Shown: positions 1 to 39,551 of the stretch, one piece after another
Position numbering within the stretch: position 1 is the stretch's first letter
How the letters are laid out: the number at the start of each line of letters is the position of its first letter
From: a virus
Reading direction: 5' to 3' (one strand)
Length of the DNA stretch: 39,551 nt
IMG/VR virus record: IMGVR_UViG_3300040816_000283
Location: 1-39,551 of that record
The notes under the pieces: generated by a model
Seen by the model: only the letters and a program-made list of their open reading frames with translations
What the model was told of the DNA's origin: nothing
Databases searched by the model: none
Position numbers and translations under genes: made by a program

Positions 1-179
1 TGGCATTTGTAGAACATATCGTTCTTAACTTTGTACAAGTACCCACGTGCTTTATTCTTTTTAGCGGAGTCTCCACAGATAGGACATCTGAAGTTAAATA
101 GGTAGTCGTCCTTTCGCTTGTATCTCTCCAAACGAAAGCTAATCATTTGTATGTATTTTAGATCTATGTATAGTGACAT
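1..179 (-). CDS. 61: DNA primase (T4 gp61-like), 5' fragment
   Basis: Only the first 59 codons are in the window; the gene continues off the left edge. The visible protein has FRCPICGDS at about residues 29-37, then KARGYLY and FYKC. This matches the N-terminal zinc-binding region of T4 gp61 (CPxCGDS ... KARG ... HCxxC). Gp61 makes RNA primers for lagging-strand synthesis in complex with the gp41 helicase, which is also encoded here. I chose the ATG at 177-179, giving MSLYIDLKY, because that N-terminus resembles marine T4-like primases. An in-frame ATG at 144-146 is less likely. A sigma70-like promoter lies immediately upstream, so primase has its own early promoter rather than relying only on read-through from the virion-type genes to its right. 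Confidence 0.9.
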   Translation of the reverse strand, partial: MSLYIDLKYIQMISFRLERYKRKDDYLFNFRCPICGDSAKKNKARGYLYKVKNDMFYKC

Positions 180-202
180 AAGGAACCTCGTATAATGTGC
201 TT

Positions 203-231
203 ATTATACGAGTAATAGTGCTATATGTCAA
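203..231 (-). promoter_or_regulatory. Early sigma70-like promoter for primase
   Basis: On the minus strand TTGACA (226-231) is followed after exactly 17 bases by TATAAT (203-208), both perfect consensus hexamers. The expected start is near 196, leaving a very short leader before the primase ATG at 179. Confidence 0.9.
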
Positions 232-254
232 GCACTATTTTTGGTTTTGGTATG

Positions 255-722
255 CTAGATTTTTAGGAAAGATAGGACTGCAGGTACTACAAATGCTGCT
301 AATGTAATGGCTCCTAATAGGATATATCTCCAGCGCTCAAGCGCGGAAATACGGGTCTCCAATCGCTCGGTTTTGTTAACCACGTGGGCTTTTAAATCTT
401 TTATACTATCTAATACTTTATCAATATCTTTAGACATCTCTTGCTTAAGCTCCCGTGTGGTGGTTGTCATCCTAGAATGAAGTTCTTTAATATCATTGTC
501 TGTTTCTTTCTTACGTGTGTCCAATGCTGCTAAGACCTCTTCTTGTTTTTCGTCGGCATAATTGAGCCTCGACTCATGGACTGCTAACATCTGTCCAATA
601 TTTTGTGAAACGTCACCAATTTTTTCTAGTGCTGTTTCCAGTTTAACAAAAAGAGAACCTATCTGGTTCACGTCGTTCTTTATCAGTGCGACTTCAGTTT
701 CTAAGGATTTATTTTCTGCCAT
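255..722 (-). CDS. Coiled-coil protein with C-terminal membrane anchor
   Basis: A 155-residue protein I cannot name. Residues about 1-125 are highly charged and heptad-like (repeated K/E/D with spaced I/L/V), predicting a long coiled coil. It ends in one hydrophobic segment, about residues 132-152 (YILLGAITLAAFVVPAVLSF), so it is probably tail-anchored in the inner membrane with the coiled coil outside the bilayer. Similar small coiled-coil membrane proteins (XhlA-like) occur near phage lysis or virion genes, but no motif assigns a function. Its start overlaps the end of the gene at 709-1233 by 14 bases, so the two are probably co-translated. It is the last gene before the primase promoter. 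Confidence 0.75.
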   Translation of the reverse strand: MAENKSLETEVALIKNDVNQIGSLFVKLETALEKIGDVSQNIGQMLAVHESRLNYADEKQEEVLAALDTRKKETDNDIKELHSRMTTTTRELKQEMSKDIDKVLDSIKDLKAHVVNKTERLETRISALERWRYILLGAITLAAFVVPAVLSFLKI

Positions 723-1233
723 TTTTCTTTTTCCGTCTACGTACCATGGGCATCATTACGGGATCCCTTCCTGGTTCCCCTTTAGGGCCTACACCTATTC
801 CATGTACGTTACCACCACCGACGGCATTTGCTGCTACATCTTCGCTGTACATAAAAGATCGGAAAGATACTAAATTGTTTTTCTCTAAATTTTTTGCTTC
901 CTGTATTATTTCTTCGTCATCCATATAAAGTTCTAAGAGTGTATCAACATCGTCTTCTTGTTCGTTGTACTCTCTGAGTATTGCCATAGCTGCGGCAAAA
1001 GTTAAAAGTCTTTTTGCCTGTCTATCAGGCGACTTTGTAAGCGCCCTTTGTATCTTAAATACAAACCTATTGAGAAAAGAATAAGCGTCTAGCTCTGAAG
1101 TGCCTTGTGGAGATCTAAGTTTTTTACCATCTTTATCAATGATACCCAACCTGTATGCGTCAGAGTTTTCGATGGGTGTTGACAGCATCCTTAAGATCCT
1201 GTATGCAACTAATGTATCGACAAACCTAGACAT
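709..1233 (-). CDS. Conserved T4-like phage protein, probable virion-associated
   Basis: A 174-residue protein with an N-terminal helical half (RILRMLSTPIENSDAYRLGIID, quoted in part) and a C-terminal Gly/Pro-rich segment, GNVHGIGVGPKGEPG, followed by a basic tail RRRKKKNGRK. From memory this pattern resembles a conserved family in marine T4-like phages, in which the C-terminal Gly-rich plus basic tail recurs. No enzymatic motif is visible. It is linked to the upstream gene by a TAATG stop/start overlap at 1231-1235. It sits in a run of small genes carrying TATAAATA late promoters, so a virion or assembly role is an inference from context. Confidence 0.75.
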   Translation of the reverse strand: MSRFVDTLVAYRILRMLSTPIENSDAYRLGIIDKDGKKLRSPQGTSELDAYSFLNRFVFKIQRALTKSPDRQAKRLLTFAAAMAILREYNEQEDDVDTLLELYMDDEEIIQEAKNLEKNNLVSFRSFMYSEDVAANAVGGGNVHGIGVGPKGEPGRDPVMMPMVRRRKKKNGRK

Positions 1234-1610
1234 TATATTTTCCTCAAAACATCTATCAGTTCCCGGTTTAACGGGATATTCGTTTCTTGTACACCTTTAG
1301 AGACTACTGTTTCTAATGGCATCCTGTTTAAAAATACTAGGTAGGTTTTTAGGTCCGACCAATATTTTTCCTCTAATTTATAAAACAGTAAGTCTGTTGC
1401 GGCGTTTCCAAAAACATTGTATAAAACTACAATGTGGTTTATAATTAACCGCTCACTTATTTCACCTGTTTTTTTGTACCTGTTCAACAACCTTTTAATA
1501 TATTTAAAACGCTTTAAATCGTCTTCTAATTCTGTGAGCCCCATACAACCTGGGTTGTGATAGTGCTTTATTGCATATATTAAAAAGTTATCCTCATTCA
1601 AAGTAATCAT
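1233..1610 (-). CDS. Conserved hypothetical T4-like phage protein
   Basis: A 125-residue, mostly helical protein rich in Tyr, Leu and Lys (for example the segments GLTELEDDLKRFKYIKRLL and VVLYNVFGNAATDLLFYKL). It resembles a small family I associate with marine T4-like myoviruses, next to the gene that follows it here. There is no signal peptide, membrane span or catalytic motif. The start codon (1608-1610) is preceded by AAAATATA, a variant of the leader seen in front of many genes here. Its stop overlaps the next start as TAATG, implying translational coupling. Function unknown. Confidence 0.75.
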   Translation of the reverse strand: MITLNEDNFLIYAIKHYHNPGCMGLTELEDDLKRFKYIKRLLNRYKKTGEISERLIINHIVVLYNVFGNAATDLLFYKLEEKYWSDLKTYLVFLNRMPLETVVSKGVQETNIPLNRELIDVLRKI

Positions 1611-1624
1611 TATATTTTAGTTTC

Positions 1625-2071
1625 CTATGATACAGTAGCGGTGCCTCCAATGAAATACCACTTACTATTTGTGCTACTATATATTAGTGTCGCAGAGTCA
1701 CCTGCAGACGCAAAGGAAACTGTACCTTGTACATTGGCACCAGTTAAATTAACTGTATGACCACCTGTATTGGAACTCATAATGATTATTTGTATTTGAC
1801 CTTCTATGCCAGTTGCTATAGATATAGAACCAGCTGAGTCTACATTGCTAATGAACGTGACATTGTTTGTGGTGTTAATTTCACCACGGGCTGTTATCGT
1901 ACCGTGATCGGCTATAGCTACTTTGTCGCTAAATGACGCGGGAGTATTTACCCCAAGAAATAAATTAGAGTAGGATAACTTCTTACTAGCTGAGCCTTGA
2001 ACTAAGTAAAACTGATCTGTCCCTTTTAGGGCATCAGCCGACTGTAGTTCTGATACTTTTGAATCTGCCAT
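1625..2071 (-). CDS. Small virion / tail-fibre-like structural protein
   Basis: A 148-residue protein starting MADSKVSELQSADALKGTDQF. This is the typical opening of phage tail-fibre and appendage proteins (MADxKISxLxxAxxLxGxD). The rest is Ser/Thr/Gly/Val-rich and beta-predicted (for example GHTVNLTGANVQGTVSF), ending in SSTNSKWYFIGGTATVS, a pattern also found at the ends of fibre-like proteins. This is a compositional and motif judgement, not a family match. It lies just downstream of another small structural candidate and the late promoter at 2356-2363, consistent with late expression. It is far shorter than a full fibre, so it is more likely a decoration or adaptor protein. Confidence 0.65.
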   Translation of the reverse strand: MADSKVSELQSADALKGTDQFYLVQGSASKKLSYSNLFLGVNTPASFSDKVAIADHGTITARGEINTTNNVTFISNVDSAGSISIATGIEGQIQIIIMSSNTGGHTVNLTGANVQGTVSFASAGDSATLIYSSTNSKWYFIGGTATVS

Positions 2072-2086
2072 TACCAGGACTCCTTA

Positions 2087-2332
2087 TTAGGCGTCTGGGA
2101 ATTCAGCGTCATCATCTGCACCACCGGCTGCTTCATATACAGCATCAGTGGCAGGTGCTGCCATAGCTACGAGTGTCTCGTATTTGGTTCTAGAACCAAC
2201 TGTAGTTCTACGTACCCAACCTGGTTGTGCAATCCCTGGAGTTGCGGCACATTCTGCCTCATCTACCATAAAGATTTCATTTGCGGGAACACCTGTAATT
2301 ACTGGCTTTTCTGATTTTGACCATGCGGACAT
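2087..2332 (-). CDS. Small putative virion structural protein
   Basis: An 81-residue protein starting MSAWSKSEKPVITGVPANEIFMVDE, quoted in part. It has a central GWVRRTTVGSRTKYETLVA segment and an acidic C-terminus (GGADDDAEFPDA). Small proteins with this S-W-S-K / G-x-P-x-x-E-I-F-M-x-D opening recur among marine T4-like phages beside virion genes, as I recall them. No enzymatic motif, signal peptide or membrane segment is visible. A TATAAATA octamer 24-31 bases upstream supports late transcription. A role in the particle is inferred from context. Confidence 0.65.
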   Translation of the reverse strand: MSAWSKSEKPVITGVPANEIFMVDEAECAATPGIAQPGWVRRTTVGSRTKYETLVAMAAPATDAVYEAAGGADDDAEFPDA

Positions 2333-2335
2333 TTT

Positions 2336-3589
2336 TTATTCTCCTGTTAAAATATTATTTATATGATCTATTAGTTTGTAAGCTTCCGTCTTAGTGAGTA
2401 GAGCAATTTGCTCGTCTGTCATTGAGTACACATCGAAGGACTCGTCCATTTTAACGGGAGCCAATCCACGCTTGCTGGATTTGGCGTAATCTCTTTTCGC
2501 GGCTGCTACTGCGGCTGCGTCATTTTTTGCTGCCTGCTTACGAGCTGCATTCTTAATCATTTGAAGTCTGTTTGCTTTAGCTTCAGGACTCATTTCATCT
2601 TGTAAGTTTTTCTTACCCTGGCTAGTGTCTTTAGGCTTTTTCTTAAATGTATCAAGGCCTGTTCCTTTTTCGCCAGTTTGTTGTTGAGTCGCTAAACGCT
2701 TCATTGCGCCTTCTTCAACTTCTGTTTCTTCATTAGCTTTCTTAAGAGCGTCTGCAACAGGTTTGTGTGTCGCTAGGCCTTTCTTAACTTTATTAATAGT
2801 TCTAAAGGCACCTGAGTAGTTACCACCTTTGTATCGTTTGTCGTTGGCAATACCTTTACCCATTCTAACTTCTTTAGGTGTGTATGCTTCCTCGTGAGTT
2901 CCTTTATTATCGCAATGCTCACAACCTTCGCCTTTACATTTAGGACATTCGTCTTTCTTGCCATTCTTCTTGTCTATTGCTTTTTGCAAAGCAGGTGGTA
3001 ATTTACCTTCGTCCATGCCTTTTTCTTCATCATCAGATTTGTGCATTCCGTCAACCATGTTAAAGAATTCTTTCTTTTTATCTGCGGGTAAATCTCTGAT
3101 AGAAGAAACACCGAATTTTTTAAGGGCTGCTTCGAACTTGGCTTTGTAGTCTTCATTCATTTTAGCTACTTCTTCCGATACGCCGGCTCTTTCTTTTTCT
3201 TTACGCAAAGCTTTAGAAAAGTTTTTAAGTTTTTCTATTTTATTTTTTCGCCCCAATTTAGCGCCATCCTTCTCAGCCTTTTGCCTGTCTTCTTCGCCGT
3301 CGACGATCTCTACACCGTCAACTAATTTCTCATCTAGTTGTTCCACGATTTGCTCCTCTGTATGGTATCGATTTTTCTGAGTATGTTGCTTGGCACGTTG
3401 GAATACTGTATCATCGCCAAATACAATGTACATCATTTCATCCATAAACGTTTTAATGACTGCTCTTTCATTTGGCAACAAGTTTGCTCCCATTTGAACA
3501 CGTGCAATTGCTCGTTTAAGAATAGGCAAGTTCTGTGCAGGCATCATACCTTGTCGAACTAGCATATCTAATCGTTTACTCTGATCCAT
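2336..3589 (-). CDS. Large charged virion-associated protein with a zinc-knuckle-like motif
   Basis: A 417-residue, strongly charged protein (many Lys and Glu runs) with no hydrophobic segment. The ATG at 3587-3589 is chosen because AAGGG lies 7 bases upstream; the codon before it is TTG. Near residues 214-225 it carries CPKCKGEGCEHC, a CxxCxGxGCxxC pattern like one zinc-binding repeat of DnaJ. The C-terminal part (NAARKQAAKNDAAAVAAAK) is helical and Ala/Lys-rich. It ends in YSMTDEQIALLTKTEAYKLI, a motif I have seen ending packaged or prohead proteins of marine T4-like phages. A TATAAATA late promoter lies 33-40 bases upstream. A role as an internal virion or assembly protein is inferred; the exact function is unknown. 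Confidence 0.7.
   Translation of the reverse strand: MDQSKRLDMLVRQGMMPAQNLPILKRAIARVQMGANLLPNERAVIKTFMDEMMYIVFGDDTVFQRAKQHTQKNRYHTEEQIVEQLDEKLVDGVEIVDGEEDRQKAEKDGAKLGRKNKIEKLKNFSKALRKEKERAGVSEEVAKMNEDYKAKFEAALKKFGVSSIRDLPADKKKEFFNMVDGMHKSDDEEKGMDEGKLPPALQKAIDKKNGKKDECPKCKGEGCEHCDNKGTHEEAYTPKEVRMGKGIANDKRYKGGNYSGAFRTINKVKKGLATHKPVADALKKANEETEVEEGAMKRLATQQQTGEKGTGLDTFKKKPKDTSQGKKNLQDEMSPEAKANRLQMIKNAARKQAAKNDAAAVAAAKRDYAKSSKRGLAPVKMDESFDVYSMTDEQIALLTKTEAYKLIDHINNILTGE
2356..2363 (-). promoter_or_regulatory. T4-type late promoter octamer
   Basis: Minus-strand TATAAATA, the T4 late promoter consensus, 24-31 bases before the start at 2332. It lies inside the last codons of the gene at 2336-3589. 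It would serve the two small structural genes at 2087-2332 and 1625-2071. Confidence 0.65.
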
Positions 3590-3621
3590 CAATTTACCCT
3601 TTATATGTAATCTTGTAAATG

Positions 3622-3629
3622 TATTTATA
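3622..3629 (-). promoter_or_regulatory. T4-type late promoter octamer
   Basis: Minus-strand TATAAATA in the intergenic gap between 3589 and 3641, about 33-40 bases before the ATG at 3589. Position and perfect match to the T4 late consensus make this one of the best late promoters in the window. Confidence 0.8.
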
Positions 3630-3640
3630 AGAAATTTATG

Positions 3641-5200
3641 TTAGACACTAAACTTTTTGGTTTTATAGTCTGAGATGAATTTTGCTGCTAAATCCTTAGG
3701 TAATTCAAGCAATCTTTGTGGTTTTTTCATATCGCGCCATGTGTACTTAGGATCAATCAACCAGTTATGGAATGAGAATACAGTAGGTGGCTGATCGTTT
3801 GTAGGACCCTTGTAAAACTCTAGTTCGATAAACTTTAGCATTTCGTATATGTTTGTTTCATCATTTTCCCAGTTCATAAAAGTCATGCCAGCCATGCCAC
3901 CACCTTTAGGCTCTGGTAGTTGGTTAAGTCCGTCTCTCGCTTTTAATCCCTCATACAATCCTCTAAACCTTGGAACATCACCATCAACCCAAGGTTCGTC
4001 ATTAGGATTGCTAGCTCTAATTGTAGTTTTATGGTATCCAAACTTTTCAGGGTCTTCAGCATATCGGTTAACTTCATCATATTTTCTAGCTGCCCCTGTA
4101 GGAATCCATAAAGGATTTATGTGTGTTGAGTCTTCGGGCAACCAGTATTCATCAAGCCACTTCTTTGTATCTCTAAGTGTGTCTATTGTTTCGTGAGGTA
4201 GTCCTGCGATTAAATTAATATGCCCACGGTAATGTCCTTTTTTGTTGAAGTGTTCTTTAAACTCCAACAACCCATCTTGCAGTCTTACAGTCTCCATGCC
4301 TTTACCGACTGCCCTACCCGATTTATTATTAAATGATTCTATGCCATAGAAGTGAGAGTCTAATCCCAAATCCCACAACATATCCCAATCGTCTTTCCTA
4401 CTTACTAATAAGTCACCGCGGATATAGCCACCAAGATTGGGACGAAAAGGTAATTTCCGTACAACACGAGCATATCTATGTAACTTCTCGGAATAGTCAT
4501 TAACAGTTTCATCTGATAATGTGTAGCTAGTCGTACCCCATTGCTCATAATTTCGTAAAAATTCGTCATGTAAATTATCCTCGTGTCGGCTGTGGTCGCC
4601 TTTAATGTTTCTATGCACAAGAGTACAGAAGTGGCAATTAAATATGCAACCTCTGCCTAGTTCTACTGTTAAAATTTCTTGTGGTTGTATGAAGTCACGT
4701 TCTTCATATGAGATTGTAAAGTCTTTTATTCTCGTAGCATCATAGTTATGAGTAGCATCTATATAGTTGTAGCTACCGTGTGTCTCATACTTTAAGTCTG
4801 TTCCTATGTTTGTGAGATGTCTTACAAGTGCTGATATTGCAAGCTCGCCGTAGCCAACAATAAGCCAATCAATAGGAACATAGGATGCGTTGTAATAGGA
4901 TTGTGTCCCAGCTACAATAGGAATGTGCGGGTATTCAATTTTAGTCCACTCTAAAAATTCTTTAAGTGAATCAAAGTCAACTGTAAATGTAGCACTAACA
5001 CCTATAAAGACGGTATCTTTACGAACTCGAAGTTTAAAGTAATCTTTCAGTTCTTCAGTAGTCCAACTTTGTACAAAGTCTACTACCTCAACATCCATAC
5101 CTTCCTTACGAAGGTGAGACGCTATCCTATGGGCGCCAGGTGCTCTTTTTACAGAGTCGTAGTAATAGTCTACAACTCCACCGAAGATCATGGCGTGCAT
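3641..5200 (-). CDS. Radical SAM enzyme with N-terminal B12-binding-like domain
   Basis: A 519-residue protein. Residues about 1-135 look like the Rossmann-type cobalamin-binding domain of class B radical SAM enzymes (GAHRIASHLRKEGMDVEVVDF, part quoted, then FIGVSATF and IVAGTQ). Residues 185-192 hold CIFNCHFC, the CxxxCxxC motif that binds the 4Fe-4S cluster for S-adenosylmethionine cleavage. GLDSHFYGIESFNN and HINLIAGLPHET further on fit conserved strands of the radical SAM barrel. Family members do methylations, methylthiolations or C-C rearrangements; the substrate here cannot be read. No late or early promoter sits directly upstream, and it follows the 61-residue gene by two bases. It lies among virion-type genes, so a modification of a virion component or of host metabolism is possible. 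The full length argues for an active enzyme. Confidence 0.85.
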   Translation of the reverse strand: MHAMIFGGVVDYYYDSVKRAPGAHRIASHLRKEGMDVEVVDFVQSWTTEELKDYFKLRVRKDTVFIGVSATFTVDFDSLKEFLEWTKIEYPHIPIVAGTQSYYNASYVPIDWLIVGYGELAISALVRHLTNIGTDLKYETHGSYNYIDATHNYDATRIKDFTISYEERDFIQPQEILTVELGRGCIFNCHFCTLVHRNIKGDHSRHEDNLHDEFLRNYEQWGTTSYTLSDETVNDYSEKLHRYARVVRKLPFRPNLGGYIRGDLLVSRKDDWDMLWDLGLDSHFYGIESFNNKSGRAVGKGMETVRLQDGLLEFKEHFNKKGHYRGHINLIAGLPHETIDTLRDTKKWLDEYWLPEDSTHINPLWIPTGAARKYDEVNRYAEDPEKFGYHKTTIRASNPNDEPWVDGDVPRFRGLYEGLKARDGLNQLPEPKGGGMAGMTFMNWENDETNIYEMLKFIELEFYKGPTNDQPPTVFSFHNWLIDPKYTWRDMKKPQRLLELPKDLAAKFISDYKTKKFSV

Positions 5201-5202
5201 AG

Positions 5203-5388
5203 TTAGAGTACTTTTCTACGTACTAATTCGTTTTTAACTTTTTGTTTGATTTTGGGCTGTGAATTACTTCCTTCTAAATACTTTAAAAGTTCTTCGGTGG
5301 AAGTAGAACGCATATAATAATGAACGTTCTTAGTTTTGCCCGTTGCTTTGTCGCGAGTTGTTTGTGATTTTTTAAATTTCATCGGCAT
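5203..5388 (-). CDS. Small conserved basic phage protein
   Basis: A 61-residue Lys/Arg-rich protein (MPMKFKKSQTTRDKATGKTK at the start, KVKNELVRRKVL at the end). Proteins with the same MPMKFK start and the same NELxRR end are common in marine T4-like phages, as I recall them, but their function is unknown. The start is well supported: GGAG followed by ATATATTATG, the leader shared by several genes here. It ends two bases before the ATG of the radical SAM gene, suggesting coupled translation. Confidence 0.75.
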   Translation of the reverse strand: MPMKFKKSQTTRDKATGKTKNVHYYMRSTSTEELLKYLEGSNSQPKIKQKVKNELVRRKVL

Positions 5389-5408
5389 AATATATCTCCA
5401 TTATATAG

Positions 5409-6848
5409 TTATCGTTTTTTAGGCTTAGGTGCCTTAGTCTTTTTTGTCTTTGCTTTCTTTGCGATAGGCTTAGCTGGCTTATACTTTTTACTAGTTGCTG
5501 CCTTCTTGCCTCCTCTAGATTTCATTCTATTGATTTCCATTTTTCTCATATTAGGCAACATCTTAACTGCTAACCTAGATACTAGTGGCTGGAATCTTTG
5601 TACCATTGTTTCCAAACGTGAACGCTCTGCAGGTGGTAGCTTGGATCTATCACGACCCCTCAACAATCTTTTGTATACCAGTCCACGAGCACCACGGGTC
5701 GCTCTACGTTTTAGTCTATCAGGAGAGGAACCTCGTCTGAGTGCAATACCTCTAGCGACTTTTAATTTTTGTCTGTTACGTCTAGCAGCGAAACGTCTTT
5801 TCATTCTGCCTTGGACTGATAATACTTCGTGGATTTTTAATTCGTCACCGTGTTCTAGTTCATCAGGGTATTCTGTATTGTCTAAAATTTCCAACTCATC
5901 TTCATCATACAATCCTAAATCCAAAGCCTGTTGCCAACCAAATTGTTCTGCTTCTGCTTCTAGTTCTTCAATATCATCTTTAGTTAAGTCCCAATGGATT
6001 GTTTGTAGTATGGCATTGTCTTTTTTATACTGCGCTTTTGTTTCGTGGGCAGGACCGGACTCTTTTACGAACTCTTTAAACTTTTTAGGCTCTTCACCTG
6101 GCGTCAACTTCTTAAAGTATGCAGTACCTTTATCAGTACCCCACTCGTGCCCGCCTGGCTTGGCATCGTATTCTGCGTCTTCTCTCATGTTCTTTTTACG
6201 TTCCCTATTAATCCACGCAACTGCTCGTCTATCCTGTGGGGCCTTTCTTGCCCATTGCCACATTTTACGATATGCGCTAAGTGTCCCTTTATTTATATCA
6301 GTTCCTTCACTGTTATCTACGACAATAAAGTTGTTTCCAAATGCGTGTTGAAACTTACCAATGTTATTTTGTACTTGGGACCACATTGTTTTTACAGTTT
6401 TTGTGGGTAATGCTCTTCCGCCGCCTTTACCTCTTTGAATGTTTCTATTTGCTGCTGTTTCTTCGTCGGTGTTAACTAGTATTAAAGCTGTCTCGTAACC
6501 TAAGGATTCTAGTTGTTGTTTTTGTTTTTGTATCTTGCTGTAATCTTTTCCTGTACCGTCAATTACTAGTCCGAGCCTTCCATTAATCCAACCACGCATT
6601 CTATTATTGGTTAGTCTTTTAGAATTGTCTCTAATACCTTGCCCTTTGGTGGACATAATGTTCTTTTGTGTGGCTTCTAATCCTGCCTTAGCCAACTCTC
6701 TCTCAAAAATAAGATCAGAGTTTACTACTTTAAAACCTAGTGTCGTTAATGAGGTTCTACCGACAACAAATGACTTGCCAGAACCAGGGCCTCCTGCTAG
6801 GAAAATTGCTTTGAAAATTCCAGGATCATTGACACCTTCTGTTATCAT
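5409..6848 (-). CDS. P-loop kinase fused to a strongly basic C-terminal domain
   Basis: A 479-residue two-part protein. The N-terminal part is a P-loop kinase of the zeta-toxin / polynucleotide-kinase-like type. It has Walker A GGPGSGKS at residues 19-26, then VVNSD and LVIDGTGKD strands and LILVNTDEETAANRNIQRG, which fits a lid region. A charged linker with an acidic stretch (DDIEELEAEAEQF) follows. The last 135 residues are Arg/Lys-rich (MKRRFAARRNRQKLKVARGI, then RRATRGARGLVYKRLLRGRD) and finish in a Lys/Pro/Ala tail like that of histone H1. I recall this basic domain from other marine T4-like phages, usually in virion-associated proteins. The start overlaps the upstream lipoprotein stop as ATGA. 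The phosphorylated substrate is unknown. Confidence 0.8.
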   Translation of the reverse strand: MITEGVNDPGIFKAIFLAGGPGSGKSFVVGRTSLTTLGFKVVNSDLIFERELAKAGLEATQKNIMSTKGQGIRDNSKRLTNNRMRGWINGRLGLVIDGTGKDYSKIQKQKQQLESLGYETALILVNTDEETAANRNIQRGKGGGRALPTKTVKTMWSQVQNNIGKFQHAFGNNFIVVDNSEGTDINKGTLSAYRKMWQWARKAPQDRRAVAWINRERKKNMREDAEYDAKPGGHEWGTDKGTAYFKKLTPGEEPKKFKEFVKESGPAHETKAQYKKDNAILQTIHWDLTKDDIEELEAEAEQFGWQQALDLGLYDEDELEILDNTEYPDELEHGDELKIHEVLSVQGRMKRRFAARRNRQKLKVARGIALRRGSSPDRLKRRATRGARGLVYKRLLRGRDRSKLPPAERSRLETMVQRFQPLVSRLAVKMLPNMRKMEINRMKSRGGKKAATSKKYKPAKPIAKKAKTKKTKAPKPKKR

Positions 6849-7237
6849 TCTTCTTCAGGCTCTTCTTTAGGCTTTAGTTGATTTTCATAGTAAACAATAA
6901 TCGCCTTTTGTTGTTCTATATATCTTTTGATATCTGCTAAGGACAGAGATAAGTTCTCATATCCAGGAACACTTATTGCGAAGTAAACAAGATCTCCGTT
7001 TTCTTTCTCAAATCGTTCTGCGAACTCTTCATAGTTTTCGGAAGTTACTGCATAAAATTGTGTTTCATAAAGCTCTAGTCCTTCAGGGCGAGGCTGTATT
7101 GGCACCATTCTTTCAACAGTTTGAATCTGTGTAACGATTCTTTCTGGGCCCTGTAATATAGAGCACCCGCTTAAAACTATAATACTACCTATTAGAAGTG
7201 GTAGCTTCAAGCTCTTCCAAAATAGCTTTACTTGCAT
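6845..7237 (-). CDS. Outer-membrane spanin lipoprotein (Rz1-like o-spanin)
   Basis: A 130-residue predicted lipoprotein. A short basic N-terminus is followed by a hydrophobic stretch and the lipobox LSGC with Cys25, so signal peptidase II should process it to an outer-membrane lipoprotein. A Pro-containing stretch follows (MVPIQPRPEGLELY), as is common in Rz1-type proteins, then a helical region and an acidic tail. The gene starts inside the 3' end of the membrane-anchored coiled-coil gene, overlapping it by 53 bases in another frame. That is the classic Rz/Rz1 arrangement. With its partner it would fuse inner and outer membranes at the last step of lysis. It is longer than lambda Rz1, so the assignment rests on lipobox plus context. 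Confidence 0.75.
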   Translation of the reverse strand: MQVKLFWKSLKLPLLIGSIIVLSGCSILQGPERIVTQIQTVERMVPIQPRPEGLELYETQFYAVTSENYEEFAERFEKENGDLVYFAISVPGYENLSLSLADIKRYIEQQKAIIVYYENQLKPKEEPEEE

Positions 7238-7553
7238 TGTTTACTCTCGTTTCAATAAGCCCTGGCTTTTGCATTGTCAGGGCGGTTAAATTATGACGTC
7301 TCAATTTTCCAATCAATTCGTTTTTATATTCATTCGCAGAACTTAACTCTACATTCAGTTCTTGTATTCTAAGTTCGTTTTGTATGTTAGCAGCAACCAA
7401 TTCATCTAATGCGACTTGATTTGCTTTGGCTGCTGTTTCTGCTTTAGCTAGATTTTCTGCGGCTACTTGTAATCTGTTCTGGGTATCTTTGTAGTACATA
7501 TAAGCACCACCAAACATTCCAACGATTAGTATAAATGGTAATAGTCTCCACAT
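7185..7553 (-). CDS. Inner-membrane spanin (Rz-like i-spanin)
   Basis: I start this at ATG 7551-7553 (MWRLLPFILIVGMFGGAYMY), two bases after the upstream stop and with GGA about 9 bases before it. A longer open frame upstream would overlap the preceding gene. The resulting 122-residue protein has an N-terminal transmembrane helix at about residues 3-20. A periplasmic coiled coil (AAENLAKAETAAKANQVALDEL, part quoted) follows to the end. That is the topology of Rz-type i-spanins. The lipoprotein gene begins within its 3' end in another frame. The pair would span the periplasm and act after endolysin has cut the wall; no endolysin is visible in this window. Confidence 0.75.
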   Translation of the reverse strand: MWRLLPFILIVGMFGGAYMYYKDTQNRLQVAAENLAKAETAAKANQVALDELVAANIQNELRIQELNVELSSANEYKNELIGKLRRHNLTALTMQKPGLIETRVNNASKAILEELEATTSNR

Positions 7554-7554
7554 A

Positions 7555-8208
7555 CTAGCAATTCCATCTTCTGCGAGCAGCTTTACCTCTTTCGCCTGTC
7601 CAACTTCTAGATCTAGCACAGAATGATTTGCGTCTGCCTGCTGCTTTACTGCCAGGCTTCAGTTTGCTAGGAGGAGTAGTTACTGCTGTTTGTAGTTTAC
7701 TGCCTGGGTTTTCTCGTCTGTGAGCATCGACGCCTTTTTGTGTTAGTCCTGCACCATCTTCTGTGGGTCTCTTGTGCCCAGATTTAATGCCTTCTTCTTG
7801 CATTGACTGTCTCATCATGGCGTGCTTCAGAGCCTTTTTATGATGAGTTAAGGCATTCATATGCTTCACCATTTGTTGATTGCCTGAAGCAGTTTTTATC
7901 GCCGCGTTTGCCTTACGAATACCTGACTCGTGTCGGGCAATAGTTTTATCAATGTCTTCGTTAACTTTACCTTTCCGCATTTTCTGAAAAGTATTGTATG
8001 CTGTGCGTCTCTCGTCATTCTTTTTCTTTTCTGCAGGGGTCATTTGAGACACAGGCTTTTTAACTGCTGGTGTATCGTACTCTTCTTCTTTGACACAGTC
8101 GTTAACTCGGGTATCACCTTTCATCTTGGTGCCCTTCTTCTTATAACCGTCCCAACACTTAGGATCGAGTCTTTGTTTTTCTTCTCTAAACTCGGTAAAT
8201 GATTTCAT
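7555..8208 (-). CDS. Basic virion-associated protein with DUF6321-like C-terminus
   Basis: A 217-residue Lys/Arg-rich protein with two motifs I recognise from marine T4-like phage proteins. Residues about 18-40 read CWDGYKKKGTKMKGDTRVND, then C. The C-terminus has GLTQKGVDAHRRENPGSKL, then FCARSRSWTGERGKAARRRW and NC. The C-terminal module (G-L-T-x-K-G, N-P-G-S-x-L, S-F-C-A-R, R-R-W-N-C) is DUF6321-like and has conserved cysteines, but no activity is known to me. The middle is helical and His/Met-rich (MVKHMNALTHHKKALKHAMM). It begins with an ATGA overlap with the upstream gene and ends two bases before the spanin start. A structural or DNA-packaging-associated role is inferred from composition and neighbours. 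Confidence 0.7.
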   Translation of the reverse strand: MKSFTEFREEKQRLDPKCWDGYKKKGTKMKGDTRVNDCVKEEEYDTPAVKKPVSQMTPAEKKKNDERRTAYNTFQKMRKGKVNEDIDKTIARHESGIRKANAAIKTASGNQQMVKHMNALTHHKKALKHAMMRQSMQEEGIKSGHKRPTEDGAGLTQKGVDAHRRENPGSKLQTAVTTPPSKLKPGSKAAGRRKSFCARSRSWTGERGKAARRRWNC

Positions 8209-8525
8209 TTTTTCTTCCCTTCGATTTTGTTTATTCGCTCGAGGAGATCGTTAATTTGATCTTGTAACTCTGTGGCACCCCCTGGTGCTACGGGAGGATG
8301 ACTCCAACCCTCAAGCTCTTTAATTTTTTCTGCTAAACGAGGATAATCTTCTTCCCATTTAGCTTGCTTCTTTGCTATATTTATATTATATCTATGTGCG
8401 AGAAATTCCATCATGTTATCCAGATGGAACTGAAACCAAATCCCCATTCGTGTAGTTAAAAACCACTTACCAAATGCTGATCCAAAAATACCTGTTAGAC
8501 AGGCTCTAGCTAATAGTGTCCACAT
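8205..8525 (-). CDS. Small conserved phage protein, possibly membrane-associated
   Basis: A 106-residue protein whose N-terminal half is aromatic and amphipathic (MWTLLARACLTGIFGSAFGK, WFLTTRMGIWFQFHLD). It is followed by a helical, charged C-terminal half with an LQDQINDLLERINKIE coiled-coil segment. Related small proteins are found beside spanin-type genes in marine T4-like phages as far as I recall. The N-terminal stretch is not hydrophobic enough for a confident membrane span, so a holin role is only a possibility. GGAG lies about 9 bases before the ATG. The gene overlaps its neighbours on both sides (20 bases upstream, ATGA downstream). Confidence 0.65.
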   Translation of the reverse strand: MWTLLARACLTGIFGSAFGKWFLTTRMGIWFQFHLDNMMEFLAHRYNINIAKKQAKWEEDYPRLAEKIKELEGWSHPPVAPGGATELQDQINDLLERINKIEGKKK

Positions 8526-9150
8526 TAATGTTCTCCTTTAAATACAGACCAAAGGATTTAAATGTGTCTTCTTCTTTTAAACCCATGCCTGCTCGTGTTG
8601 CTTGAAATAACTTTTTAGCATGAGTATCGCTTGCTCTCATATGTAACCCAGATTTAAATGATTTGTAATCATTATTAGATGCGTGGGCTCTCATCTTTGT
8701 CCCACTAATTCCGGTCACCCCTTCAGCGTCAGGATCTCTTTGTCCTGCTGATACTACCTTAATATGCTTAAAATGATAATCGCCGTTAGGTCCATTGTAC
8801 TTATCGACTAGTCTTTGAAACTCGTTTACTCGATCTGAACCTGCCACCATTGTTACATGGGTGTGTCCTTCTTGATGCATCTTTTTAAGATGAGCTAAGA
8901 AGTGTGGGTGTTGAGGACTTGATGCCTCAAACTTTGCACCCCTGTGTATAGACTTAAGATAAGAAATTTTCTGATGGGCTTGTAGGGGATTCTTTTTAGC
9001 ATCGAATGAGTGGCTAACAATTACCCTATGATCTGCACCTAGTTTCTTAGCTTCAGAATGTACCTTGTCGATTAGTTTACTATGTCCTGCAGTCGGAGGA
9101 TTAAGCCTTCCAAATGCGAACACTATATGTTTATCTTTTCCTTTTAACAT
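8506..9150 (-). CDS. Nucleotidyltransferase of the NMNAT / cytidylyltransferase fold
   Basis: A 214-residue protein with the adenylyl/cytidylyl-transferase signature. Residues about 12-23 read AFGRLNPPTAGH, containing the TxGH form of the HxGH nucleotide-binding motif. Near residue 148 is ISGTKMRA, matching the ISxTxxR motif that holds the phosphates. VTMVAGSDRVNEFQRL fits the core strand and helix. The family transfers AMP or CMP to substrates such as nicotinamide mononucleotide or phosphopantetheine. NMNAT-like activity in NAD salvage is one option but the substrate pocket cannot be judged. The C-terminal extension (GLKEEDTFKSFGLYLKE) is typical of the phage version. A TAATG overlap links it to the upstream gene. 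Confidence 0.8.
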   Translation of the reverse strand: MLKGKDKHIVFAFGRLNPPTAGHSKLIDKVHSEAKKLGADHRVIVSHSFDAKKNPLQAHQKISYLKSIHRGAKFEASSPQHPHFLAHLKKMHQEGHTHVTMVAGSDRVNEFQRLVDKYNGPNGDYHFKHIKVVSAGQRDPDAEGVTGISGTKMRAHASNNDYKSFKSGLHMRASDTHAKKLFQATRAGMGLKEEDTFKSFGLYLKENINVDTIS

Positions 9151-10334
9151 TAGGAACCCTTTTTAAGTTCGTCGCCACGAGCAAAGTTAGCAGCGCTGAA
9201 TTCGTGTCGAGCTACAAATTTACTTGGGCGTCCGTTTTTATGAACAACATAACCTTCTGGCTTCGCAGGAGCTCCACCAATTTCGTGCCCCACTTCTGAG
9301 TGGGAAGCCAAAGAGTCTGTTAGTATATTTTTTGCCTGTTGTAAGTGATGATGCATCTTTAAAACAGATTCGATATGATCTTTGTTATCTGAAGCATGCT
9401 TCATGTGAGCATCTTTTGTTGCCTGATGCTTAGCCTTAGCAGCATCAGTTTTAACACCGGCAATCTTTTTGTCATGTGCTAATTGAGCATGAGCTACGTA
9501 ATCTTTGTGATTAGGAGTAGAGCCATCTCGAACTGTTTGGTTAATGTAAGTTTTCAAAGGAACAACATGATGCTTGGCAACTGCTGTGTGTGCTGCCTCA
9601 GGAGTCTTTTTGTAATGCTCTGTAGCAGCCTTCATGTGCTTCTGATATTCTGATTGGGCTTCTTGTGTATAAGCTACTTTGCCTAAGTCGTGTTGGACAC
9701 CTATTTGGTGTACATCAGGATGCTCGCCTAGTTCAATGTCTGCACCATGTTGTGCTGCTAGATCGGCAAACTTCTTACCTTCGTATTTTGTATGGACTGC
9801 GATACCTATGTGTGCCGCGGCTGCTTTCTTAGCGTGATCTGAATCTGCTTCGTGGTGGTAGGTAATTGTGTTTGGAGTGTAATGAACTCGGCTACCGTCA
9901 TGCTTGACGTCACCTTTAGTGTGCATAATGTCTGCTTGGTAAACACCTTTGCCTGAGTGAACCTTGGGCAAGTGAGCTAGGGCTGCTTTTAGTTTAACAG
10001 CTAAGCCAGGAGCGTGTCCATGATTCTTATCTATGTCTTCGGGTGTGTAGTTGATCTTTGGCTTCTTGTTGAACACTGACTTAGAGCCAACGAAGAACTT
10101 GCCTGTCTCTGGGTGTGTACCAAACACGACTGCAGGAGAGCCGTCATATTTGACGGTAATCTTAGTATCGCTAGCACCACCTCGGAGCTTTGTGTGAACG
10201 TCATTTAAGTTCTGAAACGCATGAGCAAAGCCTTTAGAACCACCGTGGATAACATGGTCTTCTACGTGCTCTAGATGCTTGAGTTTGTCTTCTTCATTGG
10301 CTTCAAGTATCAAGTGTTTCTTAAATTTTAACAT
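9150..10334 (-). CDS. DUF6267-like protein with ligase-type KxDG motif
   Basis: A 394-residue, His-, Ala- and Lys-rich protein that resembles the phage family I know as DUF6267. Residues 59-70 read ITVKYDGSPAVV, where K62-Y-D64-G65 fits motif I (KxDG, the AMP-accepting lysine) of ATP-dependent DNA/RNA ligases. PETGKFFVGSKSVFN follows where motif Ia/III strands would be. Near the C-terminus PEGYVVHKNGRPSKFVARH could supply motif IV (EG) and motif V (K). The middle is a long helical region full of His and Lys. Ligase or nucleotidyltransferase activity is inferred from motifs and is not established for the family as far as I know. It is the first gene of its unit, with both an early promoter (10378-10406) and a late octamer (10439-10446) upstream. 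Confidence 0.7.
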   Translation of the reverse strand: MLKFKKHLILEANEEDKLKHLEHVEDHVIHGGSKGFAHAFQNLNDVHTKLRGGASDTKITVKYDGSPAVVFGTHPETGKFFVGSKSVFNKKPKINYTPEDIDKNHGHAPGLAVKLKAALAHLPKVHSGKGVYQADIMHTKGDVKHDGSRVHYTPNTITYHHEADSDHAKKAAAAHIGIAVHTKYEGKKFADLAAQHGADIELGEHPDVHQIGVQHDLGKVAYTQEAQSEYQKHMKAATEHYKKTPEAAHTAVAKHHVVPLKTYINQTVRDGSTPNHKDYVAHAQLAHDKKIAGVKTDAAKAKHQATKDAHMKHASDNKDHIESVLKMHHHLQQAKNILTDSLASHSEVGHEIGGAPAKPEGYVVHKNGRPSKFVARHEFSAANFARGDELKKGS

Positions 10335-10377
10335 ATATTCTATACTCTTATAGTTCGTTTCTTCATTTTATAGTTAT

Positions 10378-10406
10378 ATTATACACTCTTTAATACCAAA
10401 AGTCAA
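10378..10406 (-). promoter_or_regulatory. Early sigma70-like promoter with shared upstream module
   Basis: Minus-strand TTGACT (10401-10406), 17-base spacer, TATAAT (10378-10383). Directly upstream is the module GTGCGTTTTTTGCTTGACT with flanking A-runs. The module recurs before the CobS-like and CobT-like genes. It drives the unit beginning at 10334. Confidence 0.9.
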
Positions 10407-10438
10407 GCAAAAAACGCACTTTTTTGAATTATTTTATG

Positions 10439-10446
10439 TATTTATA
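10439..10446 (-). promoter_or_regulatory. T4-type late promoter octamer
   Basis: Minus-strand TATAAATA in the 126-base gap between 10334 and 10460, upstream of the early promoter. The DUF6267-like gene and the lysis-related genes below it could thus be read both early and late. The rest of the gap shows only the promoter elements and an AT-rich leader. Confidence 0.6.
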
Positions 10447-10459
10447 AAGAAAAAACTGT

Positions 10460-11248
10460 CTACATGAGCCGAACGAAAGGAAAATTTAACTTACTTTTCA
10501 ATGTGTTAGCCATGGCGTCAAAATCCGGTATTTCTCCTGGATATCTGATCTTCATCTCGACATTATCGTACACAGGCATGATCGTATCGTCGGCTAATCC
10601 GTAGTCTGTAACGATCTTTCTACCGGTTCTGTAGTTGTTTAGAGTGAGGCCTGTGTTGGCTTGTTTTGTTAGTTTAGCTAACTCTTTGTGCAAGGGGCGA
10701 TCCCCGTAGTGGTGCCCTGTGTAGCTCTCATCATACCCTCCGGCTTCCCAGAACGTGTCCTTATTGACGATAAAACAGTTGATATGCCCAGGGTAAGGGT
10801 ACCATTGTTTCTTGAAAACAGCATACATATTGAACCGATAGATCGTCTTAGGGTTCATAGCTAGCCTTCTGAGATGTCCCACGTCTCCTGGATTGAGTCT
10901 CATGTCCATGTCCAAGAAACATATTTGATCTGTGGGTGCGTATTTTGCTGCTAGGTTTCTACAACCGTGACTATTGAATCCTAAATCACGGGTAACCTTC
11001 CAAAGTTGAAAGTTCACTCCATATGTAAAGTAAACATCTTTCAGTATATCATATGCAGGGTATTCTTCAGAGCCATCATCTATAACCATGATTTCAACCC
11101 CAGGAGGATAGTCCTCCCAGAGTTTGATTTGCTCTTTTAAAAGTTCGGGTTCGTTGTAGTAGGTATAAGCGATAGTCAACCGAGGCGGCATCTTATCCTT
11201 ATTTTCTACTATCCCGTTTTCCTCAAACCACTTCTTCCGTGAAATCAT
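10460..11248 (-). CDS. Family 2-type glycosyltransferase
   Basis: A protein of about 262 residues with a GT-A fold pattern. LTIAYTYYNEPELLKEQI is the first nucleotide-binding strand, MVIDDGSEEY the DDGS loop, NLAAKYAP the conserved helix, and ICFLDMDMRL the DxD metal/nucleotide-sugar site. Family 2 enzymes transfer a sugar from a nucleotide-sugar donor. In phages they modify DNA, virion proteins or the host surface. I prefer the ATG at 11246-11248, with GAGG about 12 bases upstream; an earlier ATG at 11288-11290 would give 14 more residues and a longer overlap with the preceding gene. It is the last gene of the glycan-type stretch before the promoter region at 10378-10446. Confidence 0.85.
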   Translation of the reverse strand: MISRKKWFEENGIVENKDKMPPRLTIAYTYYNEPELLKEQIKLWEDYPPGVEIMVIDDGSEEYPAYDILKDVYFTYGVNFQLWKVTRDLGFNSHGCRNLAAKYAPTDQICFLDMDMRLNPGDVGHLRRLAMNPKTIYRFNMYAVFKKQWYPYPGHINCFIVNKDTFWEAGGYDESYTGHHYGDRPLHKELAKLTKQANTGLTLNNYRTGRKIVTDYGLADDTIMPVYDNVEMKIRYPGEIPDFDAMANTLKSKLNFPFVRLM

Positions 11249-11552
11249 ATTGTTGTACGTCCTCAGCAGGGAAATCAATTGTTCCCCCATTTTCTAATTG
11301 GAAGTTCTCGCTATGTGTCAAAGAGTTTAGATCATACAATTCAAATCCTGTATAAGTTTCAACGACTCCTTGATTGATCCTTCCTTCTAGGACGTGCATA
11401 AATTTATTTACGGCTTCACCAATATCCTTGAATGTGGGTTCTTCTTCAAATCGATGGATTACATATTCATTGCCACCTACTGCTCGCCACATAGGGACTT
11501 CAGCATTGCCAATGTTATTCCACAGCTTAGTGCAAGCTACTAATTTTAGCAT
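11223..11552 (-). CDS. Hypothetical phage protein
   Basis: A 109-residue acidic protein I do not recognise. It opens MLKLVACTKLWNNIGNAEV and ends in an acidic stretch (FPAEDVQQYDFTEEVV). No signal peptide, transmembrane helix or known catalytic motif is seen. It overlaps the glycosyltransferase start downstream by 26 bases (using the 11248 start) and the small gene upstream by 26 bases. It therefore belongs to the same translational unit. The N-terminal part, with W and basic residues among beta-type segments, could be a small binding domain, but that is a guess. Confidence 0.55.
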   Translation of the reverse strand: MLKLVACTKLWNNIGNAEVPMWRAVGGNEYVIHRFEEEPTFKDIGEAVNKFMHVLEGRINQGVVETYTGFELYDLNSLTHSENFQLENGGTIDFPAEDVQQYDFTEEVV

Positions 11553-11715
11553 TATAAAACTCCGGGTTCTTTTTAATTTCTTTCAAATCTGCGTTATATT
11601 TAGTTGCCAAAGCCTTAGCTGTTTCAACCCAAAACTTCTTAAAGCTCGGATCGTTTGCTCGGTTTGCCGCTTGAATACAATTTGCAATTTTGCGTTCTAC
11701 TTTTTCTTTTGTCAT
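11527..11715 (-). CDS. Small hypothetical helical protein
   Basis: A 62-residue Lys- and Ala-rich, helical protein (MTKEKVERKIANCIQAANRA at the start). I do not recognise it. Support for it being real is its start directly after the cytidylyltransferase stop (three bases between 11719 and 11715), the TTATG-type leader with AGG upstream, and the lack of any better frame in the gap. It overlaps the next gene by 26 bases. Confidence 0.5.
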   Translation of the reverse strand: MTKEKVERKIANCIQAANRANDPSFKKFWVETAKALATKYNADLKEIKKNPEFYNAKISSLH

Positions 11716-11718
11716 AAT

Positions 11719-12156
11719 TTAAGCCTCTGTTACTCGTTTTCTCAATGATGTGCTACTAAAAGAATGTCGTCTACCATTATATACAACATCAGGAGTTAAC
11801 CCTTTGCCTGTGTAGTCTACATTCTCATACTCTTCACCTATTATACGCACTTTAATAGGCAATGTCAAGAGCAAGTCAACCAAATCGGCTTCTGTGTTAT
11901 ATATGACTATCTCGTCTACATATTTTACTGCCGCCAGTTGTATTTGTCTTTCAACGATTGTTTGTACAGGTTTGTTCTTTTCAGGTCGATCTAAAGTAGG
12001 ATCATTCTGTAAGCCAACGATTAGGAAATCGCAATGGCGTTTGGCTTCTTCCAGCATAGTAATATGCCCAGCATGCAATAGATCGAACGTGCTACAGGTA
12101 AATCCTATAACCTTATCCTTCTTGAACTCCTCGCTATAATTAAGTTTCATCTTCAT
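11719..12156 (-). CDS. Glycerol-3-phosphate cytidylyltransferase-like (TagD family)
   Basis: A 145-residue protein, close to the usual TagD length of about 130. CSTFDLLHAGHITMLEEAK at residues 21-39 contains the HxGH CTP-binding motif (H28 and H31). Later come the pattern RPEKNKPVQTIVERQIQLAA and the C-terminal SFSSTSLRKRV, matching the ISTTxIxxR signature. Such enzymes make CDP-glycerol, CDP-ribitol or ADP-heptose-type activated intermediates for surface polymers. The exact substrate is not readable. It stands among glycosyltransferases, which fits a role in supplying an activated group for glycan or virion modification. The start overlaps the upstream gene by 17 bases. Confidence 0.85.
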   Translation of the reverse strand: MKMKLNYSEEFKKDKVIGFTCSTFDLLHAGHITMLEEAKRHCDFLIVGLQNDPTLDRPEKNKPVQTIVERQIQLAAVKYVDEIVIYNTEADLVDLLLTLPIKVRIIGEEYENVDYTGKGLTPDVVYNGRRHSFSSTSLRKRVTEA

Positions 12157-12688
12157 CCTCTGATATCATATCTTGGCTCCATGATTCTAGTGTCTCATCC
12201 AGCCACTCGTCCCAACCATCATCTTCCCAAACCTCGTATGAGTCGAAGGGTGTGCCAATATCCTCAGCACGTTTACGCATAAACCAGTCGCCTGACTCTT
12301 CCTCGTAATCTGATTCTCCATCTGAGAATGTCCAAACACCCAAGAAGTTATAAAACTCGTCGATGTATTTTGCGGACATTTTTATATCAGCATCTACTTC
12401 AGCCATTTTATTTGCTAACTTTTCTAGGAACACCGCGGGCGGTACCCATGCAGATTGAATCCAAGCCCAAGTGTCTTCTGAGTCCTGAATGTAAGCCCAT
12501 TTAGGACCTACATTCTTCTCCATCCATTCTCGTGAACACCACTCGTCGTCCCAGTCTGGGAGAACCGAGCTGAATTCTAAACCTTCTTCTTTAAGGTCCT
12601 TGACACTTTGAAATGCTTCCTCAAAGATCTTGGTTGCTGATTTATTTGCCTGTACTAGCCAGACGTTGGTTTCTACATGGTTTGCCAT
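12140..12688 (-). CDS. Api92 / DUF1281-like protein
   Basis: A 182-residue, Trp-rich acidic protein. MANHVETNVWLV at the N-terminus, SREWMEKNVGPKWAYIQD in the middle, and SAWVPPAVFLEKLANK further on fit the phage/plasmid Api92-like ferredoxin-fold family (DUF1281). That family shows an N-W-G-T-K-W core, a W-x-P-P motif and a helix carrying LA. The C-terminal part is very acidic with many W and D (EDDGWDEWLDETLESW). Family members are found on mobile elements and their function is unknown to me. The assignment is by visual pattern only. It lies in the glycan-type stretch but has no clear link to it. Confidence 0.65.
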   Translation of the reverse strand: MANHVETNVWLVQANKSATKIFEEAFQSVKDLKEEGLEFSSVLPDWDDEWCSREWMEKNVGPKWAYIQDSEDTWAWIQSAWVPPAVFLEKLANKMAEVDADIKMSAKYIDEFYNFLGVWTFSDGESDYEEESGDWFMRKRAEDIGTPFDSYEVWEDDGWDEWLDETLESWSQDMISEDEDET

Positions 12689-12699
12689 TTCTATTGCTC

Positions 12700-13305
12700 C
12701 TATACAATTTTTAAGGTATCTAAATATTTACGCAATCCACCGGTATGGTCTCCACCATAAAGAACAACCTGTGGCGTAAAATTTATTTTCAACAAGTCCG
12801 GATGCTTTTCCATTGGCATAATTATCCGTCTTTTATTCATAAACAAGCCACCAGATTGTTTAGTATCTTTGGTAACGGTGTTTAGTCTAACATACTTGTC
12901 GGCGTATGTCAAGTTATTTTCGTTGAAAGAGAGAATATATCCTTGGTAATATCTTTGACAAAGATACCAGCCTTTCAAAGTCTGGTGCTGTAAGAATTTG
13001 TAATTCTCTCGATTCCTTTTACCCGGTGAGGTGTAACCTCTGTGTCCGAGTATCATATAGTCACTATCATGTAAACGGCAAGACCCCGCTCCACTAATTA
13101 TTTTCCCATCTTCTATGGAGACAGAGTATTGGCCTTGGTTTTTCTCGTCATACAGTTCTTCAATGTATAATTTGTACAAGAATGTTTCAGGTTTGCTTTG
13201 CCAATCGTCGGTTGACATATTAGGAGTATCAACAAACGTATTGCACCATTCTTGAACAATAGGGTAGGGTGTTAAACTATCTATTTTTTCAAACGATCTG
13301 AACAT
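12700..13305 (-). CDS. Hypothetical protein in the glycosyltransferase stretch
   Basis: A 201-residue protein whose start I set at ATG 13303-13305 (MFRSFEKIDSL). A strong GGAAAGG sits 6 bases upstream; a frame five codons longer would need a TTG. It is rich in Tyr, Lys and Asp. A central beta-rich part has QYSVSIEDGKIISGAGSCRL and YMILGHRGYTSPGKRNRENY, then LKGWYLCQRYYQGYILSFNE. The order of segments is reminiscent of a GNAT acyltransferase, but no clear acetyl-CoA motif is seen, so I leave it unnamed. It overlaps the upstream glycosyltransferase by 17 bases and probably works with it. Confidence 0.6.
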   Translation of the reverse strand: MFRSFEKIDSLTPYPIVQEWCNTFVDTPNMSTDDWQSKPETFLYKLYIEELYDEKNQGQYSVSIEDGKIISGAGSCRLHDSDYMILGHRGYTSPGKRNRENYKFLQHQTLKGWYLCQRYYQGYILSFNENNLTYADKYVRLNTVTKDTKQSGGLFMNKRRIIMPMEKHPDLLKINFTPQVVLYGGDHTGGLRKYLDTLKIV

Positions 13306-14062
13306 CGCGTACCTTTCCAATATTTCTTTTTTGTATTAATTTTGTTGTATAGACGACCTGCTTAACATCTTGGAAGTAATTCCATAGAGTACCCTGGGTC
13401 ATCTCATATTCGTACAGAACTTTGTCTGTCAAAAAGTATTTTACGTCACTGTTATACAAATCGCAGGCAGCTATAATATCATCACAGGCTTTTATATCCT
13501 CTAGGTATGAAAAGTTCGTAGCTGCGAACTGACTTAAAATTAAAAATCTATTGAATGGTATCACGCTATTAATGGCTTCTCTAAGCGCACCCATAGCTAC
13601 AATGTTTCTTTTGGAAGGTTCGATTGCTCCGTATTCAAAGAACAATCCATCTTCAATAATGTTTTCCCAAGTATTGACATTCCCGTCATATACCATAGGA
13701 TTATGCCTTTGTCCGAGTACATCTATCTCAGGATTTTCTTCGAGTAAACCCTTAATGTGTTCCAGAGCACCAGGAGCGAGATTGTCGTCTCCGTCGATAG
13801 GAACTAGATGTGTATGTGGGCTCATGGCAAATAAATCTATGACAGAGTTCTTACCTCTGCCAGGTAAGCCGTTGCTGGACGTAATGAAGAATTCAACATT
13901 ATGTTTCTCAGCAACGGCTCTAGCGATTGGGATATAATCTTCATCAAGTGTATTGCACACAACGAAGGCGTCAAAGTATTCCTGCTTTGGTCCCAAACTT
14001 TCAATGCAACGTTCTAAACGTTCGGCATCTCGGTTTGTTAATATCCCAACGAAAAGTTTCAT
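13289..14062 (-). CDS. Glycosyltransferase family 2-like protein
   Basis: A 257-residue protein with a GT-A pattern. MKLFVGILTNRDAERLERCI is the first strand and helix, FDAFVVCNT the second strand, and LVPIDGDDNLAPGALEHI the loop with the acidic metal/nucleotide-sugar residues D90, D92 and D93. The C-terminal half (LEDIKACDDIIAACDLYNSD) would hold the acceptor site. The donor and acceptor sugars are unknown. It starts with an ATGA overlap with the small gene upstream. A role in modifying a glycan, DNA or virion protein is inferred from the fold and from the other sugar-related genes around it. Confidence 0.8.
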   Translation of the reverse strand: MKLFVGILTNRDAERLERCIESLGPKQEYFDAFVVCNTLDEDYIPIARAVAEKHNVEFFITSSNGLPGRGKNSVIDLFAMSPHTHLVPIDGDDNLAPGALEHIKGLLEENPEIDVLGQRHNPMVYDGNVNTWENIIEDGLFFEYGAIEPSKRNIVAMGALREAINSVIPFNRFLILSQFAATNFSYLEDIKACDDIIAACDLYNSDVKYFLTDKVLYEYEMTQGTLWNYFQDVKQVVYTTKLIQKRNIGKVRDVQIV

Positions 14063-14241
14063 ACAGTATCTAATGCTTCCAGTAGATCCCTGTAATGAGC
14101 TACTTTTCCTAGCTCTTCTTCAATTGCTTCTGCCCAGCCAGTATGTTCTGGGATTGAAGTCTTACTGTCCATCATTACACGGACGTTCAGGGCATGACGA
14201 TCCCTCGCCGCAATAAAATAATTTCTTAAGATGTCTTCCAT
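14059..14241 (-). CDS. Small conserved phage protein
   Basis: A 60-residue protein (MEDILRNYFIAARDRHALNV at the start, IEEELGKVAHYRDLLEALDTV, part, at the end), predicted as two helices. I recall similar short proteins with the pattern A-R-x-x-H-x-L-N-x-x-V and S-x-E-L-x-K-x-A-x-Y in marine T4-like phages, function unknown. The ATGA overlap with the glycosyltransferase start supports translation. The stretch between this gene and the tRNA holds only its leader, AGGAAGAG. Confidence 0.65.
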   Translation of the reverse strand: MEDILRNYFIAARDRHALNVRVMMDSKTSIPEHTGWAEAIEEELGKVAHYRDLLEALDTV

Positions 14242-14259
14242 AATCTCTTCCTGTTAAAG

Positions 14260-14335
14260 TGGTGCCGGCACCATGAATCGAACACGGGACCTGAGGTTTA
14301 CAAAACCCCTGCTCTACCTGCTGAGCTATACCGGC
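14260..14335 (-). tRNA. tRNA-Thr (anticodon TGT), CCA encoded
   Basis: The minus strand folds as a complete cloverleaf. The acceptor stem is GCCGGTA / TGCCGGC with one G-T pair. The D arm is GCTC-AGCAGGTA-GAGC. The anticodon stem is GGGGT / ACCTC around the loop TTTGTAA, giving anticodon TGT. The variable loop has five bases, and the T arm is CCGTG-TTCGATT-CATGG. Discriminator A (14263) is followed by an encoded CCA (14260-14262). It reads ACA codons. It is the only tRNA I find in the window. Confidence 0.95.
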
Positions 14336-14409
14336 GGTACTTTATATATAAAATCTGTGAGCAGTTTTTTAGGGCCATGCTCAGGGCACCACATAACGAA
14401 AAGCGCGTC

Positions 14410-14670
14410 TTATTTAAAGATTGTTGCGCCTGCTGCTGTATATGCTGCAGCGATCATTGCTCGGCTTGGGGTACCGAGGCGGTAGACAGTTTTACCTGTC
14501 TTTGTGACATTCGTGTATACAGGGAAACCTGCTTCACGAAGTTCTGCCACACGGGCTCCGACTGATTTGATGCCAAACATTTTAACTGCTTGTGCTTCAG
14601 ACAGAGATTGTCCGCTAGTTAGAAAGTTAAGAACTTTCTTAGTTTGAGTTGTGTTAACTGACTTAGTCAT
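14410..14670 (-). CDS. Small helix-turn-helix domain protein
   Basis: An 86-residue protein with a winged-helix-like pattern. TKKVLNFLTSGQSLSEAQAV is helix 1 plus the turn, FGIKSVGARVAELREAGFPV the recognition helix, and YTNVTKTGKTVYRLG the beta wing. This resembles the small HTH_39-type proteins common in tailed phages. A hydrophobic C-terminal tail (AMIAAAYTAAGATIF) follows. It may bind DNA as a regulator, but its targets are unknown. The start has the GGAG ... ATATTATG leader. It lies six bases after the gene at 14677-15006 and shares that gene's early promoter. The 75 bases between its end and the tRNA contain no gene that I can see. Confidence 0.7.
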   Translation of the reverse strand: MTKSVNTTQTKKVLNFLTSGQSLSEAQAVKMFGIKSVGARVAELREAGFPVYTNVTKTGKTVYRLGTPSRAMIAAAYTAAGATIFK

Positions 14671-14676
14671 AATATA

Positions 14677-15006
14677 TTATTCTCCAATATTTGATTTAAC
14701 AACGGTTACACTTTCAGCACCCTCAACCTTCGGAGCGGTATTAACCACCCGTTGGGTTTTAGGTACATTCCTAAACACGACTTTCAAAAGAGCATCTTTT
14801 GTTTCTGCATCCGGAATATTGCTATTCTGGAGTACATACTGAGCTGCTTCCTTTTTAGTCATGGCTGACGGTAACTCCACAAAATAATGTGATGAGTTAT
14901 CCTTCAACTTCTTGATGCGAGATACCATATCGTTACCGAACCGGGCTTTACAAGTCCCGTTCGACATTACGCTGTATCCTGCAAATTTAAATGTTTGGTT
15001 TGACAT
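14677..15006 (-). CDS. Early hypothetical phage protein
   Basis: A 109-residue basic protein (MSNQTFKFAGYSVMSNGTCK at the start). It has a central stretch, SSHYFVELPSAMTKKEAAQY, and a hydrophilic C-terminus. It resembles small proteins often paired with an HTH protein in marine phages, but no function is known to me. It is the first gene behind a perfect early promoter (15038-15066), with a GAGG leader before the ATG. Immediate-early expression together with the HTH gene below it suggests a role in takeover or regulation, which is inference. Confidence 0.65.
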   Translation of the reverse strand: MSNQTFKFAGYSVMSNGTCKARFGNDMVSRIKKLKDNSSHYFVELPSAMTKKEAAQYVLQNSNIPDAETKDALLKVVFRNVPKTQRVVNTAPKVEGAESVTVVKSNIGE

Positions 15007-15037
15007 AATTTTTCCTCTTTCTCAATTTAATGTAACT

Positions 15038-15066
15038 ATTATACTACCGTTCGTTTCTAAAGTCAA
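15038..15066 (-). promoter_or_regulatory. Early sigma70-like promoter
   Basis: Minus-strand TTGACT (15061-15066), 17-base spacer, TATAAT (15038-15043). It precedes the gene starting at 15006, with a leader of about 25 bases. Confidence 0.9.
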
Positions 15067-15095
15067 GCACTTTCTGACCAAAACGTGAAATCTTT

Positions 15096-15611
15096 TTAGG
15101 CGACTGCCGCTTCTTTACAGGCGAACCAGTCGCTTAGGAAGTCTTGACTCCATCCGCGATGTCCATCTTCCATAAGATACATACACTTATAGTCGATTCG
15201 CTCCTGGCTAGGGCCCATTAGGAAGCTCTCGGTTTTTTCTACGATCTCTCGTCTCATATAACCGAATTCGTCATTCTTTTGAATGCGAGTACCACGGAAC
15301 CTCTTAATCAGGGCGTCGTACTCGATAAAGGTAGGTGTCTCCCACTCTTCGATATGATCCTCGAGTTTGAAGTCAATATCGTCGATGAGATCGGAGTGAA
15401 TAATGATCTCTTCCCAAGATTCGTTGCGAACCTCGATTAGTGATTCTAGCTTAGCCCAGAAGTCCTTACAGCCCGACTGCTCTACAGTCACGCCTTCCAT
15501 AATGAAGGTATCGCCGCCCTTGAACTTCCAATACTGCGGACACTCGCCCTTGCCGTCCCAATCATGGGCGCCATAGTTCTCACGGGTTTGTGTCTGTATT
15601 ACGATTTTCAT
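15096..15611 (-). CDS. Conserved early phage protein of unknown function
   Basis: A 171-residue acidic protein starting MKIVIQTQTRENYGAHDWDG. Proteins opening with this MKxVIQTQxRENYxAH pattern, followed by PxYWKFKGG, are widespread in T4-like phages of marine hosts and vibrios as I recall them, without known function. Trp-rich segments (GHRGWSQDFLSDWFACKEAA) close the protein. No enzyme motif is visible. It has its own early promoter (15646-15674) and is followed by another promoter, so it is a single-gene unit. Early solo expression suggests a host-takeover role, which is inference. Confidence 0.75.
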   Translation of the reverse strand: MKIVIQTQTRENYGAHDWDGKGECPQYWKFKGGDTFIMEGVTVEQSGCKDFWAKLESLIEVRNESWEEIIIHSDLIDDIDFKLEDHIEEWETPTFIEYDALIKRFRGTRIQKNDEFGYMRREIVEKTESFLMGPSQERIDYKCMYLMEDGHRGWSQDFLSDWFACKEAAVA

Positions 15612-15645
15612 GCTCTAAACTCCAATTTCTTCAGTTTATACAAGT

Positions 15646-15674
15646 ATTATACAGGGTATTTTACCAAATGTCAA
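15646..15674 (-). promoter_or_regulatory. Early sigma70-like promoter with ATACTTGTAT start palindrome
   Basis: Minus-strand TTGACA (15669-15674), 17-base spacer, TATAAT (15646-15651). The -10 runs into the palindrome ATACTTGTAT (15638-15647), shared with the promoters at 35188 and 38225. Confidence 0.9.
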
Positions 15675-15701
15675 GCATTATTTTGACTTTTTTTCACTTT
15701 T

Positions 15702-17057
15702 TTAGAAGTTTTTGGGTACATCTTCGGGTTTGAGTACGTTATACGGGACTAGATTAGGGGATTTGGCGCCATCTCGCCAGAAATTTCCGTTCGTATGTAG
15801 GTCCATATCACTGATATAGTCCTTTTCATTCAATGAGTTACAGTAAGCACTAAAGTCCACAAACCAATCGTCATATTTATCCTTATAGGCCTGATAATCC
15901 ACTCTATTTTGCGCTATAAGGGTACGTTTATTGCGTAACTGTATAGCATTACACTCTTCGACAACCTGGTTATAGGAGCTCTCAGGGAGGGCACAGATAC
16001 GCTCTACTTCAGCCACGATAGCGTCTAATCGCTCTGCGGGGTCGTATATTGTGTCATATGTTTCGTCTATCCAAGGTGAGAATGATTCGTATCCGCATAG
16101 TTTTAGCTCTTCTAGAAACCCTGGGGTAGTATGTACTAGGTGAGGAGTCTCTGCCATAATAGCTTTGTAGAACTTCTCCGTAGCGAATGAGGGTGAGAAC
16201 TCGTGTACCTTGAGCTTACCCTCATTGTGCAAGATCTGGGCGTGATTGTAGTTCTTGTAGGGTAGGTAGTGTGACTCTACGACAATGTGGAAGTCTGCTG
16301 AGGCAATTGCTCTAGGGACTATTGGCCCAAACTTACTAAGTCTGCCTGTTTTAAAGTGGCTGGTCTCGTTGATCTCATAGGGGATACCAGTGATCCAACT
16401 CTCACAAGCAGGCTTGCCATATCCCATTTCCCTAGCCATGTCCAGAAGAGTTTGAATGGGATACCTAAAGTAATTTCCATCAAAGCCATTTTCATATGGG
16501 TTTAGATTGTGAAACGAGTATGAGAAGTGTTTGAGTAGATCCTTATCTACGAGTTTTAGGTATAGCTCGAACCTGTCCTCGTTAAAGTTTCTGCTAAGTA
16601 TATTGAATTTAGTTCGTTCTGTTAATTCAGAGGTATCAACATTCTTACATCTAACCTGCAAAGGACTATATAGAATAAATTCAATGTCTGGCATATCAGA
16701 AAATATTCTTTGACAGAACTTTCTGAACATCTGATCTTTAACCACGAATACTATCTTGTTACCAGGTATCTGCCACTCTTTTATCCTGCGTCTAAAGTCT
16801 CGAACAACTGGTAGATTAAAATAGTCATCGCAGAAATTAATTAACAGTCTTACATTAGGTTTGTTTTTTAAATGGATTAGATGCGGGTCATCCAAATTAT
16901 TGAAAAGATCTACGAAAGGATAAGACCTCATTGCTTGATCTAATCTGTCAAACAATAGAACAGCGTTGTCGTCTTCTAATGCCTTGTTCCAAGGTAGAAC
17001 AGGACCGTAAAGATAGATATCCTCTTTTTTAATCCTGTGGTAAAAATTTGTTGGCAT
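15702..17057 (-). CDS. Putative glycosyltransferase (exostosin / GT10-like C-terminal pattern)
   Basis: A 451-residue protein. The C-terminal half has a pattern often seen in phage glycosyltransferases of the exostosin or fucosyltransferase type. It reads ADFHIVVESHYL, then ATEKFYKAIMAETPHLVHTT, then GYESFSPWIDETYDTIYDPA and ERLDAI. The order S-E-K-x-x-K-A-I, P and the DExYD motif fits a nucleotide-sugar-binding Rossmann domain. The N-terminal half (YGPVLPWNKALEDDNAVLLF) would be the acceptor domain. No signal peptide or membrane span is seen, so it acts in the cytoplasm. The donor is unknown. It lies three bases after the 2OG-oxygenase gene, so the two may modify the same product. Confidence in sugar transfer is moderate. 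Confidence 0.6.
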   Translation of the reverse strand: MPTNFYHRIKKEDIYLYGPVLPWNKALEDDNAVLLFDRLDQAMRSYPFVDLFNNLDDPHLIHLKNKPNVRLLINFCDDYFNLPVVRDFRRRIKEWQIPGNKIVFVVKDQMFRKFCQRIFSDMPDIEFILYSPLQVRCKNVDTSELTERTKFNILSRNFNEDRFELYLKLVDKDLLKHFSYSFHNLNPYENGFDGNYFRYPIQTLLDMAREMGYGKPACESWITGIPYEINETSHFKTGRLSKFGPIVPRAIASADFHIVVESHYLPYKNYNHAQILHNEGKLKVHEFSPSFATEKFYKAIMAETPHLVHTTPGFLEELKLCGYESFSPWIDETYDTIYDPAERLDAIVAEVERICALPESSYNQVVEECNAIQLRNKRTLIAQNRVDYQAYKDKYDDWFVDFSAYCNSLNEKDYISDMDLHTNGNFWRDGAKSPNLVPYNVLKPEDVPKNF

Positions 17058-17060
17058 AAC

Positions 17061-17798
17061 CTACTTCCTGGTTGGGATATCGAATGGTTCGTTAGATTCT
17101 TTGTCGTACCAATATAAACTCCTATGAGGTCTATCCTCTGTTTTATAATCGGCATCACTATAGTAATAGAATAATCTAAATGTTGTCCTATGTACACCTG
17201 CAGGACATTTCAGTGGCTCTGGATATCCGTGGAATCCTCGGTTACTGTAATTCCATATTACTGCGCTATTAAATAGGCAAGGAAATTCTTTTACTTTATT
17301 TTCTTTTTGATTGTCCCAGAACTCTAATGCTCCGCCCCATTCAGGATCCCAATCGGGTGTGAGGTAAACAATTAATGACTGAGCTCTGTGTAATTTGAAT
17401 TGGTCGTTCCAGTTAAAATCAGAATGTACTTGCAAGGAATCATTGGTCCAACTTTTAGAATACCCACCACCTACAATAAACGGATCGCCTATAGATCCTT
17501 CAGTTCCGGTTATTCTATTTAACCAGTCTATACCTAATGAACTGTGCATAGCGTTTACAAATTCTGTTGCAACAGGTAAGTGTTCTAACTTATTACACTC
17601 TTGCATATGACTTCCCTTGCGATCAAAGGTAGTCCACAGGTGTTCGGGCGTGTTTTTTGCCTCGGCAAACATTTTCCTTGCGATCATATCTGGAAGGAAA
17701 TCGTTTAAGTAGACGTGAGGTACTGGAACTTCTGTTTGGTAATTGCTTTTGTATTGCTCAGGCGAGAACTTCTCTCTGATATAACGTATGCTTTCCAA
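17061..17798 (-). CDS. 2OG-Fe(II) oxygenase
   Basis: A 245-residue protein with the iron-binding triad of 2-oxoglutarate dioxygenases. It has H125-S-D127 in SLQVHSDFNW and H190 in NRGFHGYPEP. Arg204 or Arg208 (GVHRTTFRLF) can bind 2-oxoglutarate. SLIVYLTPDWDPEWGGALEF is the conserved strand pair between the motifs. Such enzymes hydroxylate proteins, nucleic acids or sugars. The start is probably TTG at 17796-17798, immediately after the TAA of the EF-hand gene and preceded by GGGAAG. The first internal ATG would cut into the fold. Its position beside a putative glycosyltransferase suggests modification of a glycan or virion protein, an inference. Confidence 0.85.
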   Translation of the reverse strand: MESIRYIREKFSPEQYKSNYQTEVPVPHVYLNDFLPDMIARKMFAEAKNTPEHLWTTFDRKGSHMQECNKLEHLPVATEFVNAMHSSLGIDWLNRITGTEGSIGDPFIVGGGYSKSWTNDSLQVHSDFNWNDQFKLHRAQSLIVYLTPDWDPEWGGALEFWDNQKENKVKEFPCLFNSAVIWNYSNRGFHGYPEPLKCPAGVHRTTFRLFYYYSDADYKTEDRPHRSLYWYDKESNEPFDIPTRK

Positions 17799-18119
17799 TT
17801 ACTTCTTCCCAAGTGCCTGCGCCCCAAAGAATGCGGCTACAATACCTGCGACTGCTACAAAATATGTAGCTGCCATGTCGCCTAAGATTTGACTTGCTGA
17901 GTCTAGGCCTATGAGGACTGCGAGAACAACAGCAAAAGGATAAAGCAACATACCACCTAGTGCGAACCACGCCATTTTACGTTGGGCATCTCGCATCGCA
18001 TCTTCATCTTCTAGGCGCTTACGTTTAAACTCCATATACATTTCATGCTCTGCTCTACTGACTTTTCCGTCACCATTGCTATCTGCTTCATGGAAAGCGG
18101 TTTTATTTTCTTCAGACAT
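17799..18119 (-). CDS. EF-hand protein with two transmembrane helices
   Basis: A 106-residue protein. Residues 13-24 read DSNGDGKVSRAE, a complete EF-hand calcium loop (D13, N15, D17, S21 and E24 in liganding positions). A charged helix follows (FKRKRLEDEDAMRDAQRK). Two transmembrane segments come next, at about residues 50-71 and 82-102, separated by a short polar stretch. Similar EF-hand membrane proteins occur in marine T4-like phages as I recall them. The small size and two-helix topology would suit a holin or a calcium-responsive membrane protein, but neither is shown. AGGAGG precedes the ATG. A TATAAATA late octamer about 50 bases upstream supports late expression, which would fit lysis. 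Confidence 0.8.
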   Translation of the reverse strand: MSEENKTAFHEADSNGDGKVSRAEHEMYMEFKRKRLEDEDAMRDAQRKMAWFALGGMLLYPFAVVLAVLIGLDSASQILGDMAATYFVAVAGIVAAFFGAQALGKK

Positions 18120-18127
18120 TATGCCTC

Positions 18128-18874
18128 CTATTTTGCATACTTGCTAATATGTGATATTAACTCCTCTTTATTTATATCACCTACAATGTCTGCAAAAGGA
18201 ATATATCCGATAGCTAACCTAGGGTCGTGAAATTGGTAAGGCATTTTGTCTGCCATTCGATGCCATGCTGGCTTAGCTACTCTCTGTAGCCAATCCTTTT
18301 CCATATCTTTTGTAATGGGATCTCCCATGTGCATAAAGAATGTAGCCCTTGCCCATATTTGTGGTTGAATCTGAGAACGTTTTATATTCCAGTCTTTTGT
18401 ATTTACAATCTCTGCAAAGTGTTTACCTACATGAGCATAGGCAAGATATAGTGTTCCTAACTTTCTTTGAACTGTAAACTTTGGAAATGCTTCGGTTGGA
18501 ATTCTATATGTTTTTTCTCCGTCGGTGTATCCCCATCTAGGAGGGGCACCAGTCTCTAATAATTCTATCTGATGAATGAGGTTGTTGATGTCGTCCCAAA
18601 TTAATTTATCTTCACGATTGGCAGTGTTTACTTGTATAGCAAATTGATTGTGCAAGCCATTGAAATCAAAGTCTTCTCGATTGCCAAAGTTTCTTTGTAA
18701 ATTAAAATGTGCTGCCTTATCCCACAAATCGTTTAGAAGTTTTTCTCTATCTTGTTCTAACCAAAAATATTCCCTAGAATATCTAACTTCTTGTTCTAAG
18801 AACCGTGCGTGATTTTGTGAGAATTTGTCTGCGTGTACAGCAAAGTCTAAATCGTTAAAACTTAATATCATCAT
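18128..18874 (-). CDS. Hypothetical protein downstream of gp41
   Basis: A 248-residue protein I do not recognise. The ATG at 18872-18874 is chosen because AAGGG stands five bases before it; a longer frame would run deep into gp41. It is rich in aromatic, His and charged residues (FSQNHARFLEQEVRYSREYF and IQPQIWARATFFMHMGDPI), mostly helical, with no signal peptide or membrane span. The 20-base overlap with the gp41 stop means it is co-translated with the helicase, so an early role near replication is possible. No catalytic motif stands out. Confidence 0.65.
   Translation of the reverse strand: MMILSFNDLDFAVHADKFSQNHARFLEQEVRYSREYFWLEQDREKLLNDLWDKAAHFNLQRNFGNREDFDFNGLHNQFAIQVNTANREDKLIWDDINNLIHQIELLETGAPPRWGYTDGEKTYRIPTEAFPKFTVQRKLGTLYLAYAHVGKHFAEIVNTKDWNIKRSQIQPQIWARATFFMHMGDPITKDMEKDWLQRVAKPAWHRMADKMPYQFHDPRLAIGYIPFADIVGDINKEELISHISKYAK
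18169..18176 (-). promoter_or_regulatory. T4-type late promoter octamer
   Basis: Minus-strand TATAAATA inside the 3' end of the gene at 18128-18874, about 50 bases before the ATG of the EF-hand gene. The match is perfect and well placed, but it lies in coding sequence and could be chance. Confidence 0.5.
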
Positions 18875-20237
18875 ATCCACCCTTTTGCAATTTAAATGAG
18901 GCACCATACTGTGGAGTCTGTTCAGCACCCGAGTCTTGTAAGTCGGCTTGTGGATTTTCTAAATCAAACAATTTCATTCTCGCTCTATCTACACCAACCA
19001 TAAATCTTTTGTTCTTAGTAGGATCAGCATAACGATTCTTCAACTGTTTAACCATCAATTGTCCTAACTGTTCTATCTCTTCTGTACTTATAAGAGCAAA
19101 CATCAAGTCTGCTGTAGCAGGCAAACCAAATGATTCTGAGGTATCCGTCAATTCAACGTCACTGTTTCCATAACCACCTCGAGTTGTCTGTGTCGCTGAC
19201 ATAATAGGAAGATCAAACTCTACTGCCAAGCCACGTAGCTCTTCTGCAATACTCTTAATAATTGTATAGCTGTTCGCGGCATTGCCAGGACGGAATCGAG
19301 AACTACCACAAATGTTTAGATAGTCAATAAAGATAATGTCAGGAGCAAAGTTACGCTTGAGTCTAAGTTCATTCAACAATGCTTTAAAATGTCCGGCGTG
19401 TGCCGATGCTGTAGGATATTCTTTAACAATTAACTTACCATTAATTTTTTTATTAATTTTAGAAATCCTATCGTCGAACATACTCTTAGGCATATCCTTC
19501 AAATCCTGAATAGGAATGTTCATTAAGTTCGCATCAATACGTTCTGCAATTCTTTCCTCGGACATTTCAAGTGTAATGTACAAAACATTTTTGCCTGTGC
19601 TAATAGCGCCTGCTGCCATATGACACATAAACAAAGACTTACCTACACCTGTACCTGCAAGTGCTATGTTCAATGTTTTATTTGCTAGTCCGCCTTCAGT
19701 AATCTTGTTAAACATCTCCAAGTCAAAGGGCATCTTCTCTTCTAGTCTGTGATAAAATTCAAAACGCTGATCTGCGTTCTCAATATAATCGTGTCCTACG
19801 TTATTGTCGAACCCAACTGCAAGAGCGTCTGACAATATACTAGGTAATGCATCTGTACTGTACTGCTGATTCTTACCATCAATAATCTGAATCGAATCCA
19901 TAATAGCATTGTAGAGTGCCTTGTCCTTACAGAATTTTTCTGTTTCTTCAACCAACCATTTAGTATCTAGTTCTTTATCTTCTACATTGTTGAGGAACTC
20001 ATTTATCTCTTTGTCCTCAATCTCAGACACACGTCTATCATCTTGACAGGCAATAACGATTGCCTCTTTACTAGGGCAAGCATTATACTTCTCAGCATAC
20101 TCCCAAATTTTAAGATAGATTGTACGTTCTGCAGAGTCGTTGAAATATTCACTTTTCAAAAAAGGAATAACTTTCCTAAGATATTCCTCATCATAAAATA
20201 ATTTTGTAAGTATAATTCTTTCGACTCTATTTTCCAT
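18855..20237 (-). CDS. 41: Replicative DNA helicase (T4 gp41-like)
   Basis: A 460-residue DnaB-type helicase, close to T4 gp41 (475). GTGVGKS at residues 195-201 is Walker A. VLYITLEMSEERIAERIDAN is the following conserved stretch, matching the VLYISMEMAEE of T4. DIIFIDYLNIC near 294-304 is Walker B. SATQTTRGGYG and FGLPATADLMFALI match the later motifs. The N-terminal 150 residues fit the helical collar of DnaB proteins. It unwinds the parental duplex 5' to 3' on the lagging strand and partners with the gp61 primase. The start overlaps the upstream SDR gene as TGATG. No promoter lies directly upstream, so it is probably read from the uvsX promoter through the metzincin cassette. Confidence 0.95.
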   Translation of the reverse strand: MENRVERIILTKLFYDEEYLRKVIPFLKSEYFNDSAERTIYLKIWEYAEKYNACPSKEAIVIACQDDRRVSEIEDKEINEFLNNVEDKELDTKWLVEETEKFCKDKALYNAIMDSIQIIDGKNQQYSTDALPSILSDALAVGFDNNVGHDYIENADQRFEFYHRLEEKMPFDLEMFNKITEGGLANKTLNIALAGTGVGKSLFMCHMAAGAISTGKNVLYITLEMSEERIAERIDANLMNIPIQDLKDMPKSMFDDRISKINKKINGKLIVKEYPTASAHAGHFKALLNELRLKRNFAPDIIFIDYLNICGSSRFRPGNAANSYTIIKSIAEELRGLAVEFDLPIMSATQTTRGGYGNSDVELTDTSESFGLPATADLMFALISTEEIEQLGQLMVKQLKNRYADPTKNKRFMVGVDRARMKLFDLENPQADLQDSGAEQTPQYGASFKLQKGGYDDIKF

Positions 20238-20851
20238 CAGCTAAGTTCCAAGTTGTAAACGAATAAACCGTCTCGGTTAAAGTAGTTATCCATTGTGAAT
20301 AAAATAGCATTATATATTACTTCAGGATCAAATGCAACATCTTTTAGTCCTGTTTGGTTAAGTGTTCTACCGGCTTTAATAGGACCAAACTTAATATTGC
20401 ATATTTGTTTATCTAGGCAAAAATTGTTAACGTTGCCTTTAGTTCTTCGGTATTCTCTTTCATCGTCGTCTAAGAATATATTTTTAGTTGCTAACAACTC
20501 GTCAGAATATTGATCGATTGTTCCACCTATGTTAATTAACATTACCCTGTCATTACCTGTAGGCCACATCTTAAGAGTATGCCAGTCTGAATAATGGTTG
20601 CCATACAAGTCCATTAACATATGCATCTGGGCATCGTCCCATGCCGAAAAGTTATAAGCGTTGTTAATTATAACATCACACTCTTTAGACTTTTCTACAA
20701 TAGACTGCCTGTCTTCTGCATTTGAAATATCGTATCCTAGACTTTTAGAGAATCCAATAACATCGTTACCTAACTCCTGTAAGTTTTCAAATACAAGTTT
20801 ACCAAGTCCTTGTGTATGTCCAATGACTGCTATCTTTTTACCCGTGATCAT
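20237..20851 (-). CDS. Short-chain dehydrogenase/reductase-like protein
   Basis: A 204-residue protein with an N-terminal Rossmann fold. KIAVIGHTQGLGKLVFENLQ has the glycine-rich cofactor loop GHTQGLGK, and CDVIINNAYNFS matches the NNAG position. YRRTKGNVNNFC carries a YxxxK pair at the right place for the SDR catalytic tyrosine and lysine. It is shorter than typical SDRs (about 250), so the substrate loop region is reduced. The natural substrate is unknown. It stands between a radical SAM gene, which it overlaps by 14 bases, and gp41, with a TGATG overlap. It thus forms a coupled set with the metzincin and radical SAM genes. AAGGAG precedes its ATG. Confidence 0.75.
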   Translation of the reverse strand: MITGKKIAVIGHTQGLGKLVFENLQELGNDVIGFSKSLGYDISNAEDRQSIVEKSKECDVIINNAYNFSAWDDAQMHMLMDLYGNHYSDWHTLKMWPTGNDRVMLINIGGTIDQYSDELLATKNIFLDDDEREYRRTKGNVNNFCLDKQICNIKFGPIKAGRTLNQTGLKDVAFDPEVIYNAILFTMDNYFNRDGLFVYNLELS

Positions 20852-21719
20852 ATATAATCTCCTTAATTTTTATTTCGTTGGGTCTCATCTGACGATGAGG
20901 AACATCAACTCCTGTATTAAATCCTAAGCAGACTCGGCATGCTTGGATATTTGTTTCCGACTCCATCATATTTTTAATCAATTCACCTGTGTTTTCTTGG
21001 TGAAGTGGAATTGCATCTTTGCTAAAATCAAAGGGAGGTTCTATTCCGCTCTGTTCATATAACTTTGCCTTAACATAAGTCATTGGACATCTGTAAAAGT
21101 GTCCGCCGTATATTGCAACTGCGCTATCCTTCAACCAACATTTTTTCCAAATGTCTAAGGCTTCTTCTTCTGTATTTAATGTGTCTTTATGGTGCATCAC
21201 TTTGAAATGCCCATTTACAATGTTAACCTCAGCACCCTTTGCTACAATATCTCTTTGGTATCCTACTAGGGTTTTAACAACTTCCATGTCTGTTAAAACT
21301 CTAAGATGTAGTTTAGGATATATTTTTTGATACCCTTCAATCTTTTTAATTATTTTATCATAGTTTATATTTGTATCTCGGTATATGCTGAGATTAATTG
21401 CATCTAAATTTTTCCAAAATTCTTCAGGCTGAGACAACAGGTTTATACCATTAGTAATGATACAGTTCATTTTAGCCAGGCCAATCTCTTTAGGGTATTT
21501 TAAAAACTCGACAATCTCTGGGTGTAGTGTACACTCGCCACCGGTGAACCTGGCTATGTCTAGTTCATAATACTTATTTAGAGCATCGCAATCCTTTTTA
21601 AATTGCTCTAAAGATTCAAACTCTGGTTTTAGATATGGACTTGCCATAGAACAATTAAGGCACTTCAGGTTGCAATGCAACACTGGGTACATTTCAATAT
21701 AGTTCTTTTTATACTTCAC
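20838..21719 (-). CDS. Radical SAM enzyme, SPASM-like C-terminus
   Basis: A 293-residue protein. Residues 16-23 read CNLKCLNC, the CxxxCxxC cluster motif. FTGGECTLHPE supplies the GGE motif that binds S-adenosylmethionine. MNCIITNGINLL and INLSIYR are barrel strands. A later group of Cys (KKCWLKDSAVAI, YRCPMTY, ACRVCLGFN) could bind an auxiliary cluster, as in SPASM/Twitch domains used in peptide maturation. The start is a GTG at 21717-21719 overlapping the metzincin stop as TAGTG, with GGAG five bases upstream. The product is unknown. Peptide or sugar modification is typical for such proteins, and coupling to a protease gene makes peptide maturation one hypothesis. Confidence 0.85.
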   Translation of the reverse strand: MKYKKNYIEMYPVLHCNLKCLNCSMASPYLKPEFESLEQFKKDCDALNKYYELDIARFTGGECTLHPEIVEFLKYPKEIGLAKMNCIITNGINLLSQPEEFWKNLDAINLSIYRDTNINYDKIIKKIEGYQKIYPKLHLRVLTDMEVVKTLVGYQRDIVAKGAEVNIVNGHFKVMHHKDTLNTEEEALDIWKKCWLKDSAVAIYGGHFYRCPMTYVKAKLYEQSGIEPPFDFSKDAIPLHQENTGELIKNMMESETNIQACRVCLGFNTGVDVPHRQMRPNEIKIKEIIYDHG

Positions 21720-22597
21720 TAACGCTCCATAACAGAATTCAGTAATCTATCAAACTGCTTTGATGGGTCGCCACCATATGAAGTTTCATTATTAAAAACA
21801 GGATAATTGTATGGACCATATTTTTCATATGTTAATGAGACACTTGGCGCCGCGGCATTAATTGCCATTGAGGCCCTATGTTCTGAGTCACCATATTCCA
21901 CACCGTCTACTGTAAGCCAAAAATCGGAGTAATAGTTTACTCTATTTTTAGCGTAGGACATAATTGTTCCTGTATTATTTGATGCCTCGTAACCTGCCCC
22001 GACTTTAAAAGTGGGCTCTTCGTCTATAGTATGAGCCAATCCTAATTGATGTCCAATCTCATGTGCAAAGATATATTCAGTAGAAGTTTCTTGTTCAGGA
22101 TCTATGGTTGCAATGTCATTCTTGCTATAACAAGCAGTCATGCCCGCCGTCATACCTTCTCCTATCCATCGCCAACCTGCACCGCATACTTCCCAGTCTT
22201 GTTTATTATCCAACATAACATGAACCATGTCTGCTTCGTATTTGTCTACAAGCCAAGCCTTTTCATAAAAGGGTGAGTATTGATACCAGTCTTTTAAATC
22301 ATAAGCAAGTGTGATGTTACCCAAGTTGTCATATGTATTTTCAATATCAACAGGCTCTACGAATGCGGCTTCCATGTGAATTTGGACTCCGTTAATTTTG
22401 AAGATTTTATTCAACTGCCTAATATAACCAAACACTCTACGCCTGTCCATACGTTCATCTACAAACACACCTAATCGTATTGTGTTGACTCCTGGGCGAT
22501 ACACCATATCAATGTTAGCGAGATTTGATTCTACTCCATGACACGTTTCATAGTTTACTACATTACATTCAATGTAGTCTGCTTCTACATAGTCCAT
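21719..22597 (-). CDS. Metzincin-type zinc metalloprotease
   Basis: A 292-residue protein with a complete metzincin signature. HEIGHQLGLAH has H179, E180, H183 and H189 (HExxHxxGxxH). The Met-turn TGTIMSYAK has M213, about 24 residues after the last His. The N-terminal half (VNTIRLGVFVDERMD, then DMVHVMLDN) is the beta/alpha part of the catalytic domain. There is no signal peptide, so it acts in the infected cell's cytoplasm or is carried in the virion. The substrate is unknown. It is translationally coupled to the radical SAM gene downstream, and the Cys-rich small gene lies 10 bases upstream. Finding a metzincin inside a T4-like replication core is uncommon in my experience. Confidence 0.9.
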   Translation of the reverse strand: MDYVEADYIECNVVNYETCHGVESNLANIDMVYRPGVNTIRLGVFVDERMDRRRVFGYIRQLNKIFKINGVQIHMEAAFVEPVDIENTYDNLGNITLAYDLKDWYQYSPFYEKAWLVDKYEADMVHVMLDNKQDWEVCGAGWRWIGEGMTAGMTACYSKNDIATIDPEQETSTEYIFAHEIGHQLGLAHTIDEEPTFKVGAGYEASNNTGTIMSYAKNRVNYYSDFWLTVDGVEYGDSEHRASMAINAAAPSVSLTYEKYGPYNYPVFNNETSYGGDPSKQFDRLLNSVMER

Positions 22598-22606
22598 ATA
22601 ATATCC

Positions 22607-22795
22607 TTAACGAACGTCTTCTGCTATAAATTCTTCACGAACTACTTCCACACAAACTTCACAAAGATATAACTCTTCGACGTCTGTGTGAAAGCATAAT
22701 GCTCGATCTCCTTCCCAAATAGGAACTGAACAGCGATCGCAGGAGCCTTTAGACTTCTTCGTAGATTTGTTCAATATCTTCTGCAGAAATTTCAT
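22607..22795 (-). CDS. Small Cys-rich protein with two CxxC motifs
   Basis: A 62-residue protein. A basic N-terminus (MKFLQKILNKSTKKSKG) is followed by CDRCSVPIWEGDRALCFH and LYLCEVCVEV, so two CxxC pairs about 25 residues apart could bind one zinc ion as a zinc ribbon. It overlaps the last 47 bases of uvsX in another frame and fills the gap before the metzincin gene. The start codon context is weak, and a TTG a few codons later is an alternative. It might be a small DNA/RNA-binding ribbon. It could also be a peptide substrate for the protease/radical SAM pair, but nothing shows that. Confidence 0.6.
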   Translation of the reverse strand: MKFLQKILNKSTKKSKGSCDRCSVPIWEGDRALCFHTDVEELYLCEVCVEVVREEFIAEDVR

Positions 22796-23822
22796 CTTGC
22801 ATTATACCTGCTTCGCTTGAAATAATATACCTGTTTTCAATCCACTTAATAAAAGTAGGATCTGATAATACTGGCAACCAGAACTCTTTAGTGTAAGTAT
22901 CTTTAGATCTATATTTGCCTTCGATAACTTCACCTGTAGTCTTATCCACTTTCTGATACCAGCCGTTGCTAGGCTTGATAACGTGTCCTGATTCTATTGC
23001 CATGTCAATTAGGCCTGACCACTTGCTAATACCACCTTCAAAGGATACTTCAACAGGGATCTTAGACTTCTCTCTAACAAACCTAGACTTCTCGACATTA
23101 ATTACAAAGTCATAACCTGATACATCTGTTCCTGTTTTCTGCTGACGTCTGCCAATGATAAAGATATTGTCTGCGGAGTAATACACACCTGTTCCACCTG
23201 ATACGATGTCTTTAGGGAACAAACCAATCTCTTTATAAGTGTGGTTAATAACTACTGCTGGAATATCTTTAATTGTAAAGTGAGGAGTAACCATACGGAA
23301 CAAGGACTTCATTTGTTTTGCCCTTGTCATATCAGCTACACTCTTTCCATCTAGTGCGTCATCCACTTCTTTCTTTGACGCTAAGTTACCAATGGAATCT
23401 ACAATAATCATAACATGATCGCCACGTTCAATACCATTCAACTGTTGCATAAAGTCATGCTTCAATTGTTCAACATCAGTAATAGGAGTATGAACTACTC
23501 TGTCTGTATCAATACCAAATGTTTCAAAGTATGCCTGAGGTGCACCAAATTCTGAATCGTAAAAAAGAATAATGCCATCATCATATTTGTTTAGATAGGA
23601 CTTAGCCAACAACATAGCAAACGCTGTTTTAAAGTGTTTACTAGGGCCTGCGAATACTGTTAGTCCGGGAGTTAATCCACCGTCTAACCTACCGCTTAGT
23701 GCCACGTTTAACGCAGGCACCGAAGTCTGAATTAAATCCTTTTTGCCAAAGAATTTAGAGTTTGTTAACTGCGACGTTTCCTTAATCGTCGAGTTTTTTT
23801 GTAGCTTTTCTAGTAAGCTCAT
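22749..23822 (-). CDS. uvsX: UvsX RecA-like recombinase
   Basis: A 357-residue protein (T4 UvsX has 391). GPSKHFKT at residues 59-66 is the UvsX-type Walker A; T4 has GPSKSFKS. HVMIIVDSIGNLASKKE holds Walker B. DMTRAKQMKSLFRMVTP and VVINHTYKEIG are typical UvsX stretches. It polymerises on single-stranded DNA and drives strand exchange for recombination-dependent replication. The start MSLLEK is chosen for the strong AGGAGGTGTAACT leader; a longer frame upstream has no leader. It overlaps the end of the UDP-sugar dehydrogenase gene by 41 bases. A consensus-like early promoter lies inside that gene about 55 bases upstream. Confidence 0.95.
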   Translation of the reverse strand: MSLLEKLQKNSTIKETSQLTNSKFFGKKDLIQTSVPALNVALSGRLDGGLTPGLTVFAGPSKHFKTAFAMLLAKSYLNKYDDGIILFYDSEFGAPQAYFETFGIDTDRVVHTPITDVEQLKHDFMQQLNGIERGDHVMIIVDSIGNLASKKEVDDALDGKSVADMTRAKQMKSLFRMVTPHFTIKDIPAVVINHTYKEIGLFPKDIVSGGTGVYYSADNIFIIGRRQQKTGTDVSGYDFVINVEKSRFVREKSKIPVEVSFEGGISKWSGLIDMAIESGHVIKPSNGWYQKVDKTTGEVIEGKYRSKDTYTKEFWLPVLSDPTFIKWIENRYIISSEAGIMQDEISAEDIEQIYEEV

Positions 23823-24579
23823 AGTTACACCTCCTAATAGTGTTTTGTTCAAGTGCAGTTTCTAATATATTATATGTATTGTAACACATACTTGCCATGT
23901 GTGTCAAGTCCTTAGGGAAACAAGTTCCCCCAAAACCAGGCATTCCATCAGGACCAGGTGCCTGCCAATGAGTACCACCCGTCCAAGGATCAAGTTGTAA
24001 TAGTGTTCCTATTTCTTTGTAGTCAATTTCCATGCGATCACACATTTCTTTGTATTCATTCGCAAGTGCTACCCTCATTGCTAGTGCTGAGTTTCTTGCT
24101 AACTTAAAAAAGCTAGCCTCCTTCGGTGTCAACATTGTTACAATTTTTAGCAAGTCAAACATTGAAACAAACTCGTACATTTTGTTCACATTATATGAAC
24201 CACCAACACAACCAATAATAAAGGGCAACGTAGAATCATCTACATCTTCTTTCCAGGATCGTTCACGTAGAAACTCTGGCATGATGATTGCATCTTTAAA
24301 CAAATCAACTTGATCGGGTCCTATAGTAGAGCGAATGATAATATCACCTGTGTTCTTTTCTTTATATTCATTGAACACCTGTTGTAATAGTGAAATGTCT
24401 AATTCTCTGCCTTTATTTGGTGTAGGTACACAAAGGAAAGTATAATCAAAATCCGTTTCCTCACATAGCATACCTAAGGCAGGATCTTGAATGAAAATAT
24501 TTTCTTTACCTACAACCCTTTGTAGCAAGTACTCTGTTGCCTTTCCTACAAAACCATAACCTACAATTAAAAATCTCAT
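23782..24579 (-). CDS. Short UDP-glucose/GDP-mannose dehydrogenase-like protein
   Basis: A 265-residue protein with the first two domains of nucleotide-sugar 6-dehydrogenases. GYGFVGKA at 7-14 is the NAD-binding glycine loop. FLCVPTPNKG and IIRSTIGPDQV are conserved strands. FFKLARNSALAMRVALANE is the central helix with the catalytic Lys/Asn. GFGGTCFPKD, with C220 as the nucleophile, is the active-site signature. Family members have about 390-450 residues, so the C-terminal UDP-binding domain is missing. Activity would need another way to bind the nucleotide. It is coupled to DNA polymerase by an ATGA overlap. It may supply a sugar acid for glycan or DNA modification, fitting the glycosyltransferases elsewhere in the window. 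Confidence 0.85.
   Translation of the reverse strand: MRFLIVGYGFVGKATEYLLQRVVGKENIFIQDPALGMLCEETDFDYTFLCVPTPNKGRELDISLLQQVFNEYKEKNTGDIIIRSTIGPDQVDLFKDAIIMPEFLRERSWKEDVDDSTLPFIIGCVGGSYNVNKMYEFVSMFDLLKIVTMLTPKEASFFKLARNSALAMRVALANEYKEMCDRMEIDYKEIGTLLQLDPWTGGTHWQAPGPDGMPGFGGTCFPKDLTHMASMCYNTYNILETALEQNTIRRCNYELTRKATKKLDD
23878..23907 (-). promoter_or_regulatory. Early promoter for uvsX inside the dehydrogenase gene
   Basis: Minus-strand TTGACA (23902-23907), 18-base spacer, TACAAT (23878-23883). It lies within coding sequence about 55 bases upstream of the uvsX ATG. The hexamers are near-perfect but the spacer is one base longer than in the other early promoters. Confidence 0.7.
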
Positions 24580-27077
24580 GCGAATAAATCCTCCAATGAT
24601 GCTTGTTCTTCTGTGTTCCAGCCCAATGACTTTACAATTGTGTCCATTGGCTCTAGGAATGCTTTGGAGAACATCAAGTCATAATCAACATACTTGTGAA
24701 CGTCAAACTCTGGAGGCAATTTTGTTACAAATGCTATGGTGTTTTCTCTAATGGTATTCGGTTCCTTTAGATATATAAATTTAATCTTGTCCCCTTCTTG
24801 TACCTCCTCATATTTAGAAGTTACATTTTTCTGAGCAAGATGATAATTATATAGTAGAGCACCTCGAACGTGCATCGGTGTGCCCTTAGAATAAATATCA
24901 GATACGCTACGATACTTTGCTAAGTTGTTACACCCACGTGGAAATGCTATCTCCTCGGGAGTTAAAGTATTAAAATGTTTCTTAGCGTTCTCAATAAAAC
25001 TCTGTACTGTCTTTTCGTCTGAGTTCAAGCACAACCTAACTGCCTCTTTCAAACTATCTCGAACAGGAGCAGGAGTGGATGAGCGAACAATCTCAAGTCC
25101 CATAACCTTCAAGTCGGGTGGGTCATACCTAACACCCTCGTTGTCGTAAACATTCATAGCGTATCGCTTCTTCGCAATCCAAACACACTTGTCTGCAATT
25201 GCCTCACGTTTAAAGAATATCTTTTGTTCGAAGGCATTTGTATACTTAGCAAGTTTATCCATTGCCCTAGCGATACAAGGTTCAATCTGATCTGTACCAA
25301 CTTTATCTAGAATGTCTACAATTTTATCTTTAGGCTTATCTGCATAATACATCTCAACCAATTTGTTTAGAGTAATGTAACAGGAGTCTGTATCAGAATA
25401 AAAACTGTATGTCACTTCGCCATTAGTACCACACACCTTGTTCAAGAACACGTCTAGTGCCTTAGCAGTATCCTGAATAATGTATTGTCCGGATAATGTA
25501 ATACCTTCTGCAATCCTATCATCATAGTATCTAAAGTATTCGTTAGCCATGGCACCATAAAGACTGTTTAACTGAATCTTTCTAGCCATCTGAAAATTAT
25601 TGTATTTAGCAATCTCTGCTTTGTAAACATCTGCACCTGTGTCTTGATACTTCTGTTTTGCCTGAAGCATAAGTTTTTTATACTTTTGCCTATCATCAAA
25701 AAACTTCTGTACAATCTCAGGAAAGTATCCTTTTTTGTCTCGGGTAAAACAATACCCATTAGAAGCCATTGCGTAGTTTTTATCTTTGAGTTTGTCTAAG
25801 TCATATCCTTTAGTTAACAAGTCCTTAACCTGTACGTCAAATGTATAACCATCTACGATTGTCTCAGGAGACATATTGTACTGCATAATAATCGAAGGGT
25901 ACAGTGACGTCGCATCAAAAGAGGCAACCCATTCATAAGAACCAGGAACAGGCTCTTGTACATAAGCACCAGCAATGTTCCTTGCTGGACGTTTGCCTCG
26001 AGAATTAATTACAACATTCTGATCGTGTAGGTGATTGTACAATAAACAGTCCCACAATTTTACAGGAGAGAATACGTCTTGGTAATTACACTTGGCATCG
26101 TATGCCATTGTCATACAAAGTTCAATCAACTTCATCTTGTTTTCTAATTCGTCTACAAGAACAGTATCAATAATATTATATTCAACAAATAAGTTCCAGT
26201 CATTCTCATAGAACTGTTGGAATGTATCGTGTGGATTTTCTAGTTTCTTATGGCCTAGTTCTGTTTCTGCAATGAAGTCTAGTTTGTAGGATTCCCTAGT
26301 AACGTAAGTGAACTTCCTGTACAAGTCTAAGTAGTCTAATTGAGCCACACCTGTAATATCATATTTAGGAATCTCACGTCCAAAGGAATTAATAGTTTTC
26401 TTAGCAACTAACTGAAAGGGACTAAATGCTTTCTTCTGTTCGTCGCCTAGTGTACGTTCAACCCTAGCAACAAGATAAGGAATATCGAACATCTCACTAT
26501 TCCAACCTGTAATTACATCAGGGCAATTAACTTGCCACCAATTTAAGAAGTTGTTAAGTAAGGCGCGTTCATCAGAACAGTTCACGTAATCAACATTTAG
26601 ATGTTCTGTATGCTCTGTAGGAGTATAGGAACCTGTGCCAAATGTTGTTATTGCTTTTGTTCTAGCATTTTGTAAGGTGATTAGAAGGACACGTTCAATA
26701 GGATTGTTTACATCTGGAAACCCATTCTCAGAAGTTGTCTCAATATCTATAGAATATATTTCAACATTTTCTAAATCCCATTCTACTGTGCCGGGATATT
26801 TTTCTGTGAGGTATTGATAACCCCACTGATCTTGTCCGAAGATAGGAAAGTTTGCTACGTCTTTGTAGCGATTAACAAACTCTGTTGCTTCCTTATTTGT
26901 CTCGAACTTAATAGGAGAAACTGCTTCTCCAAACATACTTTTATATTCACTGGGCTTGTCAGACTTGACAAACATCGTAGGCTTAAAGTCGTGCCTTGCT
27001 GTAAAGCGTTGTCCATTTTTAACACCTCGGACAAGGATTTTGTTGCCGTAGTGCTTGGCATAAGTGTAAAAGTTCAT
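24576..27077 (-). CDS. 43: DNA polymerase, B family (T4 gp43-like)
   Basis: A protein of about 833 residues (T4 gp43 has 898). The 3'-5' exonuclease motif SIDIETTS has D111 and E113, matching T4 D112 and E114. Polymerase motif A, DATSLYPSII, is near 386. Motif B, IQLNSLYGAM, is near 503, and motif C, YSDTDSCYI, near 557. The C-terminus (EEQASLEDLFA) looks like a sliding-clamp-binding tail. It copies the phage genome with proofreading and is held by the gp45 clamp loaded by gp44/62. Start MNFYTY is chosen with GGGAG five bases before the ATG. It has its own early promoter at 27103-27131, which also serves the dehydrogenase below it. No intein or split is seen; the frame is intact. Confidence 0.98.
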   Translation of the reverse strand: MNFYTYAKHYGNKILVRGVKNGQRFTARHDFKPTMFVKSDKPSEYKSMFGEAVSPIKFETNKEATEFVNRYKDVANFPIFGQDQWGYQYLTEKYPGTVEWDLENVEIYSIDIETTSENGFPDVNNPIERVLLITLQNARTKAITTFGTGSYTPTEHTEHLNVDYVNCSDERALLNNFLNWWQVNCPDVITGWNSEMFDIPYLVARVERTLGDEQKKAFSPFQLVAKKTINSFGREIPKYDITGVAQLDYLDLYRKFTYVTRESYKLDFIAETELGHKKLENPHDTFQQFYENDWNLFVEYNIIDTVLVDELENKMKLIELCMTMAYDAKCNYQDVFSPVKLWDCLLYNHLHDQNVVINSRGKRPARNIAGAYVQEPVPGSYEWVASFDATSLYPSIIMQYNMSPETIVDGYTFDVQVKDLLTKGYDLDKLKDKNYAMASNGYCFTRDKKGYFPEIVQKFFDDRQKYKKLMLQAKQKYQDTGADVYKAEIAKYNNFQMARKIQLNSLYGAMANEYFRYYDDRIAEGITLSGQYIIQDTAKALDVFLNKVCGTNGEVTYSFYSDTDSCYITLNKLVEMYYADKPKDKIVDILDKVGTDQIEPCIARAMDKLAKYTNAFEQKIFFKREAIADKCVWIAKKRYAMNVYDNEGVRYDPPDLKVMGLEIVRSSTPAPVRDSLKEAVRLCLNSDEKTVQSFIENAKKHFNTLTPEEIAFPRGCNNLAKYRSVSDIYSKGTPMHVRGALLYNYHLAQKNVTSKYEEVQEGDKIKFIYLKEPNTIRENTIAFVTKLPPEFDVHKYVDYDLMFSKAFLEPMDTIVKSLGWNTEEQASLEDLFA

Positions 27078-27102
27078 AGAGACTCCCATTCAAGTTAAAC
27101 AT

Positions 27103-27131
27103 ATTATATTATAAGACTATGGAAAAGTCAA
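27103..27131 (-). promoter_or_regulatory. Early sigma70-like promoter for DNA polymerase
   Basis: Minus-strand TTGACT (27126-27131), 17-base spacer, TATAAT (27103-27108). A second TATAAT five bases upstream overlaps the spacer. The leader to the polymerase ATG is about 20 bases. Confidence 0.85.
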
Positions 27132-27134
27132 GAA

Positions 27135-27557
27135 CTATTTTGCCAAAAACTCCTTAACAAGAGCCCTATTGGCTATATGTTTTTCGGCAATTAGTTCTTT
27201 AGATTGCCCTGTGTATTGGACGGCATGATGATCTCTAACAAGCATAGCGTTTAGACTGTTTTGTCTATCTTCAACCCCATCATATATGATGAAGTCCCCG
27301 AGAACTCTACCAAATTTCCCTGACTTGTCTTTATGGGTTCGTAGTATAGCACCATTGGACAGTGCTGCCTCGACATACTCCTTTGCCAATATTCCGTACT
27401 TTTTTTCAACGAGATCACGGGTTCTACTTTCCGGGGTGTCGACGCCGTATAGCCTAACCCTTTCATTACGGATCCATATACCGAATCCCAAGTCGATATC
27501 CACATCTACGGTGTCTCCATCTACTACTCTTCGGATGTCACAGTTATATTCGTACAT
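27135..27557 (-). CDS. Staphylococcal-nuclease-like (SNase) nuclease
   Basis: A 140-residue protein with the SNase pattern. VVDGDTVDVDIDLGFG holds the calcium-binding aspartates. VRLYGVDTPES gives R35 and E43, matching the staphylococcal catalytic pair. KFGRVLGDF gives R84 as the third catalytic residue. No signal peptide is present, so it acts in the cell. It could cut host DNA or RNA or recycle nucleotides. It ends just before the polymerase promoter and starts two bases after the Sm-like gene. All key residues are intact. Confidence 0.9.
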   Translation of the reverse strand: MYEYNCDIRRVVDGDTVDVDIDLGFGIWIRNERVRLYGVDTPESRTRDLVEKKYGILAKEYVEAALSNGAILRTHKDKSGKFGRVLGDFIIYDGVEDRQNSLNAMLVRDHHAVQYTGQSKELIAEKHIANRALVKEFLAK

Positions 27558-27559
27558 GA

Positions 27560-27889
27560 CTACCCCTTGAGTATTTTTTGTTCTTTAGTAATAATGCCTG
27601 CGTGTTTAGGCATATTGTGAATTCTTCGATATTCAGCCTCGAGCTCGTCTTCAGGATCATATACTGAGACAATATGAGAAGGCATCACGGGAACCTGCTT
27701 GTCTTTAGCGAAGGGTGCGTAAGGAGCTAGTCCAATACCAAATTCGTCAGGGTTATTTTCTTTTGGCATCATCATAATGAGAGCCGGTTTGTTCATTGTA
27801 ATTAGCTTACTGCCATTGTATTCAACTTCACTGACATCACTAATAACATCTTCGCCTGAACTTAGCTTAATGATTTGTATATTAGACAT
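27560..27889 (-). CDS. Conserved Sm-like-fold phage protein
   Basis: A 109-residue protein (MSNIQIIKLSSGEDVISDVS at the start). KLSSGEDVI, KPALIMMMP, GLAPYAPFA and MPSHIVSVYDPEDEL follow the order of a family I recall as very common in marine T4-like phages. The small five-strand pattern suggests an Sm-like (LSm) barrel, so RNA binding is possible but unproven. It sits between the nuclease and Hsp20. A strong GC-rich hairpin (27915-27941) lies just upstream. The ATG has an AAGGAATAAATT leader. Confidence 0.75.
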   Translation of the reverse strand: MSNIQIIKLSSGEDVISDVSEVEYNGSKLITMNKPALIMMMPKENNPDEFGIGLAPYAPFAKDKQVPVMPSHIVSVYDPEDELEAEYRRIHNMPKHAGIITKEQKILKG

Positions 27890-27914
27890 AATTTATTCCT
27901 TAATAATATATAGT

Positions 27915-27941
27915 GGTTGAGGGGGGAGACCCCCCTCAACC
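27915..27941. terminator. Strong GC-rich hairpin between Hsp20 and Sm-like genes
   Basis: GGTTGAGGGGGG (27915-27926) pairs perfectly with CCCCCCTCAACC (27930-27941) around a three-base loop: 12 base pairs in an otherwise AT-rich region. On the minus strand no U-run follows; on the plus strand GTTTTGTT follows. It may stop or pause transcription after hsp20 or protect an mRNA end, and the direction is uncertain. Confidence 0.65.
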
Positions 27942-27954
27942 GTTTTGTTACGAG

Positions 27955-28404
27955 TTATTTAATTTTAATTTCCTGAGGTTTTTTCTCATCAGGAATAACT
28001 CTTTGTAGTTCAATCACCAACATCCCATTAGTAAACTCGCCACCTACTACCTTAACTTCTTCTGCCAAGGCAAAAGTTCTTGTAAAGTTTCTCGCACCAA
28101 TGCCCTTGTGATAGTATTCTTTCTCATCAGGACCTCTGTCCTGAACACCTTGGATAACTAGTTTGTTACCTTTAGGAACAAGATTGACATTAAATTCTTC
28201 TTTACGGAAACCCGCTGCTGCGATTTCAATTGAGAACTTGTCTTCTTCTGGGTGGTTAATAATGTTATAGGGAGGATAGTTATTAGCAATCTCTGAAACG
28301 TTCTTCAGGTTTTCTAATACTCCATCGAACCCTATTGTAAATGGACTAATTCTATTAAAAATCTCGTCCACGTGTGATGTGTTGAATCTATAATCTGCTA
28401 CCAT
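27955..28404 (-). CDS. Small heat-shock protein (Hsp20 / IbpA-like)
   Basis: A 149-residue alpha-crystallin-domain protein. It has PPYNIINHPEEDKFSIEIAA (start of the domain), GFRKEEFNVNL and GIGARNFTRTFALAEEVKVV. The C-terminal GMLVIELQRVIPDEKKPQEI includes the IxI-type tail (EIKIK) that caps neighbouring subunits. It binds unfolding proteins as an ATP-independent chaperone. Hsp20 genes are a hallmark of marine T4-like phages. GGAG precedes the ATG. A TATAAATA octamer about 60 bases upstream gives it late expression, and the strong hairpin lies just after its stop. Confidence 0.93.
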   Translation of the reverse strand: MVADYRFNTSHVDEIFNRISPFTIGFDGVLENLKNVSEIANNYPPYNIINHPEEDKFSIEIAAAGFRKEEFNVNLVPKGNKLVIQGVQDRGPDEKEYYHKGIGARNFTRTFALAEEVKVVGGEFTNGMLVIELQRVIPDEKKPQEIKIK

Positions 28405-28463
28405 ATTTTTCTCCTTAAATTAAGCAAGTTAAAATTCGGATACCCTTACGGCGTACCCGTTAC

Positions 28464-28471
28464 TATTTATA
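28464..28471 (-). promoter_or_regulatory. T4-type late promoter octamer for hsp20
   Basis: Minus-strand TATAAATA overlapping the stop of the preceding gene, about 60 bases before the hsp20 ATG. The 60-base leader holds no gene. Confidence 0.65.
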
Positions 28472-29078
28472 CAGTTTCTTCCTCTGCCTCAGATTTTTCT
28501 GCAGGTTTTGGATAAGTTGTATCTCGGTACCACACATTAGCCGCCCACTTCTCTCCCATGCCTACAGGCTCTCCGCCATGTAATGCTAATGGATGCTGAA
28601 TTTTTGTGCCTGGGAATACTGTGCTGAAAATAACTAGCCTACCTTTCATAGCATCTACTCTTTTATGTAGTGCAGGAAAAGATGTGCCACCACCAGATAT
28701 GGGTGTGTTCAAATATAACAGAGCAGTCATAACTCTTTGTGAGCCCTGTTTCTCTACTTCCTCTGGTTGGAATGTATCGTGGTGTGGTTTATATTCTTGA
28801 GTAGCGCCATAGTTAATAACCTGTATGGCTTCTGCTTGAGATGTGCTAATGAGTAGCTTACTTTCAAGTCTTTTGTATACGTTATCTACAAAATCACTAG
28901 AGCGCCGATGCAACCAAGCATTAGAGCTAGTTCGGTGTTCTGAAACGTGGGAATTACCAGACGATCCTACTTTGGATCTATCTAAACTATCTTTGGATAA
29001 CTCTATAATCTTATCGCATTCATAATTAGATAAAAAGTCATCCTCATAATATAAAAGAGGATTCAAATTCAATAGCAT
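28467..29078 (-). CDS. Prolyl-4-hydroxylase-like 2OG-Fe(II) oxygenase
   Basis: A 203-residue protein with the P4H pattern. YGATQEYKPHHDTF has H99-x-D101 as metal ligands. MTALLYLNTPISGGGTSFPA is the central strand with the GG-T-F element. HPLALHGGEPVGMGEKWAAN supplies the third ligand H167 and Lys177 for 2-oxoglutarate. NVWYRD closes the domain. It would hydroxylate prolines or another substrate in the infected cell. P4H-like genes near regA and hsp20 occur in marine T4-like phages as I recall. An acidic tail (KSEAEEETV) ends the protein. The start has an AAAAATTATG leader. Confidence 0.9.
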   Translation of the reverse strand: MLLNLNPLLYYEDDFLSNYECDKIIELSKDSLDRSKVGSSGNSHVSEHRTSSNAWLHRRSSDFVDNVYKRLESKLLISTSQAEAIQVINYGATQEYKPHHDTFQPEEVEKQGSQRVMTALLYLNTPISGGGTSFPALHKRVDAMKGRLVIFSTVFPGTKIQHPLALHGGEPVGMGEKWAANVWYRDTTYPKPAEKSEAEEETV

Positions 29079-29087
29079 AATTTTTAG

Positions 29088-29507
29088 TTATCGTTTTTTC
29101 CCAATGTTGTATTTAGGAACTAAGTTCCAGTCGTTCTTTTCTTTAAAAGATATAATCTTAATCTGCGACAGAGGTGCAAGATCTTCTTCTGTAAGTGGCT
29201 GAATGATTGTTACCAATCCCCAATCTGATAGAAGTTTTGTAATGCTGTTTCGTCTCTGTAGATCGTTCTCTGTTAAGTCCGCTTCTTTTCCGTCTAGTGC
29301 AAAAAGCTCTTTGAAGTGGGTAATAAAGTATCTACCTTGCTTATGTAAAATATGGCAAGACTGATATAAAATATTTTCTTTACGAGAAGCAACGCCGATT
29401 CGTGAAAGTGTCTCACGAACTTTTAGAAAATCGTCTGGTTGACTTAGAAGGATTTCCATAGGTTTATATCCTGGGAAATCAATGTCAAAAAAATTGTCGT
29501 CGTTCAT
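29088..29507 (-). CDS. regA: RegA translational repressor
   Basis: A 139-residue protein (T4 RegA has 122). FLKVRETLSRIGVASRKENI, LYQSCHILHKQGRYFITHFK and the C-terminal IISFKEKNDWNLVPKYNIGK closely follow the T4 sequence. RegA binds initiation regions of early phage mRNAs and blocks ribosome entry, lowering replication proteins after the early phase. An N-terminal extension of about 16 residues (MNDDNFFDIDFPGYKP) is not in T4. It sits between 62 and the P4H gene, in the T4 order 44-62-regA-43. A TATAAATA octamer lies about 50 bases upstream. Many starts in this window carry an ATATTATG context that could be its target. Confidence 0.95.
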   Translation of the reverse strand: MNDDNFFDIDFPGYKPMEILLSQPDDFLKVRETLSRIGVASRKENILYQSCHILHKQGRYFITHFKELFALDGKEADLTENDLQRRNSITKLLSDWGLVTIIQPLTEEDLAPLSQIKIISFKEKNDWNLVPKYNIGKKR

Positions 29508-29555
29508 TTCGCATTTGCCTGTAATAATGTATCCATAACATATTGTGGATAAACT

Positions 29556-29563
29556 TATTTATA
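29556..29563 (-). promoter_or_regulatory. Possible late promoter octamer before regA
   Basis: Minus-strand TATAAATA at the 3' end of gene 62, about 50 bases before the regA ATG. The match is perfect. Late expression of a repressor of early mRNAs would make sense, but chance in AT-rich DNA is possible. Confidence 0.5.
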
Positions 29564-30014
29564 CTTTCCCACCTTTAGACGCTATGTTGTATTCTTTGAT
29601 ACTTTCTATGTCTTCAGGAGATAAGATGCGAAGTGCTTCTTTTGCTTTGTTGTAACTATATTTAAAAAAGGTTTGGATTGCCTGCAGGTTTTCTTCTTCT
29701 GCTTTAATCCATTTGTTGTATCTCTTAGATTTGCGGATAACTCCCTTGAGGAATTCATACTGCATTTTATTATCTGTATGAGGACGACAATTCATTTCGT
29801 TAGCGGCGATTGCTGTATCAGCACCAAAGCCTAGCGACCTGTTAACGATAAATGCGTTGTACTGATTCTCGGACCAGTCATCTACAATTAAGTTGTCTTT
29901 GTTAAATGTAATACTGTTCGAAAAATCAAAAGGAGATATCTTTGTTAACTTCTCAACAAATTCATTCTCGTCAATTGATTCTACGGGCGGGCCTAGTTCT
30001 TCTAAAAAACTCAT
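29559..30014 (-). CDS. 62: Clamp loader small subunit (T4 gp62-like)
   Basis: A 151-residue protein (T4 gp62 has 187). SPFDFSNSITFNKDNLIVDD, the stretch NQYNAFIVNRSLGFGADTAI, and IRKSKRYNKWIKAEEENLQA match the marine-phage gp62 type as I recall it. The core order N-A-L/F-x-x-N-x-x-L, RGKRYGKW-like is shared with T4. It joins four gp44 subunits to open and load the gp45 clamp. It stands in the T4 order after 44, separated only by a 75-residue gene. The start has an ATATTATG leader. Confidence 0.88.
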   Translation of the reverse strand: MSFLEELGPPVESIDENEFVEKLTKISPFDFSNSITFNKDNLIVDDWSENQYNAFIVNRSLGFGADTAIAANEMNCRPHTDNKMQYEFLKGVIRKSKRYNKWIKAEEENLQAIQTFFKYSYNKAKEALRILSPEDIESIKEYNIASKGGKV

Positions 30015-30029
30015 AATATAAATTTACCT

Positions 30030-30257
30030 TCAATTCCAAATGATCCTTGTGGATCTCTTTATAACAAATATGGCAATAATCTCTTGTTGCACCACTTCAA
30101 GGACTCTGTCGTCATCATAAGCGTGTGTCCAAGAATAAAGACCGTTTTTGTGTTCGAGGTCTTTAACCCACAATTCGTGAGTATAACCGTTCCTGTATAC
30201 CAACCTTATCTTTTCTAATTCCTCGGTGTGAGGGAATTTAATTTTAAAATGAAGCAT
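30030..30257 (-). CDS. Small hypothetical protein between 44 and 62
   Basis: A 75-residue protein (MLHFKIKFPHTEELEKIRLV at the start). It has aromatic and basic segments (GYTHELWVKDLEHKNGLYSW) and a hydrophobic IIAIFVIKRSTRIIW end, beta-predicted. I do not recognise it. It interrupts the usual 44-62 pair. GAGAGG precedes the ATG, and a TATAAATA octamer lies 17-24 bases upstream, which would leave a very short leader. Confidence 0.6.
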   Translation of the reverse strand: MLHFKIKFPHTEELEKIRLVYRNGYTHELWVKDLEHKNGLYSWTHAYDDDRVLEVVQQEIIAIFVIKRSTRIIWN

Positions 30258-30273
30258 ATAACCTCTCTGCTAT

Positions 30274-30281
30274 TATTTATA
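30274..30281 (-). promoter_or_regulatory. Possible late promoter octamer between 44 and the 75-residue gene
   Basis: Minus-strand TATAAATA in the 27-base gap between the gp44 stop and the next gene. The distance to the ATG at 30257 leaves a leader of about 8-10 bases, short for translation of that gene. It may serve 62 or be chance. Confidence 0.4.
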
Positions 30282-30284
30282 AAA

Positions 30285-31229
30285 TTATTTAAATTCAACA
30301 TTAGCCATGATCTCTGTGAGACATGCTGTAAGGTTAATCTCCTGGTCAGCCACGAATGCTGCTTTGTATTGATAGTCTGCAATGAGCAAAACCATTTGAG
30401 GAACGGATTTAATCTCAGGAAGTAATGAGTCAAAGATGTAACGGAAAATTCCTTGTGGATCTGTGTCCACATTGTTAGCAACCCACTGTCGCATCTTCTT
30501 CCAATCTTTGCCACGTAAAGAGTTAATCAACTCCTTAGTGTTTACTTCTGCAATGTTGCTGAGGATACCTTCGTCGATTATACCTGCCACAGAGTATCGC
30601 TGTAGTTCATTAATAACACGGCGATAGTCTGGGAAGTATTTAATTAGAAGTTCTGCTAAGACGTTTTCCTTAAACTCTACACCCTCATTGTTTAGGATAA
30701 CTTTCATACGATCCATGAACTTTGCTGCTAGCTTTGGTTTGTTACCATTGCCAGTTTTAAATTCAATAACCGTTGTCCTAGAATGTAAGGGAGAGATAAT
30801 TCGGTTCTTGTAGTTACAAGTAAAAATGAACCTACAATTCTCAGAGAATGTTTCAATAAAAGCACGTAAGGCAGGCTGTACTGAATCTTTATTCAAGTAG
30901 TCTGCTTCGTCAAGTATTACTACCTTAGTCTTACCCTCGAAACTAACTGCACTCGCGAACTGTTTAATTTTAGTCCTAAGTGTATCAATCTGACGACCCT
31001 CGTCCGAACCATTAATAATAATGTAGTCCGCACCAAGTTCTTCACACAGGGCTCTAGCTACTGTAGTCTTACCTGTACCTGCTGTTCCGCATAGTAACAG
31101 GTTAGGAACTTCTCCTTGTTTTAAGAACTGCGAAAAAGTATTTTTTGTGTCCTCGGGGAGAACACATTCTTCAATTGTTCTCGGACGATACTTTTCCACC
31201 CATAAGAATTTTTCTTGCACATTTTCCAT
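30285..31229 (-). CDS. 44: Clamp loader large subunit (T4 gp44-like AAA+ ATPase)
   Basis: A 314-residue AAA+ protein (T4 gp44 has 319). EKYRPRTIEECVLPED is the N-terminal clamp-loader signature. GTAGTGKT at 48-55 is Walker A and VVILDEADYL is Walker B (DEAD box). FIFTCNYKNRIISPLHSRTT holds sensor 1 and the arginine-finger region. Four copies with one gp62 load the gp45 clamp using ATP. The start has AAGGTGAGTT before ATG. It is separated from 45 by a peroxiredoxin and a 58-residue gene, an insertion into the T4 order. Confidence 0.96.
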   Translation of the reverse strand: MENVQEKFLWVEKYRPRTIEECVLPEDTKNTFSQFLKQGEVPNLLLCGTAGTGKTTVARALCEELGADYIIINGSDEGRQIDTLRTKIKQFASAVSFEGKTKVVILDEADYLNKDSVQPALRAFIETFSENCRFIFTCNYKNRIISPLHSRTTVIEFKTGNGNKPKLAAKFMDRMKVILNNEGVEFKENVLAELLIKYFPDYRRVINELQRYSVAGIIDEGILSNIAEVNTKELINSLRGKDWKKMRQWVANNVDTDPQGIFRYIFDSLLPEIKSVPQMVLLIADYQYKAAFVADQEINLTACLTEIMANVEFK

Positions 31230-31260
31230 AACTCACCTTAACCATAATATAATAAATAAT

Positions 31261-31866
31261 TTAAGAACCGAAACGTTCTTTAATATCGGCGCTGTCATCT
31301 AAGACTAGCTCGATATGTTTTCCCTCAGGCTCTACTGTGGCTTCGTCGTCGCCTGTAATAAAGTCATCGCCTCTGAGGAAGGCCAACACATTTTCAGGGG
31401 TAGAGATTTCATAAGGATCGTCGGCTGTATTGTGTCCGAATCCTTTCTCAATAAACCCTTGTTCAATCTCGCCATCGTTTACAACCATAGCGTATCTCCA
31501 AGAGCGTAGTCCAAATGTTACATGATCCTTTGCTACAGACATACCTAGACGATTAGTAAAAGCTACAGAACCATCTGGAATTGCCTTAACATTTTTAATG
31601 TCTAGACTTTCGAACCATGCGTTCATTACGAACGAATCATTTACAGATAAGCAATAAACTTCATCAATGCCATTCTCAATGAACTCGTTATAACGAATAT
31701 CAAACCCTGGGAGTTGGAAGTTAGAACACGTAGGAGTAAAGGCACCAGGCAGTGCGAATAAAACTACTCGCTTGCCTGAAAATACATCTTCACTCCTCAG
31801 AGTTTGCCATTCATTGTCAACTCTAGTTTGCCATTCAACGGCAGGAACTGCGGAAGAGAAAAACAT
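31261..31866 (-). CDS. Peroxiredoxin (Prx5 type)
   Basis: A 201-residue thiol peroxidase. VVLFALPGAFTPTCSNFQLP carries the Prx5 active-site pattern, with the peroxidatic cysteine C47 in PTCS. VYCLSVNDSFVMNAWFESL and IPDGSVAFTNRLGM are the next conserved stretches. FGLRSWRYAMVVNDGEIEQ contains the arginine that polarises the peroxide. The C-terminal 40 residues (GDDEATVEPEGKHIELVLDD) are an acidic extension. It would reduce hydrogen or alkyl peroxides in the infected cell. The start forms a TAATG overlap with the 58-residue gene. It sits between 45 and 44, so it is expressed with the replisome. Confidence 0.92.
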   Translation of the reverse strand: MFFSSAVPAVEWQTRVDNEWQTLRSEDVFSGKRVVLFALPGAFTPTCSNFQLPGFDIRYNEFIENGIDEVYCLSVNDSFVMNAWFESLDIKNVKAIPDGSVAFTNRLGMSVAKDHVTFGLRSWRYAMVVNDGEIEQGFIEKGFGHNTADDPYEISTPENVLAFLRGDDFITGDDEATVEPEGKHIELVLDDSADIKERFGS

Positions 31867-32042
31867 TATTCGTCACCTTCTTCAAATGGATCTAATTCAC
31901 CTTTAAGGATTTTCCTCATCATAGATAATGCGGCACCGTCTCTGTTAAAAATGTATTCAACATTCTCGCCATTTTTATCTACTTCAAGAATCCACCCGTT
32001 TGAGGCCTGCCTCAAAACAAAAGTCATTTTGTCGTTTTCCAT
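31866..32042 (-). CDS. 58-residue conserved-type small protein next to the clamp gene
   Basis: A short gene of 59 codons. The protein starts MENDKMTFVLRQASNGWILE and ends KGELDPFEEGDE. It looks like a small beta-sheet (FVLRQASNGWILEVDKNG) followed by a helix (AALSMMRKILK). Support is strong. The start has the exact leader GGAGTATATTATG found before gp45. The stop overlaps the peroxiredoxin start as TAATG. The gap of 191 bases between 31866 and 32057 has no other use. I recall small proteins of this shape next to gp45 in marine phages; the function is unknown. Confidence 0.8.
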   Translation of the reverse strand: MENDKMTFVLRQASNGWILEVDKNGENVEYIFNRDGAALSMMRKILKGELDPFEEGDE

Positions 32043-32056
32043 AATATACTCCTATA

Positions 32057-32713
32057 TTAGATCTCTGAAGAACGTTCCAAAGCCAACCAGTATTTTAAAT
32101 CGCTACTAGTGGATTGAAGGAACATGAATTTCTTCTGAGATAATGTTACTTTATAGGCTCCAGGGACAACTTTCAAGTTCTCAATCTGTAGTCTACAATC
32201 AAATTCGACACTAGCGTCTCCAATAACTTGCTTGAAGCTATTCGATTTAGGAGTGCTAGGGTCGCCTACAGTAAGTGTTACCTTACCATCGTTCGTTACA
32301 ACCGAGAGCATAGGCGCTCCAGTAATTGCGGCTGCTTTCATAATCATACCCAAGTCATCTGCAGACAAGTCGAAACTGTAGAAGTCGTCTACTTCAATTT
32401 GTTTATCAGGGGCGGATACAATAATGTTAGGGTCTGCATAAAAGTATTCAAACTTTGAGCTACCCTTAGATACTGTAATGGATTCGTCTCCAAAAGATAC
32501 TTCTTGATCTTCCATGAGAGTTAAGAGAGCCAACAATCCATTTAGATCATAGATTGCAAACTCTTTGTCAAAAGTTTCTGATACTTCTGCTCGAGCAAAG
32601 ATGTTCTTTCCAGTACTGATAGTAGAAAGAACATTTCCTTGTCGAACTAAAATATTAGAATTGACGGTTGCGAAATTCTTGAGAATGTCAAGAGTTGATT
32701 TCGATATTTTCAT
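32057..32713 (-). CDS. 45: Sliding clamp, DNA polymerase accessory protein (T4 gp45-like)
   Basis: A 218-residue protein (T4 gp45 has 228). MKISKSTLDILKNFATVNSN is nearly the T4 N-terminus (MKLSKDTTALLKNFATINS). FAIYDLNGLLALLTLMEDQE and VPGAYKVTLSQKKFMFLQST also follow T4. It forms a trimeric ring that tethers gp43 to DNA and, in T4, also activates late transcription with gp33 and gp55. ATG 32711-32713 is chosen with GGAG six bases upstream; the frame above it begins with a TTG. The early promoter at 32743-32771 directly controls it and the genes below. Confidence 0.95.
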   Translation of the reverse strand: MKISKSTLDILKNFATVNSNILVRQGNVLSTISTGKNIFARAEVSETFDKEFAIYDLNGLLALLTLMEDQEVSFGDESITVSKGSSKFEYFYADPNIIVSAPDKQIEVDDFYSFDLSADDLGMIMKAAAITGAPMLSVVTNDGKVTLTVGDPSTPKSNSFKQVIGDASVEFDCRLQIENLKVVPGAYKVTLSQKKFMFLQSTSSDLKYWLALERSSEI

Positions 32714-32742
32714 AATATACTCCAATTGTTTTATGTCCGTGT

Positions 32743-32771
32743 ATTATACGGACTTTCATGATAAATGTCAA
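32743..32771 (-). promoter_or_regulatory. Early sigma70-like promoter for the clamp operon
   Basis: Minus-strand TTGACA (32766-32771), 17-base spacer, TATAAT (32743-32748), both perfect. The leader to the gp45 ATG is about 23 bases. Confidence 0.92.
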
Positions 32772-32788
32772 GTACGAGTTGTACCGTT

Positions 32789-33115
32789 TTAGCTAGGGGT
32801 GTGTTCTACACCGTTCACAAAAATTTCAATGGTGACACCGTCAGATTCGCCACGCTGTTTAATATCTTGTAAAATATCTGTACCGCCATTTGCTTCAATA
32901 GCAGTCAGGTATGTTTGAAAAGTTTCTTGATTTTCTGCGGTGAGAACTGCTTCTGCAACGGTTCCATCTTCATTCACATTGTAAGTCAGATCAATTCCGT
33001 GCGTTGTCAATAGGGAGCGTCTTTCGATATCCCAATCCGCTTGTTCAGCCGTAGCGGTTGGAAAGTCAACCAATACATTAGGGCGGGTGTATTTGTAGGT
33101 TACTACATGAGCCAT
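32789..33115 (-). CDS. Hypothetical protein upstream of the clamp operon
   Basis: A 108-residue acidic protein (MAHVVTYKYTRPNVLVDFPT at the start). It is predicted as an alternating beta/helix fold (VTYKYTRPN, DLTYNVNEDGTVAEAVLTAE, TIEIFVNGVEHT). I have a weak memory of similar small proteins in marine phages but cannot assign a function. A TATAAATA octamer 37-44 bases upstream suggests late expression, unlike the clamp operon that follows. Confidence 0.6.
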   Translation of the reverse strand: MAHVVTYKYTRPNVLVDFPTATAEQADWDIERRSLLTTHGIDLTYNVNEDGTVAEAVLTAENQETFQTYLTAIEANGGTDILQDIKQRGESDGVTIEIFVNGVEHTPS

Positions 33116-33140
33116 TTTTAATCTCCGATTAGGTTATAAA

Positions 33141-33443
33141 TTACTTACCACTATTTATAAGATTTTTCTTATTGACATCATGGACATGGAGTGCAATTAT
33201 ACCGTAGTGGATAACCTTCATCAAGTCCTTTCGCCAATCTTCTTCGGTTCCTTTATTGCCGTACCGTTGGGCATACTTTAAGACATTTCCAATACAAAAA
33301 CCCTCACCGTGTCCGCCATCAATGATGAACTCGGTTGCTTGATATTTGTTTTGTGAATAATGCTGACTATAAGTCGCATCAATATAGTCTTTGATTTCTT
33401 TAAGGGCTTCTCCCTCGTTATATTTATACTGCGGCTGCTTCAT
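33141..33443 (-). CDS. DUF3310 (SaV-like) protein
   Basis: A 100-residue protein. EFIIDGGHGEGFCIGNVLKY, followed by AQRYGNKGTEEDWRKDLMKV and IHYGIIAL, matches the DUF3310 pattern. That pattern is F-I, G-x-x-F-x-x-G-N-x-x-K-Y-x-x-R, K-G, D-L-x-K-A-x-x-Y. The family is common in phages of many hosts. Some annotations call it a nucleotide kinase, but it has no P-loop and I would not use that name. It starts inside the last codons of the preceding gene, with an overlap of 20 bases. Confidence 0.75.
   Translation of the reverse strand: MKQPQYKYNEGEALKEIKDYIDATYSQHYSQNKYQATEFIIDGGHGEGFCIGNVLKYAQRYGNKGTEEDWRKDLMKVIHYGIIALHVHDVNKKNLINSGK
33152..33159 (-). promoter_or_regulatory. T4-type late promoter octamer
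   Basis: Minus-strand TATAAATA at the end of the DUF3310-like gene, 37-44 bases before the ATG at 33115. Confidence 0.6.
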
Positions 33444-33957
33444 CTTTTAACCTCAAATAAGTCATTAATATGTATTGGTCCTCGTCCGCGGGGGCAATAC
33501 TGTATTCATAAAGCCAAGCGTAAGGGAATACCGTTAGATACCCCTGTACCTGCTGTGTCTCTATTCCTGCGTGTTCAAATTTTATGTTACCACCTGAGAC
33601 AGTGTTTAGATGATACATCATTGCTAAGCGTCTCTTAGGGGTTCCATAATTATCAAAGAATACTTTAGCACCCTCTCCCTTTGGTATTTTAGTTACCACC
33701 ACGTGCTCAATCTCAGAACTTCTAAGCCTAAGAGAATTGACTACATACTGTGGTACTAGTGCCGAATAGGACCCAACAGAGGAGAGTATAGGGGCGCTAA
33801 GATTTGTCCTAAATTTACTATCCACATCTGAGAACAATAAGCACCCATTATGTGAATGATGATTTTGTGGATTCTCTTCCATTAACTTAATGGTCTCCCG
33901 GCACAAATCGTCCGGGAGACCTTCGTCAAAGTATTTGATGTAATTAGAAAGTAACAT
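33424..33957 (-). CDS. 2OG-oxygenase-like protein lacking the iron ligands
   Basis: A 177-residue protein; the ATG at 33955-33957 has AGGTGAAG directly before it. Segment order resembles a prolyl-hydroxylase fold. FDEGLPDDLCRETIKLMEEN is the opening helix, and VVVTKIPKGEGAKVFFDNYG stands where the HxD motif would be. LAMMYHLNTVSGGNIKFEHA is the central strand with the GG turn, and GYLTVFPYAWLYEYSIAPAD the second ligand region. The first ligand His appears to be Phe (F-F-D) and the second a Tyr, so the iron site is not conserved and catalysis is doubtful. It may be a degenerate relative with a structural or binding role. It overlaps the CobS-like gene end by 14 bases. Confidence 0.5.
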   Translation of the reverse strand: MLLSNYIKYFDEGLPDDLCRETIKLMEENPQNHHSHNGCLLFSDVDSKFRTNLSAPILSSVGSYSALVPQYVVNSLRLRSSEIEHVVVTKIPKGEGAKVFFDNYGTPKRRLAMMYHLNTVSGGNIKFEHAGIETQQVQGYLTVFPYAWLYEYSIAPADEDQYILMTYLRLKDEAAAV

Positions 33958-35140
33958 CTTCACCTGCATCAACTACTTCTTCCGTCGCTACTTCTTCAGT
34001 AACTTCGGGCTGTGCCGCAGGGTCGACCTTTGAGTACAAGTCAACAAACGCTGCCTTTGTATCTTCATCGAACCTGTTGACACATAATTGTACAGCCTTG
34101 AGCTTATCACCGAACATCGCGAATGCGTTAACAATGTGTTCAAGCCTACGCGTGCTAACCAACTCGTCAATGGCGCCTTCGAAGTAAGTCTTACGAATGA
34201 CCTCGGACCATGTTACTAGGTGAGTAGCAAACTCTTCGTCTGTACAATTTGCTTTAGCCATTTTATTGAGAACAATCTTTTTCTCAGTGGCTGCTGTAGG
34301 GTATTCCTGCTCTACGGTGATTGCGAATCTCTCCAGGAACGCCTCGTCCAAAAGTTGGGCGCTGATGAACTTTCCGTCATCTGAGCCTTTGCCTTTTGTA
34401 TTAGCCGTTGCCACAACCGTGAACCCGGGAGCAGGAATAACAGTCTCGCCGTTCTTCTTGTTAAAGTAAGATTTGCCTTCAAGTATGGCCTGGAGGCACA
34501 TGAGCTTGTTGGATCCTCTGTCTACTTCATCAAGGATAAGTACCGCGCCACGTTTCATGGCGGTGAGGACCGGTCCTTCTCTATAAACGACGTTACCGTC
34601 AACTAGTGTATTTCCACCGATCAAATCGTCTTCGTCGGTTTCAATACTAATATTTACACGAATCGCCTCACGTTTTAGATTCGCACATACTTGTTCAACC
34701 ATCGTAGTCTTACCATTACCTGATAATCCTGAGATGAATATTGGATAGAACATTGGAGACTGAAGAACTTTCTTCAAATCTCGATAGAAGCCAAAGGGCA
34801 CAAACGTGCTGTCTTTGACTGGGATTAAATTTTCTATATCCACGTTTAACTTTGCCTGTGTTAGGACCTTGGCTTCAGGAGTCTCGACTACCATCACTGG
34901 AGTCTTTGGAACTACCTGCATCTGAGTCTTTTGGATTGGCGCCATGTTTCCTTGAAACATACTTGCCAAATTGTAAAGTCCTCGAGACACTTTCCAATCG
35001 TCTTTGTTAACAATCCAGGACGGAAAGGGTTGTCCTAGTTCTTCGGCAGTCTTTAGGATATCAATCCTTTTGAACTGTCCGTTTTGAGTATCCTTTTCTT
35101 TCAATGCCGATACCAACTGCTCTCGTTCTAATGTCATCAT
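33944..35140 (-). CDS. CobS / MoxR-like AAA+ ATPase
   Basis: A 398-residue AAA+ protein. GLSGNGKT at about 138-145 is Walker A. RGAVLILDEVDRGSNKLMCL near 197-216 carries Walker B (LDEVDR). FTVVATANTKGKG is sensor 1, and the LLDEAFLERF part has the arginine finger. The order fits the CobS / MoxR group, known in cobaltochelatase and in MoxR-VWA chaperone systems. CobS-like genes are widespread in marine T4-like phages. The true role is probably with the VWA protein encoded at 35948-38191 rather than in cobalt insertion. An N-terminal 100-residue domain (FKRIDILKTAEELGQPFPSW) and an acidic tail flank the core. The start has AGGACTATATT before ATG, and an early promoter lies 48 bases upstream. 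Confidence 0.88.
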   Translation of the reverse strand: MMTLEREQLVSALKEKDTQNGQFKRIDILKTAEELGQPFPSWIVNKDDWKVSRGLYNLASMFQGNMAPIQKTQMQVVPKTPVMVVETPEAKVLTQAKLNVDIENLIPVKDSTFVPFGFYRDLKKVLQSPMFYPIFISGLSGNGKTTMVEQVCANLKREAIRVNISIETDEDDLIGGNTLVDGNVVYREGPVLTAMKRGAVLILDEVDRGSNKLMCLQAILEGKSYFNKKNGETVIPAPGFTVVATANTKGKGSDDGKFISAQLLDEAFLERFAITVEQEYPTAATEKKIVLNKMAKANCTDEEFATHLVTWSEVIRKTYFEGAIDELVSTRRLEHIVNAFAMFGDKLKAVQLCVNRFDEDTKAAFVDLYSKVDPAAQPEVTEEVATEEVVDAGEDVTF

Positions 35141-35187
35141 AATATAGTCCTCACTATTTTTAAGTTGTTTTTTCATTTTATACAAGT

Positions 35188-35216
35188 ATTATACAGCCTA
35201 TTTTTTCAAAAGTCAA
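35188..35216 (-). promoter_or_regulatory. Early sigma70-like promoter with shared upstream module
   Basis: Minus-strand TTGACT (35211-35216), 17-base spacer, TATAAT (35188-35193), followed by the ATACTTGTAT palindrome (35180-35189). Upstream are the same module as at 10401 and 38248 and further A-runs. Confidence 0.92.
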
Positions 35217-35267
35217 GCAAAAAACGCACTTTTTTTCACTTTTTTTCAACTCTTTTGCCATATAATA

Positions 35268-35951
35268 TCAATAACTTAGGCCCTTACCTAACATTCCACC
35301 CGTTTTATCTTCCGGATATTCCGTCGCAAACTCTAATTGCTCTACCAAACGTTCGTATACCTTAATCTCAGGACGCAAGTAACGGAACAAATCCATTCTA
35401 TAATTAGGGTATTCTAGAGCCTCTTCAACTGCTGCTAGAACTTTAGGATCACTTTCGTTTCTTGTTTCAACTTGTGAATAACCCAGCTGGGTTAATAGTG
35501 TGTTCATTTGTTTTAAGTGAACTATCTTACAATTCTCAGGAACTACAAACCTATCTAGCCAGTTTGAGGTATGTACATCTCGCAATCCCCAATTATTAGA
35601 ATTATTATGATTGACCTGGAACTTAATGTAATGATCCCAAAAGGAAGGGTCTCTTAAGATCGGCATTGAGACGAGATGGTTATGCAACTCTAGGTTACTG
35701 AACTTCTCTTTTTCCTGTGGGCCCAACATTAACCTCGAGACAGAGTATGTCCTATTTGATATCAAGCCACTGACATACCTTTCATAAGGGTGTCGGATAA
35801 GCATCCACTTCTGTTTCTTACCAGGCTCTAAATCTAAGTAAGAACCAGAGTTTATACCCTTGATATATCTTAAGGTTGATGTCCCTACTTTTGGAGCAGA
35901 GATTATGACATTATTTTTATCGTTAAAAATATCCAACGGTTTTGGAATCAT
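35268..35951 (-). CDS. Sulfotransferase-like protein
   Basis: A 227-residue protein with the two PAPS-binding signatures of cytosolic or Golgi-type sulfotransferases. SAPKVGTSTLRYI at 18-30 is the 5'-phosphosulfate loop. WMLIRHPYERYVSGL at 49-63 is the 3'-phosphate motif RxPxxRxxSG (R53, R58, S61). KIVHLKQMNTLLTQLG fits the later conserved part. It would transfer sulfate from PAPS to a hydroxyl or amine on a sugar, protein or small molecule. The substrate is unknown. It overlaps the CobT-like stop as ATGA and lies between the CobT-like and CobS-like genes. A gap of 127 bases holding the CobS promoter follows it. Confidence 0.8.
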   Translation of the reverse strand: MIPKPLDIFNDKNNVIISAPKVGTSTLRYIKGINSGSYLDLEPGKKQKWMLIRHPYERYVSGLISNRTYSVSRLMLGPQEKEKFSNLELHNHLVSMPILRDPSFWDHYIKFQVNHNNSNNWGLRDVHTSNWLDRFVVPENCKIVHLKQMNTLLTQLGYSQVETRNESDPKVLAAVEEALEYPNYRMDLFRYLRPEIKVYERLVEQLEFATEYPEDKTGGMLGKGLSY

Positions 35952-38191
35952 GCTACCATATCCATAAACTTGCTTAGGAACACTCGCTTCTGAACCTTAC
36001 CTGAGTTGAACTTCTTAAAGCCTCGGAGTAGGTCGCCCTTCTTGTTAGAGTTAACTTCTAGGACATCTTCATCAATACCTAACTTCTTACCGTTAACTAG
36101 GAAACGAGCATCGTAGCCTACCTGATCTTGAATCATCAAGACACCATCTCGTCTAAAGGTTTTCATGTATTGTCCATCTTCAAAGGAGCACCAGCTAAAA
36201 CCGCTATTGTATTGTTGGGTTGATTCAAACTCGTAGGTTACATTTCGAGTTGAGCCACCTTCCATTAAGTAGTAATTGATCGCTGAGGATCCTGTAGTCA
36301 ACTTGAACATTTCAACTAGGAGAAGAGTGTTATAATTTCTATCTCTGCCTCGAACGTTTTTGCCGCCACCAACAATCAATTGCTTGTGTCTGAATACGGT
36401 TTTCTCATCGTGTCGTAAACCTTTACTCCAAATACGCTCATCTTCAAACGTTGATTGCTCCCAATACTCCACGCTATCTGTGGCTCCACCATCAGTTAGG
36501 AACAGTGTATTCATTATCTCTACATTGTTAGCCTTGCGGAAGTCTTTCACAATCTGCATTGCCATTATCAAAGTATGGTTGAGATTAGTTCCACCTAGTT
36601 GATAGTTTCTGTTCTCAACCTGCCACCATTCGTTTTCATAACGGTTGTATGATGAACGTTGGTTAAAGTATTCTGCATAACATAACAAGTGCTTCATCGC
36701 AGATTCAGTCTGAGTCTTATTCCATGAACCTGAGAACAAATGACGGAGCATCATGTCTTCTTTTTGTAGGGCAAATTGTCCTGGAATCCTTTGAGTTTCT
36801 ACGGCGCCATATTCGCTGCTAGTCGTAAACCCATAAACCTCAAACGGAATATTGACTTTCTTACAAAACAACACCTGAGTCAACAGCTGTTCAATTGTGC
36901 CTGCCATGTTACCAGACATACTGCCTGACATATCAATAAACATACACATACCGTGGTTTTTACCGTTGGGCACAACCGTTGTCTGTTTGAAGAGATCTTC
37001 TGTTATCTTGTAAGCCCAAAGCTTGTCCTCGTTCAACTTACCTGTTTTAGAAATCTTTGCCTTAGACATCTGTGTTGCTTTACGCTTCATCTCGAATTGC
37101 TGAACCATATGATTAACAACCGAGTTATTTTTTGCCTTGAATGTTGAGAGTAGTTCAGTTGCTACCAGCTCTGTATCTTTAGCAGCGTCTGCATAATAGT
37201 CTGGCATAATCTTGAAACTCTTGTTCAAGCCTGTGTACATCTCGCGCGCTGGGACTACATACTTTTTCCAGTCCTTAACCTCAGGGATGTCTATGTAAAC
37301 CGGTGCCAAGCTATCTAAAGCTACCAACTTCTTTTCGTTTTTTCGGAAAGCTTGATCTGTGATTGACATCTCGCCGTCGCTTTCCATAAACTCGTCTAAC
37401 AAGTCCTGGGCAGTTGACTCGCCTTCTTCGGATTCTTCGGATTCTTCTTCATCATCTGAGTCTGAAGAGCTGTTGCCTGATTGATTTGTTTCTTCGGATT
37501 CTTCTTCGTCATCCTCCTGTTCATCATCTGAGCTAGGAGGAGGGGGAGGAGGAGTATCCATTTCATCGTCGTCTTCGAAGTCCTCGTCTGAGTCTTGAGG
37601 AACATACTGTTGCTGTTCCTTCATTTCTTCGGCTTCTTTTTGAGAGTTGCCATACAACTCTTGAGCTAACTGCTCAACGTCTGCCCATGTCTCAGTTTTT
37701 GCTACACGGTCTACGAATACTTGTTCTTCGTCTGTAAAATTAATGCCTAGGAGAGAACCTACTTTAAAGTGAAGATTGATTCTGTCAATTAGTGGAAGTT
37801 CGTTAACGTCTAAATCCTTAACACCAAAAAAGTCTCGGGCAAAAAGTTCTCGGTAACCACCGTAGAAACTTTTAACTAGTCCAGGATAACGTTCTTTTAC
37901 TTTACGCTCGATACGAGCATCTTCTACAATGTTGAGGAAGCCTTTGAGCTTGGGGTCTTTAGAAACTGAATCGTGCCAGCCTTCCTCAGGAGTCTCTAAA
38001 CCGTGTCCGACTTCGTGTCCTACTAAGAGGTCATAAAGATCAGGGGAGATGTCTTTCCATTGGGGGAGGAGGATCTTTCGATTCTTAAGGTCAAATGCTG
38101 CTGTTGGAATGTTGGCGTGTTCTACCTGAACATTCTCCGTCGCTAGCAGTTTTGCTAGTATCGACTTTTGGTTGTTTATTTGTATCGTCAT
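35948..38191 (-). CDS. CobT-like protein: HExxH domain, acidic linker, VWA domain
   Basis: A 747-residue protein in three parts. Residues about 30-130 hold LLVGHEVGHGLETPEEGWHD, with H59-E60-V-G-H63 as a zincin-type HExxH motif. Residues about 207-265 are an acidic, Ser/Pro-rich linker with a PPPPPP run. Residues about 415-620 form a von Willebrand factor A domain. It has FIDMSGSMSG (MIDAS DxSxS), a later conserved Thr (LGGTNLNH), and TLFLTDGGAT. CobT and other VWA partners of MoxR/CobS ATPases have this organisation. The pair may act as a chaperone or disassembly machine on virion or host complexes. GAGGAC lies before the ATG, with an early promoter at 38225-38253. Confidence 0.85.
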   Translation of the reverse strand: MTIQINNQKSILAKLLATENVQVEHANIPTAAFDLKNRKILLPQWKDISPDLYDLLVGHEVGHGLETPEEGWHDSVSKDPKLKGFLNIVEDARIERKVKERYPGLVKSFYGGYRELFARDFFGVKDLDVNELPLIDRINLHFKVGSLLGINFTDEEQVFVDRVAKTETWADVEQLAQELYGNSQKEAEEMKEQQQYVPQDSDEDFEDDDEMDTPPPPPPSSDDEQEDDEEESEETNQSGNSSSDSDDEEESEESEEGESTAQDLLDEFMESDGEMSITDQAFRKNEKKLVALDSLAPVYIDIPEVKDWKKYVVPAREMYTGLNKSFKIMPDYYADAAKDTELVATELLSTFKAKNNSVVNHMVQQFEMKRKATQMSKAKISKTGKLNEDKLWAYKITEDLFKQTTVVPNGKNHGMCMFIDMSGSMSGNMAGTIEQLLTQVLFCKKVNIPFEVYGFTTSSEYGAVETQRIPGQFALQKEDMMLRHLFSGSWNKTQTESAMKHLLCYAEYFNQRSSYNRYENEWWQVENRNYQLGGTNLNHTLIMAMQIVKDFRKANNVEIMNTLFLTDGGATDSVEYWEQSTFEDERIWSKGLRHDEKTVFRHKQLIVGGGKNVRGRDRNYNTLLLVEMFKLTTGSSAINYYLMEGGSTRNVTYEFESTQQYNSGFSWCSFEDGQYMKTFRRDGVLMIQDQVGYDARFLVNGKKLGIDEDVLEVNSNKKGDLLRGFKKFNSGKVQKRVFLSKFMDMVA

Positions 38192-38224
38192 TAAAAGTCC
38201 TCACTTTTATTAATTTATACAAGT

Positions 38225-38253
38225 ATTATAAACTCTTTATCTGCAGAAGTCAA
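38225..38253 (-). promoter_or_regulatory. Early sigma70-like promoter with shared upstream module
   Basis: Minus-strand TTGACT (38248-38253), 17-base spacer, TATAAT (38225-38230), then the ATACTTGTAT palindrome (38217-38226). The same upstream module as at 10401 and 35211 is present, including a following AATTC-type stretch like the one at 10401. Confidence 0.92.
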
Positions 38254-38294
38254 GCAAAAAACGCACTTTTTTTGAATTCTTTTTCCTTGTTAAA

Positions 38295-39551
38295 TCAGTA
38301 GTTTAGGGCTAAAGTCAACAAATATTCACGTCCGCCGGCAGTATATTGGGGTAAAATCTCGAATTCTCTATCAAAAACGTCCCTAATTTGGAACATTACA
38401 TTGTAGATTCCAAAGTCTTTTCCTATATGTAACTGTGCTGATTTTACATCCTCGAGCGGTGTTTTGTCAACGTCTCGTCGTCCGTTTTGGTATGCTAGTT
38501 TGAACCCGTAGGTATAACCCTTGTAGTCGTCCTCAAACATGATTGCTGTACGAAGTTTAGGGATCCTTGGAAGATCTGAATGTGTGACTGCTATAACTGT
38601 CTTGAATTGTTTGTAGTAGGCTAGTACCTTAATACCCTTGGTACTGTAGGAGCCTGTGTTCACATACTGGTTATTGACATAGTCGTAATCTATACCCTCG
38701 TCAAATTCGTAGGCGAAAGCTGAAAAAATTTTATATCGTACGTCGACACCTTGCCCCTCCTCTGCGTTGAGAAACCGATTTGGTGATACCCAACCGTCGC
38801 CGTTCGTTTCATATAGAGTCGGTCGCCTATAACTATTCCCTACACTAATTGAAAAGTCTGGGGTTCTGACACCTACTTTATATACGAATACATCATCGTT
38901 CTCATATCTTAGTCCTGCATTAAACAAATCATAGGTAAGAAAAGAGTAGACTGATCCAACTGTTAACTTTTCGGCACCATTATCCTCTCTTTCTACGTTT
39001 GATCCAAGTAGTACATAATCGTTGACATACTTACGAGCATCTAAATAGTATCTTTGATTTTTAGAAGAGTAGCTCTCTTCACCGTTTCTCAAAAATGTTT
39101 GTTCGTTTTCTACGAACCCAAGTGTTGCATTTTCGCCTTGTATTGATAACTCGTGCTTCCTACCCTTTTGTTCACAATCGTCAGACTCCCAGCATGAATC
39201 ATAATCGTATTGGTAATCTGTTAAAGCATAATTTAATACACCCGTTTGAAGTCTTAAAACATTGTTATGGTAGTCGTCTTCTTCCTCATTGGTGTTCATT
39301 ACGCTACCATTCGATGCTTGCTTAGATGCTATAGAAAAGTATTTGTCGCCAACTGAAAAATATTTTGAATCACTGCCTGCTTGAGCTATGAAGTGTTTTC
39401 TAAGTTTGTCTGTTATAAAAACAGTGCCTGCTAAACTACCCGAGCCTGTGAGTACACTATTGGGCCCATGAGCAATCATGATCTCTTGGTATTGTTGAGG
39501 TAGATCGTTTGCCCAGTCATACCAACCAGTAGAAGGATCGTTAACGGGTAC
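38295..39551 (-). CDS. TonB-dependent-receptor-like outer-membrane protein, 3' part
   Basis: The open frame runs to the window edge, so the N-terminus (signal peptide, TonB box) is missing. The visible 418 residues begin in a plug domain: EIMIAHGPNSVLTGSGSLAG, then TVFITDK, matching the plug pattern V-x-x-G-P-x-S-x-L-x-G-S-G-x-x-G-G-x-x-x-I. The rest is a beta-barrel with alternating aromatic and polar residues. It includes SVGNSYRRPTLYETNGDGWV (receptor pattern FRxPTLxE) and the end NVMFQIRDVFDREFEILPQY, then AGGREYLLTLALNY, like the L-F-D-x-x-Y, G-R-x-x-x-x-x-L-x-Y close of these receptors with a final aromatic. The barrel is compact, about 370 residues. Receptors of this type take up vitamin B12, siderophores or glycans. 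The ligand is not readable, and a BtuB-like size is only suggestive. It lies upstream of the CobT promoter. Confidence 0.8.
   Translation of the reverse strand, partial: VPVNDPSTGWYDWANDLPQQYQEIMIAHGPNSVLTGSGSLAGTVFITDKLRKHFIAQAGSDSKYFSVGDKYFSIASKQASNGSVMNTNEEEDDYHNNVLRLQTGVLNYALTDYQYDYDSCWESDDCEQKGRKHELSIQGENATLGFVENEQTFLRNGEESYSSKNQRYYLDARKYVNDYVLLGSNVEREDNGAEKLTVGSVYSFLTYDLFNAGLRYENDDVFVYKVGVRTPDFSISVGNSYRRPTLYETNGDGWVSPNRFLNAEEGQGVDVRYKIFSAFAYEFDEGIDYDYVNNQYVNTGSYSTKGIKVLAYYKQFKTVIAVTHSDLPRIPKLRTAIMFEDDYKGYTYGFKLAYQNGRRDVDKTPLEDVKSAQLHIGKDFGIYNVMFQIRDVFDREFEILPQYTAGGREYLLTLALNY

Follow-up and report, generated by a model that had tools for sequence, protein, structure and literature searches.

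The virus contig IMGVR_UViG_3300040816_000283 (39,551 nt, analysed as a whole and hereafter called the window) ends within the gene of a TonB-dependent receptor-type protein that is phage-borne. In our preferred interpretation, which we hold with moderate confidence, this gene encodes a TonB-coupled outer-membrane importer that is made during infection. The gene, its location in phage DNA, its family, its predicted fold, its conserved TonB box and the purifying selection on it could be documented, whereas expression, membrane insertion, use of TonB, transport and the ligand are inferred, and no experiment and no expression data stand behind the importer reading.

Gene and domain organisation of the receptor

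The ORF at 38295–39551 on the minus strand comprises 418 codons plus stop, is open at the window edge and coincides exactly with the long frame that a sequence-only reading of the window had taken for a TonB-dependent receptor gene. The complete gene has 498 codons, of which the window contains the last 418, i.e. residues 81–498 plus stop; the first 80 codons, for the putative signal peptide, the TonB box and the beginning of the plug, lie outside the window. The complete gene, with phage genes on both sides, is present in two further IMG/VR contigs, 3300040808_000595 (L001; 100% identity across the 418 residues) and 3300020053_000679 (L002; 97% identity to the window ORF). The full-length ORF begins MKHLILCFALMSTIAHGQTIEEVIVVGQ, which by eye reads as a signal peptide followed by the TonB-box-like EEVIVVG, the two elements that had been anticipated past position 39551. 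Most family members have an N-terminus of the basic-hydrophobic-small type, a reading made by eye only.

Within the window, the second part of the plug domain is encoded at 39408–39551 (minus strand; residues 81–128, the Pfam Plug match extending over residues 39–123 of the full protein) and includes the plug apex NDPSTGWYDWANDL, which is conserved in the alignment. The 22-strand beta-barrel, assigned by DSSP in the AlphaFold model m320fa91001d4, is encoded at 38304–39395 (minus strand; residues 133–496). Extracellular loop L3 and its edge, with D198, C200 and C206, correspond to 39174–39200 (minus strand; residues 198–206) and the start of loop L7 to 38808–38834 (minus strand; residues 320–328). 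The plug motif (NGVPVNDP...GPNSVLTGSGSLAG), the FRxPTLxE-like element (SYRRPTLYE, at the start of L7) and the final aromatic residue (ALNY), on which the sequence-only reading had relied, are all present in the protein. The GC content of the gene (0.40) is like that of the remainder of the window.

Since the window ORF begins at residue 81, without the beginning of the plug, it had no Pfam match on its own; against NCBIfam BtuB it gave a weak match (E 0.0023). The full-length protein matched the Plug profile PF07715 with E-values of 6.7e-10 (L001) and 2e-9 (L002) and with 39.9 bits against a curated cut-off of 23.9 bits, and this profile also matched all 51 aligned family members at E 0.001 or better. 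The plug profile search proposed with the earlier claim was thereby passed. The corresponding search with the barrel profile PF00593 succeeded for 3 of the 51 members (E 0.001; best 6.6e-17) but not for the window's own protein. The B12 receptor model TIGR01779 matched 42 of the 51 members (best E 2.4e-22); with the window's full protein it gave E 3.6e-9 and 35.7 bits, far below the equivalog cut-off of 599.7. Weak matches were obtained to a hemoglobin/transferrin receptor model (19/51 members) and to a heme receptor model (9/51). The carboxypeptidase-regulatory-like N-terminal domain, which we take to be a criterion for SusC-type receptors, was not found, as the 51 members matched only Plug and PF00593 at E 0.001.

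When the family profile was compared with solved structures, BtuB ranked highest (E 5e-26), the next TonB receptor being a Bacteroides B12 receptor (1.4e-4), and the heme receptor PhuR reached 8.7e-4; hhalign of the family against E. coli BtuB gave a probability of 99.2 and E 1.2e-19. With the window's protein as sole query, Bacteroides B12 receptors were matched at only 1.6e-4 and E. coli BtuB was not matched. The profile phrog_5687 (760 positions, unknown function) matched 35 of the 51 members (best 1.4e-11). Since its match in the window's protein covers residues 58–142 only, i.e. the plug region, phrog_5687 probably is, as judged from this alignment, a viral TonB-receptor family; the profile is longer than our protein and a relation past the plug is not shown.

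Predicted structure and comparison with BtuB

The AlphaFold prediction improved from a pLDDT of 68 with 19 sequences to a pLDDT of 87.2 and a pTM of 0.86 with 51 sequences, and the model comprises 22 barrel strands and a plug. The plugged 22-strand barrel on which the earlier claim depended could thus be counted in a predicted structure. The suggestion of a compact barrel was borne out for the extracellular loops, eleven in number and totalling only 88 residues (assigned by alternation from the plug), but not for the strand number, which is the normal 22. The best solved match of the model was E. coli BtuB, with Z 36.7 over 474 of the 498 residues at 2.3 Å. Structures of this protein occupied ranks 1–11 (Z 36.7 to 33.5), followed by Bacteroides B12 receptors at ranks 12–15 and then by ZnuD (31.4) and FhuA (30.9); a complex of FhuA with the superinfection exclusion lipoprotein Llp (8a60) was also among the matches. 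In viral predicted structures, the sole match with E < 0.001 was BFVD A0A8D9FQQ5 (6.1e-13).

E. coli BtuB (PDB 2gsk, 1nqh) is thus the nearest known protein by both fold and family profile, and it shares the plugged 22-strand barrel and the TonB box. Unlike BtuB with its 614 residues, the receptor has 498 residues and trimmed loops, carries an invariant cysteine (C200) at the position of BtuB Y232, remains far under the TIGR01779 equivalog cut-off and belongs to a family that is virus-only so far.

Phage location and neighbouring genes

In L002, the genes are arranged on one strand in the order gp47, gp46, glutaredoxin, peptide deformylase, ClpP-like protease, M15 endolysin, His-rich exported protein, receptor, a pair of CobT-like and CobS-like genes, gp45 and gp44; the names ClpP, M15, CobT-like, CobS-like, gp45 and gp47 have family-search support and the others were given by eye. 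Both L001 and L002 extend past the right edge of the window on the same strand, through the His-rich gene, M15 endolysin, ClpP-like protease, deformylase and glutaredoxin to gp46. The right edge is accordingly no chimeric join with host DNA; such a join would have refuted the earlier claim. The window itself encodes a T4-like DNA polymerase, UvsX and a helicase, and the best-ranked named phages for the polymerase were cyanophages (48% shared). A single tRNA-Thr gene with anticodon TGT was found at 14260–14335 on the minus strand.

Next to the receptor gene, the CobT-like protein is encoded at 35948–38191 (minus strand); it belongs to phrog_459 ('peptidase'; E 1.8e-184) and matches the CobT model TIGR01651 with only 9.5e-4, far below the cut-off. 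The CobS-like AAA ATPase (phrog_249) at 33944–35185 (minus strand) reaches E 1.7e-22 with TIGR01650, again below the cut-off. Between the two lies an ORF of 227 aa (35268–35951, minus strand), also seen in L001 and L002 and not listed at this place in the related record L009; it matched no family at a trustworthy E-value and looks sulfotransferase-like by eye only.

In the ORF list of L009, the His-rich gene is directly followed by cobT and the receptor is absent, and no receptor match was obtained in records L008, L009 and L011 or in the more distant L012. Since these receptor-less relatives carry a CobT-like protein of 49% identity and lack the receptor there, the receptor is an optional gene at the cobT locus. 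The His-rich exported protein (L001:3122–3484, L002:7401–7757, L009:6522–6881) combines a glycine-zipper-like stretch with an HGHGHGHYH run, shows 39% identity between receptor-bearing and receptor-less phages, matches no Pfam and no PHROG family and could bind metal.

A family found only in viruses so far

A degenerate pattern of the plug motif matched 80 stretches of viral DNA. In 23 of these, including the two contigs already known, the ORF with the motif resembled the protein of the window, with phmmer E-values of 3.5e-32 or better; the other motif-bearing ORFs, among those listed, did not look plug-like by eye. A profile scan then yielded 89 viral stretches with relatives out of 145 candidates, and 80 of these relatives form the basis of the locus counts. 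The 80 loci fall into 42 clusters at 85% identity, and the aligned members have 487–554 residues and about 35% identity to the window's protein.

No cellular relative was detected in either of two scans of one genome per species for 84,980 bacterial and archaeal species, the first of which yielded 69 candidate stretches and the second, with a C-terminal profile including E. coli BtuB, 552. As these scans depend on short exact motifs, a diverged cellular relative may have been missed. Three family queries (P0001 and members from L018 and L065; E 0.001) against 50,697 phage records retrieved either nothing or only two Salmonella records, which are bacterial and in which BtuB was matched. The window fragment gave a chance-level match (E 0.7) to the Lentisphaerae phage WC36-1. 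With E. coli BtuB as query, 50 phage records were matched, many of which look like bacterial DNA; judged by such matches, TonB receptors of other kinds are present in the deposited phage records. A plasmid search retrieved one Citrobacter btuB only.

Recognised phage neighbours were present at 79 of the 80 loci, and five neighbourhoods could be distinguished by asking which of 15 query proteins are encoded nearest to the receptor on the same strand, up to a distance of 2.5 kb. The receptor is located before a UvsW-type helicase at 30 loci (and at 2 more that are cut short), between cobT and either clpP or the His-rich gene at 23 loci (plus 2 cut), before a phrog_107 exonuclease at 10 loci (plus 1 cut), before gp47 at 4 loci and near gp32 at 7 loci (directly after it in 3 and a few genes before it in 4); one locus remained without assignment. 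PHROG tests of the neighbour labels gave matches for the helicase (phrog_16), the ssDNA-binding gp32 (phrog_224), the exonuclease, gp45 and gp47. In a maximum-likelihood tree built from 41 cluster members plus BtuB (the short L161 was left out here and in the late-promoter count below), the five neighbourhood groups change four times, the minimum possible, from which we infer that the receptor genes are old and have made few moves.

Of 17 large contigs, 9 contain gp23, and 7 of these 9 bear the receptor. The gene was not found in G009, G011, G017 and G020 of the helicase group, in G012 and G015 of the exonuclease group and in G010 and G013, all of them fragments. The helicase group is considered T4-like on the strength of other genes, among them one with a UvsX match of 5.7e-69 and class Ia NrdA/NrdB.

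Taken together, we propose, tentatively and with confidence just short of even, a virus-specific lineage of TonB-dependent transporters that would have resided in T4-like phages for a long time, with vertical inheritance and few moves between fixed sites in the clusters of replication genes. Such an active importer would be the virus's own rather than a host's and would serve a lytic phage to feed the cell it infects, a corrinoid being the most likely nutrient.

Conservation and selection

Conservation was measured as mean entropy over 51 members in the columns present in the window's protein. The second plug apex (0.65 bits) and the TonB box (0.76 bits) were the most constrained, followed by the extracellular loops (1.44), the strands (1.92) and the periplasmic turns (2.73). 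The conservation of the loops is carried by L2, L3, L7, L9, L10 and L11 (1.1–1.6 bits), whereas L1, L4, L5 and L8, of 2–4 residues each, are not conserved (2.3–2.6 bits). The TonB box, which aligns to D6–V10 of BtuB, follows the pattern [IV]E[ET]xxVxG in 50 of the 51 members and reads EEVIVVA in the remaining one. D198, C200 and C206 of L3 are invariant in alignment A4 (51/51 members), and the equivalents of C200 and C206 are separated by 4 to 15 residues, i.e. the length of L3 varies. Sixteen pairs were chosen for comparison, and in the 8 whose dS exceeded 0.2, dN/dS was 0.11–0.24, which shows that divergent receptor genes are under purifying selection; of the remaining pairs, four were identical and four had dS < 0.06. 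The pair of the window's own lineage (dN/dS 0.48 at dS 0.025) has diverged too little to tell.

Ligand

Because BtuB is so near, our best single guess for the ligand is vitamin B12 or a related corrinoid, and one ligand is probably common to the whole family; cobalamin is only weakly supported, and heme or a siderophore, i.e. a metal chelate, remains open as the main alternative. BtuB residues Y229–D230, R497 and Y579 align with the conserved Y197–D198, R409 and Y483 of the receptor. We take R497, D179 and N276 of BtuB to be B12 contacts; unlike R497, the latter two have no conserved counterpart, D179 aligning to an unconserved column and N276 to none. For Y229, D230 and Y579, contacts with B12 in simulations are described in the accessible part of PMC7360065. 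The correspondence between Y229–D230 and Y197–D198 is a matter of alignment and suggestive only.

Three candidate links to cobalamin gained no support. From the accessible part of PMC7360065, at least 31 contacts between BtuB and B12 in simulations were taken (the list is incomplete), 26 of which could be mapped; 7 of these 26 fall on columns of at least 85% conservation, compared to 17.7% of all columns (permutation p 0.16), and a conserved cobalamin site was thus not supported. A PF02867 reductase occurs in 12 of 25 contigs searched, 9 of the 12 being receptor-bearing, and all six reductases tested from these nine exceeded the cut-off of the class I model TIGR02506 (NrdE/NrdA) and stayed under that of the B12-dependent model TIGR02504. 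Three of the neighbours of the reductases were tested and match NrdB models, the other neighbours having been read by eye. Therefore, no B12-dependent reductase explains a need for the vitamin; other B12 enzymes were not sought. A link through the CobS/CobT-like neighbours was rejected since these remain below the cobaltochelatase cut-offs and the receptor is also found in four other neighbourhoods. In L181:1228–3213, the NrdA carries a C-terminal glutaredoxin domain (TIGR02181 5e-14, residues 578–643), and L180 shows the same by eye.

Sequences upstream of the receptor genes

The sequence NATAAATA, which we take to be the T4 late-promoter motif, was present within 120 bases upstream of none of 41 receptor genes. 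In the same interval, it was found for 6/13 cobT, 3/13 deformylase, 1/13 glutaredoxin and 1/1 endolysin genes and for no other labelled genes; two of the 41 receptor starts may be placed too far downstream. Since the motif is missing near the receptor genes, early or middle expression would fit, but it is not shown and read-through is possible. Over the loci of the 41 receptor genes (624,712 bases), NATAAATA occurs 145 times on the strand of the receptor and 38 times on the other, a bias that T4-type late promoters should show if the receptor's strand carries most genes.

A search of eight loci with Rfam yielded no known riboswitch upstream, the six matches all being tRNAs. In the helicase group, 15 of 19 cluster members have a hairpin about 70–130 bases ahead of the receptor gene (L112:9817–9879, L138:8376–8436, L152:4240–4300, L166:9810–9866 and 11 more). 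Its stem letters differ, its loop contains an invariant CUCCCACA, and it is mostly followed by a terminator-like hairpin (z-scores –0.4 to –4.0). It had no Rfam match in the eight loci searched and could be a leader controlling the receptor or the tail of the upstream gene.

Proposed function and alternative explanations

As an importer, the protein would be exported by Sec through its signal peptide and fold in the host outer membrane into a 22-strand barrel closed by the plug. Power would come from the host TonB-ExbB-ExbD, which would reach the conserved N-terminal TonB box; we attribute it to the host because neither TonB_C nor ExbB was matched in 17 large contigs, 15 with receptor, although these contigs are incomplete and the search did not include ExbD. 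Recognition of one small ligand, used family-wide, may rest with the plug apices and the short loops on the outside, and the advantage for the phage would be that a limiting cofactor keeps arriving once the expression of host genes has been shut off.

The explanation easiest to dismiss is a passive fragment of host DNA, arising from chimeric assembly or from the recent, non-functional capture of a host gene. It could be entertained as long as only the window was considered, which ends within the gene and whose truncated ORF has no Pfam match, and the two other contigs rule it out for the window. For the family, we regard it as extremely improbable given the phage neighbours at 79/80 loci, the failure of both seeded scans of the 84,980 species genomes to turn up a cellular relative, the dN/dS of 0.11–0.24 in eight divergent pairs, the GC content of 0.40 that matches the rest of the window, and gene sites that track the gene tree with the minimum of four changes.

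The sequence-only reading had left the choice between uptake and a change of the cell surface. TonB receptors are common phage receptors, and a phage might mimic or mask such a receptor of its host, blocking other phages or soaking up released virions. The FhuA-Llp complex among the structural matches, the variable length of L3 and the very short loops (eleven, with 88 residues altogether), which might keep the protein out of reach of phages and colicins, are all compatible with superinfection exclusion or a decoy of this kind. A decoy needs no TonB box, yet the box persists in 50/51 members, whose identity to the window's protein is about 35%; the pooled extracellular loops are more conserved than turns and strands, the opposite of an arms race, and short loops offer phages little to bind. 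Conservation of the TonB box and of the longer loops therefore favours active uptake, and we consider a decoy unlikely; the uptake half of the earlier alternative is retained, with the ligand unproven. A somewhat less remote, though still improbable, variant is the same machine with another ligand, namely iron (as heme or siderophore) or another metal chelate, e.g. for the metal-dependent class I ribonucleotide reductase. The class I assignment of 6/6 tested reductases in receptor-bearing contigs, with NrdB in the three neighbours tested, speaks for it, as do the weak matches to heme (9/51) and hemoglobin/transferrin (19/51) receptor models and structural Z-scores of ZnuD, FhuA and FecA only 5–7 under BtuB. 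BtuB is nevertheless nearer than any iron receptor, both by profile (5e-26 compared to 8.7e-4 for PhuR) and by fold.

If virus-only outer-membrane transporters are confirmed, lytic phages would control what an infected cell takes up from the water, whereas virus-carried metabolic genes usually act inside the cell, and phage infection would be tied to the supply of scarce cofactors such as vitamin B12 or iron. Under the importer reading, the virus would be providing a host that it is killing with the means to take up one particular nutrient. The family also offers a ready model of a minimal TonB-dependent transporter, given its small size (about 500 residues), its short loops and its 42 clusters at 85% identity.

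Parts of TonB systems in phages have been reported before. A TonB-dependent receptor named 'SusC' is described in the marine megaphage Mar_Mega_1 and in LR745206 (PMC9723777), likewise from uncultured marine phage. BFVD A0A8D9FQQ5, which is annotated SusC, differs from our receptor in its length (805 aa) and has 11% identity to it; whether it is identical with the Mar_Mega_1 protein was not established. Acinetobacter prophages carry TonB-dependent receptors as well, but are temperate (PMC6193963), and Lentisphaerae phages carry the energizer ExbB, which is part of TonB uptake but not a receptor (PMC11361711). Nothing on phage TonB receptors was found in the available portions of PMC8620254, PMC9004378 ('TonB' not in text) and PMC6370689 (reference list), and the phrase 'phage-encoded TonB' occurs in no paper of the searched literature. 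Among the matches listed, the receptor family is undescribed in the open-licence literature. TonB receptors of other phages have already been published; a virus-only BtuB-like family looks new.

Among streamlined marine bacteria, SAR86 is named as a user of TonB transporters in the part of PMC6931264 that was available. SAR86 is for this reason one possible type of host, the actual host being unknown. The source projects of L026, L096 and L150 may name a host; the identifiers of these three contigs are presumably IMG genome-type numbers rather than bulk-metagenome numbers.
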